From Gammaproteobacteria bacterium (GTDB lineage Bacteria; Pseudomonadota; Gammaproteobacteria; S144-34): a stretch of DNA of 60,648 nucleotides. Position 1 is the stretch's first letter, and every line of letters begins with the position of its first letter. Under the pieces are notes generated by a model. The model had not been told where the DNA came from. It ran no database searches and saw only the letters and a list, made by a program, of their open reading frames with translations. A program made the translations under genes and the position numbers. The DNA lies in NCBI GenBank assembly GCA_026989495.1, contig JALSJE010000078.1, forward strand, positions 1-60,648. The letters run 5' to 3'. Shown piece after piece: positions 1-60,648 of the stretch.

Positions 1-1624
1 AGCCGCGCTCGGCGAGCCATTCGCGCTGGGCCTCGGTCTCCACACCCTCGGCCACCGTGTCCAGCCCCAGGCTGCGTGCCATGGCCAGGATGGCCTCGAC
101 GATGGCGGCGTCGTCGCTGTCGGTGGTGACATGGCGGGTGAAGGCCTGGTCGATCTTGATGGTGTCCACGGGGAAGCGCTTGAGGTAGGTGAGCGAGGAG
201 TAGCCGGTGCCGAAGTCGTCGATGGCGATGCGCATCCCCAGCGCCTTGAGCCCGCGCAGGATCTCGCCCGCGGTGTCGGCCGCCTGGATGAGGGCGGTCT
301 CGGTGAGCTCGACCTCGAAGGCGGCGGGCTCGACGCCGGCATCGCGCAGGATGGCGCCCACGCGGCGGGGCAATTCCAGGTCGCGGAGCTGGGCGGGCGA
401 GACGTTGACCGCCACGCGCGGCGGCGAGATCCCCGCGGCGCGCCAGGCGGCGAGATCCAGCGCCGCCCGCGCCAGCACCTGCTCGCCCAGACGGCGGATG
501 AGGCCCGTCTCCTCGGCGAGCCCCACGAAGCGCAGCGGGGGGATGAGCCCGCGCTCGGGATGCTGCCAGCGCACCAGCGCCTCCACGCCCGCCAGCCCCC
601 CGTCGGCCAGCAGGATCTGGGGCTGGTAGTGCACCACCAGGTCGCCCTGGCGCAGCGCCCGGCGCAGCTCGTTCTCCAGGGTCAGGCGGTCCAGCACCGC
701 CGACTCCATCTGCGGATCGTAGAAGCCCCAGCCGCCGGCGCCCACGCGCTTGGCGGCGTACATGGCGGTCTCGGCGTTCTTGATCAGGGTCTCGGGGTCC
801 TGGCCGTGCTCGGGATAGAGGGCGATGCCCACCGTGGTGGAGGCGTGGAGCTCGTGGCCCAGCACCTCGAAGGGCGCCTCGAAGCGCCGCACGATCTCCC
901 GGGCCACGGCTTCGGCGCGGCCCGCGTCGGGGAGCCCCCCGAGCACGATGGCGAACTCGTCGCCGCCGGGGCGCGCGAGCGTGTCGCCCTCCTCCAGCCC
1001 CTCGGACAGGCGGTCGGCCGCGAGCCGCAACAGCTCGTCGCCGGTGGCGTGGCCGAGGGTGTCGTTGACGAGCTTGAAGCGGTCGAGGTCCATGAAGAGG
1101 ACGGCCACCCGGCTGCCGTCGCGGCGGGCGTAGGCGATCGCCTGGGTGAGCCGGTCGGCCAGCAGCCAGCGGTTGGGCAGCCCCGTGAGGCTGTCATGGT
1201 AGGCCTGGTGCCAGACCGTCTCCTCCGCCACGCGGCGCGCGCGCCGCTCGTCGGCCTCGCGCAGCTCGCGCTCCACCGCCGGCACCAGCCGCGCCAGGTT
1301 GTCCTTCATGAGATAGTCGTGGGCGCCGGCCTTCATGGCCTGCACGGCGATCTCCTCGCCGATGGTGCCCGAGATCACGATGAAGGGGAGATCCAGCCCG
1401 CGCTCCTGCACCATGGCGAGCGCGTCGAAGGCGCTGAAGCGCGGCATGGCGTAGTCGGCCAGCACGATGTCCCAGTCGTACTCCTCCAGCGCCCTGGCCA
1501 GCTCCTCGGGCGTGTCGACCCGCCGGTGCTCCGGCTGGTAGCCGCCCTTGCGCAGCGCGCGCAGGATGAGCTCGGCGTCGTCGGGCGAGTCCTCCACCAG
1601 CAGCACGCGCAGGGGGATGCTCAT
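1..1624 (-). CDS. Response regulator with GGDEF and EAL domains (3' end outside window)
   Basis: This is a cytoplasmic c-di-GMP signalling output protein. About 541 residues are visible. A receiver domain (about 4-120) has acidic residues E11 and D12, phosphoacceptor D57 and Lys107. A GGDEF domain follows with an intact GGDEF motif at 220-224, then an EAL domain with EAL at 348-350 and a DDFGTG loop. Both catalytic motifs look intact, so it could make or degrade c-di-GMP, and which activity dominates cannot be read from sequence. The last few tens of residues of the EAL domain lie beyond position 1. The ATG at 1624 lies 4 bp after the stop of the upstream short response regulator, so it is the last visible gene of the signalling operon that begins at 7675. 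Confidence 0.93.
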   Translation of the reverse strand, partial: MSIPLRVLLVEDSPDDAELILRALRKGGYQPEHRRVDTPEELARALEEYDWDIVLADYAMPRFSAFDALAMVQERGLDLPFIVISGTIGEEIAVQAMKAGAHDYLMKDNLARLVPAVERELREADERRARRVAEETVWHQAYHDSLTGLPNRWLLADRLTQAIAYARRDGSRVAVLFMDLDRFKLVNDTLGHATGDELLRLAADRLSEGLEEGDTLARPGGDEFAIVLGGLPDAGRAEAVAREIVRRFEAPFEVLGHELHASTTVGIALYPEHGQDPETLIKNAETAMYAAKRVGAGGWGFYDPQMESAVLDRLTLENELRRALRQGDLVVHYQPQILLADGGLAGVEALVRWQHPERGLIPPLRFVGLAEETGLIRRLGEQVLARAALDLAAWRAAGISPPRVAVNVSPAQLRDLELPRRVGAILRDAGVEPAAFEVELTETALIQAADTAGEILRGLKALGMRIAIDDFGTGYSSLTYLKRFPVDTIKIDQAFTRHVTTDSDDAAIVEAILAMARSLGLDTVAEGVETEAQREWLAERG

Positions 1625-1628
1625 GGGC

Positions 1629-2078
1629 TCAGGCCTGCGGGACCTCGTTCAGCAGCAGCCAGTACATGCCGAGCTGGCGCACCGCCTCCATGAACTGCTC
1701 GAAGTCCACCGGCTTGCGCACGTAGCTGTTGGCCCCGAAGTTGTAGCTGTCGACGACGTCGCGGTCCTCGGAGGAGGAGGTGAGCACGACCACGGGCACA
1801 CGGCGCGTGCGGTCCTCGGCGCGCATGCGCTTGAGGACCTCGAGCCCGTCGATCTTGGGCAGCTTGAGGTCGAGCAGCACCACCTGCGGCTGCTCGTGCG
1901 GGTCGCGCCCCGCGTAGCGGCCCTGGCAGAAGAGGTAGTCGAGCGCCTCGACCCCGTCGTGGGCGACCACGACCTCGTTGGCGATGCGGTTCTTGCGCAG
2001 CGCCCGCAGGGTGAGCGCCTCGTCGTCGGGATTGTCCTCGACGAGGAGTATGGTCTTGCCCCTGAGCCCGTCCTTCAT
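1629..2078 (-). CDS. Single-domain response regulator, Rcp1/CheY type
   Basis: A 149-residue stand-alone receiver domain with E14 and D15, phosphoacceptor D70 in VLLDLKLP, switch residue T100 and K122. The long insert after the second strand and the extended C-terminus resemble Rcp1-type regulators that partner phytochrome-like kinases, and the two kinases upstream carry that style of HisKA domain. It has no DNA-binding output, so it probably acts by phosphotransfer or protein contact. It lies between the GAF-containing kinase and the GGDEF-EAL regulator, which makes it a likely phosphorelay intermediate between them; that role is inferred from position. Confidence 0.93.
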   Translation of the reverse strand: MKDGLRGKTILLVEDNPDDEALTLRALRKNRIANEVVVAHDGVEALDYLFCQGRYAGRDPHEQPQVVLLDLKLPKIDGLEVLKRMRAEDRTRRVPVVVLTSSSEDRDVVDSYNFGANSYVRKPVDFEQFMEAVRQLGMYWLLLNEVPQA

Positions 2079-2152
2079 ACGGCCTCCCCCATCCGCGCGT
2101 CACAGGCCCATCGCGCAAACGAAAGCACGATCCGTTCCGGGGCGCAAGCCCG

Positions 2153-4504
2153 TCAGGCCGCCGCCTCGCCGTCGCGGGCGCGCCCCCCTGCGGCACGCGG
2201 CCCCAGGGTGAAGTAGATCGTCGCGCCCCGGTCCACCGCGCCCTCGGCCCACACCCGCCCGCCGTGGCGCTCCACCACCCGGCGCACGGTAGCCAGCCCG
2301 ATCCCCGTGCCCTCGAACTCGCTCGCCGAATGGAGGCGCTGGAAGGGCTGGAAGAGCTTGCCGGCATAGGCCATGTCGAAGCCGGCCCCGTTGTCGCGCA
2401 CGAAGAAGACTCGCTCGCCGCAGCGCTCCTCCCAGCCGAACTCGATGCGGGCCGGATCGCGCCCGCGCGTGAACTTCCAGGCGTTGCCGATCAGGTTTTC
2501 CATCAGGGTCCAGAGCAGGCGCGGGTCTCCGCGCACGAGCGCGCCGGGACGCACCGTGATCTCCACCGGCCGCCGGGGCTGGATGCGCCTGAGGCTCTCG
2601 GCCACCTCGCGCGCGACGGCGCTGAGATCCACCTCCTCGGTGCGCATCTCGCCGCGGGTGACCTGGGCGAGCGCCAGGAGGTCGTCGATGAGACGGGCCA
2701 TGCGCTGGGCGGCGGCGCGGATGCGGCGCAGGTGCTCGCGCCCCTCCTCCGCGAGCCTCGCGCCTTCCTCCTCGAGCAGCGCGAGGCTGAAGCCGTCGAT
2801 GGCGCGCAGGGGCGCACGCAGGTCGTGCGAGACCGTGTAGGCGAAGGATTCGAGCTCGCGGTTGAGGGCCCGCAGCTCGGCGGTGCGCTCGCGCACCCGG
2901 TCCTCCAGCCCCTCGAGCATGTCGTGCATGCGGAGCGTGATGGCCGCCATGCCGGCGAGCAGCATGAGGATGCGCTCGTCGTCCTCGCTGAAGGGCCGCG
3001 GCTCGCGCCGGAAGGCGGAGATCCCGCCCACCACGCGCCCTTCGTCCACCATGGGCACCACGAGCGCCGCGCGCAGGCCGAGCGCGGCCGCCTGATCGCG
3101 CGCCACGCGCGCGTCCTCGAGGATGTCGGCCACGCGCACCGGCTCGCCGTGGGCCGCCACCCAGCCGCACAGGCCGCCCTGCTCGAGGCTGAAGCAGGCG
3201 CCGGGCTCCAGGCCCACCTCCTCGCCCTCGACTGCGACGTAGCGGCAGGTATGCTCGTCCTGCCGGCGCGAGAGGGCGGCGACATCGGCCCCCACCAGCT
3301 CGCGCGCCGTGCGCGCCACCAGGGGATAGAGGCAGCCGGCCTCCTGCACGGTCTCGAGCAGCTCCTGGACCACGCCCACCAGGCGCTCCAGGGCCCGGGA
3401 CCAGCGGCGGCGCTCGGTGACGTCGCGCGCCACCCCCGTGAGCGCCACGAGGCGCCCTCCGGCATCGCGCTCGGCCGCGACCCGGTCCTCCATCCAGCGC
3501 CAGCGCCCCTCGGCGTCGCGGATCCGGTATTCGCGCAGCGCGCCCGCGCCCGTCGCCAGCATGCGCTCGGTGGTCTCGCGCACGCGCGCCTGGTCGGCCG
3601 GATGGATGAGGCGCGCCCACAGGCCCGGATCCTCGTAGAAGCGCGCCGGCGGCAGGCCGAGGACGTCCTCGACGCGCGCGTTCACGAACTCCACCCGCCC
3701 GCCGAAGGGATCGCCCGCCTCGAGCCGCACGCGGTAGACGATCTCCTCGACGTTGTCGAGCACGGCGCGCTGGAGCGCCTCGCGCCCGGCGAGCGCCCGG
3801 TGCGCGGCCTCCAGCTCGTCGAGCATGCGGTTGACGCCGGCGTAGAGCTCGCCCACCTCGTCGCGCAGCTTGGTGCGCACGCGCCGCGAGAAGTCGCGCG
3901 AGCCGCCGATCTCGCGCACGGCCGCGGCCAGCGCGAGCAGCGGCGCGCTGAGGGGACGCTGCAGGGCCCAGGCGAGCGCGAGCGAGAGCGCGAGCAGCAG
4001 CGCGACGGCCGGCAGGGCCAGACCGAGATAGGTGGAGAGGTGCTGGCGCAGGCGCGGCACCGACACTTCCGCCACCACCCAGCCCAGCCGCCGCGAGCCC
4101 GCCGCGACCGGCTCGACGAGCAGCAGACGGCCGTCCGGCAGCCACCGATGAAGGCGCGCACGGGGAGCGGGAGGCAAGGCTTCGGCGGCGCCCGAGCGCG
4201 GGCCCAGCGCCAGCACGGGCTCGCCATCGCTGCCATACAGCCGCAGGGCCTCCATGGGCAGGGGCGCCCGGCCGAGTGCACGCACCAAGTACGCCGCCGC
4301 CTCCACGTCGCCGGCCACCAGCACACGCTGGATGTCCTCGGCCAGCACCGCGATGCGGTCACGGGCCGCCTCGAGCGCCTCGCCGCGGATCTCGCCTGCC
4401 TCGTAGGCCACGATCGCACCGCCCCCCACGAGCACGACGAAGGCGCTCGCGCCGAAGATGGCACCGGCGAGGCGCCCCCGCAAGCCGAGCCGCGGACCGC
4501 TCAT
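2153..4504 (-). CDS. Membrane sensor histidine kinase (HAMP-PAS-GAF-HisKA-HATPase)
   Basis: A 783-residue kinase. Two transmembrane segments (about 12-33 and 162-181) bracket a periplasmic sensor region. A HAMP segment, a PAS/PAC domain (about 245-375), a GAF domain (about 390-530), a HisKA domain with His560 in SHDLRAPL, and a C-terminal ATPase domain follow. The start was placed at 4504, where ATG overlaps the rhodanese stop codon as ATGA, which implies translational coupling; a longer in-frame extension would overlap the rhodanese gene further. The HisKA and ATPase sequences closely resemble those of the second kinase in the operon (for example NAWKFTRGRDPARI in both), so the two are probably duplicates with different input domains. 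Confidence 0.93.
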   Translation of the reverse strand: MSGPRLGLRGRLAGAIFGASAFVVLVGGGAIVAYEAGEIRGEALEAARDRIAVLAEDIQRVLVAGDVEAAAYLVRALGRAPLPMEALRLYGSDGEPVLALGPRSGAAEALPPAPRARLHRWLPDGRLLLVEPVAAGSRRLGWVVAEVSVPRLRQHLSTYLGLALPAVALLLALSLALAWALQRPLSAPLLALAAAVREIGGSRDFSRRVRTKLRDEVGELYAGVNRMLDELEAAHRALAGREALQRAVLDNVEEIVYRVRLEAGDPFGGRVEFVNARVEDVLGLPPARFYEDPGLWARLIHPADQARVRETTERMLATGAGALREYRIRDAEGRWRWMEDRVAAERDAGGRLVALTGVARDVTERRRWSRALERLVGVVQELLETVQEAGCLYPLVARTARELVGADVAALSRRQDEHTCRYVAVEGEEVGLEPGACFSLEQGGLCGWVAAHGEPVRVADILEDARVARDQAAALGLRAALVVPMVDEGRVVGGISAFRREPRPFSEDDERILMLLAGMAAITLRMHDMLEGLEDRVRERTAELRALNRELESFAYTVSHDLRAPLRAIDGFSLALLEEEGARLAEEGREHLRRIRAAAQRMARLIDDLLALAQVTRGEMRTEEVDLSAVAREVAESLRRIQPRRPVEITVRPGALVRGDPRLLWTLMENLIGNAWKFTRGRDPARIEFGWEERCGERVFFVRDNGAGFDMAYAGKLFQPFQRLHSASEFEGTGIGLATVRRVVERHGGRVWAEGAVDRGATIYFTLGPRAAGGRARDGEAAA

Positions 4505-5373
4505 CCGCGGGGCACCTCCAAAGGCCGTCCCAGAATCCCGCCCTGCGCCCGGCGCCACTCGCGCAGGCTCCCGTGGTAGAGCGCCACCTCCGCCCCCAGC
4601 CGCCGCAGGGCGAGATAGGCGAGCGCCGCATCACGTCCGCCCTCGCAATAGACGACGAACCGCCGTCCCCGCTCCAGCCAGCGCCCGTAGAGGGCGCGCA
4701 GGCGGGGCCTCGGCAGCAGGCGGCCTTGGCCGTCCAGGTTGCGGCGCGCGGGCAGGCGCACCGCGCCCGGCAGCGGCGGGCCGGGATCGTCGGGGGGACG
4801 GGCGTCGAGCAGCACCACTTCCGGCCGCAGCGGGGCGAGCAGCACGTCCAGCCGCGTCGCGAGCCGCCCGCTGCGCGGCGCCGGCACGAAACGTCCGCCA
4901 CCGGCAGGCGCCGGCGCGCCGGATGCCGCGGCGCCGTCCTGCGCGGCCCATGCGGGCCATCCCCCGTCGAGCACGGCCACCGCGGGATGGCCCAGCAGCT
5001 CCAGCAGCCAGAACAGCCGCGCCGCCGCGCGCAGGGCGCCCTCGTCGTAGACCACCACGGGGCGCCCGGGCCGCACGCCCGCCGCCTCGATAAGGGCGCG
5101 CAGGCGCTGCAGGGGCTGGAGCCGCGCGGGGGCCGTCTCCGAGACCACGGCCTCCGACGGCAGGCTCGCCGCGCCCGGGATGTGCCCGGCCGCATAGGCC
5201 GCCGCCGGACGCGCGTCCACCACGGTGACCACGTCGAGATGGCGCCGCAGCCAGTGCGCGTCCACCACCACGTCCGGCAGGCCGCGCGCCCCGGCCTCGC
5301 CGGCCGCCTGCGCCGCGCCGGGCGCCTGCGCCACGAGCAGCACCGCCCAGATCCACGGCACCGCCCGCCTCAT
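4501..5373 (-). CDS. Exported sulfurtransferase with two rhodanese domains
   Basis: A 290-residue protein starting with a plausible signal peptide (cleavage near AQAAG, about residue 25). It has two rhodanese domains. The first has Asp in the usual cysteine position (VVYDEGALRA), typical of the inactive N-terminal domain in tandem rhodaneses. The second keeps a Cys loop, YCEGGRD. The family moves sulfane sulfur, classically thiosulfate to cyanide or another thiophile, here predicted in the periplasm. The gene is coupled by ATGA-type overlaps to a histidine kinase on each side, an unusual place for a sulfurtransferase. It may process or report the signal, but the substrate is unknown. Confidence 0.88.
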   Translation of the reverse strand: MRRAVPWIWAVLLVAQAPGAAQAAGEAGARGLPDVVVDAHWLRRHLDVVTVVDARPAAAYAAGHIPGAASLPSEAVVSETAPARLQPLQRLRALIEAAGVRPGRPVVVYDEGALRAAARLFWLLELLGHPAVAVLDGGWPAWAAQDGAAASGAPAPAGGGRFVPAPRSGRLATRLDVLLAPLRPEVVLLDARPPDDPGPPLPGAVRLPARRNLDGQGRLLPRPRLRALYGRWLERGRRFVVYCEGGRDAALAYLALRRLGAEVALYHGSLREWRRAQGGILGRPLEVPRG

Positions 5374-6839
5374 GCCTCCATGCCTCCCGCGGCCCCGACA
5401 CCGCGCATCCGGCGCCCGAGCGCCCCCGGACCCAGCGTGAAGCAGAAGGTGGCGCCCTCGCCCTCGCGCCCCTCGGCCCAGATGCGCCCGCCGTGCATGT
5501 GCACGATGCGCTGCACCGTGGACAGCCCCACGCCCGAGCCCTCGAACTGCTGGGTCGAGTGCAGGCGCTGGAAGGGCTGGAAGAGCTTGTGGGCGTAGCG
5601 GGGATCGAAGCCGGCGCCGTTGTCGCGCACGCACACGCAGGGCTCGCCCTCGTGCGTGTCGAGGGCCACCTGGATGCGCGCCGGATCGCGCCCGCGGGTG
5701 AACTTCCAGGCGTTGCCGATCAGGTTCACCAGCGCGATGCGCAGCAGGCGCGGGTCGGCATGGGCCTCGATGCCCGGCTCGATCTCCACGGCGGCGGCCC
5801 GGTCCGGCTCGCCGGCGCGCAGCTCCTGCACCACCTCCCCGGCCAGGCGGCTGAAGTCCACGCGGACCCGCTCCAGTCGGCTGCGGCTCACGCGCGAGAG
5901 CAGCAGCAGGTCCTCGATCAGCTCCGTCATGCGCGTGGCCGCACCGTGCATGCGGTCCAGATAGCCGCGCGCCTCCGGGGGAAGCCGGTCCCCATGGTCC
6001 TCCAGCAGCGCCTCGGCGAAGCCCTGCACGGCGCGCAGCGGCGCGCGCAGGTCGTGGGAGACGGCCGAGACGAAGCTCTCGAGCTCGTGGTTGGTGCGCT
6101 CGAGCTCGGCGGTGCGCTCGCGCACGCGCCGCTCCAGCGCCTCGCGGCCGCGCTCGAGCTCGGCGCGCTCGGCCGCCAGGCGCTCGGCCATGGCGTCGAA
6201 GGCCGCGCCCAGGGCGCCCACCTCGTCGTCGCCGCGCACGCCGCTGCGCCGGTCGAGCGCGCCCGCGGCCACCGCTTCCGCCGCCGCCATGACCCGCTCC
6301 AGGCGGCGCGTGAGCAGCATGCCGAAGCCCACCCCCACCACGGCGATCACCGCCATGCCGGCCAGGCCGATGGCGATCCCGAGGTTGCGCGCCTGGGCGT
6401 GGATGCGCACGAGGGGCGCGGCGGAAAACTCCACCGCCAGCACGCCGAGGGGACCGGTCTCGTTCGCCAGCTCCCGGCGGCGCCAGTAGGTCTCGGCCCC
6501 GTCGCGCAGCGCCGGGAGGCCCTCGCCCACCCGGGACTGCTCGCTCGCCGCCACCACGCGCCCGCGCTCGTCGGCCAGCAGGATGCGCACCACGTGGGGA
6601 TCCCGCAGGGCGTGCTCCAGGTAGGGCTGGAAGCGGTCGTATTCCTCGGTCAGCAGGGCCACGCGCGCGGTGCCGGCGAGGAGATCGAGCGTGACCTGCT
6701 CCATGTCGCGGATCTGGCTGGCGGTGGCGTCGCGCGTGAATGCCGTGGTCTGCCAGATGACCACCGTCATCATGACCGCCTCCAGGGCGAAGATCGCCGC
6801 CGCGATGCGGTAGCGCAGCGAGCGCGGCAGCAGTCTCAC
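5370..6839 (-). CDS. Membrane sensor histidine kinase (HAMP-HisKA-HATPase)
   Basis: A 489-residue kinase with transmembrane helices at about 11-30 and 153-176, a periplasmic sensor domain between them, HAMP (about 177-230), a short coiled coil, HisKA with His262 in SHDLRAPL, and a C-terminal ATPase domain with DNGAGFD. The start is a GTG at 6839 that overlaps the stop of the upstream binding protein (GTGA), so the two are translationally coupled. Pairing with a PhnD-like periplasmic protein recalls two-component systems in which a binding protein presents the ligand to the kinase. The ligand is not identifiable from sequence. Confidence 0.92.
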   Translation of the reverse strand: MRLLPRSLRYRIAAAIFALEAVMMTVVIWQTTAFTRDATASQIRDMEQVTLDLLAGTARVALLTEEYDRFQPYLEHALRDPHVVRILLADERGRVVAASEQSRVGEGLPALRDGAETYWRRRELANETGPLGVLAVEFSAAPLVRIHAQARNLGIAIGLAGMAVIAVVGVGFGMLLTRRLERVMAAAEAVAAGALDRRSGVRGDDEVGALGAAFDAMAERLAAERAELERGREALERRVRERTAELERTNHELESFVSAVSHDLRAPLRAVQGFAEALLEDHGDRLPPEARGYLDRMHGAATRMTELIEDLLLLSRVSRSRLERVRVDFSRLAGEVVQELRAGEPDRAAAVEIEPGIEAHADPRLLRIALVNLIGNAWKFTRGRDPARIQVALDTHEGEPCVCVRDNGAGFDPRYAHKLFQPFQRLHSTQQFEGSGVGLSTVQRIVHMHGGRIWAEGREGEGATFCFTLGPGALGRRMRGVGAAGGMEA

Positions 6840-7675
6840 CTGCCTTCCTCCTGCACGCGCCGCCAGATGGCCCGCACCGCATCGTACTCGGCATCCTGTG
6901 CCGGGACAAAGCGGCGGAAGCCGATGCCTTCGAGCAGGCGCCGGCCCGCGGGCGTGCGGTGCCAGGCCGTGATCGTGCGCTGCCAGGCACGGGCCAGCCG
7001 CTGCGGCACGCGCCGGTGCGCGGCATAGAGGGAGGTGGGGATGCCCTCGCTTCTGGAGAGGACCTCCAGCGGCGCCCCGTAGCGGGCGCGATAGACCCGT
7101 AGGGCGGAAGCGGCGGTGACGCAGGCAGCGGCCCTCCGGGCCGCCACCTGCGACAGGCAAGCGAAATGGTTGCGCAGGTGCACGATGCGCACCGCGCCCG
7201 CGAGCCCGCGCGCGGCGAGCAGGTCGCGCCCCAGGATGCTGACCGCCGCAGCCGGCGGGGGCATCGCCACCTGCCGCCCCCTGAGCCCCTCCAGGCCGTG
7301 CAGCGCCGAATCCGCCCGCGTCACCACCACCGCGCGCAGGCGCCCGTCCCAGCGCGCCAGCGGACGGTAGCCGGCGGGGGCGGCCACCCGCACGTAGTCG
7401 AAGGGCTGGATGAAGACCAGGTCGAAGCGGCCGTCGGCGAGCGCCTCGCGGAAGCTGGCGAAGCTGCCCCGGGTGCGCAGGCGCATCCGCACGCCCGCGG
7501 CCTCGCCGAGGGCGCGCGCGACGGGCGCGAAGCCGCGCTCCAGCCGCGCCGGCGGCAGGTACGGGAAGACTCCCAGCACATAGTCCTGCCTCTCCTCCGC
7601 GGCAGGACCGCCTGGCATCGGTGCCGCCGCGGCGGCCAGCCCCAGCAGGACGGCCACGGGCCAGGCGCGGCTCAT
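6836..7675 (-). CDS. PhnD/transferrin-like periplasmic binding protein
   Basis: A 279-residue exported protein of the phosphate/phosphonate-binding (PhnD, type 2 periplasmic binding) fold. Evidence is the motif run VLGVFPYLPP near the mature N-terminus, FDLVFIQPFDY in the middle and the overall length. A signal peptide covers about residues 1-26. The chosen ATG at 7675 has a strong GGAGGAG ribosome site just upstream; an ATG 17 codons earlier lacks one. No permease or ATPase gene accompanies it; the next genes are a histidine kinase and a rhodanese. It is therefore more likely a sensory binding protein than a transport component. It is the first gene of the operon. Confidence 0.85.
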   Translation of the reverse strand: MSRAWPVAVLLGLAAAAAPMPGGPAAEERQDYVLGVFPYLPPARLERGFAPVARALGEAAGVRMRLRTRGSFASFREALADGRFDLVFIQPFDYVRVAAPAGYRPLARWDGRLRAVVVTRADSALHGLEGLRGRQVAMPPPAAAVSILGRDLLAARGLAGAVRIVHLRNHFACLSQVAARRAAACVTAASALRVYRARYGAPLEVLSRSEGIPTSLYAAHRRVPQRLARAWQRTITAWHRTPAGRRLLEGIGFRRFVPAQDAEYDAVRAIWRRVQEEGR

Positions 7676-7854
7676 GTGCTCCTCCTCGCTCCCGGCCGCC
7701 CGCCGCCGCGGGCGGCGTTCCGCCAAAGTATAGAGGCAATCCCGGAAGCTCCGTGCGGGTCACGCCGCGGACGCCTGCCGCAGGGAACCCCCCGGTCGGG
7801 CTGCTTCCGGCCGGCGCCCATCCCCTTGCCCGTGGAGCCGGCATCCACCCACCC

Positions 7855-7878
7855 GTGGGGCCGGCTTCCAGCCGGCCC
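7855..7878. repeat. REP-like palindrome (GTGG type)
   Basis: GTGG followed by a perfect 9-bp stem GGGCCGGCT / AGCCGGCCC with loop TCC. The same unit recurs at 8106, 19776 and 19821, always in intergenic DNA. The tetranucleotide-plus-palindrome design resembles REP elements. Confidence 0.75.
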
Positions 7879-7887
7879 AAAGTGCCC

Positions 7888-8050
7888 GGAAACTCTGATC
7901 AATCCGCTGCGCGGATTGATCAGCGCTGAGGTGCTTCGCGGTTCATTCTGATTTTCCTTGGGTCGTCATGCACTTCCCTGTGCATGGGCCGTCCCGCGGC
8001 CGTCCCTGGCCACGGGAAAGCTCTGAAAAATCGGATTTTTCAGAGCTTCC
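7888..8050. mobile_element. 163-bp MITE-like element, copy 1
   Basis: This copy is about 97% identical to 52691-52853 (about five differences, including two single-base indels). Its first 20 bases match the reverse complement of its last 20 at 15 of 20 positions or better (copy 2: 16 of 20). It is flanked by a direct repeat GCCC at 7884-7887 and 8051-8054. Inside are an 11-bp hairpin (GATCAATCCGC / GCGGATTGATC), a small hairpin ATGCAC / GTGCAT, and a long terminal palindrome around 8019-8047. It has no coding capacity. Removing it restores a continuous spacer between two REP-like palindromes. Confidence 0.85.
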
Positions 8051-8062
8051 GCCCATCTCCCT

Positions 8063-8090
8063 GTGGGGCCGGCATCCTGCCGGCCCCCAC
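8063..8090. repeat. REP-like palindrome variant
   Basis: Stem GGGGCCGGCA / TGCCGGCCCC with loop TCC, preceded by GTG and followed by CAC. It is a variant of the GTGG-type palindrome with compensating changes in both arms (CA/TG in place of CT/AG), which suggests the stem is maintained as a structure. Confidence 0.7.
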
Positions 8091-8105
8091 GGCGCCCGAT
8101 CCCCT

Positions 8106-8155
8106 GTGAGGCCGGCTTCCAGCCGGCCCCGGCGCGGCTGGGAAGCCGCGCCTAC
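8106..8155. repeat. Paired REP-like palindromes (BIME-like)
   Basis: A GTGAGG-type palindrome (8106-8130) directly abuts a second palindrome, GGCGCGGCT / AAGCCGCGCC, ending in CTAC (8131-8155). Read on the minus strand the second unit begins GTAGGCGCGGCTTCC, the GTAG-plus-palindrome layout of REPs mobilised by RAYT transposases. The same head-to-head pair recurs at 19821-19868. Confidence 0.72.
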
Positions 8156-8234
8156 GGCCGGATGGAGGTTGCGGCCGCTTGCCGGGCGCGCCGGCCGCCC
8201 GGTGCGCGCGGCGCCTTCGGACGGGTTGGGCTGC

Positions 8235-8240
8235 TATGAT
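8235..8240 (+). promoter_or_regulatory. -10-like element of the DUF815 ATPase gene
   Basis: TATGAT ends 9 bp before the ATG at 8250. Transcription from it would start at or within a few bases of the start codon, giving a leaderless or near-leaderless message. No good -35 was found at normal spacing, so this is tentative. Confidence 0.4.
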
Positions 8241-8249
8241 GCACGGGCC

Positions 8250-9074
8250 ATGAGGCAGGAGACTGCGCAGGAGGCCGCGCGGGAGGCCGATAGCCCCGCC
8301 TGGCGCTGGGACACGGCGCGCGCGGCGCTGGTGCCGGTGACGCGCCTGCGGCTGCCGCATCTCGACGACCTCGTCGGCATCGAGCGCCAGAAGGCGGAGG
8401 CGGTGCGCAACACGGCGCAGTTCGTGGCGGGCCGGCCCGCCAACAACGCGCTCCTGTGGGGCGCCCGCGGCACGGGCAAGTCCACCCTGGTGCGCGCGCT
8501 GCTCGGCCGCTTCGCCCCGCAGGGCCTGCGCATGGTGGCGGTGGACCGGCGCGGCCTGGAGGCTCTGCCGGAGATCGTGGAGACGCTGGCCGAACGCCCC
8601 GGGCGCTGGATCGTCTACTGCGACGACCTCGCCTTCGAGGCCCACGAGACCGGCTACCTCGCGCTCAAGTCCGTGCTCGAGGGCGGCTTCGTCGAGCTCC
8701 CCTCCCACGTCCTCGTCTACGCCACCTCCAACCGCCGCCACCTGCTGCCGGAGCCCGTGGCGGACACGGCGGGCGCGGCGGAGATCCACCCGGACGAGGC
8801 GGTGGATGCGCGCATCTCGCTCGCCGACCGCTTCGGCCTGTGGCTCTCCTTCCCGCCCTTCGACCAGACGCGCTACCTGGAGGCCGTGCGTCACTGGCTG
8901 GCCCGGCTGGGGGCGCCGCTCGAGCCGTGGGCGGAGATCGAGCGCGAGGCCCTGCGCTGGGCCATGGCCCGCGGCAGCCGCTCCGGACGGACGGCGTGGC
9001 AGTTCGCCCGCGACCTCGCGGGGCAGGTGGAGCCCCCTCCCCGGCCCTCCCCCGCTGAAGCAGCGGAGAGGTAA
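8250..9074 (+). CDS. DUF815 family AAA-type ATPase
   Basis: A 274-residue soluble P-loop ATPase of the DUF815 family. Walker A is GARGTGKS at residues 71-78 and the Walker B-like segment is IVYCDDLAF. A TSNRRHL sensor-type motif follows. The family function is not established; the fold is AAA+ like. The ATG at 8250 was chosen because the family-type sequence begins there and a -10-like element lies just upstream; an in-frame extension back to 7968 would translate the repeat element. It converges on msrQ with only 3 bp between the stop codons. Confidence 0.9.
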   Translation: MRQETAQEAAREADSPAWRWDTARAALVPVTRLRLPHLDDLVGIERQKAEAVRNTAQFVAGRPANNALLWGARGTGKSTLVRALLGRFAPQGLRMVAVDRRGLEALPEIVETLAERPGRWIVYCDDLAFEAHETGYLALKSVLEGGFVELPSHVLVYATSNRRHLLPEPVADTAGAAEIHPDEAVDARISLADRFGLWLSFPPFDQTRYLEAVRHWLARLGAPLEPWAEIEREALRWAMARGSRSGRTAWQFARDLAGQVEPPPRPSPAEAAER

Positions 9075-9077
9075 GGG

Positions 9078-9704
9078 CTAGCCGGCCCTTTCCGGGAGCC
9101 TCCCCGGCCCCCGGCCGGCCCGCGCCGGCGACGGCAGGCGCAGCGCCATCAGGAGGACGAAGATGGCGAGATAGGCCAGCGGGCGCGTGAGGTCGGCCTT
9201 GGGCGCCACGATCCACCACTGGTGGAGCAGCCCGAGCGCGGCCACGAGATAGACGAGCCGGTGGAGCGCCTGCCAGCGCCTGCCCAGGCGCCGCATCCAG
9301 CCGCGCGTGGAGGTCACGGCCAGCGGCACCAGCAGGAGCCAGGCGGCCAGACCCACCGCCACGAAGGGCCGCTCGGCGATGTCACGCGGGATCTCGGCCC
9401 AGATGCCGTACTGGTCGAGCCCCAGATAGACGCCGAGATGGAGCGAGGCGTGGACGAAGGCCCACAGCCCCAGCCTGCGCCGGACCGCGAGCGGCCAGCG
9501 CCAGCCCATGAGCCGGCGCAGGGGGCGCATGGCGAGCGTCGCGAGCAGCAGCCGCAGGGCCCACTCGCCGCTCTCGTCCGCCAGCGCCGCGATGGGATCG
9601 GGCTCGTAGGCGCCCGTCCACGTACGCCAGCCCATGAGCACGAGCGGCAGGGCGCCCGCCGCGAGCGCGGCCCCCCGCGCCACCCGCACGCCCACCGAAG
9701 TCAC
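9078..9704 (-). CDS. msrQ: Heme-binding membrane subunit of methionine sulfoxide reductase
   Basis: A 208-residue, multi-helix integral membrane protein of the ferric-reductase-like MsrQ (YedZ) family. It relays electrons from the quinone pool through heme to periplasmic MsrP. Conserved histidines occur in FVHASLHLGVYLG and in ALHRLVYLVAALGLLHQWW. The GTG start at 9704 is supported by GGGAGGT about 9 bases upstream. It lies 32 bp after the msrP stop in the usual PQ order. Confidence 0.93.
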   Translation of the reverse strand: MTSVGVRVARGAALAAGALPLVLMGWRTWTGAYEPDPIAALADESGEWALRLLLATLAMRPLRRLMGWRWPLAVRRRLGLWAFVHASLHLGVYLGLDQYGIWAEIPRDIAERPFVAVGLAAWLLLVPLAVTSTRGWMRRLGRRWQALHRLVYLVAALGLLHQWWIVAPKADLTRPLAYLAIFVLLMALRLPSPARAGRGPGRLPERAG

Positions 9705-9736
9705 CCTGCCCGCACCTCCCGCTGCCTGCCGCCGCC

Positions 9737-10687
9737 TCAGAAGAACCGCCGCAGGTCCATGCCCGCATAGAGATGGGCGACGGCCTCGGCGTAGCCGTTG
9801 AAGGGGAGCGTCGGGCGCCGGCGCAGCTCGCCGATGCGGCGCTCGTAGCGCTGGCTCCAGCGCGGATGCGGCACATCCGGATTGACGTTGGCGTAGAAGC
9901 CGTACTCGTGCGGAGCCGCCTGCGACCAGGTGGTGGGCGGCCGCTCGCGCACGAGGCGGATGCGCACGATGGACTTGATGCTCTTGAAGCCGTACTTCCA
10001 CGGCACCACCAGACGCAGCGGCGCACCGTTCTGGTTGGGCAGCACACGGCCATGGAGGCCCACGGCCAGTATGGTGAGCGGATGCACGGCCTCGTCCATG
10101 CGCAGCCCCTCCCGGTAGGGCCAGTCCAGGATGCGGCGGTGCTGGCCCGGCATCCGCTCCGGGTCGTGCAGCGTCTCGAAGGCGACGTAGCGCGCGGCCG
10201 AGGTGGGGCGGAAGCGCTCCAGCAGCCGCCGCAGCGGAAAGCCCACCCAGGGGATCACCATGGACCAGCCCTCCACGCAGCGCAGGCGGTAGATGCGTTC
10301 CTCGAGCGGGAAGCCGCGCAGGATGTCCTCGATGCCGATCTCGCCCGGCCGCTCGCACTCCCCTTCGACCACCACGGTCCAGGGACGCGTGCGCAGCCTG
10401 CCGGCGTAGCGGGCAGGATCCCGCTTGCCCGTCCCGAACTCGTAGAAGTTGTTGTAGCGGGTGATCTGCTCCCAGGTGTTCGGCCTCTCCCCCGGGGGCG
10501 GCGCGGGATCCGGCCGCACGTCCGGCAGGGGCGCCGTCATGGTCGCCTCCGACGCCGCACGCGCGAGCGCGGGGGCGGCCGCAAGGCCGGCGGCGACGGA
10601 CAGGAAGCGGCGCCGCGCGCGCCATAGCCCCTCGTCCGTGACCTCGCTCTCGCGCAGCGCCCAGCCAGGCCGGACACGGATCAGCAT
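9737..10687 (-). CDS. msrP: Periplasmic protein-methionine-sulfoxide reductase, molybdenum subunit
   Basis: A 316-residue molybdopterin enzyme that repairs oxidised methionines in periplasmic proteins with electrons from MsrQ. A twin-arginine signal ([12 protein letters not shown]) covers about residues 24-46, consistent with folded export. The molybdenum-ligand cysteine is in LRCVEGWSM, and [16 protein letters not shown] is the family hallmark. The upstream open frame continues far past a sensible start; the ATG at 10687 gives the normal length. Molybdenum cofactor genes (a mobA-mobB fusion and moeA) lie elsewhere in this window. Confidence 0.94.
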
Positions 10688-10796
10688 GGCGGGATGCCCC
10701 CCTTGGCTCGGCGACCGGCGGTCGCATCTGTTCGACAGCGCCGGCGGTGCAGGGTCCGGCACTTCCACCGGCGGGTGCGGTGCGTAGAATAACGCG

Positions 10797-10818
10797 CCGC
10801 GGGAGGACGCTCCCGCGG
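10797..10818. other. Strong hairpin in the msrP / small-protein intergenic region
   Basis: A perfect 9-bp stem CCGCGGGAG / CTCCCGCGG with a GACG loop. It lies just downstream of a TAGAAT sequence (10785-10790) that could be a -10 box for the small gene at 10900. No T-tract follows on either strand, so a simple terminator is unlikely; it would sit in the 5' leader of the small gene. Function unknown. Confidence 0.45.
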
Positions 10819-10899
10819 GCTTAGGCCACGAAGCCGCAGCGATCCAAAGGTCTTTTCCCTGAGCGCAGCAGCATCCGCGACTGGTCCGGAGGCAGCGTG

Positions 10900-11112
10900 A
10901 TGTCCGAGCGCGAGCGCCAACCGAGCAGCGGCGGCGGCGCCGGCCCTGCCGAACGCACGGGCGGCCAGCGCCCCCCCGAGGGCGGGGAGGATGGCGGCCG
11001 CGGCCGCGCGTGGCGGGACGTGGAGCGTTACCTGGAGCGCAAGGCGCTGCGCGAGCGCCTGCGCGACATCTTCGACGAGGAGCTGCCCGACCTGGACCTG
11101 CCGGACGACTAG
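10900..11112 (+). CDS. Small acidic, charged protein of unknown function
   Basis: A 70-residue protein with a Gly/Pro-rich N-terminal half and a charged C-terminal helix ([20 protein letters not shown]) followed by an acidic tail. The C-terminal part resembles small gammaproteobacterial proteins of the PA3496 type, but that match is from memory and weak. GGAGG lies 7 bases before the ATG at 10900, which favours it over the GTG three bases earlier. Its TAG stop shares the tetramer CTAG with the stop of convergent pssA. Confidence 0.7.
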
Positions 11113-11903
11113 CGCCGCCGGGGAGCGCGTCCGGCCCCGGACGGGAGGCGGGCACGGCGGCGGCGCCGGCGCTGGACCTCCACCAGGGTGAGCACCGGGC
11201 CGGAGAAGGCATAGACCAGGCCAGCGGCGAACAGCGCCTTGGGCGGATCGATGGCGCCGAAGGCCAGCACCAGCGTCAGCGCCACCACGGCCACGAAGGG
11301 AACCCGGCTGCGCAGGTCCAGCTCCTTGAAGCTGTGGTAGCGCAGGTTGGAGACCATCAGCCCGGCGGCGAGCAGCGTGAGCGCGAAGGCGGGGAAAGCG
11401 AGCCGCTCGCCCGGGAGCTCCAGCCCCACCGCCATCCACACGAAGCTCGCCACCAGTCCCGCGGCGGCGGGGCTGGGCAGCCCCTGGAAATGGCGCTTGT
11501 CGGCCACGCCGAGCTGGGTGTTGAAACGCGCGAGCCGCAGCGCGGTGCACGCCGTGTAGACGAAGGCGGCGAGCCAGCCGAGCTTGGCCCACAGCCAGCC
11601 ATAGGCCGCCAGATGCGCCAGAGCCCAATGGTAGACCACCAGCGCGGGCGCCAGCCCGAAGGCGATGACGTCGGAGAGGCTGTCGTACTGGGCGCCGAAG
11701 TCGGTCTGTGTGCCCGTCAGGCGCGCGATACGCCCGTCTAGCCCGTCGAGCACGATGGCGACGAAGAGGGCCACCGCCGCCGGCTCGTGCCGCCCGGCCA
11801 TGGCCGCGACGATGGCGTAGAAGCCCGCGAACAGCGCGCCCGTGGTGAGCAGGTTGGGCAGCAGATAGATGCCGCGCTTGCGCTGGGTGCCCTCGCCGTC
11901 CAT
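11109..11903 (-). CDS. pssA: CDP-diacylglycerol-serine O-phosphatidyltransferase
   Basis: A 264-residue membrane enzyme that makes phosphatidylserine from CDP-diacylglycerol and serine. The CDP-alcohol phosphatidyltransferase motif is complete: DGLDGRIAR followed by G and QYDSLSD with correct spacing. Several hydrophobic helices follow. The ATG at 11903 gives the family length. It lies 79 bp downstream of the psd-like gene, so phosphatidylserine synthesis and decarboxylation are linked in the ilv-psd-pssA operon. The C-terminus is Arg-rich. Confidence 0.93.
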
Positions 11904-11982
11904 GCGCCCCACGTTAGCACACCCCCCCATGCCCCCGCCATCCGCGAGCGGCGGGGCGGCCGGCAAGGGCCCGCCGCTTGGC

Positions 11983-12594
11983 TCAGTCGTGCACCAGCGT
12001 CGCGAGGATGACGCTGCCGGCGCGCACATGGTCGCCGCGCGCCACCTCCAGCCGCGCGTGCCGGGGCACCCACACCTCCACCCGGCCGCCGAAGCGCACG
12101 TAGCCGCAACGCTGGCCCTGCCCGAGCCGCTCCCCCACGCCCACCTCGCACACCGGGCGCCGCCAGCGGCTCCGCTCCTCCAGCACCAGCAGCACGTCGT
12201 CACCCTCGTCGGTGCGCAGCCACACCGCAAAGCGCCGCCCGCAGCCGCCCTCGCGGCAGGGGCGCAGCCAGCGCTCGGCCACGCGTCCCTCGATGGGCGC
12301 CCGCACCACGAAGGGCCCCCACGCGCGCATCTGGATGACGATGCGCTGCGCCGCACGCTCGAGGAAAGGATCAGTGGCCTCGGGCTCGACCGCCAGCACG
12401 CACCCATCGGCGGGCGCGATCACGCCCAGAGGATGCGGTGGCACCGCACGTTCCGGGTCGCGGAACAGGAACAGCGCCAGCGCCGCCAGCGCCCACAGCG
12501 GCAGGGCCCACCATGGCGCCGGCGCCGCGAGCTGCATCCACAGGGCCACCGCCACCGGCGGCAGGGCCCATAGCAGCCCCTCGCGCAGGAGCAT
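11983..12594 (-). CDS. psd: Phosphatidylserine decarboxylase-like protein
   Basis: A 203-residue protein of the short Psd family with two N-terminal hydrophobic helices, the PADG motif (IAPADGCVLAVE) and a C-terminal RFGGRVEVWVP segment. In active family members the matching segment is FGS or LGS, and the chain self-cleaves between Gly and Ser to form the pyruvoyl cofactor. Here residue 170 is Gly (codon GGC at 12085-12087), so the canonical serine is absent. A GS pair at 193-194 lies only nine residues from the end. Neighbours ilvC and pssA support the phospholipid role, but activity is uncertain. Confidence 0.82.
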   Translation of the reverse strand: MLLREGLLWALPPVAVALWMQLAAPAPWWALPLWALAALALFLFRDPERAVPPHPLGVIAPADGCVLAVEPEATDPFLERAAQRIVIQMRAWGPFVVRAPIEGRVAERWLRPCREGGCGRRFAVWLRTDEGDDVLLVLEERSRWRRPVCEVGVGERLGQGQRCGYVRFGGRVEVWVPRHARLEVARGDHVRAGSVILATLVHD

Positions 12595-12640
12595 GCGCCG
12601 TGCCCCTCTCGTGTCCCGTCCGCCTTCCGGTCCCTGAGCC

Positions 12641-15899
<3,259 letters not shown>

Positions 15900-15936
15900 G
15901 GCTCTCCCCGGGTCCGGCGGGCCCGGCGCGCGGGTC

Positions 15937-15960
15937 AAAAAAACGCCCGTGGAACGGGCG
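15937..15960 (-). terminator. Intrinsic-terminator-like attenuator in the ilvB leader
   Basis: On the minus strand a 7-bp stem CGCCCGT / ACGGGCG (15944-15960) is followed at once by seven T residues (15943-15937). It lies between the predicted promoter and the ilvB start, inside the expected leader of about 85 nt. No leader peptide starting with ATG is visible, so if it is an attenuator it is not an obvious peptide-coding one. Confidence 0.7.
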
Positions 15961-15990
15961 GTTCGGCGCCGGCCGCTGGAGAATTTTTAG

Positions 15991-16019
15991 AACGTACTGA
16001 TATTGACGGAGCAGGTCAA
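15991..16019 (-). promoter_or_regulatory. Predicted sigma-70 promoter of ilvBNC
   Basis: On the minus strand TTGACC (16019-16014) and TACGTT (15996-15991) are spaced by 17 bp, with an AT-rich stretch around the likely start near 15984. The -35 is a 5 of 6 match and the -10 is weaker. Confidence 0.55.
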
Positions 16020-16111
16020 GATTGTGCGGGCCGGGAGTGTGGCACGCTTCCTTGCCAGCCGCGGGCGCGGGCGCCTAAAGTGGCGTCCCGAGGGCCACAG
16101 GGGACGATGCC

Positions 16112-16570
16112 ATGCACATGAAGCCGAGCCTGTCTGCCGCGCTCCTGCTCGCCGGCTGCCTGCTCACGGCCTCCGCCGCGACCGCCGAGAAGGTCTACAA
16201 GTGGGTGGACGAGCAGGGGATCACCCACTACTCCCAGACCCCGCCCCCCGGGGTGGCGGCCGAGCCGGTCGCGGTGAGCACCGGTGGGGGCGACGACGCC
16301 GCCCTCGAGCGCTACCGCAGGATCCTCTCCCCGCCCAAGGCGGAAGCCCCGGACGGCAAGGCCAAGGAAGGAGGTATCGAGCCGGCGAAGAAAGCCGAGG
16401 CGCGCGCGCGCAACTGCAAGCTGGCCCGGGAGCGGCTGGCGGTGCTCACCTCGCGCAGCCGCATCCTCATGCTCCAGCCCGACGGCACGTCCGTGCGGCT
16501 GACCGAGAAGGAACGCCAGGCTGAAATCGAGCGCATGAAGACCATCGTCGCGGCCAACTGCGAGGAATGA
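16112..16570 (+). CDS. DUF4124 domain-containing exported protein
   Basis: A 152-residue protein with an N-terminal signal and the DUF4124 hallmark EKVYKWVDEQGITHYSQTPP, a short domain common in gammaproteobacterial envelope proteins. The signal contains LLAGC, so it could be a lipoprotein; cleavage after ATA would make it soluble instead. The C-terminal half is charged and probably helical with two cysteines. Function is unknown. The ATG two codons later is an equally good start. It lies 4 bp before the tautomerase gene. Confidence 0.85.
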   Translation: MHMKPSLSAALLLAGCLLTASAATAEKVYKWVDEQGITHYSQTPPPGVAAEPVAVSTGGGDDAALERYRRILSPPKAEAPDGKAKEGGIEPAKKAEARARNCKLARERLAVLTSRSRILMLQPDGTSVRLTEKERQAEIERMKTIVAANCEE

Positions 16571-16574
16571 GCCC

Positions 16575-16919
16575 ATGCCCTACCTGATGATCCAGACCCC
16601 GGTGGAGCTCGACCCGGCCGCGCGCGGCCGCTTCCTGGCGGAGGCCTCGCGCCGGGTGGCCGAGCTCCTCGGCAAGCGCGAGCAGTATGTGATGGTGGCC
16701 TTCGAGGGCGGCGTCCCCATGCGCTTCGCGGGCTCGGACGAGCCCTGCGCCTATCTGGAGCTCAAGAGCATCGGGCTGGAGGAGTCCCAGACCGCGGCCC
16801 TCTCGGCCGGGCTGTGCGCGCTCGTGGAGACCCATCTCGGCGTGCCGCCCGCGCGCACCTACATCGAGTTCGCCTCCGCCCCGCGCAGGCTCTGGGGCTG
16901 GAACGGCGGCACCTTCTGA
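16575..16919 (+). CDS. MIF-like tautomerase family protein
   Basis: A 114-residue protein of the macrophage migration inhibitory factor / phenylpyruvate tautomerase fold. Pro1 after removal of the initiator Met (MPYLMIQT) is the catalytic base of the family. The central [17 protein letters not shown] and C-terminal [10 protein letters not shown] match the family layout, and the length is typical. The natural substrate in bacteria is unknown. It sits between two DUF4124-type genes. Confidence 0.88.
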
Positions 16920-16928
16920 GCGCGGGCC

Positions 16929-17192
16929 ATGGCCAGGCGGCTCCTGGTGGCGGCCATGCTGCTCGCGGCCGCGGCCGCTGGGGCCTGGTGGCTGCTCGGC
17001 CGGCCGCGCGACCTCGCCCAGGCGGCGGCGCGGGCCGGGCTCGCTCCGGGCAGCAGCGTGGTCTACCGCTGGCGCGGGCCCGACGGCACCGTGCACGTCT
17101 CCGACCGTCCCCCGCCGCCGGGCGTCCCCTACGAGCGGCTCGAGTACCGCCACGACGTCAACGTGCTGCCGCCGCCGCGGCCGGAGCGTTGA
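16929..17192 (+). CDS. Small membrane-anchored DUF4124-like protein
   Basis: An 87-residue protein with one N-terminal transmembrane helix or uncleaved signal (about 4-23), then a short DUF4124-like domain ([20 protein letters not shown]). It resembles the second half of the protein encoded two genes upstream, so the pair may be related by duplication and divergence. Function unknown. It lies 9 bp after the tautomerase gene and is likely cotranscribed. Confidence 0.75.
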
Positions 17193-17262
17193 ATGGCATG
17201 GAGCCGGCCTGCGCGCGGCCGCGGCCGCTGCCCGTTCCCTGTACCCCCTGCCGGGGCGCGGC

Positions 17263-17268
17263 TACAAT
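17263..17268 (+). promoter_or_regulatory. -10 element of proS
   Basis: TACAAT in the context GGCTACAATGC, 21 bp before the proS ATG. The same GCTACAAT context occurs before mobA-mobB (39390) and the aspartase-like gene (23029). No convincing -35 is visible. Confidence 0.5.
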
Positions 17269-17289
17269 GCCGGCCCGGGAGAACGTTCC

Positions 17290-19014
17290 ATGCGCGTGAG
17301 CCGCTACCCGCTCTTCACCCTCAAGGAGACGCCTGCCGACGCCGAGATCGTCAGCCATCGCCTGATGCTGCGCGCGGGGCTCATCCGCAGGCTCGCCGCA
17401 GGCATCTACGACTGGCTGCCGCTGGGGCTGCGCGTGCTGCGCAAGGTCGAGACCATCGTGCGCGAGGAGATGGAGCGGGCGGGCGCGCTAGAGCTGCTGC
17501 TGCCGGCGGTGCAGCCCGCGGAGCTGTGGCAGGAGTCGGGCCGCTGGAGCGAGTACGGGCCCGAGCTGCTGCGCCTGCGCGACCGCCACGAGCGCGAGTT
17601 CTGCTTCGGACCCACCCACGAGGAGGTCATCACCGACCTCGTGCGGCGCGAGATCCGCAGCTACCGCCAGCTCCCCCTCACCTTCTACCAGATCCAGGTG
17701 AAGTTCCGCGACGAGGTGCGGCCGCGCTTCGGCGTGATGCGCGCGCGCGAGTTCCTCATGAAGGACGCCTATTCCTTCCACCTGGACGAGGCGAGCCTGC
17801 AGGCCACCTACGACGCCATGGCCGAGGCCTACGCGCGCGTCTTCACCCGCCTCGGCCTCGACTTCCGCATGGTGCGCGCCGACACCGGCGCCATCGGCGG
17901 CCGGCTCTCGCACGAGTTCCATGTGCTGGCCGACTCGGGCGAGGACGCCATCGCCTTCTCCACCGAGAGCGGTTACGCCGCCAATGTGGAGCTCGCCGAG
18001 GCCCTGCCGCCGACGGGCCCGCGTCCGGCGCCGAACGAGCCCCTGCGCGAGGTGGAGACCCCGGGCAGGCGCACCATCGAGGAGGTGGCGGCCTTCCTGG
18101 GCGTGCCTCCGGAGCGCTGCGCCAAGACACTGCTGGTGGAAGGCGCCGGAGGCGGGCCGGTGGCGCTGGTGCTGCGCGGCGACCACGAGCTCAACGCCCT
18201 CAAGGCCGAGAAGCTCCCGGAGGTGGCGAAGCCCCTGCGGATGGCAGGCCCCGAGGCCGTGCGCGCGGCCGCCGGCTGCGAGCCCGGCTACGTCGGCCCG
18301 CGCGGGCTCGCCATCCCGGTCATCGCCGACCACGCCGCCGCACACCTCGCCGACTTCGTCTGCGGCGCCAACCGCGACGGCTGGCACCTCACCGGGGTCA
18401 ACTGGGGCCGCGACCTCCCCGAGCCGCGCACCGCCGACCTGCGCAACGTGGTAGAGGGCGACCCCAGCCCCGACGGGCGAGGGGTGCTGCGCATCGCGCG
18501 CGGCATCGAGGTGGGGCACATCTTCCAGCTCGGGCGCAAGTACAGCGAGGCCATGGGCGCCACCGTGCTGGACGAGGACGGCCGGGAGGTGGTGCTGACC
18601 ATGGGCTGCTACGGCATCGGGGTCTCGCGCATCGTGGCGGCGGCCATCGAGCAGCACCACGACGAGCGCGGCATCGTCTGGCCGGAGACCATCGCCCCCT
18701 TCCACGTGGCCCTCGTCCCCATCGGCGCCCACCGCGCCCCGGCCGTGCGCGAGGCCGCCGAGCGCCTGCACGCAGACCTGGAGGCCGCAGGCATGGAGGT
18801 GCTCTACGACGACCGCGACGTGCGGCCCGGCGTCATGTTCGCCGACGCCGACCTCATCGGCATCCCGCACCGGCTCGTGGTGAGCGAGCGCGGCCTCAGG
18901 GCCGGCACCGTGGAGCACCGCGCCCGCCAGGAGACCGGGAGCCGGGACCTGCCGCTCGAGGAGGCGGTGGCATGGCTGCGCGCGCGCCTCGACGGGGCCC
19001 TCGGCGGCACCTGA
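17290..19014 (+). CDS. proS: Prolyl-tRNA synthetase
   Basis: A 574-residue class II synthetase of the bacterial (ProS type 1) form that charges tRNA-Pro. Motif 1 is near residues 55-85, motif 2 is [21 protein letters not shown]-like, and the inserted editing domain (about 225-380) separates the catalytic core from motif 3 ([17 protein letters not shown]). The C-terminal anticodon-binding domain ends at the stop. The length is normal. Its 3' end overlaps the lytic transglycosylase start. Confidence 0.97.
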
Positions 19015-19706
19015 AACCGGCGCGGCTGCTCGCCGCTCTCGTGCTCGCCGCGGCAGCGGGCGGCGCCGTGGGCGCGGGCGCGGAGCGCAGCGAAGCGGAG
19101 ATGCGGCCCGTCGGCGCGCGCCCGCAGGCGGGGGCGCCGGGCCTTGCCACCGCAGCCGGACCCCACGTCAGGAGGCGCAACCGCGCCCCGGCACCCTCCC
19201 AGGGCCAGGCGCCCGACCCGAAGCTGCGGGCGCTGCTCAAGGCCGCCATCGAGGCCGCCGACAGCTTCCAGGACCGCTTCGAGGCCGAGGTCTGGCTCAT
19301 GGACATGTCGCGGCGGCTCGCGCGCTTCTTGCCGGACCCCCGCGAGCGCCTGGACCTGCTGCGGCTGGTGCACCGGGAGGCCACGCGCGCGGGCCTGCCG
19401 CCGGAGCTCGTGCTCGCGGTGATCGAGGTCGAGAGCCGCTTCGACCGCTTCGCCATCTCCCCCGCCGGCGCCCAGGGCCTGATGCAGGTGATGCCCTTCT
19501 GGCTGCGGGAGATCGGCCATCCCGAGGACAACCTGTTCCATCCCCGGACCAACCTGCGCCTCGGCTGCACCATCCTCCGCTACTACCTGGACCTGGAGAA
19601 CGGCGACCTGGCGCGGGCGCTCGCGCGCTACAACGGCAGCCTCGGCCGGCGCGAGTACCCCGACCGCGTGCTGCGGGCCCTCAGCGAGCGCTGGTATCGC
19701 CAGTGA
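18972..19706 (+). CDS. Exported lytic murein transglycosylase (SLT domain)
   Basis: A 244-residue protein with an Arg-rich N-region, a hydrophobic signal segment and a C-terminal SLT domain. The catalytic Glu is in [20 protein letters not shown], followed by GLMQVMP and the ARYNGS motif. It would cleave peptidoglycan glycan strands with anhydro-muramyl product formation. The ATG at 18972 lies inside the end of proS (43-bp overlap); a proS-lytic transglycosylase order is known in other gammaproteobacteria. A later start is possible but would shorten the signal. Confidence 0.88.
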
Positions 19707-19775
19707 CCGGCAAGGCCGCCGTCGCTCGGGCCGGATGTCCGGCGACGCTGTTGCGCCTCCTCCGGCCCATCCCCC

Positions 19776-19800
19776 GTGGGGCCGGCTTCCAGCCGGCCCA
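19776..19800. repeat. REP-like palindrome (GTGG type)
   Basis: Identical in its core to 7855-7878: GTGG, then GGGCCGGCT / AGCCGGCCC with loop TCC. Confidence 0.75.
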
Positions 19801-19820
19801 AGGCGCTTTCCCTCCATGGC

Positions 19821-19868
19821 GTGGGGCCGGCTTCCAGCCGGCCCGGCGCGGCTGGAAGCCGCGCCTAC
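19821..19868. repeat. Paired REP-like palindromes (BIME-like)
   Basis: A GTGG-type unit (19821-19844) abuts a reverse GTAG-type unit (19845-19868, GGCGCGGCT / AAGCCGCGCC ending CTAC). This is the same head-to-head pair as at 8106-8155, which supports mobilisation or amplification of the pair as one unit. Confidence 0.75.
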
Positions 19869-19884
19869 GGCGGGAAGACGAAAA

Positions 19885-19939
19885 CGCGGCTGGAAGCCGC
19901 GCCTGCGGAGGGGAGACGGAAACGCGGCTGGAAGCCGCG
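19885..19939. repeat. Two tandem GTAG-type palindromes
   Basis: The core CGCGGCTGGAAGCCGCG occurs at 19885-19901 and again at 19923-19939, separated by about 21 bp of similar sequence (each preceded by GA-rich GGGAAGACGAAAA or GGGAGACGGAAA). With 19845-19868 this makes three units with a period of about 39 bp. Confidence 0.7.
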
Positions 19940-20023
19940 TCTGAGGATGGATTGGGCCGGGAACGGGCTGGAAGCGGCGCGTGGCGCCGAGGCCTGCGCG
20001 TCCACGGTCCGTTCGACAGCGGA

Positions 20024-20296
20024 TCAGCGGACCTCGAATCCGGCGGGGCAGCCGGCGGGATCGGCGGGCTCGCAGCGCACCTGCGTGACCCGCGCCAGCG
20101 GCGGCCCTTCCCACAGCCAGGCCTCCAGCTCACGCACGGCCGCCTCCGGCCCGCAGGCCAGCACCTCCACGCTTCCGTCCGGCAGGTTGCGCGCGTAGCC
20201 GCGCAGCCCCAGCGCGAGCGCCCGCTCGCGTGTGCTGGCCCGGTAGAACACCCCCTGCACCCGGCCCGAGACCCGGCAGCGCACGCACACGCTCAC
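20024..20296 (-). CDS. acyP: Acylphosphatase
   Basis: A 90-residue enzyme that hydrolyses acyl phosphates. The substrate-binding loop GRVQGVFYRAST with its catalytic Arg and the conserved Asn in GYARNLPDGSVEV are both present. The start is GTG at 20296, overlapping the stop of the upstream fusion-protein gene as GTGA; that start gives exactly the family length. It closes a four-gene minus-strand run. A housekeeping role is more likely than a link to export. Confidence 0.93.
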   Translation of the reverse strand: MSVCVRCRVSGRVQGVFYRASTRERALALGLRGYARNLPDGSVEVLACGPEAAVRELEAWLWEGPPLARVTQVRCEPADPAGCPAGFEVR

Positions 20297-21069
20297 GGCA
20301 GTTCCACCGTCACGGGAATGCCTTCCCGGAGCGTGCCGGGACCGTCGAAGCCGAAGCGCACCCGCACACGCCAACCGCCTTCGATGCGCTCGACGGACAC
20401 GATGCGGCCGGCATGCACGCGGCCTGCGGCGTGGACCGCGGCGCGCGCGCCCGGCGCCGGCGGCACCCTCCCGTCCGGCACGATCACCACCGCGGCCATG
20501 GCGCCCGCACGGGCCAGCTCGATCACCGGCTCCACCCGCAGCTGCGCGCTCTGGGCCTGACCCGGCGCCCCCAGCACCCGCAGCACCATGGCGTCGAATG
20601 GAGCACGCAGCTCGGCATACTCGCGCTCTATCCGTGCCCGCTCCAGCGCCGCCCGAGCAGCCTGCAGATCGGACTCGGCCTTCACATAGGCAATGCGCAC
20701 CAGCTCACGGTCCCGGTCCGAGAGCACCATGCGCTCGTAGAGCTCCTGCGCGCGCTTCCATTCCCGTCGTGCCTCCTCAAAGGCCGGCTCGAGCGCGCTC
20801 ACGCGCGCGGCGCGCTCTCGCACGCGGGCATCGAAGGGGCGCGTATCCAGCCGGGCGAGCAGGGCCCCCGGTGCCACCCGCTGGCCAGGCCGCACCAGCA
20901 CCTCGGCGATCACACCGCTGACGGCGAAGCCGAGGACGACACGCTGCGCCCATTCGAGCCGCCCCTCCAGCCGGGTACCGGCCGGCGCGGGCCCCGCCGC
21001 GACCACCGCCACCGCCGCCAGCAGGAGCGCGAAGCCGCGCGACATCCGCCGCAGCATACCGCCGCTCAC
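20293..21069 (-). CDS. Short periplasmic adaptor (HlyD/membrane-fusion family) protein
   Basis: A 258-residue exported protein with the RND-type adaptor layout: signal peptide (to about 31), a first lipoyl half (GVIAEVLVRPGQRVAPGALLARLD), a predicted coiled-coil hairpin (about 85-145), a second lipoyl half and a truncated beta-barrel. It is shorter than usual adaptors (commonly 350 or more), lacking most of the membrane-proximal domain. Its ATG at 21069 overlaps the stop of the TolC-like gene. No inner-membrane pump gene is adjacent. Confidence 0.83.
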   Translation of the reverse strand: MSGGMLRRMSRGFALLLAAVAVVAAGPAPAGTRLEGRLEWAQRVVLGFAVSGVIAEVLVRPGQRVAPGALLARLDTRPFDARVRERAARVSALEPAFEEARREWKRAQELYERMVLSDRDRELVRIAYVKAESDLQAARAALERARIEREYAELRAPFDAMVLRVLGAPGQAQSAQLRVEPVIELARAGAMAAVVIVPDGRVPPAPGARAAVHAAGRVHAGRIVSVERIEGGWRVRVRFGFDGPGTLREGIPVTVELP

Positions 21070-22433
21070 GACGATTCCCTCTCCGCGCGCGGCGTCGCCG
21101 GCTCCAGGGGCCAGGGTGCCCTACCCCGCAGGCCCTGCAGCTCGGCCCATGCACGCGCCAGACCGAACTCGGCCTCGGCCAACCGCCGTTTTGCCTCAGA
21201 CCACCGCACCATGGCATCCCCCAGATCCGTCCGCACCTCCATCTGGTACAGAGCGCGAGCCCGGTCCAGGTAGAGCTCGCGGTACTCCAGCTCCACCAGC
21301 GCCTCGTCGCGACGCGCTCGCAGCGCGGCGATGCGCTCGGCCAGCTCCCAGACCCGCTCGCGCAGGCGGCTGCGCTCGAGCGCCGCCTCCGCCTCGGCCC
21401 GGCCCAGCGCCGCGGTCGCGGCGGCCACGGCGGCGCGGACCCGGCGCCCCACGAAGAGAGGCACCTCAAGCACGAGCCCGGCGCGCGCGCGGTCGCGCGA
21501 GCGGATGCGCCGCGTCGTCGCCTGCGCCTCCATCTCGGCCCGCAGCAGCGGCCGGCGGCCGGCGGCGGCCTCGGCCACCGCATGCCTCGCAGCCGCGACG
21601 GCGGCCCGGGCCGCACGCAGGCTCGGAGCGGCCTCCAGCACCTGCGCCAGCAGCGAGGCGGGCTCGGGAGGCGGACGCCTGCCGACCCCCCGCAGGCGGG
21701 GGCGGACGAGCTCGCGCGGCAGCTCGCCCGGCCGCCCCAGCCGCTCGGCGAGCCGTGCCCGCGCCACGCGCCGGCGACCGTCGCTCGCATAGCGGCGGCT
21801 GCGTGCGGCATGGTAGCGAGTCTCCCATTCGAGCAGCTCGAGGTCGGAGATCTGCCCCTGGGCATGACGGTCGCGCATCTGATCGAAGCGAACGTAGACC
21901 ACCGCCATGTCCTCGTTGTCGCGCACGTAGGCCAGGTCGGCCAGCACGGCGGCGAAGAAGGCGTCCATCACCGCGAGCGCCTGCTCCAGGCGGGCCGCAT
22001 CGAGGGCGGCGACGGCCGCCTCCGCGTCGGCGCGCGCGGCCTCGATCCGCGCCCGCCGCCGGCCGAACTCGTGCACCGGCTTGCTCATGACCAGCACGAC
22101 GCCGTGGTCGTTCGGGTCGGTCTCGAGCGCGGCCGGGTCGGCCGCCACCCACCGCAGGCGCGGCCTCAGCTCGACGTAGGCGTCGGAGCGCGCGCCCGCG
22201 AGCTCGATGCGCGCCCGCGCCTCGCGCAGCCGGGCCCGCGCCGCATGGATACTGGGGTGGGCGTCGGAGCCGAGGACCAGCGCCTGCTCGAGCGTGAGCG
22301 GATCCGGCAGCGGGGCGGGGGCTCCCGCCGCCCGCTCGGCGACGCCGCCCCACGCCGAGGCCCAGGCCAGCAGCACAGCGGCACCCGCGGCCGGCGCCCT
22401 CCCTCGCCTTCTCTGTCCCCCCCCTGCCACCAC
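21066..22433 (-). CDS. TolC-family outer membrane channel protein
   Basis: A 455-residue protein with a signal peptide and two internally similar halves rich in long amphipathic helices, each starting with an L-x-A motif (LTLEQALVLGSDAHPSI and SLLAQVLEAAPSLRAARAAV), as in TolC-type efflux channels. The start is GTG at 22433, 5 bp after the stop of the thioredoxin-like gene. It probably pairs with the short adaptor encoded next, with which it shares an ATGA overlap. Substrate unknown. Confidence 0.87.
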   Translation of the reverse strand: MVAGGGQRRRGRAPAAGAAVLLAWASAWGGVAERAAGAPAPLPDPLTLEQALVLGSDAHPSIHAARARLREARARIELAGARSDAYVELRPRLRWVAADPAALETDPNDHGVVLVMSKPVHEFGRRRARIEAARADAEAAVAALDAARLEQALAVMDAFFAAVLADLAYVRDNEDMAVVYVRFDQMRDRHAQGQISDLELLEWETRYHAARSRRYASDGRRRVARARLAERLGRPGELPRELVRPRLRGVGRRPPPEPASLLAQVLEAAPSLRAARAAVAAARHAVAEAAAGRRPLLRAEMEAQATTRRIRSRDRARAGLVLEVPLFVGRRVRAAVAAATAALGRAEAEAALERSRLRERVWELAERIAALRARRDEALVELEYRELYLDRARALYQMEVRTDLGDAMVRWSEAKRRLAEAEFGLARAWAELQGLRGRAPWPLEPATPRAERESS

Positions 22434-22438
22434 GCGCC

Positions 22439-23086
22439 TCAGCCTTCGTCCGCACCGCGCGCGCGCCGGCGCATCATGCGCTTGTAGCGGGCGAAGCTCA
22501 TGCGCTCGTAGGCGCGCTCGGCCACGTAGCGGCCCAGCAGCAGAAACTCCTCTGGCCCCGAAGTGGCGCCGGTGTAGCGCGCCACGGGCCTTCCCTCAAG
22601 ATCGACGAACAGAAACACGGGTGTCGCCCGCACCCGGTGCACACGCTCCGACCACGTCTTCATCGTCATCGCCCGCCCTCGGAAATCCGTGATCTCCATG
22701 TCGCCCTCGATGTCCACCGCGAACGCCAGGAAGCGTGCGCGGAACCAGGCCTGCACGTCGGGGCGGTTGAGGACGGTGTCCTTCATGCGGTGGCAGAAGG
22801 GGCACTCCTCCTGCTCGAAGAAGAGCAGCACGCCGAGCTTGCCCTCCTCGCGGGCGCGCTGGAGCTCCTCCTGGAAGTCGCCGAAGGTCTGCTCGAAGAA
22901 ATGGGTGTAGGGGTCGCGGGGCGTGTAGGCCTCGTCCAGGGCGGCCCAAGCCCACCCGGACAGCAGGCAGGCGAGCAGGAGCACGGCTTCGGCAAGTCGC
23001 GTGGCGTGCCCCGCCCGGCGCCCACGGCTACAATGGCCGCGCGCAGGGCCCGGCGCGGCCCGCTCCAGCCCGGGTTCGCTCCGCAT
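22439..23086 (-). CDS. Thioredoxin-like (SoxW-type) periplasmic protein
   Basis: An exported thioredoxin-fold protein of up to 215 residues. The redox motif is EECPFCHRM, preceded by KLGVLLFFEQ, and the cis-Pro loop is VRATPVFLFVD. Such proteins reduce periplasmic disulfides, for example in thiosulfate oxidation (SoxW). The start is uncertain: the ATG at 23086 gives a long basic extension before the hydrophobic signal segment, and the only in-frame alternative near the signal is a GTG that leaves almost no n-region. It is the first gene of a run with TolC-like and adaptor genes. Confidence 0.82.
   Translation of the reverse strand: MRSEPGLERAAPGPARGHCSRGRRAGHATRLAEAVLLLACLLSGWAWAALDEAYTPRDPYTHFFEQTFGDFQEELQRAREEGKLGVLLFFEQEECPFCHRMKDTVLNRPDVQAWFRARFLAFAVDIEGDMEITDFRGRAMTMKTWSERVHRVRATPVFLFVDLEGRPVARYTGATSGPEEFLLLGRYVAERAYERMSFARYKRMMRRRARGADEG
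23029..23034 (+). promoter_or_regulatory. -10 element upstream of the aspartase-like gene
   Basis: TACAAT in the context GGCTACAATGG, giving a predicted leader of about 93 nt before 23134. It lies inside the 5' part of the divergent thioredoxin-like gene, another hint that that gene may start further downstream. No clear -35. Confidence 0.4.
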
Positions 23087-23133
23087 GCCTTCATTCTGCG
23101 GGAGACTTCACGCAGCGAACAAGGGGAGCCCCC

Positions 23134-24540
23134 ATGACGGAAGAGCACCGCCCAGCCACCCGCACCGAGAAGGACAGCCTCGGCACCTTCGAGGTCCCGG
23201 CCGACGCCTGGTATGGGGTGCAGACCGCCCGCGCGGTGGACAACTTCCCCATCAGCGGCCGCCGCCCCGACCCGGACTTCGTCGCCGCCCACGTGCGCAT
23301 CAAGCGCGCCGCCGCCGTGGCCAACCGTGAGGCCGGATGGCTCGAGCCGCGGCTCGCCGACGCCATCATCGCCGCCTGCGACCGCATCCTCGCCGGCGAG
23401 CTCCTGGATCAGTTCGTGGTCGACCGCTTCCAGGCCGGCGCCGGCACCAGCCACAACATGAACACCAACGAGATCATCGCCAACCTCGCCAATGTGGCCC
23501 TCGGCGGCGAGCGGGGCGTCTACAGGCCCGTGCACCCCAACGACCACGTCAACATGGGCCAGAGCACCAACGACACCATCCCCACCGCCATCCGGCTCGC
23601 GGCGCTCGCCAAGCTGCCGCGCCTGCTCGAGGCGGTGGAGGCGATGGCGGCGGCCTTCGCCCGCATCGCCGAGGCCGAGCGCGACACGGTCAAGAGCGGC
23701 CGCACGCACCTGCAGGACGCCGTCCCGACCACCATCGGGCGGGAGTTCGGCGCCTACGCCTGGATCCTGCGGCGCGCGGCGCGGGGGCTGGCCGCCTGTC
23801 GCGAGCCGCTGTGCGAGATCGGCCTCGGGGGGAGCGCGGCCGGCACCGGGCTCAACACCGCGCCCGGCTACCGCGAGCGTGCGGCCGCGGAGCTCGCGCG
23901 GCTGACGGGCGAGCCCATCCGGCCCGCCGAGGACATGGCCGCCCAGATGCAGTCCATGCACGACATCCAGCGCCTGTCCTCGGCCATCCGCGACCTCGCC
24001 CTGGAGCTCAACCGCATCGCCAACGACATCCGCCTGCTCGCCTCCGGCCCGCGCACGGGGCTGGGCGAGATCACGCTGCCGCCGGTGCAGCCGGGCTCCT
24101 CCATCATGCCGGGCAAGGTCAACCCGGTCATGTTCGAGATGCTGAACATGGTCTGCCACCAGGTGATCGGCCAGGACGCGGCCATCGCCGGCATGACCCA
24201 GGCCGGCCAGCTCGAGCTCAACGTGATGATGCCGGCACTGGGCTCGGCGCTGTTCGACGCCATGGAATGGCTGACCGCGGCCATCCGCGCCGCCACACGC
24301 AAGAACCTGCACGGCATCCGCGTCAACCGTGAGCGCTGCCGCTGGTTCCTGCACCAGAGCGTGGGTCTCGCCACCCTCCTCAACACGCGCATCGGCTATG
24401 CGCAGGCGGCCGAGATCGCCAAGGAGTCGGAGCGCACCGGCAGGCCCGTGCGCGAGATCGTGGCCGAGCGCGGCCTCATGAGCGCCGAGGACTTCGACGC
24501 GCTGGTGCTGCGCGCGGCCCGCGACGGCGTCATCGACTGA
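23134..24540 (+). CDS. aspA: Aspartate ammonia-lyase-like enzyme (class II fumarase/aspartase superfamily)
   Basis: A 468-residue homotetrameric lyase. The superfamily signature is GSSIMPGKVNPVMFE. Regions GAGTSHNMNTNE, HPNDHVNMGQSTNDT and the N-terminal VPADAWYGVQTARAVDNF are closer to aspartase than to fumarase C, which favours aspartate = fumarate + ammonia. The C-terminal LNTRIGYAQAAEIAKES looks more fumarase-like, so FumC is the alternative. AAGGGGAG precedes the ATG. It converges on the YqhA-like gene with a hairpin between them. Confidence 0.83.
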   Translation: MTEEHRPATRTEKDSLGTFEVPADAWYGVQTARAVDNFPISGRRPDPDFVAAHVRIKRAAAVANREAGWLEPRLADAIIAACDRILAGELLDQFVVDRFQAGAGTSHNMNTNEIIANLANVALGGERGVYRPVHPNDHVNMGQSTNDTIPTAIRLAALAKLPRLLEAVEAMAAAFARIAEAERDTVKSGRTHLQDAVPTTIGREFGAYAWILRRAARGLAACREPLCEIGLGGSAAGTGLNTAPGYRERAAAELARLTGEPIRPAEDMAAQMQSMHDIQRLSSAIRDLALELNRIANDIRLLASGPRTGLGEITLPPVQPGSSIMPGKVNPVMFEMLNMVCHQVIGQDAAIAGMTQAGQLELNVMMPALGSALFDAMEWLTAAIRAATRKNLHGIRVNRERCRWFLHQSVGLATLLNTRIGYAQAAEIAKESERTGRPVREIVAERGLMSAEDFDALVLRAARDGVID

Positions 24541-24565
24541 GCGCGACCGCGTCCGCGGGACGAGA

Positions 24566-24588
24566 CGGCGGGAGGCGCCTTCCCGCCG
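24566..24588. terminator. Hairpin between convergent genes
   Basis: Perfect stem CGGCGGGA / TCCCGCCG with a 7-base loop, placed midway in the 54-bp gap between the aspartase-like and YqhA-like stop codons. It lacks a clear T-tract on either strand, so termination is plausible from position only. Confidence 0.4.
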
Positions 24589-24594
24589 CCGGCC

Positions 24595-25182
24595 TCAGGG
24601 GCGCGTTCCGCCCCCCTCCCCTTCCGCTCCGCCTCCGAGCGAGGGCTGACGGACCTTGTGCTCGGCCGCGTGCGAGAGAAAGAGCGCCAGGCCCACGAGG
24701 GCGATGCCGCCCGCGAAGTAGAGCAGGTCCAGCATCCCCCCGAACTCCATCTGCACCCCGTGCTCGAAGAAGGTCACGATGAGGATCATGAGCACGACCT
24801 TGCCCAGGCGCGCCTTCAGGTCGTCGAGGTTGCGTATCACCAGCACGCGTGAGGCGGTCTCCGAGCGCTCGGCCTCGTCGATGCGGCTGATGAAGAGCTC
24901 GTAGAGGCCGAGGGCGAAGATGAGGAGCACGGTGGCGAGCAGGTAGCCGTCCACCACCTCCACCACGTGGGTGACGGTGCTGGAGCGCAGCGCGCTGCGC
25001 GCCTCGCCTGCCAGCTCCGGCGAGGCGTAGTCGGTGAACACATGTGCGGCCATGGTGACCGCGTCCACGGTGGCCATGAAGAACATGGCCAGCGCCGAGA
25101 GCAGGCTCGCCAGCACGGCCGCGAGCACCACCAGCCGGCTGCGCCACAGGAAGGCCTCGAACAGGTGCTCGAGCGTACGCAT
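24595..25182 (-). CDS. YqhA/UPF0114-family membrane protein
   Basis: A 195-residue integral membrane protein with about four helices (about 12-34, 74-95, 118-136, 145-162). The segments FEAFLWRSRLVVL and HVVEVVDGYLLATVLLIFALGLYELFIS match the UPF0114 (YqhA) family, whose function is unknown. The ATG at 25182 has AGGGGGAG about 9 bases upstream. A Gly/Glu-rich tail ends the protein. It lies 4 bp after the BrkB-like gene, so the two are probably one transcript. Confidence 0.87.
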   Translation of the reverse strand: MRTLEHLFEAFLWRSRLVVLAAVLASLLSALAMFFMATVDAVTMAAHVFTDYASPELAGEARSALRSSTVTHVVEVVDGYLLATVLLIFALGLYELFISRIDEAERSETASRVLVIRNLDDLKARLGKVVLMILIVTFFEHGVQMEFGGMLDLLYFAGGIALVGLALFLSHAAEHKVRQPSLGGGAEGEGGGTRP

Positions 25183-25186
25183 TCGT

Positions 25187-26365
25187 TCACTCCCCCTCCT
25201 TCCGCTCCGGCGCGCAACGGTACAGCGCGGCGCCGCCCTCGGCAAGGAGGTCGCCGAGGCGGGCCAGGACGGGATCCCTGGACGCGTCCACGGACGGCAC
25301 CCCCTGACCGAGGGCCTCCAGCAGATCGGCCACGGTGGCGGCCTCGAGCGCGCGCGCCAGCACCCAGCCCCCGTCGGCGGTGCGGCGCACGAGCCCGGCG
25401 CGTTCGAGCCGCTCCAGCACCGGTGCCAGGACGCGGGGGTCTGCGAGGCCGGCGCGAGCGAGCGCCCCTAGCCCCGGCGCCTCCCCGGTGCGCTGGGCCG
25501 CGGCGAGGCGGCCAAGGACCCGCACCGCCAGATCGAGCCCCCTGCCACCACCCGCGCCGGGCGCGAGCCCCAGTGTTCGGCTCACTTCGGCGCCGTAGAG
25601 CACGATCATCCACGAGACCTGCACCCAGATGAGCAGCACCGGCAGCGCGGCGAGCGGGCCGTAGAGGGTGCGGTAGGTGTCCACGCGCGCGAGGTAGGCC
25701 CCGAAGCCGCGCCGGGCCAGCTCCAGCAGCACCGCCGCCACCAGGGCCCCCGCCAGGGCGTGGCGCAGGGGCACGGGCCGACGCGGCACCAGAGCGTAGA
25801 GCAGCAGGCAGGCACCCGCCTCGAGGACGAAGGCGAGCGCTTCCAGCAGCAGACGCTGGGGAGCGAGCGCGCCCACCGCCTGCGGCAGCCAGCGGCCCGC
25901 CTGCATGGCCAGCACCAGGGCCGTGCCGAGCAGCAGCGGGCCCAGCGTGAGCACGGTCCACCACACCGTGACCCGCCGCCAGAGGCCCGCGCGGTCGCGC
26001 ACGCCCCAGATGCGGTTCAGCGTGTCGTCCACCGCCGCCATCATGAGCAGCGCCGTGGCCACCAGCATGAGCGCGCCCACGAGGCTGAGACGGGCGGCGT
26101 TGGCCGCGAGCGCCTCCACCACGCGCGCCACGGCCGCGCCCGTCTCGGGCACGAAATGGGCGAACACGAAGGCATGGATGCGCCCGACGAGGCGCTCGAA
26201 GGAGGGGAAGGCGGCCAGCACGCCGAAGGCCACCGCCGATAGCGGCACCAGCGCGAGCAAGGTCACATAGGCGAGCCCGGTCGCACGCAGGGGGCCCTCG
26301 TCGGACACGAAGCGCCGTGCCGCCCGCCACAGCACCTCCCCCGCCGACCGCAGCCCCCCGCTCAT
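25187..26365 (-). CDS. YihY/BrkB-family inner membrane protein with extra C-terminal domain
   Basis: A 392-residue protein. The first 285 residues form the six-helix BrkB (UPF0761) membrane domain with the family motifs NRIWGVRD and YGPLAALPVLLIWVQVSW. The last 100 residues look like a small soluble helical, winged-helix-like domain (PRVLAPVLERLERAGLVRRT), as in longer YihY proteins. The family was once called RNase BN, which is now assigned elsewhere; the true function is unknown. Confidence 0.88.
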   Translation of the reverse strand: MSGGLRSAGEVLWRAARRFVSDEGPLRATGLAYVTLLALVPLSAVAFGVLAAFPSFERLVGRIHAFVFAHFVPETGAAVARVVEALAANAARLSLVGALMLVATALLMMAAVDDTLNRIWGVRDRAGLWRRVTVWWTVLTLGPLLLGTALVLAMQAGRWLPQAVGALAPQRLLLEALAFVLEAGACLLLYALVPRRPVPLRHALAGALVAAVLLELARRGFGAYLARVDTYRTLYGPLAALPVLLIWVQVSWMIVLYGAEVSRTLGLAPGAGGGRGLDLAVRVLGRLAAAQRTGEAPGLGALARAGLADPRVLAPVLERLERAGLVRRTADGGWVLARALEAATVADLLEALGQGVPSVDASRDPVLARLGDLLAEGGAALYRCAPERKEGE

Positions 26366-26383
26366 CGCCTGCCATGCCCCATG

Positions 26384-26420
26384 AAAGAAAAACGGGAGGG
26401 CCCGGCACCGGACCCTCCCG
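26384..26420 (-). terminator. Intrinsic terminator of the LysM lipoprotein gene
   Basis: On the minus strand an 8-bp GC stem CGGGAGGG / CCCTCCCG (26420-26393) is followed by TTTTTCTTT. It starts about 30 bp after the stop codon at 26450 and lies upstream of the BrkB-like gene, separating the two units. Confidence 0.8.
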
Positions 26421-26449
26421 CGCGTGTGGTACGGGCCGCCCGGCCCGGA

Positions 26450-27214
26450 TCAGCGCGCCAGGTAGGCCTTGTCGGACTCCTCGACCACCCCCAGCGCCCA
26501 GGCGCCGCGCGTCTTGGCGTGCCGCACCGCGGCCGCGACCTCGCCGGGCGAGGGGTTTGTGTCGATGGTGAAGACCTGGCCGGGATAGATCAGGTCCGCA
26601 TCGCGGATCTGGTCCGCGTTGGCCTTGTAGATGAGCGGCCACTGGTAGGGGTTGTTGTAGATCTCGGGCCTGCCGGAGATCCGCCACAGGCTGTCGCCGC
26701 GCACCACCGTGTATTCGATGGAGGCGTTGCGCAGCTCCTCGAGCAGCGCGCTGGCAAGATCATAGGCGCGCCTCCCCTCAGCGTTGCGGTAGGCCTCCTC
26801 GGCCTGGCGCAGGCGCGCCTGCTGGTCGGCATCGAGGCCCTTGCGCCCCTTGAGCTCCTCGATGAGGAACTTGGCCTCCTCCATGTAGTACTGGTTGACC
26901 GCGAGCTCCGCCTGCCCCTTGGCCTTGCGCGCGAGCTTGATGGCCTTGTCGTTGTCACCCTTCTCGGCGGCCTTCCTGGCCTTCTTCAGGAGCTTCTCCG
27001 TGTCGCGCCAGATCCAGTTCAGCGCCTTGGCCTCGCGGATGGCCGCCTCGGCCTCGGCGATGGCCTGGGTCGCGGCCGGGCTGGGGCCGGCCGGCCTGGC
27101 GGCGGCCGGCGCCGGCTCCGCCGGCTGCTCCTTCGGAGCCGTCGCGCAGCCGGCGGCCAGGGCGGTCACGGCGGTAAGCAGGACCACGGTTCTGAGTGCG
27201 GCGGTGATCTTCAT
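26450..27214 (-). CDS. Lipoprotein with DUF4398-like helical region and C-terminal LysM domain
   Basis: A 254-residue envelope protein. The signal ends in the lipobox LAAGC. A helical, Ala/Lys-rich region (about 50-150) resembles DUF4398 domains, and the C-terminus has one LysM domain (YTVVRGDSLWRISGRPEIYNNPYQWPLIY split over about 165-215), which should bind peptidoglycan. The start was set at 27214, next to the signal sequence; the frame is open upstream but that part covers the promoter. A second DUF4398-type lipoprotein is encoded immediately upstream on the same strand. Confidence 0.88.
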   Translation of the reverse strand: MKITAALRTVVLLTAVTALAAGCATAPKEQPAEPAPAAARPAGPSPAATQAIAEAEAAIREAKALNWIWRDTEKLLKKARKAAEKGDNDKAIKLARKAKGQAELAVNQYYMEEAKFLIEELKGRKGLDADQQARLRQAEEAYRNAEGRRAYDLASALLEELRNASIEYTVVRGDSLWRISGRPEIYNNPYQWPLIYKANADQIRDADLIYPGQVFTIDTNPSPGEVAAAVRHAKTRGAWALGVVEESDKAYLAR

Positions 27215-27312
27215 GGCTCGGACACTCCGGGACGGTCGTGTTGTCGTGTTCTTGTTCTGCGCGGCTGGCGCGCCGCCCATCTGCGGCCGCAGCACCCGTT
27301 CAGGTCCACAGG

Positions 27313-27342
27313 ACCGTAACACCGCATTCCTTGGGGTGTCAA
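27313..27342 (-). promoter_or_regulatory. Predicted sigma-70 promoter of the LysM lipoprotein gene
   Basis: A consensus TTGACA (27342-27337) and TACGGT (27318-27313) spaced by 18 bp on the minus strand, about 100 bp before the ATG. This is the best -35 box seen in the window. Confidence 0.65.
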
Positions 27343-27431
27343 GGGAAGGGCGACCAAAAAGCGCCTTGAATCATCGTTTTGTGGGCTGTCTCACACGGGC
27401 GGTGCGGCAACCGGCCGCCTCCGGCCGAGCG

Positions 27432-27731
27432 TCACTCGCCACCGGCGCGGCGGGCCCGCTCGCGCGCCTCGGCCGCGAGCGCCCGCGCCTCCAGCGCGAG
27501 ACGCCGCGCCTCGGCGTAGCGGCCCATCTCCAGCGCACGCTCGGCCGCGGCCAGGCGCCGACGCGCCTCGGCGTAGCGCAAGGGAGCATGCGCCGGCGCG
27601 CCGGCCGCCTCGGCCGCCTGCAGCATCTGCCGGGCGTCGCTCATCTCCTGCACGGGCACGCCGGCGCAGCCGCCCGCGCCCCCCAGCGCGATCAGGAGGA
27701 CCAGGACAAGCTGTGCCAGGGCCTTCCCCAT
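27432..27731 (-). CDS. Small DUF4398-type lipoprotein
   Basis: A 99-residue protein with a lipoprotein signal (lipobox GAGGC) and a helical domain with repeated Ala/Arg/Glu pattern (RYAEARRRLAAAERALEMGRY), the DUF4398 style. The ATG at 27731 directly precedes the hydrophobic signal. It lies 217 bp upstream of the LysM lipoprotein, which has its own promoter; the two may be cofunctional envelope proteins. Exact role unknown. Confidence 0.8.
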   Translation of the reverse strand: MGKALAQLVLVLLIALGGAGGCAGVPVQEMSDARQMLQAAEAAGAPAHAPLRYAEARRRLAAAERALEMGRYAEARRLALEARALAAEARERARRAGGE

Positions 27732-27855
27732 GCGCGGCCAAGCTTGCACCCGGGAGGGCAGGAGGTCAACGCGCCAGCCTGCGACCGTCCGGACGGTGTC
27801 TGGTAGCCTTTCAGGGCCCCGCGAACGATCGGCAGGCGGTGGAGGAGGAGACGCC

Positions 27856-29163
<1,308 letters not shown>

Positions 29164-29540
29164 GCCGCGCGCCGGGGCGGGCGTGCCCGCGCGCGGTCCA
29201 CGTCCAGGGCGCAGGCGAAGGGCGGCGGCTCGCGCAGGATGCGGGCCAGGGCGAAGGCCGCCGCGGGGCGCATGTTGACCACGACCAGCTCGACGTCCGC
29301 CAGCCGGCACAGCCGCTCCAGCCTGAGCAGCCACGCATAGTAGACCTGGTCCAGCAGGACCACGTTGCCGAGGTCGTAGATGAGCCGCAGGGCGCGCTGG
29401 GCCTGCAGCCAGGCGAGCAGGGGCTCGGCGTAGAGGTCGGGATCGGTGGGGTCGAAGCCCTCGCCGGGCTCGATGAGCACGTCGCCCCCGCCCAGGGGCG
29501 TGAGGTGCATGCCCTCGATGCGGGCCACCGCCGCCCCCGC

Positions 29541-30443
29541 TCAGCCCGCGCCCGCGCCCACGAGCACGCCCAGGCGGCGGAAGGCCTCCTTGAGCCCCTC
29601 GGCCAGGGTGGAGCGGGTGGTCACCTGCCCCAGGTCGATGTTGAGGCTGGTGAGCGAGCGGGCGATGTCGGGGCGGATGCCGGTGAGGATCGGCTCGGCC
29701 CCCATGAGCGAGATGGCGCGGATCATCTGCACCAGATGGTGCGAGACCTGGGTGTCGATGGAGGAGACCCCCGTCACGTCCATCACCACCGCCTTGGCGC
29801 GGTCGCGCTCGATGCGCGTGAGCAGCCGTTCCATCACCATCATGGCGCGCGAGGAGTCGAGCGTGCCGATGATGGGCAGTGCCAGCACCCCGTCCCAGAT
29901 CTCGGTCACGGGGGTGGAGGTCTGGCGCAGCTCCTCCTGCTGGGCCTGGATGGTGCGCTCCTTCTCCTCCAGGTAGATGTGGAAGATGTCGAGGATGATG
30001 TCGTTGAAGAGCGAGCCGAGGAGCACGACCACCGCGCGCGCGTCCTCGAAGGAGACCTCCTCGGCGGCATCCAGGTTCTCGAGGAACACGCGCTGCAGGA
30101 ACTGGATGTAACGCACGAACTCGTCCAGGCTCGCGCCGCGCGCGCGGATGCGCTTGGAGAAGGTGTTGAAGAACTCGCGCAGCGCCCGGTACTCGGGACC
30201 CCGGCGGTCGATCCGTTCGCCTGCGTGCAGGAGCGAGGCGAACAGCTCCAGGAACTCCAGGCTGTAGTCCGTGATCTCCTCGTTGCTGAGGAGGTTGTCG
30301 CGGCCGAAGATCTGCTGCCCCTCGCGCTCGATCACGTCCGAGATGCGCCCGGTGTTGAGCATCAGGAGCTCGATGAGGAGCTTGTTCACCGGCTTGCGGC
30401 CGGTCCCGGCTTCACGTGCCGCGGTCTTCTTTTTCCTGGCCAT
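29541..30443 (-). CDS. RsbR-like stressosome co-antagonist (N-terminal sensor plus STAS)
   Basis: A 300-residue soluble protein. The N-terminal half (about 20-160) is all-helical and resembles RsbRD-type sensor domains; the C-terminal half is an STAS domain. Both phosphorylatable threonines of RsbR proteins appear conserved: T231 in SSIDTQVSHHL and T254 in PILTGIRP. It should assemble with the RsbS-like protein and be phosphorylated by the RsbT-like kinase encoded just upstream. The ATG at 30443 has a textbook AGGAGGT 7 bases upstream and overlaps the kinase-phosphatase gene by 32 bp. Confidence 0.9.
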   Translation of the reverse strand: MARKKKTAAREAGTGRKPVNKLLIELLMLNTGRISDVIEREGQQIFGRDNLLSNEEITDYSLEFLELFASLLHAGERIDRRGPEYRALREFFNTFSKRIRARGASLDEFVRYIQFLQRVFLENLDAAEEVSFEDARAVVVLLGSLFNDIILDIFHIYLEEKERTIQAQQEELRQTSTPVTEIWDGVLALPIIGTLDSSRAMMVMERLLTRIERDRAKAVVMDVTGVSSIDTQVSHHLVQMIRAISLMGAEPILTGIRPDIARSLTSLNIDLGQVTTRSTLAEGLKEAFRRLGVLVGAGAG

Positions 30444-31473
30444 GGCCCTCACCTCCTGAAACCGCCGTTCGCAGCACGAGCAGCGAACGGTCGTCGCCCG
30501 GCCGCCCCGCCACCTCGCCCAGGAAGAGGGCGACGAGCTGCGGGTGCAGCCGCCACAGCCCGGGATAGCTCGCGAGGCCCCAGCTCCCGCGGATGCCGTC
30601 CGAGGCCGTCACGAGCAGCGCCTGGCGCGGGAAGCGCAGCTCGTGGCACTCGATGCGCCGGTGGGCATGCCCGAGGATGCCCGCGGCGAAAGGGATGGCG
30701 CGGCGCTCGCCGTTCAGCACCAGCCAGCCGGCCATGTCGCCCACGCCGCACAGGCGCAGCCGCCCGCGCGCGGCATCGAGCTCGCCCGCCACCGCCACCG
30801 CGCCGCGCCCGCCCGCCAGCCGCTCGCCGAGTGCGGCCAGCACGGCCTCCGGCGGGCCCGGGCGCGCGAGCAGCCCACCCGCCTGCGCGGCCGCGGCCGC
30901 CGCCTCCGGCCCGTGCCCCAGGGCGTCCACGTGCAGCCAGCGCAGGCGCCGCTCCGCCCAGCGCAGGCGGATGGCGTCGCCGTTGTGCTCGGCATCGCCC
31001 AGCGCGCGCAGGTAGCAGCCCAGCTCCACCGCCGTGCGCGGCCGCCTGCCAGCGACGTGGAAGCGCGCCCACACGGCCACTCCGTGCCAGGCCTGCTCCA
31101 GCTCCGGCCGCTCCGCAACGGAGTAGATGGCGAACTCGTGCGCCATGCGCCGCACCGAGCCCAGCCCGCGGCCCATGGTGCCGGCGGTGGTGTAGCCGTC
31201 CTCGAGGGCGGCGCGCACGTCCGGGATGCCCGGCCCGAAGTCGAGGGCGAAGACGTCCAGGGCAGGCGCCGGCTCGCGCACCTCCCAGAGCTGGATCACG
31301 CCCGTGCCACGCGCGAACTTGGCCTGGTTGGTGGCGAGCTCGCTCGCCACGAGCTCCATGCGCGCGCGCGCCTCCTCCCGGAAGCCCATGCGGCGCGTCA
31401 CCGCGCGCAGGCGCGAGCGCAGCAGCACCTGGGCCGTGTCGTCCCCGGCGGTCTGCTCGGTCAGCAGGCGCAT
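30412..31473 (-). CDS. RsbT-like kinase fused to RsbX/SpoIIE-like phosphatase
   Basis: A 353-residue fusion. Residues 1-140 form a GHKL kinase domain of the RsbT type: N-box ELATNQAKF (E45, N49), DFGPGIPD at 78-85 and GRGLGSVRRM at 101-110, with GYTTAGT between. Residues about 160-345 form a PP2C-like SpoIIE/RsbX phosphatase: VDALGHG, CGVGDMAGW, TASDGIRG and a terminal DDRSLL. One chain could thus both phosphorylate and dephosphorylate STAS partners. The ATG lies 3 bp after the diguanylate cyclase stop. Confidence 0.9.
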   Translation of the reverse strand: MRLLTEQTAGDDTAQVLLRSRLRAVTRRMGFREEARARMELVASELATNQAKFARGTGVIQLWEVREPAPALDVFALDFGPGIPDVRAALEDGYTTAGTMGRGLGSVRRMAHEFAIYSVAERPELEQAWHGVAVWARFHVAGRRPRTAVELGCYLRALGDAEHNGDAIRLRWAERRLRWLHVDALGHGPEAAAAAAQAGGLLARPGPPEAVLAALGERLAGGRGAVAVAGELDAARGRLRLCGVGDMAGWLVLNGERRAIPFAAGILGHAHRRIECHELRFPRQALLVTASDGIRGSWGLASYPGLWRLHPQLVALFLGEVAGRPGDDRSLLVLRTAVSGGEGHGQEKEDRGT

Positions 31474-31476
31474 CCC

Positions 31477-32487
31477 TCAGGAGACTCCGGCCGGGGGCGC
31501 CTGCGCATCGCCCGTGCATGCTCCTTCCTCCAGCTCTGCTGCGGACACGGCCCGGCCGCGCCCGCGGTGCTTGGCCTCGTAGAGCGCCGCATCCGCCCGC
31601 GCCACCAGCCGCTCGGGCGTGTCGCCGGCGTCGAGCGGCGCGATGCCGATGCTGACCTTGCCGTCCATCCGCTCCAGCACCCGGCCGGCCACCCGCCGGG
31701 CCACATCCTCGCCGGCGTAGAGGATGATGGCGAACTCGTCGCCGCCCACGCGGCAGACCTGGTCCACATCCTCGCGCACGGCCGCGCGCATCGCCTCGGC
31801 CATGCGCCGCAGGTAGGCATCGCCGTACTGATGTCCATGGGTGTCGTTGACCTCCTTGAAGTGGTCCAGGTCCAGCAGCAGCAGGCTGAGGGGCTCGCCC
31901 TGGCGCAGCGAGCGCCTGACCGCCCGCTCCAGGCGCAGATCGTAGGCGGCGCGGTTGTAGAGCCCCGTCAAAGGGTCGGTTTCGGCACGGCGGATCGATT
32001 CCTTGAGCTCGGCCTTCTTGCGTGCGAGATCGGCCTGGAGGGCGGCGAGCTCGGCCTCGGCGCGCGCGCGGGCCGCCTCGAGCTCGGCCTGCACGGCCTC
32101 GTTGCGCCGGCGCAGGAGGTCCGGGTCGGCGAGCTCGCTCTCCTGGCGCAGGCGCCGCCGCAGCGCCGCCACGGTGCGGCGGGAAGGCGGACGCGGCAGC
32201 GTGGCGAGCGCCAGCGCCTCGCCGGAACCGATGCGAAGCGTGAGGGCGGGCCCGTCGAGGCTCAGCGCCACCGGCGGGATCCGGCCGTCGGCGCCCGCCT
32301 CCGCCTCGCGCAGACGGGCGATGGCCCCCTCCAGGGGGGCGACGGCGGCAAAGACGTTCCCCCCCAGGGCCTCGACGGCCTCCAGGGCGAAGCGGGCTAG
32401 CCGCTGGCGGTCGGGCTCCACCAGCGGCGTCATGCTGAGCAGCTCCGTCAACCCGCCCCCTCCCGGGCGCTGCGCCCTCGCGCGCAT
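31477..32487 (-). CDS. Diguanylate cyclase of the stressosome-like module
   Basis: A soluble protein of about 336 residues. The N-terminal 100 residues resemble no domain I can name, a coiled coil rich in Ala/Glu/Arg spans about 100-165, and a GGDEF domain follows with RVGGDEFAII intact and DPLTGLYNRAAYD at its start. It should make c-di-GMP. As first gene of a four-gene run with RsbT-X, RsbR and RsbS-like genes, it is the likely output of that switch; the N-terminal region would be the contact point. The start is uncertain: 32520, 32487 and 32433 are all possible. Confidence 0.85.
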   Translation of the reverse strand: MRARAQRPGGGGLTELLSMTPLVEPDRQRLARFALEAVEALGGNVFAAVAPLEGAIARLREAEAGADGRIPPVALSLDGPALTLRIGSGEALALATLPRPPSRRTVAALRRRLRQESELADPDLLRRRNEAVQAELEAARARAEAELAALQADLARKKAELKESIRRAETDPLTGLYNRAAYDLRLERAVRRSLRQGEPLSLLLLDLDHFKEVNDTHGHQYGDAYLRRMAEAMRAAVREDVDQVCRVGGDEFAIILYAGEDVARRVAGRVLERMDGKVSIGIAPLDAGDTPERLVARADAALYEAKHRGRGRAVSAAELEEGACTGDAQAPPAGVS

Positions 32488-32699
32488 CACGCACCCTTGC
32501 GGGCGCCGGCAGACCGACACCCCGCCGGGCTTTGACCAGGATCATGCAATGAGCATGCCGTGGTGACCGAAGCTATCGGGGCAGCCAGGGCGCCGGGGCC
32601 TCGCCAGAGGCCCGGCGAGCCGGTATGCTGTGGCGCCGCCCCCGCGGCGGGGAGGCCCGATGCCCCGCCGCCGTCCGGCCAGCAGGAGGGTGCCCGACC

Positions 32700-33023
32700 A
32701 TGACCTTCGTCGTCACGGAAAACTGCATCAAGTGCAAGTACACCGACTGCGTCGAGGTCTGCCCCGTGGACTGCTTCCATGAGGGCCCGAACTTCCTCGT
32801 GATCGACCCCGACGAGTGCATCGACTGCACCCTGTGCGAGCCCGAGTGCCCGGCCGAGGCCATCTTCCCCGAGGACGACCTGCCCGAGGGCCAGGAGCAG
32901 TTCCTGCAGATCAACGCGGAGCTGGCCAAGATCTGGCCCGTCATCACCGAGAAGAAGGACCCGCCCCCAGACGCCGACGAGTGGAACGGCAAGCCGGACA
33001 AGCTCCAGTATCTGGAGCGCTGA
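32700..33023 (+). CDS. fdxA: 7Fe ferredoxin (3Fe-4S / 4Fe-4S)
   Basis: A 107-residue ferredoxin with the paired-cluster cysteine pattern ([18 protein letters not shown] and [14 protein letters not shown]). The C-terminal extension and length are those of the Azotobacter-type FdI/FdxA family. It is a low-potential soluble electron carrier. AGGAGGG precedes the ATG at 32700; the frame is open upstream but lacks conserved sequence. It is divergent from the stressosome-like module. Confidence 0.96.
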
Positions 33024-33150
33024 GCCGGGTCGGCGCCCACGGCGGGATGGACGGGATGCCCCGCGGGCCAGGGCCGGGGGGCGCGGCATCTGCCTGCGCC
33101 CTTCCCCGGCGGCCGTCCGGCCGACATCCCCGGGGCCGGCTCGCCGTGCC

Positions 33151-33180
33151 TTGAAAGGCCGCCGGCGTCGTCCGTATATA
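33151..33180 (+). promoter_or_regulatory. Predicted promoter of cnoX
   Basis: TTGAAA (33151-33156) and TATATA (33175-33180) spaced by 18 bp, followed by an AT-rich patch through 33197 that stands out in this GC-rich sequence. It lies 44 bp before the ATG. Confidence 0.6.
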
Positions 33181-33223
33181 TAAGCATACGCTAATATCTG
33201 GACTGCTCAGGAGGTCCGGAGCG

Positions 33224-34090
33224 ATGGCGCAGTCGCCCTACATCCTCGACCCGGTCACGGAGGCCAACTTCGCCGAGGCCGTCATCGAGCGCTCACGCCA
33301 GGTGCCCGTGCTGGTGGACTTCTGGGCCGAGTGGTGCGGGCCGTGCCAGATGCTCATGCCCGTGCTCAGCAGGCTGGCCGACGAGTACGGCGGCCGCTTC
33401 GTGCTCGCCAAGGTCAACACGGACGCCGAGCAGGGGCTGGCGATGCGCTACGGGATCCGCGGCATCCCGGCGCTCAAGCTCTTCCGCCACGGCGAGGTGG
33501 TGGAGGAGATGGTGGGCGTGCAGCCCGAGGGGGCCATCCGCGCCATGATCGACCGCCACATCGAGCGGCCTGCGGACCGCGTGCGCGAGGAGGCGCGTGC
33601 GGCAGTCCGCGCGGGCGCGCCCGAGACCGCGGTCGCCCTGCTGCGCAAGGCCCTCGACGAGGAGCCGGACTACGCACCCTTGCGGCTGGATCTGGCGGCG
33701 GCGCTCGCGGCGGCGGGCCGCTTCGACGAGGCCGAAGAGACTTTCCGGTCCCTGCCGCCGGACGTGCGCGAGGGGGCCGAGGGCAAGGCGCTGGCCGCTC
33801 GGCTCACCTTCGCCCGCGCGGTGGCCGAGGCGCCTGCGCGCGAGCGGCTCGAGGCGGCCTGGCGGGAAGGGAGCGCCGGCAGCGCGGAGCTCTATGCCCT
33901 GGCCGCCCACCGCATCGTGGCCGGCGAGCACGAGGCCGGGCTGGAGCTGCTCTTGGAGCTGCTCAAGCGCGACCCCGGCTTCCGCGACGGGGCGGCGCGC
34001 AAGGCCGTGCTGGCGGCCTTCGATCTCCTGGGCGGCGAGGGCGATCTCGTCCAGCGCTACCGCAAGCGGCTCTTCGCCCTCCTTCATTGA
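33224..34090 (+). CDS. cnoX: Thioredoxin-TPR chaperedoxin CnoX (YbbN family)
   Basis: A 288-residue cytoplasmic protein. An N-terminal thioredoxin domain (about 8-112) carries an intact WAEWCGPCQ active site, unlike the E. coli protein, whose first Cys is replaced. The C-terminal half consists of tetratricopeptide-like helices. CnoX holds unfolding or oxidised substrates for GroEL or DnaK transfer. AGGAGGT precedes the ATG. It converges on the DsbC-like gene with a 7-bp overlap. Confidence 0.92.
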   Translation: MAQSPYILDPVTEANFAEAVIERSRQVPVLVDFWAEWCGPCQMLMPVLSRLADEYGGRFVLAKVNTDAEQGLAMRYGIRGIPALKLFRHGEVVEEMVGVQPEGAIRAMIDRHIERPADRVREEARAAVRAGAPETAVALLRKALDEEPDYAPLRLDLAAALAAAGRFDEAEETFRSLPPDVREGAEGKALAARLTFARAVAEAPARERLEAAWREGSAGSAELYALAAHRIVAGEHEAGLELLLELLKRDPGFRDGAARKAVLAAFDLLGGEGDLVQRYRKRLFALLH

Positions 34091-34902
34091 GCCGGGCGGG
34101 GCTGCCCGCGCTCGGCGCGCGTGCCCGCCGCGGCATCCTTTTCCCGCGCGAGCAGGCCGAGCAGCCGGTCTCTGGGGACGTAGCCGCGCAGCACCCGGCC
34201 GCGGCCGGTGACGATGGTGGGCGTGCCCTCGAAACCGAGACGGCGGCCCAGGCGCGTGCCCGCCTCGACGGGATCCTCGCAGCGGCGCGCCGGCACCGCC
34301 TCGCCGGCCTTGGCGGCCGTGAGGGCGGCCCTGCGGTCCTTCGCGCACCAGACGCTCTCCATGCGGCGTCGGCGTTCCGTGCCTGCCGGCACCAGCGAGA
34401 AGGGCACGTAGCGCACGGTGACGCCCGCCTCGTTGAGCGCGGGCACCTCCTGGTGGAAGCGCCGGCAGTAGGGACAGTCCACGTCGGTGAAGACGGTCAG
34501 GCGATGGCGCTCGGCGCCCCGGGCCGGAAAGACGATCATGTTCGCCTCGCCGAAGCCTTCGACGGCGTCCAGCAGGAGGCCGCGGCGGCGCTCGGCCAGC
34601 ACGTCCTCGCCCCGCTCGAGCGAGATCACCGCCCCGTCCACCAGCCAGCGCCCGTCGGCGCTGACCAGCGCCGCCTGCTCCCCGAAGATGGCGAAGCGCC
34701 AGCCCGGCAGGGGCGCGGGCTCGATCCGGTCGGGTGCGCGGCCCAGGCGGCGGGCCAGGCTTTCGGCGAGCAGGCGGTCGCGGGGCGAGATCCCTCCGGC
34801 CGGCGGGGCCGCCTGCGCCCCGGCCGCGGGCGGCGGGGCTGCGGGTAGGGAGGGTGCGGCGAGGGCTGCGGCCACGACGGCTGCCAGGATGGCGGTGCGC
34901 AT
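34084..34902 (-). CDS. DsbC-family periplasmic thiol:disulfide interchange protein
   Basis: A 272-residue exported protein. After a signal peptide and a Pro/Ala-rich spacer come a DsbC-like N-terminal dimerisation region and a thioredoxin-fold domain with DVDCPYCRRFH and the cis-Pro loop FEGTPTIVTG. A second cysteine pair (VWCAKD and RRCEDP) matches the structural disulfide of DsbC. It would isomerise wrong disulfides. It follows xerD, the conserved gammaproteobacterial order. Confidence 0.92.
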   Translation of the reverse strand: MRTAILAAVVAAALAAPSLPAAPPPAAGAQAAPPAGGISPRDRLLAESLARRLGRAPDRIEPAPLPGWRFAIFGEQAALVSADGRWLVDGAVISLERGEDVLAERRRGLLLDAVEGFGEANMIVFPARGAERHRLTVFTDVDCPYCRRFHQEVPALNEAGVTVRYVPFSLVPAGTERRRRMESVWCAKDRRAALTAAKAGEAVPARRCEDPVEAGTRLGRRLGFEGTPTIVTGRGRVLRGYVPRDRLLGLLAREKDAAAGTRAERGQPRPAQ

Positions 34903-34935
34903 GGGTCTCTCCGTTGCCTGTCGGGGCCCGCGCGC

Positions 34936-35877
34936 TCAGCCGCGCGGGTGGTGGCGGCGGTGCAGCTCGGCCAGCCGGGCGCGGGCCACGTGAGTATAGA
35001 TTTGGGTGGTGGACAAGTCACGATGCCCGAGGAGGAGCTGGACGACGCGCAGGTCGGCGCCATGGTCGAGGAGATGGGTGGCGAAGGCATGGCGCAGGGT
35101 GTGGGGGCTCACCTTGCGCCCGATGCCCGCCGCACGCGCATAGCGGCGGATGCGCTGCCAGAAGCCCTGGCGCGTCATGGCCCCCGAGCGGCGCGTCGGG
35201 AACAGGTGCTCGCTCTCGCGCCCGGCGACGAGCGCCGGTCGCGCCTCCTCGAGATAGCGCCGCAGCCAGTGGAGGGCCTCCTCGCCAATAGGGACCAGGC
35301 GCTCGCGTCCGCCCTTGCCGGTGACGCGGACCACGCCCCGGGCGAGGCTCACCTGGTCACGGCGCAGCCCCGTGAGCTCGGAGACCCGCAGCCCCGTGGC
35401 ATAGAGCAGCTCCAGCATGGCACGGTCGCGCAGCCCCTCGGGCGTGTCGAGACGCGGGGCGGCGAGCAGCCGCTCCACCTCCCCCTCGGTGAGCGTGCCC
35501 GGCAGCGGGCGGCCCACCCGCGGCGAGCGCAGCCGGGCGGTGGGATCGGCCTGGAGCCGGCCCTCGCGCACCTGGAGCCGGTAGAAGCGCCTGAGCGCGG
35601 AGGCCGCGCGCGCCTGGGAACGGGCCGCGACCTTGCATGCCGCAAGGTGGCCCATGTAGTCCGACACGTCCCCAGGACCCGCGGCCAGCAGGTGCGGCCG
35701 GCGCTGCGCCCGCAGCCAGGCGGCGAAGGCCACGAGGTCGCGCCGGTAGGCCTCCAGGGTGCGCGCCGAAAGCCCCGCCTCCATCCACAGCGCCTCGCAG
35801 AAGGCGTCGATGCGGGCGAGGTCCCCCGGGCGGGGCGCGCCGGGGCGGGCGTCACGGGCCTCCCGCGCCCTGGCCAT
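34936..35877 (-). CDS. xerD: Site-specific tyrosine recombinase XerD
   Basis: A 313-residue recombinase acting with XerC at dif to resolve chromosome dimers. The N-terminal SAM-like domain covers about 20-110. The catalytic set is present: Arg in ATGLRVSELTGL, Lys in VTGKGGRERLVP, HTLRHAFATHLL, His in LGHRDLSTTQ and Tyr in IYTHV. Its context before the dsbC-like gene supports XerD rather than XerC or a phage integrase. It starts 2 bp after the diguanylate cyclase stop. Confidence 0.95.
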   Translation of the reverse strand: MARAREARDARPGAPRPGDLARIDAFCEALWMEAGLSARTLEAYRRDLVAFAAWLRAQRRPHLLAAGPGDVSDYMGHLAACKVAARSQARAASALRRFYRLQVREGRLQADPTARLRSPRVGRPLPGTLTEGEVERLLAAPRLDTPEGLRDRAMLELLYATGLRVSELTGLRRDQVSLARGVVRVTGKGGRERLVPIGEEALHWLRRYLEEARPALVAGRESEHLFPTRRSGAMTRQGFWQRIRRYARAAGIGRKVSPHTLRHAFATHLLDHGADLRVVQLLLGHRDLSTTQIYTHVARARLAELHRRHHPRG

Positions 35878-35879
35878 GC

Positions 35880-37028
35880 TCAGTGCACGAGCTCCCCGGC
35901 GGGGCCGGCCGACGGGTCATGGAGGGGCAGGCGCACGCGCTCGACACCGCCCACGCGGCCGCGGCCCTTGGACTGGTAGAGGGCGCGGTCGACGGCCTCG
36001 AGCAGCGTCTCGAGCTGGCGGCCGTGGGTGGGTGCCTCGCCCATGCCGATGGTGACGTCGAAGGGGATGCCCACCTGCTCCGACCAGCCGCGCACCTGGG
36101 CCTGGATGCGGCCTGCCACCGCCTCGGCCTCGTCCAGGGTGCAGTCCATCAGAAGGAGCACGAACTCGTCGCCGCCGTAGCGGGCCGCGAGGTCGTTGGC
36201 GCGCACGCAGGCGTGGATGGTGCGGGCGACGCTCGCCAGGACACGGTCGCCGGCGCTGTGGCCGTAGCGGTCGTTGACCTGCTTGAAGCGGTCGAGGTCG
36301 GCGAACATCAGCACCAGCGGGCGCCCGCGGCGTTCAGCCTCGCGGAACAGGGCCGCGGCCTCCTCCAGGAAGGCGGCGCGGTTCATGAGCCCGGTGAGCG
36401 GGTCGCGGCGGCTGTGCTCCTCGAGCGAGCGGCGCGAGCGCTCGATGCGGCTCATGAGGATATAGGCGTAGACCAGGATGATGGCCCCGAACAGGTTCAG
36501 GAACAGCACGCCCGGGGTGAGGGCCTCCCAGCCGCCCACGTAGCGCAGGGTCAGCGCCACCATGGCGCCGGCGAAGGAGCCCACCAGCGCTTCCCCGAAC
36601 AGGCGCATGCCGTAGCGCATGCCGTTGCCCAGCACCACCATGATGTAGACCACCAGCGAGGGCGGGATCTCGTAGGGGTCGTTGAGCACCGTCATGGTGA
36701 TCATGACGATGTCGAGCCACATGGCGAAGCGGTAGCGCAGCGGCGCGTAGGGGCGGCGCCGGGCGTCCCAGAGGTTGACGGTGTTGACGGCGGCGTGGAT
36801 CAGGAACAGCGCGTTGATGGTGGGCAGGCCCAGCCACTCGCCATTGGGCCCGGGCGCGACATTGAAGTAGAAGAGCCCGAGCGCCGCGAACAGGTAGCGC
36901 ACCAGGAACTGCACGCGCTGCTCGTGCCAGCCGGGCACGCGCAGCCCGCCGCGGTGCAGCGCGCGCCGGTCCGGATTGCGGCGCCGCTCGCCGCGGCGGC
37001 GCTCCTGGTGCCTCCTTCGCTCCCCCAT
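35880..37028 (-). CDS. Membrane-bound diguanylate cyclase
   Basis: A 382-residue protein. After a very Arg-rich cytoplasmic N-terminus (about 1-45), about five or six hydrophobic helices (about 45-220) form a MASE-like membrane sensor, followed by a GGDEF domain with RYGGDEFVLLL intact. It should synthesise c-di-GMP in response to a membrane signal. The ATG at 37028 gives the shortest form that keeps the basic N-terminus. It is encoded between the slipin and xerD and is probably cotranscribed with both. Confidence 0.88.
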   Translation of the reverse strand: MGERRRHQERRRGERRRNPDRRALHRGGLRVPGWHEQRVQFLVRYLFAALGLFYFNVAPGPNGEWLGLPTINALFLIHAAVNTVNLWDARRRPYAPLRYRFAMWLDIVMITMTVLNDPYEIPPSLVVYIMVVLGNGMRYGMRLFGEALVGSFAGAMVALTLRYVGGWEALTPGVLFLNLFGAIILVYAYILMSRIERSRRSLEEHSRRDPLTGLMNRAAFLEEAAALFREAERRGRPLVLMFADLDRFKQVNDRYGHSAGDRVLASVARTIHACVRANDLAARYGGDEFVLLLMDCTLDEAEAVAGRIQAQVRGWSEQVGIPFDVTIGMGEAPTHGRQLETLLEAVDRALYQSKGRGRVGGVERVRLPLHDPSAGPAGELVH

Positions 37029-37097
37029 GCGGCACTCCCGCCCGCCCCCGGGCGCGGAGCCCGAATGATGGCATCCCATGCGCCGCGTGGGCAAGCG

Positions 37098-37850
37098 TCA
37101 GGGGCGGGGGCCCGGCTGGCGCAGCGCGCCCAGCAGCTCGAGCGGCAGCGGAAAGACGATGGTGGAGGCGCGGTCGCTGGCGATCTGGGAGAGCGCCTGC
37201 AGGTAGCGCACCTGGATCGCGAGCGGATGGCGCCCCAGCACCTCGGCCGACTGCATGAGCTTCTCGGCCGCCTGCAGCTCGCCCTCGGCGCTGATCACCT
37301 TGGCGCGCCGCTCGCGCTCGGCCTCGGCCTGGCGCGCGATGGCGCGGATCATGCTCTCGTCGAGATCCACGTGCTTGATCTCCACGTTGCGCACCTTCAC
37401 GCCCCAGGCGTCGGTCTGCTCGTCGAGGATGCGCTGGATGTCGGTATTGAGCTTCTCGCGCTCGGCCAGCATCTCGTCGAGCTCGTGCTGGCCGAGCACC
37501 GAGCGCAGGGTGGTCTGGGCGAGCTGGCTGGTGGCGGCGTAGTGGTCCTCGACCTGGATGATGGCCTTCTCGGGATCGACGACGCGGAAGTAGACCACGG
37601 CGTTGACCTTGACCGAGACGTTGTCGCGCGAGATCACGTCCTGGGTGGGCACGTCCATCACCACGGTGCGCAGATCCACCCGCACCATCTGCTGGACGAA
37701 GGGGATCACGATGATGAGGCCCGGCCCCTTGACCCCGGTGAAGCGGCCGAGGGTGAAGATGACGCCGCGCTCGTACTCGCGCAGCACCCGCAGCGAGACG
37801 AAGAGCAGACCGATGATGAAGGCGCCGATGGTGTAGAGCACGATGGGCAT
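37098..37850 (-). CDS. Slipin/stomatin-like SPFH protein
   Basis: A 250-residue SPFH-domain protein with one N-terminal membrane anchor (about 4-22), the slipin core ([20 protein letters not shown], then [20 protein letters not shown]) and a C-terminal coiled coil. Such proteins form membrane microdomain scaffolds and usually partner an NfeD protease, which is encoded 63 bp upstream here. Confidence 0.93.
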
Positions 37851-37913
37851 GGCGGTCCTCCTCCGACGTTCACGGCCCAGGATCGCCCGCCCGCGCCGGC
37901 GCTGCGGGCGGGA

Positions 37914-39353
37914 TCATTTCCCGTTCGGTTCGACCTCGAGCGTGAGGCCGCGCACGGCGCGCACCCGCACGCGCGCGCCCGCCGGCACCGGCCGCACGGC
38001 GCGGGCGCGCCAGATCTCGCCACCGACCTTGACCTGGCCCTCGGGTGCCAGCGCCTCCAGGGCCTCGCCCTCCAGCCCCACCATGCGATGGGCGCCGATC
38101 GCCACCGGACGGCGGCGTGCGCGCACCAGCATGGCCACCAGCCCCATCAGGAAGCCGGCGCTGGCGAGGGCCACCCCGCCGATCAGGGGCAGCGAGACCG
38201 CGTAGCCGCTCTCCTCGTCGAGCAGGATGACCGAGCCGATGACGAAGGCGACGAGCCCGCCCAGGCCCAGCGCCCCGAAGCTGGGCACGAAGGCCTCGGC
38301 CAGCATGAAGGCGATGCCGAGGACCATGAGGGCTAGGCCGGCGTAGTTGACAGGCAGCACCTGGAAGGCGAAGAGCGCGAGCAGCAGGCAGATGGCCCCG
38401 ACCACGCCCGGCAGGACGTAGCCCGGGTTGGCGAGCTCGAAGATGAGCCCGTAGAGGCCGATGAGCATGAGCAGGTAGGCGACGTTGGGGTCGGTGACGA
38501 CGGTGAGCAGCCGCGTGCGCCAGTCCGGGCGCAGGTGCTCGATGCGCGCATCCCGGGTGCGGAGCGTGCGCTCGCCCGCGGCGGTGCGCACGCGGCGCCC
38601 GTCCACGGCGGCGGCGAGCGCCTCGAGGTCCGCCGCCAGCAGGTCCGCGACCCGCTCGCGCACCGCCTCGTGCGCGGGCAGGCTCGCCGCCTCGCGTACG
38701 GCCCGCTCGGCCCACTCGGCGTTGCGGCCGCGCAGCCGGGCCAGGCTGCGCAGGTAGGCGACGGCGTCGTTGACCATCTTCCGCCCCATCGCATCGCCCG
38801 CGGGCGGCGCTGCCCCCCTGCCCTCGCCCTTTGCGGGCCTGCCGGTGCCGTCCTTGGCGTCGCGGCCGTCCCCGGGGCGCACGGGGGGGCCGGGACGGGG
38901 CCCGGGCTCGCCCGGACCCGTCATGCGCACGGGCGTGGCGGCGCCCACGTTGGTGCCGGGGGCCATGGCCGCGACGTGGCTCGCGTAGAGGATGAAGGTG
39001 CCCGCGGAGGCCGCGCGCGCCCCGGCCGGTCCCACCCAGGCCGCCACCGGCACGGGCGAGGCGAGGATGGCGCGCACGATCTCGCGCATGGCCGCATCCA
39101 GGCCGCCGGGCGTGTCCAGGCGCAGCACCACCAGCTCCGCGCCCCGGGCGGCCGCGCGCGCGAGCCCCCGGCGCACGTAGTCGCCGGTGGCGGGACCGAT
39201 GGGGCCCTGGATCTCGAGCACCAGCACCAGCGGCGCCACGCGGGTGACCGGGGCGCGCCCCTCCCCGCCCCCGCCGGACCCCTCCGCGAGGGCCGCGAGG
39301 GCGGCGCCTGCGAGCGCGAGTAGGACGCCAGCCCTGCGTGCGAGGTTTCCCAT
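37914..39353 (-). CDS. NfeD-family membrane serine protease (ClpP-like plus NfeD domain)
   Basis: A 479-residue protein with a signal peptide, a periplasmic ClpP/S49-like protease domain with the catalytic Ser in AASAGTFILYAS, four or five transmembrane helices (about 290-420) and a C-terminal OB-fold NfeD domain. Such long NfeD proteins cleave stomatin C-termini. A low-complexity Gly/Pro/Lys-rich insert lies inside the protease domain after the NVGAATPV motif. The ATG at 39353 was chosen; one four codons upstream is possible. Its promoter region is shared with the divergent mobA-mobB gene. Confidence 0.9.
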   Translation of the reverse strand: MGNLARRAGVLLALAGAALAALAEGSGGGGEGRAPVTRVAPLVLVLEIQGPIGPATGDYVRRGLARAAARGAELVVLRLDTPGGLDAAMREIVRAILASPVPVAAWVGPAGARAASAGTFILYASHVAAMAPGTNVGAATPVRMTGPGEPGPRPGPPVRPGDGRDAKDGTGRPAKGEGRGAAPPAGDAMGRKMVNDAVAYLRSLARLRGRNAEWAERAVREAASLPAHEAVRERVADLLAADLEALAAAVDGRRVRTAAGERTLRTRDARIEHLRPDWRTRLLTVVTDPNVAYLLMLIGLYGLIFELANPGYVLPGVVGAICLLLALFAFQVLPVNYAGLALMVLGIAFMLAEAFVPSFGALGLGGLVAFVIGSVILLDEESGYAVSLPLIGGVALASAGFLMGLVAMLVRARRRPVAIGAHRMVGLEGEALEALAPEGQVKVGGEIWRARAVRPVPAGARVRVRAVRGLTLEVEPNGK

Positions 39354-39389
39354 GTCCCGAAGCATACACCCGGCCGAAGGGCCCGGCGC

Positions 39390-39395
39390 TACAAT
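39390..39395 (+). promoter_or_regulatory. -10 element of the mobA-mobB fusion gene
   Basis: TACAAT in the context GCTACAATGC ends 6 bp before the GTG start at 39402, so transcription should begin at the start codon itself. No clear -35 at standard spacing. Confidence 0.5.
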
Positions 39396-39401
39396 GCGCG
39401 G

Positions 39402-40529
39402 GTGGACCCAACGTCCGGCACGGAGCGGCCCGCCGGGCTGGTGCTCGCCGGCGGGCGCGGGCGCCGCCTCGGCGGCGCCGACAAGGGGCTGGTGCCCGTG
39501 GACGGCGAGCCCATGGCCCTTCGTGCGGCCCGCCTGCTGCGGCGCGTGGCGGGGCCGGTGGCCGTCTCGGCCAACCGCAACCCGGAGCGCTATGCCGCCC
39601 TCGGCCTGCCCGTGCTGGAGGACGGGTCCCATGGGGGCCGGGGGCCCCTGGCGGGCGTGCTGCGCGGGCTCGAATGGTGCCCCGCCCCCTGGCTCCTCGT
39701 GCTCCCGTGCGACACCCCGCGCCTGCCGCCGGCGGCGGTGGAGGCCCTGTGGTCGCGGGCGCGCCGGGGCGACGTGGATGCCGTGGTCCTGGAGGCGGGC
39801 GGGCGGCTGCACCCGCTCCACTGCGCCCTGCGGGCGGGCCTCCGCGGGCGGCTGGCGGCGTGGCTGGAAGGCGGCGGGCGCGCGGCCACGGACTGGATGC
39901 GCGCGCTCGGCGCGGCGGTGGTGCGCCTCGGCACGCCCGAGGCCGCCCTCAACGTCAACACCCCCGACGACCTCGAGCGCGCCCGCGGGGGCCGGCCGCC
40001 GGTGCTGGTCGTCACCGGCTGGAGCGGCGCGGGCAAGACCACGCTGCTCGAGCGGCTGCTCGCGGCGCTGTGCGCGCGCGGGCTGCGCGTGGGCGCCGTC
40101 AAGCACACCCACCACGACGTGGAGCTGGACCGGCCCGGCAAGGACAGCCACCGCCTGCGCGCCGCCGGCGCGCGCCAGGTGCTGCTCGCCACGCCCCGGC
40201 GCCGCTTCCTCGTGACCGAGCTCGGCCGCCCCACGGAGCCCGGGCTGGAGGACCTGGTGGGGGCGCTGGACCGCAGCCTCGACCTGGTGCTGGCCGAAGG
40301 CTTCAAGGGCGCCCCCTTCCCCAAGCTGGAGGTCCACCGCCCGGCCTGCGGCCGGCCCTTGCTGGCCGCCGCGGATCCCGACATCATCGCCGTGGCCGCG
40401 GACGGCCCGGTGGCGCCGGCGCCGTCCGTGCCCGTGCTGGACCTGAACGACACGCAGGCCATCGTCCGCTTCGTCCTGGCTGCCTGCGCCCTGGACGGGA
40501 TCACCACCACAGGGGAGACCGCCCCATGA
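39402..40529 (+). CDS. mobA: Bifunctional MobA-MobB molybdenum cofactor protein
   Basis: A 375-residue fusion. Residues 10-195 are MobA, which transfers GMP to molybdopterin: the nucleotidyltransferase loop is LAGGRGRRLGGADKG, with the metal-binding LPCDTPRLP. Residues 198-365 are MobB with P-loop GWSGAGKTT (206-214), KHTHHDVELDRPGKDS and EGFKGAPFPKLEV. The domains abut almost without a linker. The GTG start lies right after a -10 box. The gene overlaps moeA as ATGA. MsrP is one molybdoenzyme in this window that would need its product. Confidence 0.94.
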   Translation: MDPTSGTERPAGLVLAGGRGRRLGGADKGLVPVDGEPMALRAARLLRRVAGPVAVSANRNPERYAALGLPVLEDGSHGGRGPLAGVLRGLEWCPAPWLLVLPCDTPRLPPAAVEALWSRARRGDVDAVVLEAGGRLHPLHCALRAGLRGRLAAWLEGGGRAATDWMRALGAAVVRLGTPEAALNVNTPDDLERARGGRPPVLVVTGWSGAGKTTLLERLLAALCARGLRVGAVKHTHHDVELDRPGKDSHRLRAAGARQVLLATPRRRFLVTELGRPTEPGLEDLVGALDRSLDLVLAEGFKGAPFPKLEVHRPACGRPLLAAADPDIIAVAADGPVAPAPSVPVLDLNDTQAIVRFVLAACALDGITTTGETAP

Positions 40530-41818
40530 GCTCGCACGAGACCGACACCGCGGCCGGCGCCTGCGGCTGCGACGAGACCGGCGCCCGCGGCCTGCTGCCG
40601 GTGGAGGAGGCCCGCCGGCGCATCCTCGAGGCCGTCACGCCGGTGGAGGGCCGTGAGGCCGTGCCGCTGGCCGCCGCCTGCGGGCGCGTGCTGGCCGTGG
40701 ACGTGGCCGCCCCCTTCGACGTGCCGCCCCACGACAACTCCGCCATGGACGGCTATGCCCTGCGCGCGGCCGACGTGCCCGGCGAAGGCGAGGCGCGCCT
40801 GCGCGTGGTGGCGAGCGCCTATGCCGGCCACCCCTTCACGGGCGAGGTGGGCCCTGGCGAGGCGGTGCGCATCATGACGGGGGCGGTGCTGCCCGCAGGC
40901 GCCGATGCGGTGGTGATGCAGGAGCATGTGCGCCTCGAGGGCGAGACCGTGGTGGTGCCGGGGCCGGTGCGCGCGGGGACCAACGTGCGCCGCGCGGGCG
41001 AGGACCTGCGCGCAGGGGCGCCGGTGCTGGCAGCGGGCACGCGCCTCGGCCCCGCCCAGATCGGGCTGCTGGCCGCGGTGGGGGTGGCCGAGGCGCCGGT
41101 GGCGCGCCGGCCGCGCGTGGCCTTCTTCTCCACCGGCGACGAGCTGCGCCCGCCGGGCGAGACGTTGCGCCCGGGCGAGATCCACGACAGCAACCGCCAC
41201 GTGATCCGGGCCCTCCTGCAGGCCCTCGGGGTGGAGACGCTGGACCTGGGGCTGGTGCCGGACCGGCCCGAAGCCGTCGCGGCGGCGCTGCGCCGCGGCG
41301 GCGAGGAGGCCGACGCCCTCCTCACCTCGGGCGGCGTCTCCGTGGGCGAGGCCGACTACGTCACCGACGCCCTGCGGCAGCTGGGCGAGGTGGGCTTCTG
41401 GCGCGTGGCCATCAAGCCCGGCAAGCCGCTGGCCTTCGGGCGCATCGGCCGGGCGCACTTCTTCGGCCTGCCCGGCAATCCGGTCTCGGTGATGGTGACC
41501 TTTCTCCAGCTCGTGCAGCCGGCCCTGCGCCGCCTGGCGGGCGAGCGCCGGGTCGAGCCCATGACCGTGCGGGCACGCACGCGCGTGCCCCTGCGCAAGC
41601 GCCCCGGCCGCGCCGATTTCCAGCGCGGCATCCTGAGCCGTGCCCCCGACGGCACCCTGGAGGTCGCGGCCACCGGCCCCCAGGGCTCGCACGTGCTGAG
41701 CTCCATGGCCCGCGCGGACTGCCTGATCGTGCTGCCGCGCGACTGGGGCGACGTGCCGGAGGGGACCTGGGTGGAGGTGCAGCCCTTTCACGGCCTCATC
41801 CCGGGCTGCGGCGCCTGA
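40526..41818 (+). CDS. moeA: Molybdopterin molybdenumtransferase MoeA
   Basis: A 430-residue enzyme that inserts molybdate into adenylylated molybdopterin. The family regions are present: [55 protein letters not shown] and the [10 protein letters not shown] loop. The C-terminal domain IV is complete. The N-terminus carries a short acidic Cys-containing extension (ACGCDETG) before the fold. It is translationally coupled to the mobA-mobB gene. Confidence 0.96.
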
Positions 41819-41886
41819 GGCCGGGACGCCGCCTTGAAGCCCCGGCCCCGCGCCATCATCTTTCCGGGTGCCGCCGCGGAGGGATC

Positions 41887-42318
41887 ATGAGCTGCGCGCC
41901 GCCCTGCTGGGAGCACTTCGAGCACGGCGCCGACGTGGGGGTACGCGGCCTCGGACGCACCCCGGCCGAGGCCTTCGAGCAGGCGGCGCTCGCCCTCACC
42001 GCGGTCGTCACCGACCCCGCCGGCGTGGCCGCGCGCGAGGCCGTCGCCATCCGCTGCGAGGCGCCGGAGCTGGAGCTCCTGCTGGTGGACTGGCTCAACG
42101 CCCTGGTGTACGAGATGGCCACCCGCCACATGCTCTTCGGGCGCTTCGCGGCGCGCATCGAGGACGGCCGCCTGGAGGCCACCGCCTGGGGCGAGCCCAT
42201 GGACCCGGTGCGCCACGCCCCGGCCGTGGAGGTCAAGGGCGCCACCTACACCGCCCTCGCAGTGCGCCGGCGCGAGGAGGACGGCGCCTGGATCGCCCAG
42301 TGCGTGGTGGACGTGTGA
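41887..42318 (+). CDS. Archease
   Basis: A 143-residue protein of the archease family, which speeds the guanylylation and multiple turnover of the RNA ligase RtcB. Features are the N-terminal [20 protein letters not shown] with its metal-binding Asp, [15 protein letters not shown] in the middle, and a terminal Asp-Val (CVVDV) like the conserved C-terminal acidic metal ligand. RtcB is encoded 19 bp downstream, which strongly supports the call. Confidence 0.93.
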
Positions 42319-42337
42319 GCACGGCGAGGCGCCTGCC

Positions 42338-43774
42338 ATGACCGGCTACCGCAGCCGCCTCCAGCGAGAGGGCCCCAACACCTGGGTCATCCCCCCCGAG
42401 GGGGACATGCGCGTCCCCGCCGTCGTCTACGCCAGCGAGGACCTCGTCCGCGACATGGACGAGAAGGTCTTCGAGCAGGCGGCCAACGTGGCCATGCTCC
42501 CCGGCATCGTGCAGGCGGCCTACACCATGCCCGACGCCCACTGGGGCTACGGCTTCCCCATCGGCGGCGTGGCCGCCTTCGACGCCGAGGCCGGCGGCGT
42601 GGTCTCGGCCGGCGGCGTGGGCTTCGACATCTCCTGCGGCGTGCGCACCCTGCGCACGGGGCTCACCCGCGCCGACCTGGAGCCCGCCAAGGAGGCGCTC
42701 GCCGACAGGCTCTACGCCAAGGTGCCGGCGGGCCTGGGCAGCACGGGCCGCATCCGCCTCGACGCGAAGGAGATGGACGCCATGCTGCGCGGCGGTGCGC
42801 AGTGGGCGGTGGAACGCGGCTGGGGCCGCCCCGAGGACCTGGAGCGCATCGAGGAGCGCGGCCGCATGGCGGGCGCGCGTCCCGAGTGCGTCTCGGACAA
42901 GGCCAAGAAGCGCCAGCGCGACGAGATGGGCACGCTGGGCTCCGGCAACCACTACCTCGAGGTCCAGGAGGTGGCCGAGATCTACGACCCCGGGGTGGCC
43001 ACGGCCTTCGGTCTGCGCCAGGGGGAGATCGTGGTCAGCATCCATTGCGGCTCGCGCGGCCTCGGCCACCAGATCGGCACCGACTACCTGCGGCGCATGG
43101 TGGAGGCGGCGCGCGCCCACGGCATCCGCCTGCCGGACCGCGAGCTCGCCTGCGCCCCCATCCGCTCCCGGGTGGGGCAGGAATACCTCGGGGCCATGCG
43201 CGCCGGCATCAACTGCGCGCTGGCCAACCGCCAGATCATCACGCAGCTCGCGCGCGAGGCCTTCGCCGCGGTCTTTCCGGGTGTCGAGCTGGAGCTGGTC
43301 TACGACGTCTCCCACAACACCTGCAAGGAGGAGCTGCACCGCACCGGCGCGGGCGAGCGGCGCCTCTACGTGCACCGCAAGGGCGCCACCCGCGCCTTCG
43401 GCCCGGGCCACCCCGACCTGCCCGAGGCCTTCCGCGCGGTGGGCCAGCCGGTGCTCATCGGCGGCTCCATGGGCACCTGCTCCTACGTGCTGGTGGGCAC
43501 GCGCGAGGCCGAGCGGCTCGCCTTCTCCTCCGCCTGCCACGGGGCCGGCCGCGCCATGAGCCGCAGCCAGGCCTCCAGGCGCTGGCGCGGGCGCGAGGTG
43601 GTGGACGGGCTCGCCGCGCGCGGCATCCTCGTGCGCTCGCCCTCCATGCGGGGCGTGGCCGAGGAGGCCCCGGGCGCCTACAAGGACGTGAGCGCCGTGG
43701 TGGAGGCGGCGCACCAGGCCGGGCTCGCGCGCAAGGTGGCGCGGCTCGTGCCCGTCGTGTGCATCAAGGGCTGA
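42338..43774 (+). CDS. rtcB: RtcB RNA-splicing ligase
   Basis: A 478-residue Mn2+/GTP-dependent ligase that joins 2',3'-cyclic phosphate and 5'-OH RNA ends. The metal Cys100 lies in GGVGFDISCGVR, further metal histidines in HCGSRGLGHQ, and the guanylated His in SACHGAGRAMSR. The length matches archaeal-type RtcB that works with archease. In bacteria RtcB serves RNA repair, for example after toxin cleavage of tRNA. The operon (archease, rtcB, polX) has no RtcA or RtcR regulator here. Confidence 0.96.
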   Translation: MTGYRSRLQREGPNTWVIPPEGDMRVPAVVYASEDLVRDMDEKVFEQAANVAMLPGIVQAAYTMPDAHWGYGFPIGGVAAFDAEAGGVVSAGGVGFDISCGVRTLRTGLTRADLEPAKEALADRLYAKVPAGLGSTGRIRLDAKEMDAMLRGGAQWAVERGWGRPEDLERIEERGRMAGARPECVSDKAKKRQRDEMGTLGSGNHYLEVQEVAEIYDPGVATAFGLRQGEIVVSIHCGSRGLGHQIGTDYLRRMVEAARAHGIRLPDRELACAPIRSRVGQEYLGAMRAGINCALANRQIITQLAREAFAAVFPGVELELVYDVSHNTCKEELHRTGAGERRLYVHRKGATRAFGPGHPDLPEAFRAVGQPVLIGGSMGTCSYVLVGTREAERLAFSSACHGAGRAMSRSQASRRWRGREVVDGLAARGILVRSPSMRGVAEEAPGAYKDVSAVVEAAHQAGLARKVARLVPVVCIKG

Positions 43775-43788
43775 GCGGAAGGGGCGCC

Positions 43789-45525
43789 GTGGCCGTCCGC
43801 AACGAGGAGGTGGCCGCGGTCTTCGACGAGATCGCAGATCTCCTCGAGATCCGCGGCGAGAACCCCTTCCGCGTGCGCGCCTACCGCAACGCCGCGCGCA
43901 CCGTGCGCAGCCTGGGGCGCGATGTGGCCGGGCTCGTCGCCGCCGGCGAGGACCTGACGCGCCTGCCCGGCATCGGCCGGGATCTCGCGGGCAAGATCCG
44001 CGAGATCGTCGGGACCGGCACCAGCGCCACCCTGGAGGCGCTGCGGCGCGAGCTCCCCCCGGGGCTGGGCGCGCTGCTGCGCCTGCCCGGCCTGGGCCCC
44101 AGGCGCGTGGCCGCCCTCCACCGCGAGCTCGGCATCACGAGCCTGGAGGCGCTGCGGCGGGCGGCGGAGACGGGGCGGCTGCGAAGCCTCCCCGGCTTCG
44201 GGCCCAAGACCGAGGCGCGGGTGCTGGAGGCCATCCGCGCGCATCTCGACACCGGCCGGCGCTTCCTGCTCGCCGAGGTCGAGGGCTGGGCCGAGGCCCT
44301 GGCCGGCCACCTGCGCGCGGGCCCGGGCGTGGACGAGGTGGTGGTGGCGGGCAGCTTCCGCCGCCGGCGCGAGACCGTGGGCGACCTCGACATCCTCTGC
44401 ACCGCGCGCGACGGGGCCGCCGTCGCCGCGCACTTCACCGCCCACGAGCGCGTGGCCGAGGTGCTCTCCCGGGGACCCACGCGCACCACCGTCGTGCTGC
44501 AGAACGGCCTGCAGGTGGACCTGCGCGTGGTGCCGGAAGCGGGCTTCGGCGCGGCGCTCCACTACTTCACCGGAAGCAAGGCCCACAACATCGCCGTGCG
44601 CCGCATGGGCCAGCGGCGCGGGCTCAAGATCAACGAGTACGGCGTCTTCCGCGGCGCCCGCCGCGTGGCGGGCGCCACGGAGGAGTCGGTCTTCCGCAGC
44701 GTGGGCCTGCCCTGGATCCCTCCCGAGCTGCGCGAGGACCGGGGCGAGATCGAGGCCGCCCTGGCAGGGAAGCTCCCGCGGCTCGTCGAGCTCCGGGACC
44801 TGCGCGGCGACCTCCACTGCCACACCCGGGCGAGCGACGGCCGCTCGGGCCTCGAGGAGATGGCGCGCGCCGCGCGCGAGGCGGGGCTCGAGTACCTCGC
44901 CGTCACCGAGCACTCGCGCAGCCTGCGCGTGGCGCGCGGCCTCGATGCCAGGCGCCTGCGCGCCCACGTGGAGGCCATCCGGCGGCTGGACGAGCGCCTG
45001 GAGGGCATCACGCTGCTCACGGGCATCGAGGTGGAGATCCTGGAGGACGGACGCCTCGACCTGCCGGACTCGGTGCTGGCCGAGCTCGACATCGTCGTCG
45101 GGGCCGTGCACACCCGGTTCGACCTGCCGCGCGCGCGTCAGACGCGGCGCATCCTGCGCGCCATGGACCATCCCCACTTCCATCTCCTCGCCCATCCCAG
45201 CGGCCGGCTGCTGCTGCAGCGCGAGCCCTACGACGTGGACATGGCGCGCATCATCCGCCACGCGCGCGAGCGCGGCTGCTTCCTCGAGCTCAACGCCAAC
45301 CCCGACCGCCTCGACCTGGACGACGTCCACTGCCGCATGGCCCGCGACGAGGGCGTGCTGGTGGCCATCTGCTCCGACGCCCACTCCAGCCTCGGCTTCG
45401 CCAACCTGCGCTTCGGCGTGGGCCAGGCCCGGCGCGGCTGGCTCGGCCCCGAGCACGTGCTCAACACCCGCCCCCTCGGGGAGCTCCGCCGCCTGCTCGC
45501 CGCCGCACGCGCAGGACCAGCCTGA
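43789..45525 (+). CDS. polX: DNA polymerase/3'-5' exonuclease PolX
   Basis: A 578-residue family X DNA repair polymerase. The order is an N-terminal helix-hairpin-helix region (about 1-145), the polymerase palm with GSFRRRRETVGDLDIL and third Asp in LQVDLRVV, and a C-terminal PHP exonuclease domain (about 340-570) with DLHCHTRASDG, TEHS and SDAHSS metal motifs. It would fill short gaps in base excision repair. The start is GTG at 43789 with GAAGGGG upstream, 14 bp after rtcB. Confidence 0.94.
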   Translation: MAVRNEEVAAVFDEIADLLEIRGENPFRVRAYRNAARTVRSLGRDVAGLVAAGEDLTRLPGIGRDLAGKIREIVGTGTSATLEALRRELPPGLGALLRLPGLGPRRVAALHRELGITSLEALRRAAETGRLRSLPGFGPKTEARVLEAIRAHLDTGRRFLLAEVEGWAEALAGHLRAGPGVDEVVVAGSFRRRRETVGDLDILCTARDGAAVAAHFTAHERVAEVLSRGPTRTTVVLQNGLQVDLRVVPEAGFGAALHYFTGSKAHNIAVRRMGQRRGLKINEYGVFRGARRVAGATEESVFRSVGLPWIPPELREDRGEIEAALAGKLPRLVELRDLRGDLHCHTRASDGRSGLEEMARAAREAGLEYLAVTEHSRSLRVARGLDARRLRAHVEAIRRLDERLEGITLLTGIEVEILEDGRLDLPDSVLAELDIVVGAVHTRFDLPRARQTRRILRAMDHPHFHLLAHPSGRLLLQREPYDVDMARIIRHARERGCFLELNANPDRLDLDDVHCRMARDEGVLVAICSDAHSSLGFANLRFGVGQARRGWLGPEHVLNTRPLGELRRLLAAARAGPA

Positions 45526-45776
45526 GGGGGGTACGTCGACGAGGCCGACCGGGCGACGAAGGAGCGGCGCGGACACGGGCGCGCGCAGCGCGCAGATGCG
45601 GGAAGCAGCGCCGCGCGCACGGGGCGGCGCGTCGGCGCAGGGCCCGCAGACGACCACACCCGCCGCCAGCCATCAGCCGAACATACGGTCCCCCCGGGCC
45701 AAACCCCGGCACGGCGGGCCCGCAAGCCGCCGAGTCCCAGAGCCCGGGCCCCGGGGCACGGGGCCGGCCAGGACCG
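45526..45776. other. Intergenic region between convergent polX and hslR
   Basis: A 251-bp gap. I see no coding sequence, no repeat shared with the rest of the window and no T-tract terminator; only general GC-rich sequence. Confidence 0.6.
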
Positions 45777-46199
45777 CTATCGCCCTGACTTCAACTGACG
45801 AAGGCGGCGGCGGTCGCGGCCGTCGGGCCGGCGCGGCGGGGCGGCGGTCTCGCGCCGGCGCGCCTCGCGCGCGGCCTCGCGGGCGGCACGGCTCTCCGGC
45901 GTCTCCTCGTAGAGCGTGCGGGCCACCTGGGCGGGACCGCGGCGGCGGCTCAGCGCCCGCACGATCACGGTCCAGCGCTGGCCGCTGCGCTGGATGTCGA
46001 GGCAGTCGCCCGGCCGGATCAGCCGGCTCGGCTTCACGCGCTGGCCGTTGACGTGGACCTTGCCGCCGCTGACGGCCTCGGCGGCGTTGGCCCGGGTCTT
46101 GAAGAAGCGGGCGGCCCACAGCCACTTGTCGACGCGGACCGGCTCCTCGGCCGCGCGAGCGGCCTCCGCCCGGTCCCCGTCCCGGCGCCTGCGCCCCAT
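45777..46199 (-). CDS. hslR: Heat-shock protein 15, RNA-binding S4 domain protein
   Basis: A 140-residue protein with an S4 domain (VRVDKWLWAARFFKTRANAA, then GGKVHVNGQRVKPSR) and a long basic C-terminal tail. Hsp15 rescues stalled 50S subunits that carry nascent chains. The length and basic tail match. Its ATG overlaps the ogt stop by one base (TGATG). Confidence 0.93.
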   Translation of the reverse strand: MGRRRRDGDRAEAARAAEEPVRVDKWLWAARFFKTRANAAEAVSGGKVHVNGQRVKPSRLIRPGDCLDIQRSGQRWTVIVRALSRRRGPAQVARTLYEETPESRAAREAAREARRRETAAPPRRPDGRDRRRLRQLKSGR

Positions 46200-46690
46200 C
46201 AGGCCCCCTCCGGAACGGACACGCCCTCGTGGGCCAGCAGCGCGGCCTTGACGCGCCGCAGCCGCGGCCCGGCGCCGGCGTAGCCCCCGAGGCCGCCGGC
46301 CGCCACGACCCGGTGGCAGGGGACGAACAGCGGCACGGGGTTCGCCCGCAGGGCCGCGCCCACGGCACGCGGGGCGCTGGCGAGCCTGCGCGCCGCCTCG
46401 GCGTAGGTGACGGTCCTGCCCGGAGGCAGCGCCCGCAGCAGCGCCCGCAGGCGCGCCTGGAAGGGGCTCGCGGGCGCGGCCAGCGGGACCGCGGCGAGCC
46501 CGGGATCGTGCGGGTCCTCGAAGTAGGCGGCGACCGCGCGGGCGGCCGCGCGGGCGGCGGCAGGCGCCGCCGCTGCCTGCGCCGGGCGCGCGCCGGGCGG
46601 CAGGAAGGCGGCCCGCAGCACGCGGCCGGCGGCATCCAGGGCGATGCCGAAGGGCCCGAGCGGCGTGGGCACCACCACGTCCCAGATCAC
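46199..46690 (-). CDS. ogt: Methylated-DNA-protein-cysteine S-methyltransferase
   Basis: A 163-residue suicide DNA repair protein. The alkyl-acceptor motif PLFVPCHRVVAAGGLGGYAG is intact, preceded by the DNA-binding helix AVGAALRANP and the Tyr of GRTVTYAEAA. It lacks the Ada regulatory domain. The GTG start at 46690 overlaps the stop of the upstream TPR gene (GTGA). Confidence 0.93.
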   Translation of the reverse strand: MIWDVVVPTPLGPFGIALDAAGRVLRAAFLPPGARPAQAAAAPAAARAAARAVAAYFEDPHDPGLAAVPLAAPASPFQARLRALLRALPPGRTVTYAEAARRLASAPRAVGAALRANPVPLFVPCHRVVAAGGLGGYAGAGPRLRRVKAALLAHEGVSVPEGA

Positions 46691-48489
46691 GGCGCGGCCT
46701 CCCCAGCCGCGCCGAGCCGCGCCAGGGCCTGCGCCAGCAGGGCCCGGCGGGCGGGCTCCTTCGTCACGGCCAGCAGGGCGCGGTACTGGCGCGCGGCGTC
46801 CTCGCGCAGTCCGGCGGCCGCCAGGGCCTCGGCCGCCCGGAAGCGGGCGCTGCGGCCCCAGGGGTCCAGCCCCCCGGCGGCGGCCAGGGCCGAGCGCAGG
46901 TAGTGGCGCGCCGCCTCCAGGTGCTCGCCCAGGGCCTTCCAGGAGTCGGCCATCCAGTACCAGCGTTCGCGGGCGCGGCGCCGATCCGGCACCCGCGAGC
47001 CTGCCGCCTCCAGCACGGACAGGGCCTCGCGGTGCGCCCCCGCCGCCTGGAGGTCGAAGACCACCTGCATGAGGCGATCGTAGCGCGCGGGCGGCCAGTC
47101 CCGCACGAGCCCGAGCAGGGCGCGCAGCGCCGCCGCGCCTTCCGCGGGGCGCCCGCCCAGGGCCAGGACCCGGGCCCGCTGGAGGCGCCAGTCCACGGGA
47201 TCGACGCCCGGCGGCGGGGCTTCCAGGCCGGCGAGCACGCGCGAGGCCAGATCCACGCGGCCTGCGGCCAGCGCCGCCTCGGCGGCCCGGTAGCGCACGG
47301 CGGGCGGCAAGGATGCGGGATCCGGGAAGCGGCGCGGATCGAGGAAGACCGCGCCTGCGAGCGCCGTCCCGCCGGGCAGCCCGGCCAGCGCCACGGCCAG
47401 CGCCTCGGCGGCGGCCGCGCGCACCGCCTCCCCGGTGGCGTGGCGCGCCAGCCACGCAAGCAGCGCCCGGCGCAGCTCGGGGGCGAGCCGCCGCTGCCGG
47501 GCGAGCGCGAGCCAGGCCGCGTCGTCGCCGACGAGCAGCCCGCGGGCATTGGCTTCGCGCTCGGCCGCCTCGCGCCAGGCGGCCCACAGGGTCGCGCGCA
47601 CGCCCATGGGGAAGGGGTCGGGGCCTGCGGCCCGCCGCTTCCCGCCCCCGAGCGGCGGCCAGGCGGCGAGCGCAGCCTCCAGGGCGCGCAGTCGTGCCGG
47701 GGTGTCGCCCGCCCGGGCCGCCGCCTCCGCCGCCACGCGCCAGGCGGCCTGCCGCAGCCAGGCGGGCGGCGCCCCCTCGCCAGCCCGGGCGCCGAGCGCG
47801 GCGGCGGCCCTGGCCACCCCCTTGGGGGGCTCGCCGCCGCTGCGCAGCGCCGCCAGCAGGCGCCACACCCGCGCCTCCAGGCCCTCGAGCCCCGCCAGCA
47901 GCTCCAGGGCCTCGGTGGGCTGGCCGAGGGCGAGCAGGAGACGTGCCGCGGCGGTGCGCGCCAGCGCATCCCCCGGCCCCAGATCCTGGCGCAGCCGCCG
48001 GAGCGCCACGGCGGCGGCCTCCCGCAGGCCCTCGGCTGCGTAGCTCTGGGCCACGAGCCGTCGCCAGGCCGCGAGCACATCGGACGGCGGGGGCGCCTCG
48101 CCGCCCCAGATCAGGCGGCGCAGCAGGGCGCGCGCCGCGGCAGGCCGGCCCAGGGCGAGCATCGCGCGGGCCCGCAGGGCGAGGGCCCGGGTCCGCAGGC
48201 CGGGCGGCGCGGCGCGGGGGAGCGCCGCGGTGCGGGCAGCGAGCGCCTCCCAGCGCCCGGCGGCGGCGAGGAGCTCGAGGCGCAGCGCTTCCCACGCGGC
48301 CCAGCGGCCCGGATCCTCGGCGGCCGTGGGGCCGGCCCCCTCTGCGAGCCGCAGCGCCAGCCCTGGCGCCCCCGCGCGGGCCAGCGCCCGCACCTCCTCG
48401 GGCGTGGGGGCGGCTGCGTGGGGGCCGGCCGCATGGGCCGCGCCGGCGAGGGCGGCGGCCAGGAGCCCGATCCGGCTCAGCCGACCCAC
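46687..48489 (-). CDS. Exported TPR-like repeat protein
   Basis: A 600-residue protein with a signal peptide ([17 protein letters not shown]) and helical tetratricopeptide-like repeats across its length, clearest near the C-terminus ([21 protein letters not shown]). It is very Ala/Leu/Arg-rich. No catalytic motif is seen; a periplasmic scaffold or adaptor is likely. The start is a GTG at 48489 lying 13 bp inside the end of purL, the only start that keeps a full signal peptide. Confidence 0.8.
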
Positions 48490-51400
48490 GTGCGCGCGTT
48501 GCGGAAGAAGCGCATCCACGGCCCCTCCTCCGGCCAGCCGTCCGGGTGCCAGGAGAGCTGCACCGTCCGGAACACCCGCTCGGGATGGGGCATGAGGATG
48601 GTCACGCGCCCGTCGCGGGTGGTGAAGCCCGTGAGCCCGCCGGGCGAGCCGTTGGGGTTGTACGGGTAGCGCTCGGCGGGGCGGCGGTGGCCGTCCACGT
48701 AGCGCAGGGCCGCGATCCCCTCGGCCAGCGCCGCCTCGAGGTCGCCCGGCGCGTCGAAGCGGACCCGGCCCTCGCCGTGTGCCACGGCCACGGGCAGGAC
48801 GGAGCCGGCCATGCCGCGCAGGAAGATGGAGGGCGAGTCCAGCACCTCCACCTGCACCAGCCGCGCCTCGAACTGCTCGGAGCGGTTGCGCACGAAGCGT
48901 GGCCAATGGTCGGCGCCCGGGATGATGGGTGCGAGCCGCGCCAGCATCTGGCAGCCGTTGCACACGCCGAGGGCGAAGGTGTCCTCGCGGGCGAAGAAGG
49001 CCTCGAAGGCCTCACGGGCGCGGGGGTTGTAGAGGATGGTGGCGGCCCAGCCGCCGCCGGCGCCGAGCACGTCGCCGTAGGAGAAGCCGCCGCAGGCGGC
49101 CAGCCCCCGGAAGCCCGCCAGCCCCGTCTCGCCGCTCACCAGGGCGGCCATGTGCACGTCCACGGGCTCGAAGCCGGCCCGCTCGAAGGCGGCGGCCATC
49201 TCCAGATGGCCGTTGATGCCCTGCTCGCGCAGGATGGCCACGCGCGGGCGCGCACCCGTGGCCACGTAGGGGGCGGCCACGTCCTCGGCGGGGTCGAAGG
49301 TGAGCCGCGGCGCGAGCCCCGGGTCGTCGCGGTCGAGCAGCCCGTCGTGCTCCTCGCGCGCGCAGTCCGGGTTGTCGCGCAGGGCCTGCATGCGGAAGGT
49401 CGTCTCCTGCCAGGCGCGCTGGAGCTCGACCCGGTCCTCGTCCAGCAGCACGCGGCCGCCGTGGCGCAGCAGCACGCGGTCGTCCGGGCGCGGGGCGCCG
49501 ATGACGTGCGTGTGGCGCCCGAGGCCCGCGGCCCGGAAGGCCTCCAGCACACGCTCGCGGTCGGCGCGACGCACCTGCAGCACCGCGCCGAGCTCCTCGC
49601 AGAAGAGCGCCGCCACCGGATCCCCGCCCAGGGCCGAGAGGTCGGCCTCGATGCCGCAGCGCGCGGCGAAGCCCATCTCGCACAGGGCGAGGAACAGGCC
49701 TCCGTCGGAGCGGTCGTGGTAGGCCAGCAGCAGGCCCGCCTCGTTGAGGCGCTGGATCGTACCGAAAAAAGCGCGCAGGGCGCGGGGGTCGTCGAGGTCG
49801 GGGCCGTGGTGGCCGATCTCGCCGTGCACCTGGGCGAGCGCCGAGCCGCCGAGGCGGTGGCGGCCCTTGCCGAGGTCGACCAGGATCAGGTCGGTCTCGC
49901 CGAGGTCCAGGCGCAGGAGCGGCGTGAGCGTGCGCCGCACGTCCAGCACCGGCGCGAAGGCCGAGACGATGAGCGAGAGCGGGGCCGTGACCTCGCGCAG
50001 CTCGCCGTCCTGCTCCCAGACGGTCTTCATCGAGAGCGAGTCCTTGCCCACCGGGATGGCGATGCCGAGCGCCGGGCACAGCGCCTCGCCCACGGCGCGC
50101 ACGGTGTCGTAGAGGCTGGCGTCCTCACCCGGGTGGCCGGCGGCGGCCATCCAGTTGGCCGAGAGCCGCACCTGGGAGAGGTCGGCGATGCGGGCGGCGG
50201 CGATGTTGGTGATGGCCTCGCCCACCGCCATGCGCCCCGAGGCGGGAGCGTGGATGACGGCGAGGGGGGCGCGCTCGCCCATGGCCATGGCCTCGCCCGT
50301 GTGGCCGCGGTAGTCTGTGGCGGTCACGGCCACGTCCGCGACCGGCGTCTGCCACGGCCCCACCATCTGGTCGCGGCTCACCAGGCCCGTGACCGTGCGA
50401 TCGCCGATGGTGATGAGGAAGGTCTTGGCCGCGCAGGCCGGCAGGCGCAGCACGCGGTAGGCCGCCTCGCGCAGGTCCAGCCCCTCGGTGCGGAACTCCG
50501 GCTTGGGGAAGGGGTGGTGGCGCGCCTCGCGCAGCATGCGCGGGGGCTTGCCCAGCACCACCTCCAGCGGCAGGTCGACCACGAGATTGTCGAAGAGCCC
50601 GTCGGCGACGACCAGGCGCTCGTCCTCGGTCACCTCCCCGATCACCGCCCAGGGGCAGCGCTCGCGCTCGCAGATGGCGCCGAAGCGCTCCAGGTCCTCG
50701 GGGCGGATGGCGAGCACGTAGCGCTCCTGGGCCTCGTTGCACCAGATCTCCATGGGCGACATGCCGGGGTCGTCGCAGGGGATGGCGCGCAGCTCGACGC
50801 GCGCCCCGCGCCCGCTGGCGGCCACCAGCTCCGGGATGGCGTTGGAGAGCCCTCCCGCACCCACGTCGTGGATGGAGAGGATGGGGTTGGCCTCACCCAT
50901 GGCCCAGCAGCGGTCGATCACCTCCTGGCAGCGGCGCTGCATCTCGGGGTTGTCGCGCTGCACCGAGGCGAAGTCGAGCTCCTCGTGGCTCGCGCCGGTG
51001 GCCATGCTGGAGGCCGCGCCGCCGCCGAGCCCGATGGGAAGCGCCGGCCCGCCGAGGACGATGATGGGCGCGCCTGCGGGCAGCGGCGCCTTGGCCACGT
51101 GCGTCTCGCGGATGTTGCCGATGCCGCCCGCGAGCATGATGGGCTTGTGGTAGCCGCGCACCTCGCGCCCCTTCGGCCCCGGCACCTCCATCTCGAAGGT
51201 GCGGAAGTAGCCGCAGATGGCGGGGCGTCCGAACTCGTTGTTGAAGGCCGCCGCCCCGATGGGGCCCTCGAGCATGATCTCCAGCGCCGAGACGATGCGC
51301 CCGGGCCTGCCGTGGTCGCGCTCCCAGGGCTGCTCGAAGCCCGGGATGCGCAGGTTCGAGACCGAGAAGCCCGTGAGCCCCGCCTTGGGCCGCGCGCCGC

Positions 51401-52376
51401 GCCCGGTGGCGCCCTCGTCGCGGATCTCGCCGCCGCTGCCGGTGGCCGCGCCCGGGCGCGGCGAGATGGCCGTGGGGTGGTTGTGGGTCTCGACCTTCAT
51501 GAGGATGTGGATGGGCTCGCGCCGGGCCACATAGCGGCCCGTCGCCGGGTCCACGTACCAGCGCTCGCCTTCGAAGCCCTCGATCACGGCCGCGTTGTCG
51601 CGGTAGGCCGACAGGATCCCCTCGGGGCTCGCCCGGTGGCTCGTGCGGATCATGTCGAAGAGCGAGCGCGCCTGGTGCCGGCCGTCGATGCGCCAGGCGG
51701 CGTTGAAGATCTTGTGCCGGCAGTGCTCGGAGTTCGCCTGGGCGAACATGACGAGCTCGGCATCGGTGGGATTGCGCCCGAGGGCCTGGTAGGCGTCGAG
51801 CAGGTAGCCGATCTCGTCCGCGGAGAGGGCGAGGCCCAGCTCGCGGTTCGCCCGCTCCAGCGCCGCGCGCCCGCCGCCGATCAGGTCCACGGTGCCGAGC
51901 GGCGCAGGCCCGGCCTCGGCGAACAGCCCTTCGGCTTCCTCGAGGGCGGCGAGCACGGTCTCGGTCATGCGATCGTGCAGGAGGACGGCGGCGCGGGCGG
52001 CCTCGTCGCCGTCCACGGGCCCGCCCGTGGCGTCCATCAGGTACCAGGCGGTGCCGCGCTCGATCCGCCGCACGGACCCCAGCCCGCAGTTGCGGAGGAT
52101 GTCGGTGGCCTTGGAGGACCAGGGCGAGATGGTGCCGAGGCGAGGCACCACCAGCACCAGCCGTCCGTCGGGCGGGCACGGGGGCGGGGCCTCGTCGCCG
52201 GCGAGCAGGGCCTCGAGCCGGTCGAGCTCGTCCGGGGTGAGGGCGCGCTCCAGGGCGACGAAGTGGACGTGCTCGGCGTAGAGGTCGTGCACGCCGGGCG
52301 CGCGTGCGCGCACGCGCTCGAGGAGCTTGCGCTTGCGGAACTCGGATAGGGCCGGGCTGCCTCGGAAGTAGCGCAT
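48477..52376 (-). CDS. purL: Phosphoribosylformylglycinamidine synthase, large single-chain form
   Basis: A 1299-residue enzyme of purine synthesis that converts FGAR to FGAM with glutamine and ATP. The order is an N-terminal PurS-like domain, a linker, two AIRS-like halves ([20 protein letters not shown] marks the first) and a C-terminal glutamine amidotransferase with Cys in [10 protein letters not shown] and His-Glu in AHGEGR and PHPERVF. The length is standard for gammaproteobacteria. It is the largest gene in the window. Confidence 0.98.
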
Positions 52377-52852
52377 GGGTCGCCGCCTCCGCGCGGCGGG
52401 ACGCGCGGAGGCGGCAATGTTAGCGGAAGGGCCCGGAGGACGCCACGGAGGGCGCCTCCCGCAGGGCTAGATGTGATCTCCTAGCACGTAGTTCACAGGC
52501 TCGTTTGGCGCTGTGGCCGGAGGGGTACCGCCCCGTCTGGGACGCGGGAAGAGCGTCCCTGCCGCTCGACGGCGGCCAACGCTCGCCGCCGACGCCCAGC
52601 CGGGGCGCCACCCCCTCCGGCCGGCACACCGATTCCATGGCGGCACGCATGCCTCCGTCGCGAACAAACTGGTGAGAATCCACAGCTAGAGGAAACTCTG
52701 ATCAATCCGCTGCGCGGATTGATCAGCGCTGAGGTGCTTCGCGGTCATTCTGATTTTCCTTGAGTCGTCATGCACTTCCCTGTGCATGGGCCGTCCCGCG
52801 GCCGTCCCTGGCCGCGGGGAAGCTCTGAAAAAATCGGATTTTTCAGAGCTTC
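52377..52852. other. Intergenic region upstream of purL with a large hairpin and a mobile element
   Basis: A 476-bp gap between the chemoreceptor stop and the purL start. Positions 52515-52622 form a long imperfect inverted repeat, and 52691-52853 is copy 2 of the 163-bp element. The purL promoter should lie in 52377-52510 but no convincing box was recognised. Short frames here are Arg/Pro-rich and look non-coding. Confidence 0.7.
52515..52622. repeat. Long imperfect inverted repeat between purL and the chemoreceptor gene
   Basis: The left arm (52515-52544) begins GGCCGGAGGGGTACCGCCCC and the right arm (52593-52622) is nearly its reverse complement (ending ACCCCCTCCGGCC), with a few mismatches. 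A second, inner hairpin CGGCGG...CGCCGCCG lies between the arms. On the minus strand it would sit in the leader of the purL transcript or at the end of the preceding one. Confidence 0.55.
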
Positions 52853-52853
52853 C
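52691..52853. mobile_element. 163-bp MITE-like element, copy 2
   Basis: The same element as 7888-8050. Its first 20 bases (GGAAACTCTGATCAATCCGC) match the reverse complement of its last 20 (GGAAGCTCTGAAAAATCCGA) at 16 of 20 positions. It is flanked by TAGA at 52687-52690 and 52854-52857, a 4-bp target duplication different from that of copy 1. The right end abuts the stop codon of the chemoreceptor gene and supplies one base of it. The terminal 15-bp stem GGAAGCTCTGAAAAA could also act as a hairpin at the 3' end of that transcript. Confidence 0.88.
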
Positions 52854-54886
52854 TAGAGCTTGAAACGGCCCACCAGCCGGTCGAGCTGCTCGGACAGCTC
52901 GGCGAGCTCGTTCAGGTGCGCCACCGCCTGGCGCACGCGCTCGGCGCTCTCGGCCTCCATGGCCGAGATGGACTCCACCGTCTGCGCCATCTCGGCGGTG
53001 GCCGTCGACTGCTGGCTGGCGGCGGCGGCGATCCGGGAGACACGCTCGTTCATGGCGCCCACGCCCGCGGCCATGCGCTGGATCACCTCGGCGGTCTCGC
53101 GCACACGCTGGACCATCGTGCGCGTGGCCTCGGCCACGGTCTCCATCGCCTGCTCGAGGCGGTCGTTGGCGGCCATGTTGTCCTCGATGAGGGCGGCGAT
53201 GCGCGCGGTGGACTCCTGCGTCTTGGTGGCGAGCTCGCGCACCTCGTCGGCCACCACGGCGAAACCGCGCCCCATGTCGCCCGCGCGGGCGGCCTCGATG
53301 GCGGCGTTGAGCGCGAGCAGGTTGGTCTGGTTGGCGATCTCGTTGATGACCGCCACCATCTCCTGCATCTCGCGCGCCTTGCCGCCCGCGCGCTCGACGT
53401 CCTCGCGCAGGCTCCCCACACGCTCGCCCACCCCTTCGGCCTCGCGGCTCGCCACGGCCACGGCCTCGGTGCCGGCCGTGGCCTGCTCGCGGGCCCGCTC
53501 GGCCTCCTCGGCCGCCTCCTGGGCGAGACGCGCGATCTCCACGCTGCTCGCCGACATCTCCTCGGTGGCGGCGGCGGCGCTGCGGGCGCGGTCGGCCGCG
53601 GCGGCGACGTTGGCGGCCACCTGCTCCATCTCCCGGCTCGCGCCGGTGGCCCGCTCGAGCACCCGGCGCGCCACCCCGGCCACCTCGCCCACCATGGCAT
53701 GCAGGCTCTCCATGAGACGGTTGAAGTAGCGCGATGCCTGGCAGACCTCGTCCCGCCCCTTGGACCCCACGCGCCGCGTGAGGTCGCCGTCGCCCTCGGC
53801 GAGCTCGCGCAAGGCCTCGCGCAGCCCGAGGATGGGCCGCAGCACCTGGCTCTGCACCACCCACAGCACCAGCGTCACCACGATGAGGGCCACCGCCACC
53901 AGCGCGCCCTGCAGGCGGCCGTAGCCGTCCGCCTGGGCCAGCACGGCCTCGTTGACCGCTGCCGCGTCCTCGGCGGCCAGCCGCACCAGCGCGTCGATGC
54001 GCTCGCCGATGCGGTCGAGCAGGGGACCGATCTCGGAGCGCACCAGCCAGGCGTCGGTGCGCCAGCGCTCGCCGCCGTGGATCTTCTTGAGCTCGGCGAA
54101 GCCTTCCATGAAGCGCGCGCGCAGCGCGGCCACCTGCCCCAGGCCCTCCTCCTGGTCCAGCGTCAGCGCCTCGCCGTAGCCCCTGAGGCGCTCGAGCAGG
54201 GTCCCGACCTGGCCGTCGTAGAGCTCGACCTCCCGGACCGAGGCCGGCTCGCGGAAGGCGAGGTAGGCCCGGACCCCCCGCATGACCCCCACCCAGGCGT
54301 AGCGCAGCTCGTGCAGGTCGTTGAGGAGGGCCTTGCGCCGGTCCGTGGCCTCCTCGTCCATCTCCGACTGGATCATGTTGCCCACGACCTGGAGCAGCTC
54401 CTGGCTGACCGGGTTCAGGTTCTGGGCCGCGAAGCGCCGGCCCGGGAAGTTGTCGGGCGGGTTCTCGGCCAGCGCGACCATGCGTGCCCGGTAGGCGCGG
54501 AAGCGGCCCACGTCGGCGGCGATGGCCTCCAGCAGCTCCTCGGCCCGCGGATCGCCGAGCAGCCCCTCAATCGCCTGCAGCTCGGCGAGCCGCGCCTCAA
54601 CCCGGCTCAGGCCCTCGAGGTAGGCCGCCTTCTGGGCCGGCTCACGGGTGAGGAGGAAGAAGCCGAGGGCGGCCCGGGCCGCGTCCAGCTCGGCCTTCAG
54701 CGCCAGCGAGGCGCGCATGGCCGGCTGGGCCTCCACGACCGCGCGGTGCAGCCCCGCGCCCAGCCCGGAGACCGCCAGCCGCGAGACCGCCGCCATGGCC
54801 ACGATCACGGCCACCAGCAGCCCGACCGCACCCCAGATCTTGTGCTTGATGGTCATGCCGCCGAGGAAACCGATGGGATTGCGCAT
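52853..54886 (-). CDS. Methyl-accepting chemotaxis protein
   Basis: A 677-residue chemoreceptor. Transmembrane helices at about 18-36 and 328-348 flank a large helical periplasmic domain (about 37-327); a HAMP domain follows, then the signalling coiled coil with the hairpin tip [20 protein letters not shown] and [14 protein letters not shown]. The ligand is unknown. It ends in GRFKL with no CheR-tethering pentapeptide visible. The ATG at 54886 has GGGGGAG upstream; the frame is open further but without conserved sequence. Its TAG stop is partly made by an inserted element. Confidence 0.93.
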
Positions 54887-55005
54887 CGCTCGACCACTCC
54901 CCCGCGAATGTCCGCATGCGTGGGCGCACATCCGACGCCCGCCCATGCCCGTATAGCGGCAGGCCGGCGCGCGGCTTGAGCGCGCCGGGGGACGGGGGCG
55001 AACAG

Positions 55006-55030
55006 TGACCCCATACAAATCAACGGGTCA
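55006..55030. repeat. Short inverted repeat, possible element remnant
   Basis: TGACCC (55006-55011) and GGGTCA (55025-55030) bracket an AT-rich spacer (CATACAAATCAAC) that stands out against the local GC content. It may be a fragment of an old mobile element or an operator upstream of the chemoreceptor gene. Confidence 0.35.
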
Positions 55031-55080
55031 GATTGAGCATCAAGGCCTTGCGCCGGCTTCCGGAACCGTTCCAGCGCAGG

Positions 55081-55839
55081 TCATACCCGCATCCAGGGCA
55101 GGGGCTCGTCCTGGCCGGCGCAGGCCAGCTCCTCCGGCCCGCAGCCCAGGGCCGCTGCCAGGGCGGCCCGGGCGTGCCCGGGGGTGTTGTTCTGCTCCGA
55201 CAGGTGCATGGCGACCACGTGGCGCAGCCCCGCCCAGGCGACCTCGGCGGCGAGCGCCGCCGCCTGGGCGTTGCTGAGGTGGCCATAGGGGCCGCCCACG
55301 CGGGCCTTGAGGGTGGGAGGATAGGGCCCCTCGGCCAGCAGCCCCGGGTCGTGGTTGCACTCGAGGAGCAGCGCATGCGCGCCGCCCAGGAGGCGCGCCA
55401 TGTGCGGGGTGACGTGGCCGGCGTCGGTCACCAGGGCGAGGCGCCGGTCGCCGTCGGTAACGACGAGCTGGCAGGGCTCGCGCGCGTCGTGCGGCACCGG
55501 GAAGGGCTCGAAGCGCAGGGCCCCCAGGGCGAAGGGGACGTGGATGTCGAAGGGCCGCAGCCCCACGCCCTCGGTGTCGGCGAGGCTGGCCAGGGTGCCG
55601 GGAGAGCCGAGCAGGGGCAGGCCCCAGCGGCGTGCCAGCATGCAGGCCCCCCGGGCATGGTCGGCGTGCTCGTGGGTGAGCACGATGGCTTCGAGATCCT
55701 CCGGCGCGCAGCCGAGGCGCGCCAGCCGCCGCTCGGTCTCGGCGGCGGAGAAGCCGCAGTCGATCAGGACGCGGGTCCCGTCGGCGGCCACCAGGAGGCC
55801 GTTGCCGCGGCTGCCGCTGCCGAGGACCGCGAAGCGCAA
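55081..55839 (-). CDS. Metallo-beta-lactamase-fold hydrolase (YycJ/WalJ-like)
   Basis: A 252-residue soluble hydrolase with the metal motif LTHEHADHARGA, the N-terminal VLGSGSRGNGLLV loop and later His/Asp ligands (VTDAGHVTPHM, MHLSEQNNTPGH). The layout matches the YycJ group, some members of which are exonucleases. The start is TTG at 55839, with GGAGG 8 bases upstream; no ATG or GTG is available in frame nearby. It lies 19 bp after bamC. Confidence 0.9.
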   Translation of the reverse strand: MRFAVLGSGSRGNGLLVAADGTRVLIDCGFSAAETERRLARLGCAPEDLEAIVLTHEHADHARGACMLARRWGLPLLGSPGTLASLADTEGVGLRPFDIHVPFALGALRFEPFPVPHDAREPCQLVVTDGDRRLALVTDAGHVTPHMARLLGGAHALLLECNHDPGLLAEGPYPPTLKARVGGPYGHLSNAQAAALAAEVAWAGLRHVVAMHLSEQNNTPGHARAALAAALGCGPEELACAGQDEPLPWMRV

Positions 55840-55858
55840 GCCTGCACCCTCCGGCGGC

Positions 55859-57040
55859 TCAGCGGATCTGGCGCTCGAGCAGCTTGAGGATGCGGCCGGC
55901 CGCGTCGGAGCCGAGCGGCCCGCCCTTGACGTCGGCCACGCGCACCACGGTGCGCTCGCCGCTGGAGGCGACCTGAACCTGGTAGGTGACCGCCTCCGAG
56001 GGCCTGTCCTCGCGCCGCCAGAAGGCGAGCCGCGAGAGGAAACCGCGCTTGCGCCTGTCGCCTGCGGCGTCGGCATAGGGATCGGCGTAGCGCACGTAGT
56101 AGACTCCCGCGGCGCGGTCGCGATCCTCGACCATGAAGCCCGCGCGGTCGAGAGCGAGACCCACCAGCCGCCAGGCCTGCGGGAAAGGCTCGCCCACGAG
56201 GAGCGCGGGGCGGCCTTCCTCGTCCTGCCCCAGGCGAACCTCGGTACGGCGTTCGTTCGCCTGCGCCAGCATGCGGCGGGCGCGCTCGCGCTCGGTGCCG
56301 AGATAGATCATGAGGCGTGTCAGCAGCTCGGCCTCGAGGTCCGGGTCGCGCGGACGCGGCTGCCAGGCCGAATCGAAATCCAGCGAATCGTCGCGCGCGT
56401 AGACCTCCTCCACCCCGAAATGGGTGACGTAGATCTCGGTGGTTGCGGGGCCCTGGCCACGCTCGATGCGGATGCGGAAACGGTCGCGCACGGCCGCGGC
56501 ATTGGATGCGCCGAACATCTGGCCGAACAGACGGCGTAATGCGCCCTGAGGCACGTCGATGCGCGTCTCGATCCAGTCGGTCTCGATGAGACCGATGGCC
56601 GACTCCTCGCGCCGGATGCCATAGCCCTGCGACGTGAGGAAGGCGCGCACGCGGAGCCACACCCGGCCAGGCTCATCGTCCACGACCAGCCAGCGCCGGT
56701 CGCCGTCGCGCTCCACACGCACCCCCTCGACCTTCGGCAGCACGCCACGGGCACGCGCCTGGCCGGGCCCGCGCCGCCCGCTGGCGTACTCGGAATAGGT
56801 GGCGATGCCCGAGGGCGAGACATCCGGCACGACGAGGGCATCGTCGGCGGTCGAGCGCGTGAGATCCGGCGGGACCTCGAGGCTGTCCACCTGGCGCGCC
56901 TTCTTGTAGTCGGCGCGCCGGTCGGGGAGCACACGATCGGTGGTCTCCGAGACCCAGGCGCAGCCCGCCAGGGCCGCGAGCGCGACGATGGTCAGGGCCC
57001 GCGCGGCGGGCCGGCGCGTCTTGTGCGGTGTCATTGGCAT
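55859..57040 (-). CDS. bamC: Outer membrane protein assembly factor BamC
   Basis: A 393-residue lipoprotein (lipobox LAALAGC) of the beta-barrel assembly machine. After the lipid anchor comes a long unstructured BamD-binding stretch with the conserved VPPDLTRS-like segment, then two helix-grip domains (about 110-200 and 255-390) with ESAIGLIETDW and GVYYVRYADPY. It lies directly after dapA, the conserved gammaproteobacterial order. The ATG two codons later is an alternative start. Confidence 0.92.
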   Translation of the reverse strand: MPMTPHKTRRPAARALTIVALAALAGCAWVSETTDRVLPDRRADYKKARQVDSLEVPPDLTRSTADDALVVPDVSPSGIATYSEYASGRRGPGQARARGVLPKVEGVRVERDGDRRWLVVDDEPGRVWLRVRAFLTSQGYGIRREESAIGLIETDWIETRIDVPQGALRRLFGQMFGASNAAAVRDRFRIRIERGQGPATTEIYVTHFGVEEVYARDDSLDFDSAWQPRPRDPDLEAELLTRLMIYLGTERERARRMLAQANERRTEVRLGQDEEGRPALLVGEPFPQAWRLVGLALDRAGFMVEDRDRAAGVYYVRYADPYADAAGDRRKRGFLSRLAFWRREDRPSEAVTYQVQVASSGERTVVRVADVKGGPLGSDAAGRILKLLERQIR

Positions 57041-57059
57041 TAGCTACGTCCCGCCCCGC

Positions 57060-57944
57060 TCAGGCCGCCTCCGCCACGCCCGCCGCGCGCATGGCCTCGC
57101 GCACGGCCCCGTGGTGCCGCTCGGAAAGGGGCGTGAGCGGCAGCCGGATGCCCGGCCCGATGAGCCCCATGCGGTGCACGGCCCACTTGACCGGTATGGG
57201 GTTGGACTCCAGGAACAGCGCCCGGTGCAGGGGATCCAGCCGGGCGTTGAGGGCCTCGGCCTCCTCGCGTCGGCCCGCGACCGCGGCGCGGCACATCTCG
57301 GCCATGAGGCGCGGGGCCACGTTGGCGGTGACCGAGATCACCCCCTTGCCGCCCATGAGCATGAGTTCCATGGCGGTGGCGTCGTCGCCGCTGTAGAGGT
57401 CGAGCCGGTCCCCGCAGCGGTCCAGGATCTCGCGCGCGCGCCCGAGGTCGCCCGTCGCCTCCTTGATGCCGACGATGTTGGAGATGCGCGCCAGCCGCTC
57501 GACCGTATCCGGCAGGAGGTCGCAGGCGGTGCGGCCCGGCACGTTGTAGAGGATCTGGGGAATGGGTACGGCCTCCGCCACCGCCTTGAAGTGCAGGTAG
57601 AGCCCCTCCTGGGTGGGCTTGTTGTAGTAGGGCGTGACCAGCAGGCAGGCGTCGGCCCCCGCCTCCAGGCCACAGCGGGTGAGCTCGATGGCCTCGCGCG
57701 TGCTGTTGGATCCGGTGCCGGCGATGACGGGCACCCGCCCGCGTGCGAGCTCCACCACCCGCCGGATGACCCAGCAGTGCTCCTCCTCGTCGAGGGTGGG
57801 CGACTCGCCCGTGGTGCCCACGGCCACGATGGCGTCGGTCCCCTGCTCGACGTGGAACTCGACGAGCCGCTCCAGCGCGGCCTCGTCCAGGGACCCGTCC
57901 GCCGTCATGGGCGTGACCAGGGCCACCATGCTGCCGTGGAACAT
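57060..57944 (-). CDS. dapA: 4-hydroxy-tetrahydrodipicolinate synthase
   Basis: A 294-residue TIM-barrel enzyme that condenses pyruvate with aspartate semialdehyde in lysine/diaminopimelate synthesis. The Schiff-base Lys is in [10 protein letters not shown], the catalytic Tyr in LYNVPGRT, and [13 protein letters not shown] is the family motif. GGGGGAG precedes the ATG at 57944. It is 19 bp upstream of bamC and divergent from the GcvR-like gene. Confidence 0.97.
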
Positions 57945-58073
57945 CGCTCCCCCGTGCGCCTCGAGGCCTGGCGACCAGCGAAATCGAGCGTGCATGGTAC
58001 TTTAGTGGATGGGCCAGCGACAAGGCGCGGCCGCCATGGCGCGGGAGCGCGATGCATCCCCGTGCCCTGCGTC

Positions 58074-58101
58074 TTGCGGCGCGCGCACGTGCGCGTACAC
58101 T
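58074..58101 (+). promoter_or_regulatory. Predicted promoter of the GcvR-like gene
   Basis: TTGCGG (58074-58079) and TACACT (58096-58101) spaced by 16 bp. A start near 58108 would leave a leader of about 50 nt before the TTG at 58158. Confidence 0.45.
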
Positions 58102-58157
58102 TTGGGGCGGGCGGGCGAGCGCCCGCCGCGACCGAGGCCACGACCACGACCGCCGCC

Positions 58158-58688
58158 TTGAAGAAGCACTACCTGGTCATCTCCGCCCTGGGGGAGGACC
58201 GGCCGGGGATCGTCCAAGCGCTCTCGCGCGTGATCCTCGACGCCGGCTGCAACATCGAGGACAGCCGCATGACGGTCCTCGGCGGCGAGTTCGCGGTCAT
58301 CCTCCTGGTCTCGGGCAACTGGAACAACATCGCCAAGCTGGAGGCGGCCCTGCCGGGCGCCGAGCGCCGCCTGGGCCTCACCCTGGTGGCCAGGCGCACC
58401 GAGGCCCGCAAGCCGGCCACCGACCTGCTGCCCTATTCGGTGGACGTGGTCGCCCTCGACCATCCGGGCATCGTCCACCATCTGGCCGAGTTCTTCTCCA
58501 GCCGGGACATCAACATCGAGGAGCTCAGCACCGCCACCTACGCCGCCGCCCACACGGGCACGCCCATGTTCTCCGTGCACATGACGGTCAACGTGCCCGC
58601 CAGCGTGCACATCGCCTCGCTGCGCGAGGAGTTCATGGACTTCTGCGACGAGCTCAACCTGGATGCGGTGCTCGAGCCGGTCAAGTAG
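58158..58688 (+). CDS. GcvR-like tandem ACT-domain protein
   Basis: A 176-residue protein with two ACT domains (about 5-75 and 92-170): LVISALGEDRPGIVQALSRV and VDVVALDHPGIVHHLAEFF. It resembles GcvR, which binds glycine and antagonises the activator GcvA. The start is probably TTG at 58158 (the conserved KKHYLVISALG follows), as no ATG is available; a GTG further upstream would overlap the -10 box. It lies 13 bp before bcp, the conserved arrangement in gammaproteobacteria. Confidence 0.87.
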   Translation: MKKHYLVISALGEDRPGIVQALSRVILDAGCNIEDSRMTVLGGEFAVILLVSGNWNNIAKLEAALPGAERRLGLTLVARRTEARKPATDLLPYSVDVVALDHPGIVHHLAEFFSSRDINIEELSTATYAAAHTGTPMFSVHMTVNVPASVHIASLREEFMDFCDELNLDAVLEPVK

Positions 58689-58701
58689 GAGGACCTCGAG
58701 G

Positions 58702-59196
58702 ATGGCAGCACGCAGCATCGCCGTCGGCAAGCCGGTTCCGGACTTCGAGCTGCCTGTCACCGGGGGCGGCACGCTCAGGCTGTCGGACCTGCGCGGCCGG
58801 CGGGTGGTGCTCTACTTCTACCCCAAGGACGCCACGCCCGGCTGCACCCGCGAGGCGCAGGACTTCCGCGATCTCCATCCGCGCTTCCGGCGCCGCAAGG
58901 CCGTCGTGCTCGGGATCTCGCGCGACAGCCTCCGCTCCCACGAGCGCTTCAAGGAGCGGCAGGGCCTGCCCTTCGAGCTGCTCGCGGACGAGGACGAGCG
59001 GGTCTGCCGCCTGTTCGACGTCATCCGCGACAAGGTCATGTACGGGCGCAAGGTGCGCGGCATCGAGCGCAGCACCTTTCTCATCGACGAGGACGGCGTG
59101 CTCCGGCGCGAGTGGCGCAAGGTCAGGGTGGACGGCCACGCCGCCGAGGTGCTGGAGGCCCTGGCCGAGCTCGACCGCGCCGCGAAGGCCGGCTAG
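58702..59196 (+). CDS. bcp: Bcp-type thiol peroxidase (PrxQ peroxiredoxin)
   Basis: A 164-residue peroxiredoxin with the peroxidatic Cys in YPKDATPGCTREAQDF. The resolving Cys found five residues later in E. coli Bcp is Gln here; another Cys occurs in DERVCRLFD. It reduces peroxides with thioredoxin. The ATG at 58702 has GGAGGACC upstream. Its TAG stop overlaps that of the convergent PerM-like gene in the tetramer CTAG. Confidence 0.93.
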   Translation: MAARSIAVGKPVPDFELPVTGGGTLRLSDLRGRRVVLYFYPKDATPGCTREAQDFRDLHPRFRRRKAVVLGISRDSLRSHERFKERQGLPFELLADEDERVCRLFDVIRDKVMYGRKVRGIERSTFLIDEDGVLRREWRKVRVDGHAAEVLEALAELDRAAKAG

Positions 59197-60335
59197 CGCG
59201 CCTCTTCCCCGACTTCCCTCACGGGGACCTGTCCGTCGGCAGGGGGGCTCCCGGACGGCCCCTCGTCCGCGGCGCTCTCCTCCGGCGCCTGCTCGGGGCG
59301 CGGCAGGGCGTTGATGACCGCCTTGACCAGCACGGCCAGCGGGATGGCGAAGAACACGCCCCAGAAGCCCCACAGCCCGCCGAAGAAGAGCACGGCCACG
59401 ATGATGGCCACCGGATGCAGATCCACCGCCTCCGAGAACAGCAGCGGCACCAGCACGTTGCCGTCCAGCACCTGGATCACGGTGTAGGCCGCCATCAGCC
59501 AGGCGAACTCGCTCCCCCATCCCCATTGGAAGTAGCCCACCAGCGCCACCGGCACCGTGGCGGCGAACGCGCCGATGAAGGGGATGATCACGGAAATCCC
59601 CACGATGAAGGACAGCAGCATGGCGAACTGCAGCCCCAGGAAGCTGAAGGTGGCGAAGGAGACCGCCCAGACGATGAGGATCTCCCAGAACTTGCCGCGG
59701 ATGTAGTTGCCGATCTGCTGGTCCACTTCGCGCCAGACACGCACGGCGAGCTCGCGCTCGCGCGGCAGGTGGCGGTCGAACCAGGCGAGGATGGCCGCCT
59801 TGTCCTTCAGCATGAAGAAGACCAGGATGGGCACGAGCACCAGATAGACCACGAAGCTCGCGAGACCCACGACCGAAGTGACCGAGCGCGAGAGCACCTC
59901 CTGCCCCAGCGCCCCCACCTCGGCACGCACCGAGTCGATCACCGCCTGCACCTGCTCCTGGGTGACGAACTGCGGATAGCGCTCGGGCAGGCGCGCCAGC
60001 ACCTCCTGGCCCGCCGCGATCATGCCCGGGAGCTGCTGCACGAGCTGGGTGACCTGACGCGAGATGAGCGGCGCCAGGCCGAAGATCATGAAGAGCAGGA
60101 AGACCATGAAGGCGAGGAAGACCACCGCCGTGGCGATCAGGCGGGGCACGCCCCGGCGCTCCAGGGGCCCCACGATGCCCTCCAGCAGGTAGGCGATCAC
60201 CACCGCGGCCAGCACGGGGGCCAGCATGTCCCCCATGAGCAGGACGATCGAGAAGCCGGCGACGAGCAGCAGCCCCAGGATCACCACCTGGGGGTCCGAC
60301 AGGTGCCGCGCGAGCCACTGCCGCAGGATCTCCAT
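59193..60335 (-). CDS. AI-2E/PerM-family membrane transporter
   Basis: A 380-residue integral membrane protein with about seven or eight helices. It has paired hydrophobic N-terminal helices, a long soluble stretch (about 80-150) and the conserved C-terminal FIPFIGAFAATVPVALVGYFQWGW and later LWGFWGVFFAIPLAVLVKAVI segments of the family. Members include the autoinducer exporter TqsA and the permease PerM; substrate unknown. A charged tail ends the protein. The ATG at 60335 was chosen; a TTG three codons upstream is possible. Confidence 0.9.
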   Translation of the reverse strand: MEILRQWLARHLSDPQVVILGLLLVAGFSIVLLMGDMLAPVLAAVVIAYLLEGIVGPLERRGVPRLIATAVVFLAFMVFLLFMIFGLAPLISRQVTQLVQQLPGMIAAGQEVLARLPERYPQFVTQEQVQAVIDSVRAEVGALGQEVLSRSVTSVVGLASFVVYLVLVPILVFFMLKDKAAILAWFDRHLPRERELAVRVWREVDQQIGNYIRGKFWEILIVWAVSFATFSFLGLQFAMLLSFIVGISVIIPFIGAFAATVPVALVGYFQWGWGSEFAWLMAAYTVIQVLDGNVLVPLLFSEAVDLHPVAIIVAVLFFGGLWGFWGVFFAIPLAVLVKAVINALPRPEQAPEESAADEGPSGSPPADGQVPVREVGEEAR

Positions 60336-60377
60336 GGGCGGCAAGGTTACGCGCCGCGGCGGGGCGGCGGCAAGCGT

Positions 60378-60648
60378 TCAGCCCTCGCGCAGCCGCTCGT
60401 AGTGGGCACGGAACAGGGCCTCGAGCTCGTCGATCACCTCGGCGGCGGGACGGCCCTGCATCACGTGCTGGGCCACCAGCACCGAGGTCTCGTTGAGCAT
60501 GCGGGCCTTGTCGAGCATGTGGTAGGTCTGGGACAGGCGCTTGAGGGCGGCGATCACCGTCTCCTGCGCGGGGCGCGGGATGGGCTCGGGCTCCGGCACG
60601 GGCTCGGGCGGGCGCGCCGCGCCGGCGCGCCGGGCCAGGAACTCGGCG
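60378..60648 (-). CDS. Uncharacterised protein, N-terminus outside window
   Basis: The frame is open to the window edge, giving about 89 visible C-terminal residues. A Pro/Glu-rich linker (PPEPVPEPEPIPRP) precedes a helical domain (about 65 residues) with ETVIAALKRLSQTYHMLDKA and VIDELEALFRAHYERL. A GTG at 60599 could start a 73-residue protein, but the reading frame continues in both composition and coding character upstream. I do not recognise the family. Confidence 0.65.
   Translation of the reverse strand, partial: AEFLARRAGAARPPEPVPEPEPIPRPAQETVIAALKRLSQTYHMLDKARMLNETSVLVAQHVMQGRPAAEVIDELEALFRAHYERLREG

Follow-up and report, generated by a model that had tools for sequence, protein, structure and literature searches.

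YTAR is the standard target of IS5 and of the short elements related to it. Insertion sites of IS5 have been reported as CTAA or CTAG (PMC11677980). In Pseudomonas syringae pv. phaseolicola, the MITE named MITEPsy1 is 100 bp in length, is present in six copies and inserts at CTAG or YTAA (PMC3189936). It has the ends GGAAGGTCTGAAAAAGCC and GTATCCTCTGAAAAAGCC and a 4-nt duplication, is listed as “IS5?”, was attributed to ISPsy2 and shown to transpose, and has 71%-identical relatives that were reported in P. stutzeri and in strain HdN1 (PMC3189936). Other bacterial MITEs include the Correia elements, ERIC, Chunjie and QMITE1/2 (reviewed in PMC10969869), with direct repeats of 2-3 nt in QMITE1 and 7-11 nt in QMITE2 (PMC5896051). 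We found no earlier description of the MITE family reported here in the literature that we searched.

The window, i.e., the whole stretch of 60,648 nucleotides under study, contains two copies of this element. A preliminary description had proposed two 163-bp copies with approximately five differences between them, with imperfect inverted ends of approximately 20 bp and with GCCC and TAGA as 4-bp flanking repeats, and direct reading confirmed all of these features. The copies differ at five positions (three substitutions and two single-base indels), and 16 of the first 20 bases agree with the reverse complement of the last 20. The features that define the two copies are as follows:

7884 to 7887, no strand: left target duplication of copy 1, GCCC (read directly)
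7888 to 8050, plus strand: MITE copy 1, 163 bp
7888 to 7904, plus strand: left terminal inverted repeat GGAAACTCTGATCAATC, which nearly equals the ends GGAACCTCTGATCAATT of IS5-family transposons in other gammaproteobacteria
8034 to 8050, minus strand: right terminal inverted repeat, reverse complement GGAAGCTCTGAAAAATC (read directly)
8051 to 8054, no strand: right target duplication of copy 1, GCCC (read directly)
52687 to 52690, no strand: left target duplication of copy 2, TAGA (read directly)
52691 to 52853, plus strand: MITE copy 2, 163 bp
52854 to 52857, no strand: right target duplication of copy 2, TAGA (read directly)

Copy 1 lies between genes for a phosphonate-binding protein and for a DUF815 ATPase. 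Copy 2 touches the stop codon of a minus-strand gene for a methyl-accepting chemotaxis protein, and its other neighbor is purL, also on the minus strand, with its 5′ side ending near 52376. A second, GC-rich palindromic repeat, GCCGGCTTCCAGCCGGC, flanks copy 1 (window positions 7860-7876, 8068-8084 and 8111-8127) and is also present at 19781-19797 and 19826-19842, giving five matches in the window versus 0.3 expected.

The assembly that holds the window (G000) comprises 2.54 Mb in 143 contigs, and we compared it with two other genomes of the same genus, G001 and G002 (G369 and G002 are the same genome). Using a covariance model built from 40 copies and scoring 150 candidates per genome, we counted at least 148 copies in G000, a figure that may be a lower bound, with 97 in G001 and 78 in G002. 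The family makes up approximately 1% of the G000 genome. Approximately 110 of the G000 copies were collected with their flanks, and 76 full copies entered the main statistics. In the GTDB genome collection, the core pattern matched only two contigs, one of them from G002. A near-typical copy (L092, 183 bits) is the sole copy found in the genome containing JALSGW010000039.1, which is titled an Alphaproteobacteria MAG, and represents either a mis-binned contig or a transfer. Left ends without a right end in G000 (L033, L034, L037, L039, L041, L051, L060 and L071) were judged to be truncated or decayed copies. Several contigs end in or beside a copy, and the MITE may contribute to assembly breaks. 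The starts of two contigs, G000:C77 (L042) and G000:C140 (L058), are homologous and differ by one 12-bp terminal unit near the palindrome, a difference that reflects either strain variation or duplication.

Identical 4-bp flanks are present in 36 of the 76 full copies, versus 0.94 expected when the right flanks are shuffled (maximum of five in 1000 shuffles), and in these same 76 copies there is no excess of 3- or 5-bp flank duplications and at most a slight excess at 2 bp. In a larger set, 43 of 92 copies in G000, 11 of 21 in G001 and 7 of 19 in G002 carry a 4-bp duplication (expected 1.0, 0.6 and 0.5, respectively), and the duplicated sequences are diverse across copies. About half of the copies are without an exact 4-bp duplication, which would require decay or recombination after insertion; in six or seven further copies the duplication was recovered once an extra terminal copy of 11-12 bp, GGAAACTCTGAT, was set aside. 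This extra unit lies inside the target duplication at L005, L014, L035, L062, L073 and L007, all in G000. The right ends of L080 and L059 carry an attached left-type unit, an arrangement unexplained by simple slippage.

Comparison with the sister species identified sites that are occupied in one genome and empty in another, as the preliminary description had proposed to look for. Copy 1 is absent in G002 (L170), where the same genes are present at 75-82% identity with a shorter gap, and copy 2 is absent in G001 (L163), where purL and the chemotaxis-receptor gene are both present. Neither sister species has the L217 copy, at a site where approximately 100 bp of flank can be aligned. G002 lacks the L017 copy, and G000 lacks L204, a copy of G002. 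These absences were read from synteny and flanking alignment and not base for base, since intergenic DNA diverges quickly between these species. In G001, a copy adjoins the DUF815 gene in the opposite orientation and is apparently an independent insertion. Opposite orientations near the same gene border in different species were observed for L075 (G000) and L198 (G002) and for L001 and L171, which suggests repeated insertion into permissive gaps. Some insertions are common to G001 and G002 (for example L187/L199 and L186/L201, both inferred from matching gap lengths, and L192/L206), and activity therefore spans the species split.

The 4-bp duplications and the presence/absence differences between species strongly support the earlier interpretation of this element as a MITE and not a duplicated segment. 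It is 163 bp in length and without an internal transposase, and it has terminal inverted repeats, a fixed 4-bp duplication, dispersed copies and insertion polymorphism. That a chromosomal segment was duplicated by recombination, with no transposon involved, would explain the repetition itself and nothing more, and we regard it as hardly credible: flanks shared beyond 4 bp or copies confined to syntenic positions, the signs of such a segment that had been named in advance, were looked for, and instead the flanks vary beyond 4 bp between copies, the copies are on many contigs and on both strands, and the syntenic sites without copies in sister species already contradict it. As to age, the two window copies (97% identity) are among the closest pairs of the family in a pairwise comparison of the 76 full copies, where the median identity is 86%, the best pair reaches 98.2% and no pair is identical. 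Movement was thus recent on the time scale of the genus but need not be ongoing, which corrects the earlier conclusion of recent movement from the near identity of the window copies.

The element is also highly structured, with the following features in copy 1:

7895 to 7923, plus strand: left hairpin with a 13-bp perfect stem inside the left end (fold; 96.7% of cells paired in 40 copies)
7967 to 7986, plus strand: internal stem-loop CATGCACTTCCCTGTGCATG, with a well-conserved core (fold and 40-copy comparison)
7992 to 8017, plus strand: internal stem-loop TCCCGCGGCC...GGCCACGGGA (fold and 40-copy comparison)
8018 to 8048, plus strand: right-end hairpin (AAGCTCTGAAAAATCGGATTTTTCAGAGCTT), each arm being a terminal-repeat copy, with the arms covarying across copies

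Approximately 34 bp at the right end form a near-perfect palindrome, whose inner arm adds another terminal-repeat copy. Single-strand folding is strong (z = -7.9). Over the whole structure in 40 copies, 34 cells show double-sided pair changes, versus 9.8 in shuffles and at most seven with slid pairing; most of these changes are in the right hairpin (GC to CG, and UA to CG or GC), which contains four covarying pairs. The hairpins may persist via selection on the folded form, via two alike enzyme-binding sites, or via self-correction of the palindrome. Palindromes of 26-43 bp that consist of two abutting terminal repeats and stand alone occur at L113:833-858 (G184), L042:22-64, L058:128-170 and L066:1264-1306, and the one at L113 is 26 bp in length with a TTAA duplication on both sides. 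This suggests that such a repeat pair can move alone, with L113 as a possible minimal transposable unit.

A structured RNA, or a regulatory or terminator element under selection, either domesticated from a transposon or unrelated to one, would also be expected to covary as the right hairpin does and to lie between genes, as do 48 of the 51 copies that could be classified by a simple gene finder relying on codon usage (of its three “genic” calls, that for copy 2 of the window is an artefact of flank joining at the stop codon). We consider this explanation improbable, however, as no Rfam family scores above threshold for the element, copy 1 contains no promoter or terminator pattern, the neighboring gene pairs are tandem, divergent and convergent alike, and copies lie in opposite orientations in one gap across species (L001/L171), while covariation is also expected from palindrome self-correction or from transposase sites in both arms. 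The terminal hairpins, the strong folding and the covariation, together with the one Y1/RAYT-like gene in G000, would fit a REPIN-like repeat, i.e., two inverted REP hairpins moved single-stranded by a RAYT/IS200-like Y1 enzyme. To our knowledge, however, Y1 transposition leaves no target duplications. We rejected Y1/RAYT mobilization, which we see as very improbable, because exactly 4-bp duplications are abundant and because G001 and G002 have no Y1 gene yet contain many copies, which already contradicts it; moreover, the one IS200-like Y1 gene detected in G000 (L100, at G000:C114) has no MITE copy beside it and lies within another repeat, the GC-rich GCCGGCTTCCAGCCGGC. This gene and the surrounding GCCGGCTTCCAGCCGGC repeats look like a REP/RAYT pair.

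The end motif GGAARCTCTGANNAATC is present in 23 of 369 genomes of the class, in some of them many times, versus 0 matches for a reversed control pattern, and in those genomes short elements of the same plan surround the matches. No viral contig contains the motif. A transposase-gene scan of the motif genomes identified four IS5-family transposons with the same inverted ends (L133, L134, L139 and L135); the transposase gene flanked by matching ends, which the preliminary description had suggested searching for, therefore does exist, in other gammaproteobacteria only. These transposons (NCBIfam IS5_4) have the ends GGAACCTCTGATYAAT, 4-bp duplications and a length of approximately 1.17 kb. For example, L133 is 1171 bp in length, with 17-bp perfect ends GGAACCTCTGATTAATT and the duplication ATAA, and L134 is 1169 bp in length, with the duplication TAAG; L135 is shorter and probably damaged. 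The left end in the window matches the right end of L134 at 15 of its first 16 bases. The four proteins score 232-349 bits to NF033581 (IS5_4; cut-off 140), and all contain the Pfam domain DDE_Tnp_1, with DUF772 also in the three full-length ones. Related short elements in other families likewise combine these ends with 4-bp duplications, e.g., L109, L110, L128, L126 and L129. The matching ends and the 4-bp duplications make IS5 the likely transposase type, and from these sequence features we infer an IS5-family enzyme as the mover of the MITE.

In the assemblies, we did not recover the full-length relative that had been expected to supply the transposase from elsewhere in the genome. A protein model built from the four IS5_4 transposases found all of its positive controls (G304, G083, G024 and G171) and no IS5_4-type transposase in G000, G001, G002 or G017. 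G017, which contains dozens of related ends and elements of 81-161 bp (L112, L129 and L095), is thus also a genome with no detectable enzyme of this type. DDE_Tnp_1 (PF01609) genes number one in G000 (IS1182-type, L101), one in G001 (IS5_3-type, L102) and none in G002, and L101 and L102 were rejected as mobilizers, having unrelated ends (GGGGGCTGTTGAAAAA... and GAAGCTATCTCAAAAAT...). At L101 (G000:C47), the insertion sequence appears to have split a transposase gene of the IS256 type. MITEs usually, though not necessarily, share a genome with an autonomous partner that has their ends; none was found in G000 or the other assemblies of the genus, which is compatible with either an orphaned MITE or an assembly gap.

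Target choice is the clearest departure from the known IS5 family; the near-perfect right hairpin with its covarying arms also sets the element apart from standard IS5 members. Only 1 of 69 sites in this genus is YTAR, and the insertions instead occupy a symmetric target, A..C[T..A]G..T, over approximately 14 bp (A at -3, C at 0, not C at +1, not G at +4, G at +5 and T at +8; symmetrized p down to 6e-26). Symmetry about the duplication is what would be expected from a dimeric DDE enzyme. Related elements elsewhere have duplications that are mostly TTAA or CTAG. Of the hallmarks of an IS5-derived element, we thus observe the shared ends and the 4-bp duplication but not the YTAR target. It is possible, although we think it unlikely, that the mobilizer is specific to this lineage, either a transposase that falls outside the IS5 groups described so far or a strongly diverged member of IS5, with A..C[T..A]G..T as its own target, and that the ends resemble those of IS5 elements through a common ancestry confined to the ends. 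Such an enzyme would fit a symmetric and significant target that excludes YTAR, as well as the lack of an IS5_4 homologue in the genus assemblies; however, we found no other transposase with such ends, the PF01609 matches of the genus (L101 and L102) have unrelated ends, and as many as 15 of 16 bases at the ends of the MITE agree with IS5_4 elements.

The interpretation we favor, with a probability of roughly 0.8, is that this is a non-autonomous DNA transposon that was moved by an IS5-family enzyme, or by one recognizing the same ends, and that is now probably orphaned. An IS5-family DDE transposase, or one recognizing the same ends, would have bound to GGAANCTCTGANNAAT, the terminal repeat, at each end, mobilized the 163-bp unit and inserted it at cuts staggered by 4 bp, generating the 4-bp duplications. 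The element would then have spread to approximately 148 mostly intergenic sites in G000, and to approximately 100 and 80 sites in the sister species, both before and after the species split. With the transposase gene now absent from the assemblies, the family is probably orphaned; alternatively, the driver may reside in an unassembled repeat or may visit on a mobile element. A more specific proposal, which we put forward tentatively and regard as doubtful, is that a dense MITE expansion was driven by an IS5-like transposase that has a new palindromic target rule and that was once present in the genus or persists in its unassembled DNA, and that the terminal double-repeat hairpins are functional in end recognition.

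These findings bring to light a previously undescribed MITE family of high copy number in an uncultured lineage of gammaproteobacteria, and the shared ends tie short repeats of several gammaproteobacterial families to one IS5 transposon type, providing a case of conserved ends with differing target choice. With approximately 150 copies and no detectable enzyme, the family also allows the question of how, and at what point, MITEs of bacteria persist after their transposase is lost.

Among published elements the closest is MITEPsy1, which is likewise short and non-autonomous with a 4-nt duplication, whereas the MITE in the window is 163 bp in length and present in approximately 148 copies, and has another plan, hairpin ends, non-YTAR targets and no matching transposase in its assembly. 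The IS5_4 insertion sequences (L133, L134, L139 and L135) share the terminal repeats GGAACCTCTGATYAAT and the 4-bp duplications, but are 1.1-1.2 kb in length, encode a DDE transposase of 317-325 aa, insert at ATAA-, TAAG- or YTAA-like sites and were not found in this genus. The short gammaproteobacterial elements (L109, L110, L128, L112, L129, L126 and L106) have the same ends, and several of them, 81-161 bp in length, share the order of left end, internal stem-loop and perfect right palindrome, but their internal sequence is not clearly homologous and their targets are mostly TTAA or CTAG. The Correia elements, ERIC, Chunjie and QMITE1/2 are similar in being high copy (tens to hundreds) and largely intergenic, and are set apart by their other sizes and direct repeats. 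The element of the window behaves like an IS5-mobilized MITE, and its membership in that group is qualified by the failed YTAR test and by the missing partner. In comparison with these systems, this is a MITE family with IS5-type ends that is ordinary in kind, and that is new in its target preference, its copy number and its probable orphan state.

Follow-up and report, generated by a model that had tools for sequence, protein, structure and literature searches.

A GGDEF–TX–R–S gene set with a fused kinase–phosphatase and an RsbS-like protein lacking the usual phosphoacceptor: a putative variant of the stressosome

In the window (the whole stretch of 60,648 nucleotides analysed here), four genes on the same strand encode, in order, a GGDEF protein, a kinase–phosphatase chain (TX), an RsbR-like protein (R) and an RsbS-like lone STAS protein (S). 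The active-site residues of this set are intact, both phosphoacceptor sites of R are kept, that of S is lost, and no separate RsbT was found. The fusion of kinase and phosphatase is ordinary; the unusual part is the surrounding system, a variant of the stressosome or partner-switch kind. We propose, with close to an even chance of being right, a reduced stressosome-derived partner switch in which TX would phosphorylate and dephosphorylate R, S would be passive, and the state of R would set c-di-GMP synthesis.

The four-gene locus and its two-domain enzyme

Table 1. Features of the locus and its surroundings, in window coordinates
Feature	Position	Strand	Details
Diguanylate cyclase (GGDEF), first gene of the set	31477..32520	minus	GGDEF motif intact
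TX ORF, 353 aa, ATG start	31473-30412	minus	GHKL (HATPase_c_2) kinase and RsbX-like PP2C phosphatase
TX kinase half, residues about 1-140	31054..31473	minus	E45/N49 (N-box), D78-G80 (G1), G101-G105 (G2)
TX phosphatase half, residues about 147-338	30460..31035	minus	D166, D183, D292, D327, D328
R, RsbR-like	29541..30452	minus	RsbRD_N 24.0 bits (cut-off 24.3); STAS above cut-off
R Ser200 (GTG numbering)	29853..29855	minus	Equivalent of RsbR T171 (B. subtilis)/T175 (Listeria); codon verified
R Thr234 (GTG numbering)	29751..29753	minus	Equivalent of RsbR T205/T209; codon verified
S, RsbS-like lone STAS protein, 153 aa	29067..29528	minus	Weak Pfam STAS, E 0.0016, below cut-off
S Gln61	29346..29348	minus	Position of RsbS phosphoserine (B. 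subtilis S59); codon verified
Ferredoxin-like gene	32625-33023	plus	Divergent from the cyclase gene
Second GGDEF-motif ORF, 404 aa	35880-37094	minus	A few kilobases from the locus

The first-pass annotation had described two complete domains in one 353-residue chain without giving a strand, and Pfam and an AlphaFold2 model confirmed the description for the minus strand. HATPase_c_2 covered residues 17-117 (E 6.2e-8; 33.1 bits against a curated cut-off of 27.4) and SpoIIE residues 175-294 (E 1.9e-8; 34.9 bits against a curated cut-off of 25), which is the T2X architecture of an N-terminal HATPase and a C-terminal SpoIIE domain on one chain. The model, for which 14 aligned sequences served as input, had a mean pLDDT of 88.9 and a pTM of 0.89. 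In comparisons with the PDB, the C-terminal half matched two phosphatases, 3zt9 from the Moorella stressosome (Z 25.5, rmsd 2.0 Å, 185 positions aligned) and RsbX (3w40; Z 23.3, rmsd 2.4 Å, 193 positions aligned), bearing out the RsbX type first assigned to it; a fold closest to RsbX/MtX is thus combined with the metal-binding Asp residues of an RsbX-like PP2C phosphatase. The X tree gave the window phosphatase half no resolved branch position among RsbX-like proteins. SpoIIAB 1til was among the Foldseek matches of the model (E 1.7e-6, 142 columns), presumably over the N-terminal half, judging from the length of the match; this half was barely covered by the Z-score comparison with the PDB.

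The kinase half carries the N-, G1- and G2-box residues of a GHKL domain. The positions E45, N49, D78, G80, G103 and G105 of this half and D166, D183, D292, D327 and D328 of the phosphatase half were invariant in all distinct relatives covering them (77-79 of 81 readable at each position, the other 2-4 being gaps), and the N-box, G-box and Asp motifs noticed at first sight were thus confirmed. Chance is excluded as the source of the two-domain ORF. TX is plausible as a bifunctional writer and eraser; its kinase half could also be a binding domain only.

TX starts 3 bases past the stop of the GGDEF gene, and the true start of R is likely to be the ATG at 30443, which an AGGAGG precedes and which falls within the end of TX. 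The operon around TX, with the cyclase upstream, the two STAS proteins downstream and the lost phosphoserine position of S, had gone unremarked in the first-pass annotation. R has the make-up of a stressosome R protein, that is, an RsbR-like sensor-STAS protein with two phosphoacceptors, its RsbRD_N match lying 0.3 bits below the cut-off. Profile comparison paired S with the STAS domain of R at 95% probability; the remaining 20 pairs of that run were below 3%. The place of S behind R is likewise conserved among relatives. The ferredoxin-like gene is named from its sequence alone; 18 loci were searched for a homologue, and seven have one (L002, L003, L031, L032, L035, L036 and L037).

Occurrence of the fusion and relatives of the gene set

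The claim that the two opposing enzymes are normally separate was refuted. A HATPase plus SpoIIE chain is a named architecture, and plasmid records call such two-domain chains 'ATP-binding SpoIIE family protein phosphatase'. Matches to the TX model at E <= 1e-20 occurred in 27/398 genomes across the phylum, 24 of them over both halves (source genome included), and published work on Rv1364c, SypE and HsbR also describes a kinase and an opposing phosphatase domain within one chain. We therefore rejected the idea that the fusion itself is exceptional. On a Sphingomonas aliaeris plasmid the fusion is preceded by two STAS proteins and a separate ATP-binding protein, and in Paraburkholderia by a separate anti-sigma regulatory factor.

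We read the surroundings of the matches in the other 26 genomes, 20 first and then six. Among the first 20, 17 held R, S and a separate RsbT together with the fusion, one was of the window type, and two had a fusion without a separate RsbT. The later six were divided between fusions without a separate RsbT (L188, L189 and L193) and enzymes that lie apart (L190, L191 and L194). In five operons with the T2X fusion (L044, L125, L172, L176 and L181), a long downstream protein has a further GHKL domain near its N-terminus, possibly a docking device; the protein is named ATP-binding in L125.

Within the class, TX matches at E <= 1e-8 were present in 22/369 genomes, and 14 of those 22, with the source genome counted in, had a near-full-length TX of the window type. 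Named genomes gave no match when scanned with the TX protein by itself and 78 loci when scanned with the alignment. Those 78 include loci of Thioalkalivibrio, Sulfuricella, Gallionella, Sideroxydans, Thiobacillus, Sulfuricaulis and Acidiferrobacteraceae. After ten duplicate pairs were merged, 81 distinct loci stood beside the window itself, and GGDEF, TX, R and S were all present in 72 of them. Two of the 72 (L056 and L116) show a different gene order in our compilation of loci, which, as their positions suggest, may come from long stop-to-stop frames. In the remaining nine, one or two genes were not in view, and several of these records stop close by. One genome (G028) carries a window-type locus beside a canonical R-S-T-T2-X locus (L041 and L042).

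Phosphoacceptor sites and the lineage of the kinase half

The published phosphoacceptors are T175 and T209 of RsbR and S56 of RsbS in Listeria, equivalent to T171, T205 and S59 of B. subtilis. The RsbS serine is residue 59 in the Listeria RsbS frame used here, presumably because this frame begins three codons earlier. In an alignment anchored on Listeria RsbR positions 175 and 209, the first site of R was Ser in 75/79 relatives and the second Ser or Thr in 75/79, the other four being gaps in each case (75/75 readable). The site of S was conserved in 6/6 of the canonical S proteins compared, all with Ser. In the relatives of the window S, which itself has Gln in place of the phosphoserine of a stressosome RsbS, Ser or Thr occurred in 5/74 and a non-acceptor in 69/74, with Pro in 31, Glu in 11, Gln in 10, Arg in 6 and other residues in fewer. 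The 74 proteins leave aside L124 (at a contig end, 'noX'), L121 (truncated and listed as split, with Pro) and six loci without S in view.

T1 denotes the separate RsbT of canonical loci, and T2 a second kinase that is frequently fused to X. In three trees the window kinase half clustered with the T2 of T2X fusions, apart from T1, with support of 100/98, 92/95 and, in the largest tree, 91/76 with an inner branch of 96/87. Listeria RsbT also fell outside this cluster in the second and third trees. Support in the largest tree was moderate, and T2 proteins not fused to X stayed outside the cluster of the window and the T2X fusions. The label 'RsbT-type' given in the first-pass annotation thus holds for the GHKL fold and probably not for the lineage, as the kinase half groups with fused T2 rather than with RsbT. 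TX also differs from RsbT, a separate protein phosphorylating RsbS and RsbR, in being fused and in facing an S without the serine.

Searching the source genome with canonical RsbT returned only TX and three stop-to-stop frames of at least 434 aa, inside which a short gene could escape the query, and no second GHKL ORF was found in the 91 window-clade loci (duplicates included). The source genome has 19 other HATPase_c_2 matches in frames of at least 434 aa, three other SpoIIE matches (one clearly above the cut-off, one only with its neighbours and one below) and two other STAS matches, so R or S could also be substrates of further enzymes.

We compared the S site between types of loci, excluding L192 (a repeat of L186) and L198 (no phosphatase match). 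Counted over related sequences with shared descent ignored, Ser or Thr stood at the site in 20/20 loci with both a fusion and a separate RsbT, in the 5/74 given above where the window-type fusion is the sole kinase, in 0/5 loci with other sole-kinase fusions (L186, L187, L188, L189 and L193, with L187 and L189 from the same genus) and in 14/18 loci with separate kinase and phosphatase. The four unfused loci without Ser or Thr (L190 and L225 with His, L224 with Arg and L227 with Cys) all belong to one class, and the weak S proteins of L190, L193 and L224-L228 (about 22 to 41 bits) align poorly near the site, making their single residues uncertain. A strict rule that loss of the S site follows fusion was rejected, and fusion need not cause the loss of the serine, because 4/18 unfused loci have lost it too. 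L190, L224, L225 and L227 combine separate enzymes and a GGDEF gene with a lost serine, so the loss may go with GGDEF output or with lineage instead of fusion, but the serine is kept in three other loci that have a GGDEF gene (L183, L191 and L229).

The kinase halves of L186, L187, L188 and L193 formed one cluster (99/89) nested on the RsbT side (96/90), which was set against the fused T2X side with support of 95/97; L189 was outside the tree. Because these halves sit on the RsbT side, sole-kinase fusions appear to have at least two origins. This second lineage belongs to the phylum as well; beside R and S it has a phosphatase fused to a kinase of the RsbT lineage, with no separate RsbT in view, and a GGDEF gene lies downstream in L187 and L189.

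The proposed switch and known systems

The GGDEF motif was intact in 75/75 collected relatives of the cyclase. The column that we take to be the usual product-inhibition site, normally Arg, holds Glu in 42/75 of them and in the window. In the model of the cyclase, a long helix (124-171, coiled coil) lies between a small N-terminal domain and the GGDEF domain. Pfam assigned no family to this N-terminal domain in the window protein; RsbU_N was found neither by Pfam in the window cyclase nor among the families listed (25 of 34) for 12 aligned members. SiaD (7e6g) was the second Foldseek match of the model, a match that the GGDEF domain alone may carry, and searches with the whole cyclase were filled by GGDEF matches, so that the N-terminal domain was barely probed. 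In the model (cyclase at 31480-32493, minus strand), the predicted order of its elements is strand-helix-helix-strand-strand-strand-helix, with lengths like those in the initial portion of the TX kinase half. A decayed GHKL domain was rejected as its identity, since profile comparison gave 0.1% and HMM scores did not exceed those of reversed or shuffled sequences at the median or the maximum. Gene neighbourhood is what would tie the cyclase to the switch, and c-di-GMP is likely the output.

In the switch that we propose, R, with its N-terminal sensor domain, and S would form a STAS core, and TX would serve the locus both as sole kinase and as phosphatase. In TX, the GHKL half would phosphorylate R at the two conserved Ser/Thr residues and the PP2C half would reverse this, whereas the role of S, not phosphorylatable at the usual site, would be that of a fixed anchor. 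Whether R is phosphorylated would then decide the partner of the core, TX or the cyclase, and so set c-di-GMP synthesis. From the genes we infer both activities of TX, complex formation, cyclase binding and the direction of cyclase control. B. subtilis RsbS S59A is described as still transmitting strong stress (PMC3944199), which makes a switch free of phosphoserine plausible and a release of TX without any phosphoserine equally possible. The five window-clade S proteins with Ser or Thr run contrary to the general loss. As to how such a switch may have come about, we tentatively suggest, with rather less assurance than an even chance would give, that separate RsbT disappeared, its place being taken by a T2X enzyme, and that the phosphoserine of RsbS decayed, the second, RsbT-derived fusion lineage having independently gone the same way; tethering of kinase and phosphatase would replace release by phosphorylation, and R alone would signal to the cyclase.

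Classical logic with a fused enzyme would run differently: stress would free TX from R and S, its kinase half would switch the cyclase as RsbT does RsbU, and its phosphatase half would reset the system. A Moorella RsbT homologue is described as acting on a GGDEF protein in a system with the same gene types, and the S59A result, as reported, allows release without the serine (PMC3944199). However, the serine whose phosphorylation is described there as correlating with RsbT release is absent from 69/74 S proteins, no RsbU_N match is listed for the window cyclase, and the kinase half of TX is probably outside the RsbT lineage, and we regard this course as unlikely. A switch of the Sia/Hsb type without a particle, in which R (or S) would bind and activate the cyclase in one state and TX would merely set that state, is improbable to a similar degree: published accounts have SiaC binding and activating SiaD and HsbA~P binding HsbD, and SiaD is a top structural match of the cyclase, though the RsbRD_N-like sensor on R and the RsbS-like partner are as in stressosomes. 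That S is phosphorylated at a shifted residue, with the classical cycle persisting, is very unlikely, since 69/74 S proteins have a non-acceptor (Pro, Glu, Gln, Arg or others) at the aligned site, even if five retain Ser or Thr. Least probable is that one half of TX alone is active in vivo, because, though motifs are no proof of activity and a paper on Rv1364c bears 'Loss of kinase activity' in its title, all checked catalytic residues of both halves are unbroken across the readable relatives.

The proposed partner switch is worth testing chiefly because it is possibly natural signalling without RsbS phosphorylation. The need for this phosphorylation has been argued from B. subtilis mutants, and S59 phosphorylation may, in the published account, overlay an older mechanism (PMC3944199). 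A four-gene set with one enzyme, one cyclase and an S without acceptor in 69/74 cases would make the question testable in a natural setting, with c-di-GMP as a measurable readout. Neither the loss of the S site nor the GGDEF-TX-R-S set was met in the literature titles and abstract openings surveyed, a statement about those texts and not about print as a whole.

Compared with known systems, the locus is nearest in its enzyme to the R-S-RsbT-T2X operons, such as that of the Sphingomonas aliaeris plasmid, with which it shares the two-domain chain and a clustering kinase half. In the 20 such loci read, however, R, S and a separate RsbT precede the fusion and RsbS keeps Ser or Thr throughout, whereas the window locus has no separate RsbT found, has lost the S site and begins with a GGDEF gene. 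The RsbRST(X) stressosomes (the Moorella RSTX-cyclase and Vibrio RSTX modules), as described, likewise have an RsbR/RsbS STAS pair and an RsbX-like phosphatase, and c-di-GMP is a known stressosome output, the Moorella stressosome being reported to regulate a cyclase. The window differs from them in that no separate RsbT was found, the RsbS serine is lost and the order is GGDEF-TX-R-S.

Several published systems of other kinds place a kinase and a phosphatase on one chain. P. aeruginosa HsbR-HsbA-HsbD is described as combining a PP2C and a kinase domain on one chain with an anti-sigma-antagonist substrate and a diguanylate cyclase, but HsbR, unlike TX, has a receiver domain and the domain order PP2C-kinase. 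HsbA is a single small STAS protein, unlike the RsbR/RsbS pair of the window. V. fischeri SypE-SypA and M. tuberculosis Rv1364c are likewise reported as one-chain kinase/phosphatases acting on a STAS protein or domain; SypE, unlike TX, is a response regulator, whereas Rv1364c is described as having PAS and STAS domains within its own chain. P. aeruginosa SiaABCD has, by published accounts, a kinase, a PP2C phosphatase, a STAS-like protein and a cyclase, as the window does, but its kinase and phosphatase are separate proteins. The GGDEF-TX-R-S set is like HsbRAD and SiaABCD in gene content, and its cyclase may, as in those systems, be controlled by the phosphorylation state of a STAS protein.
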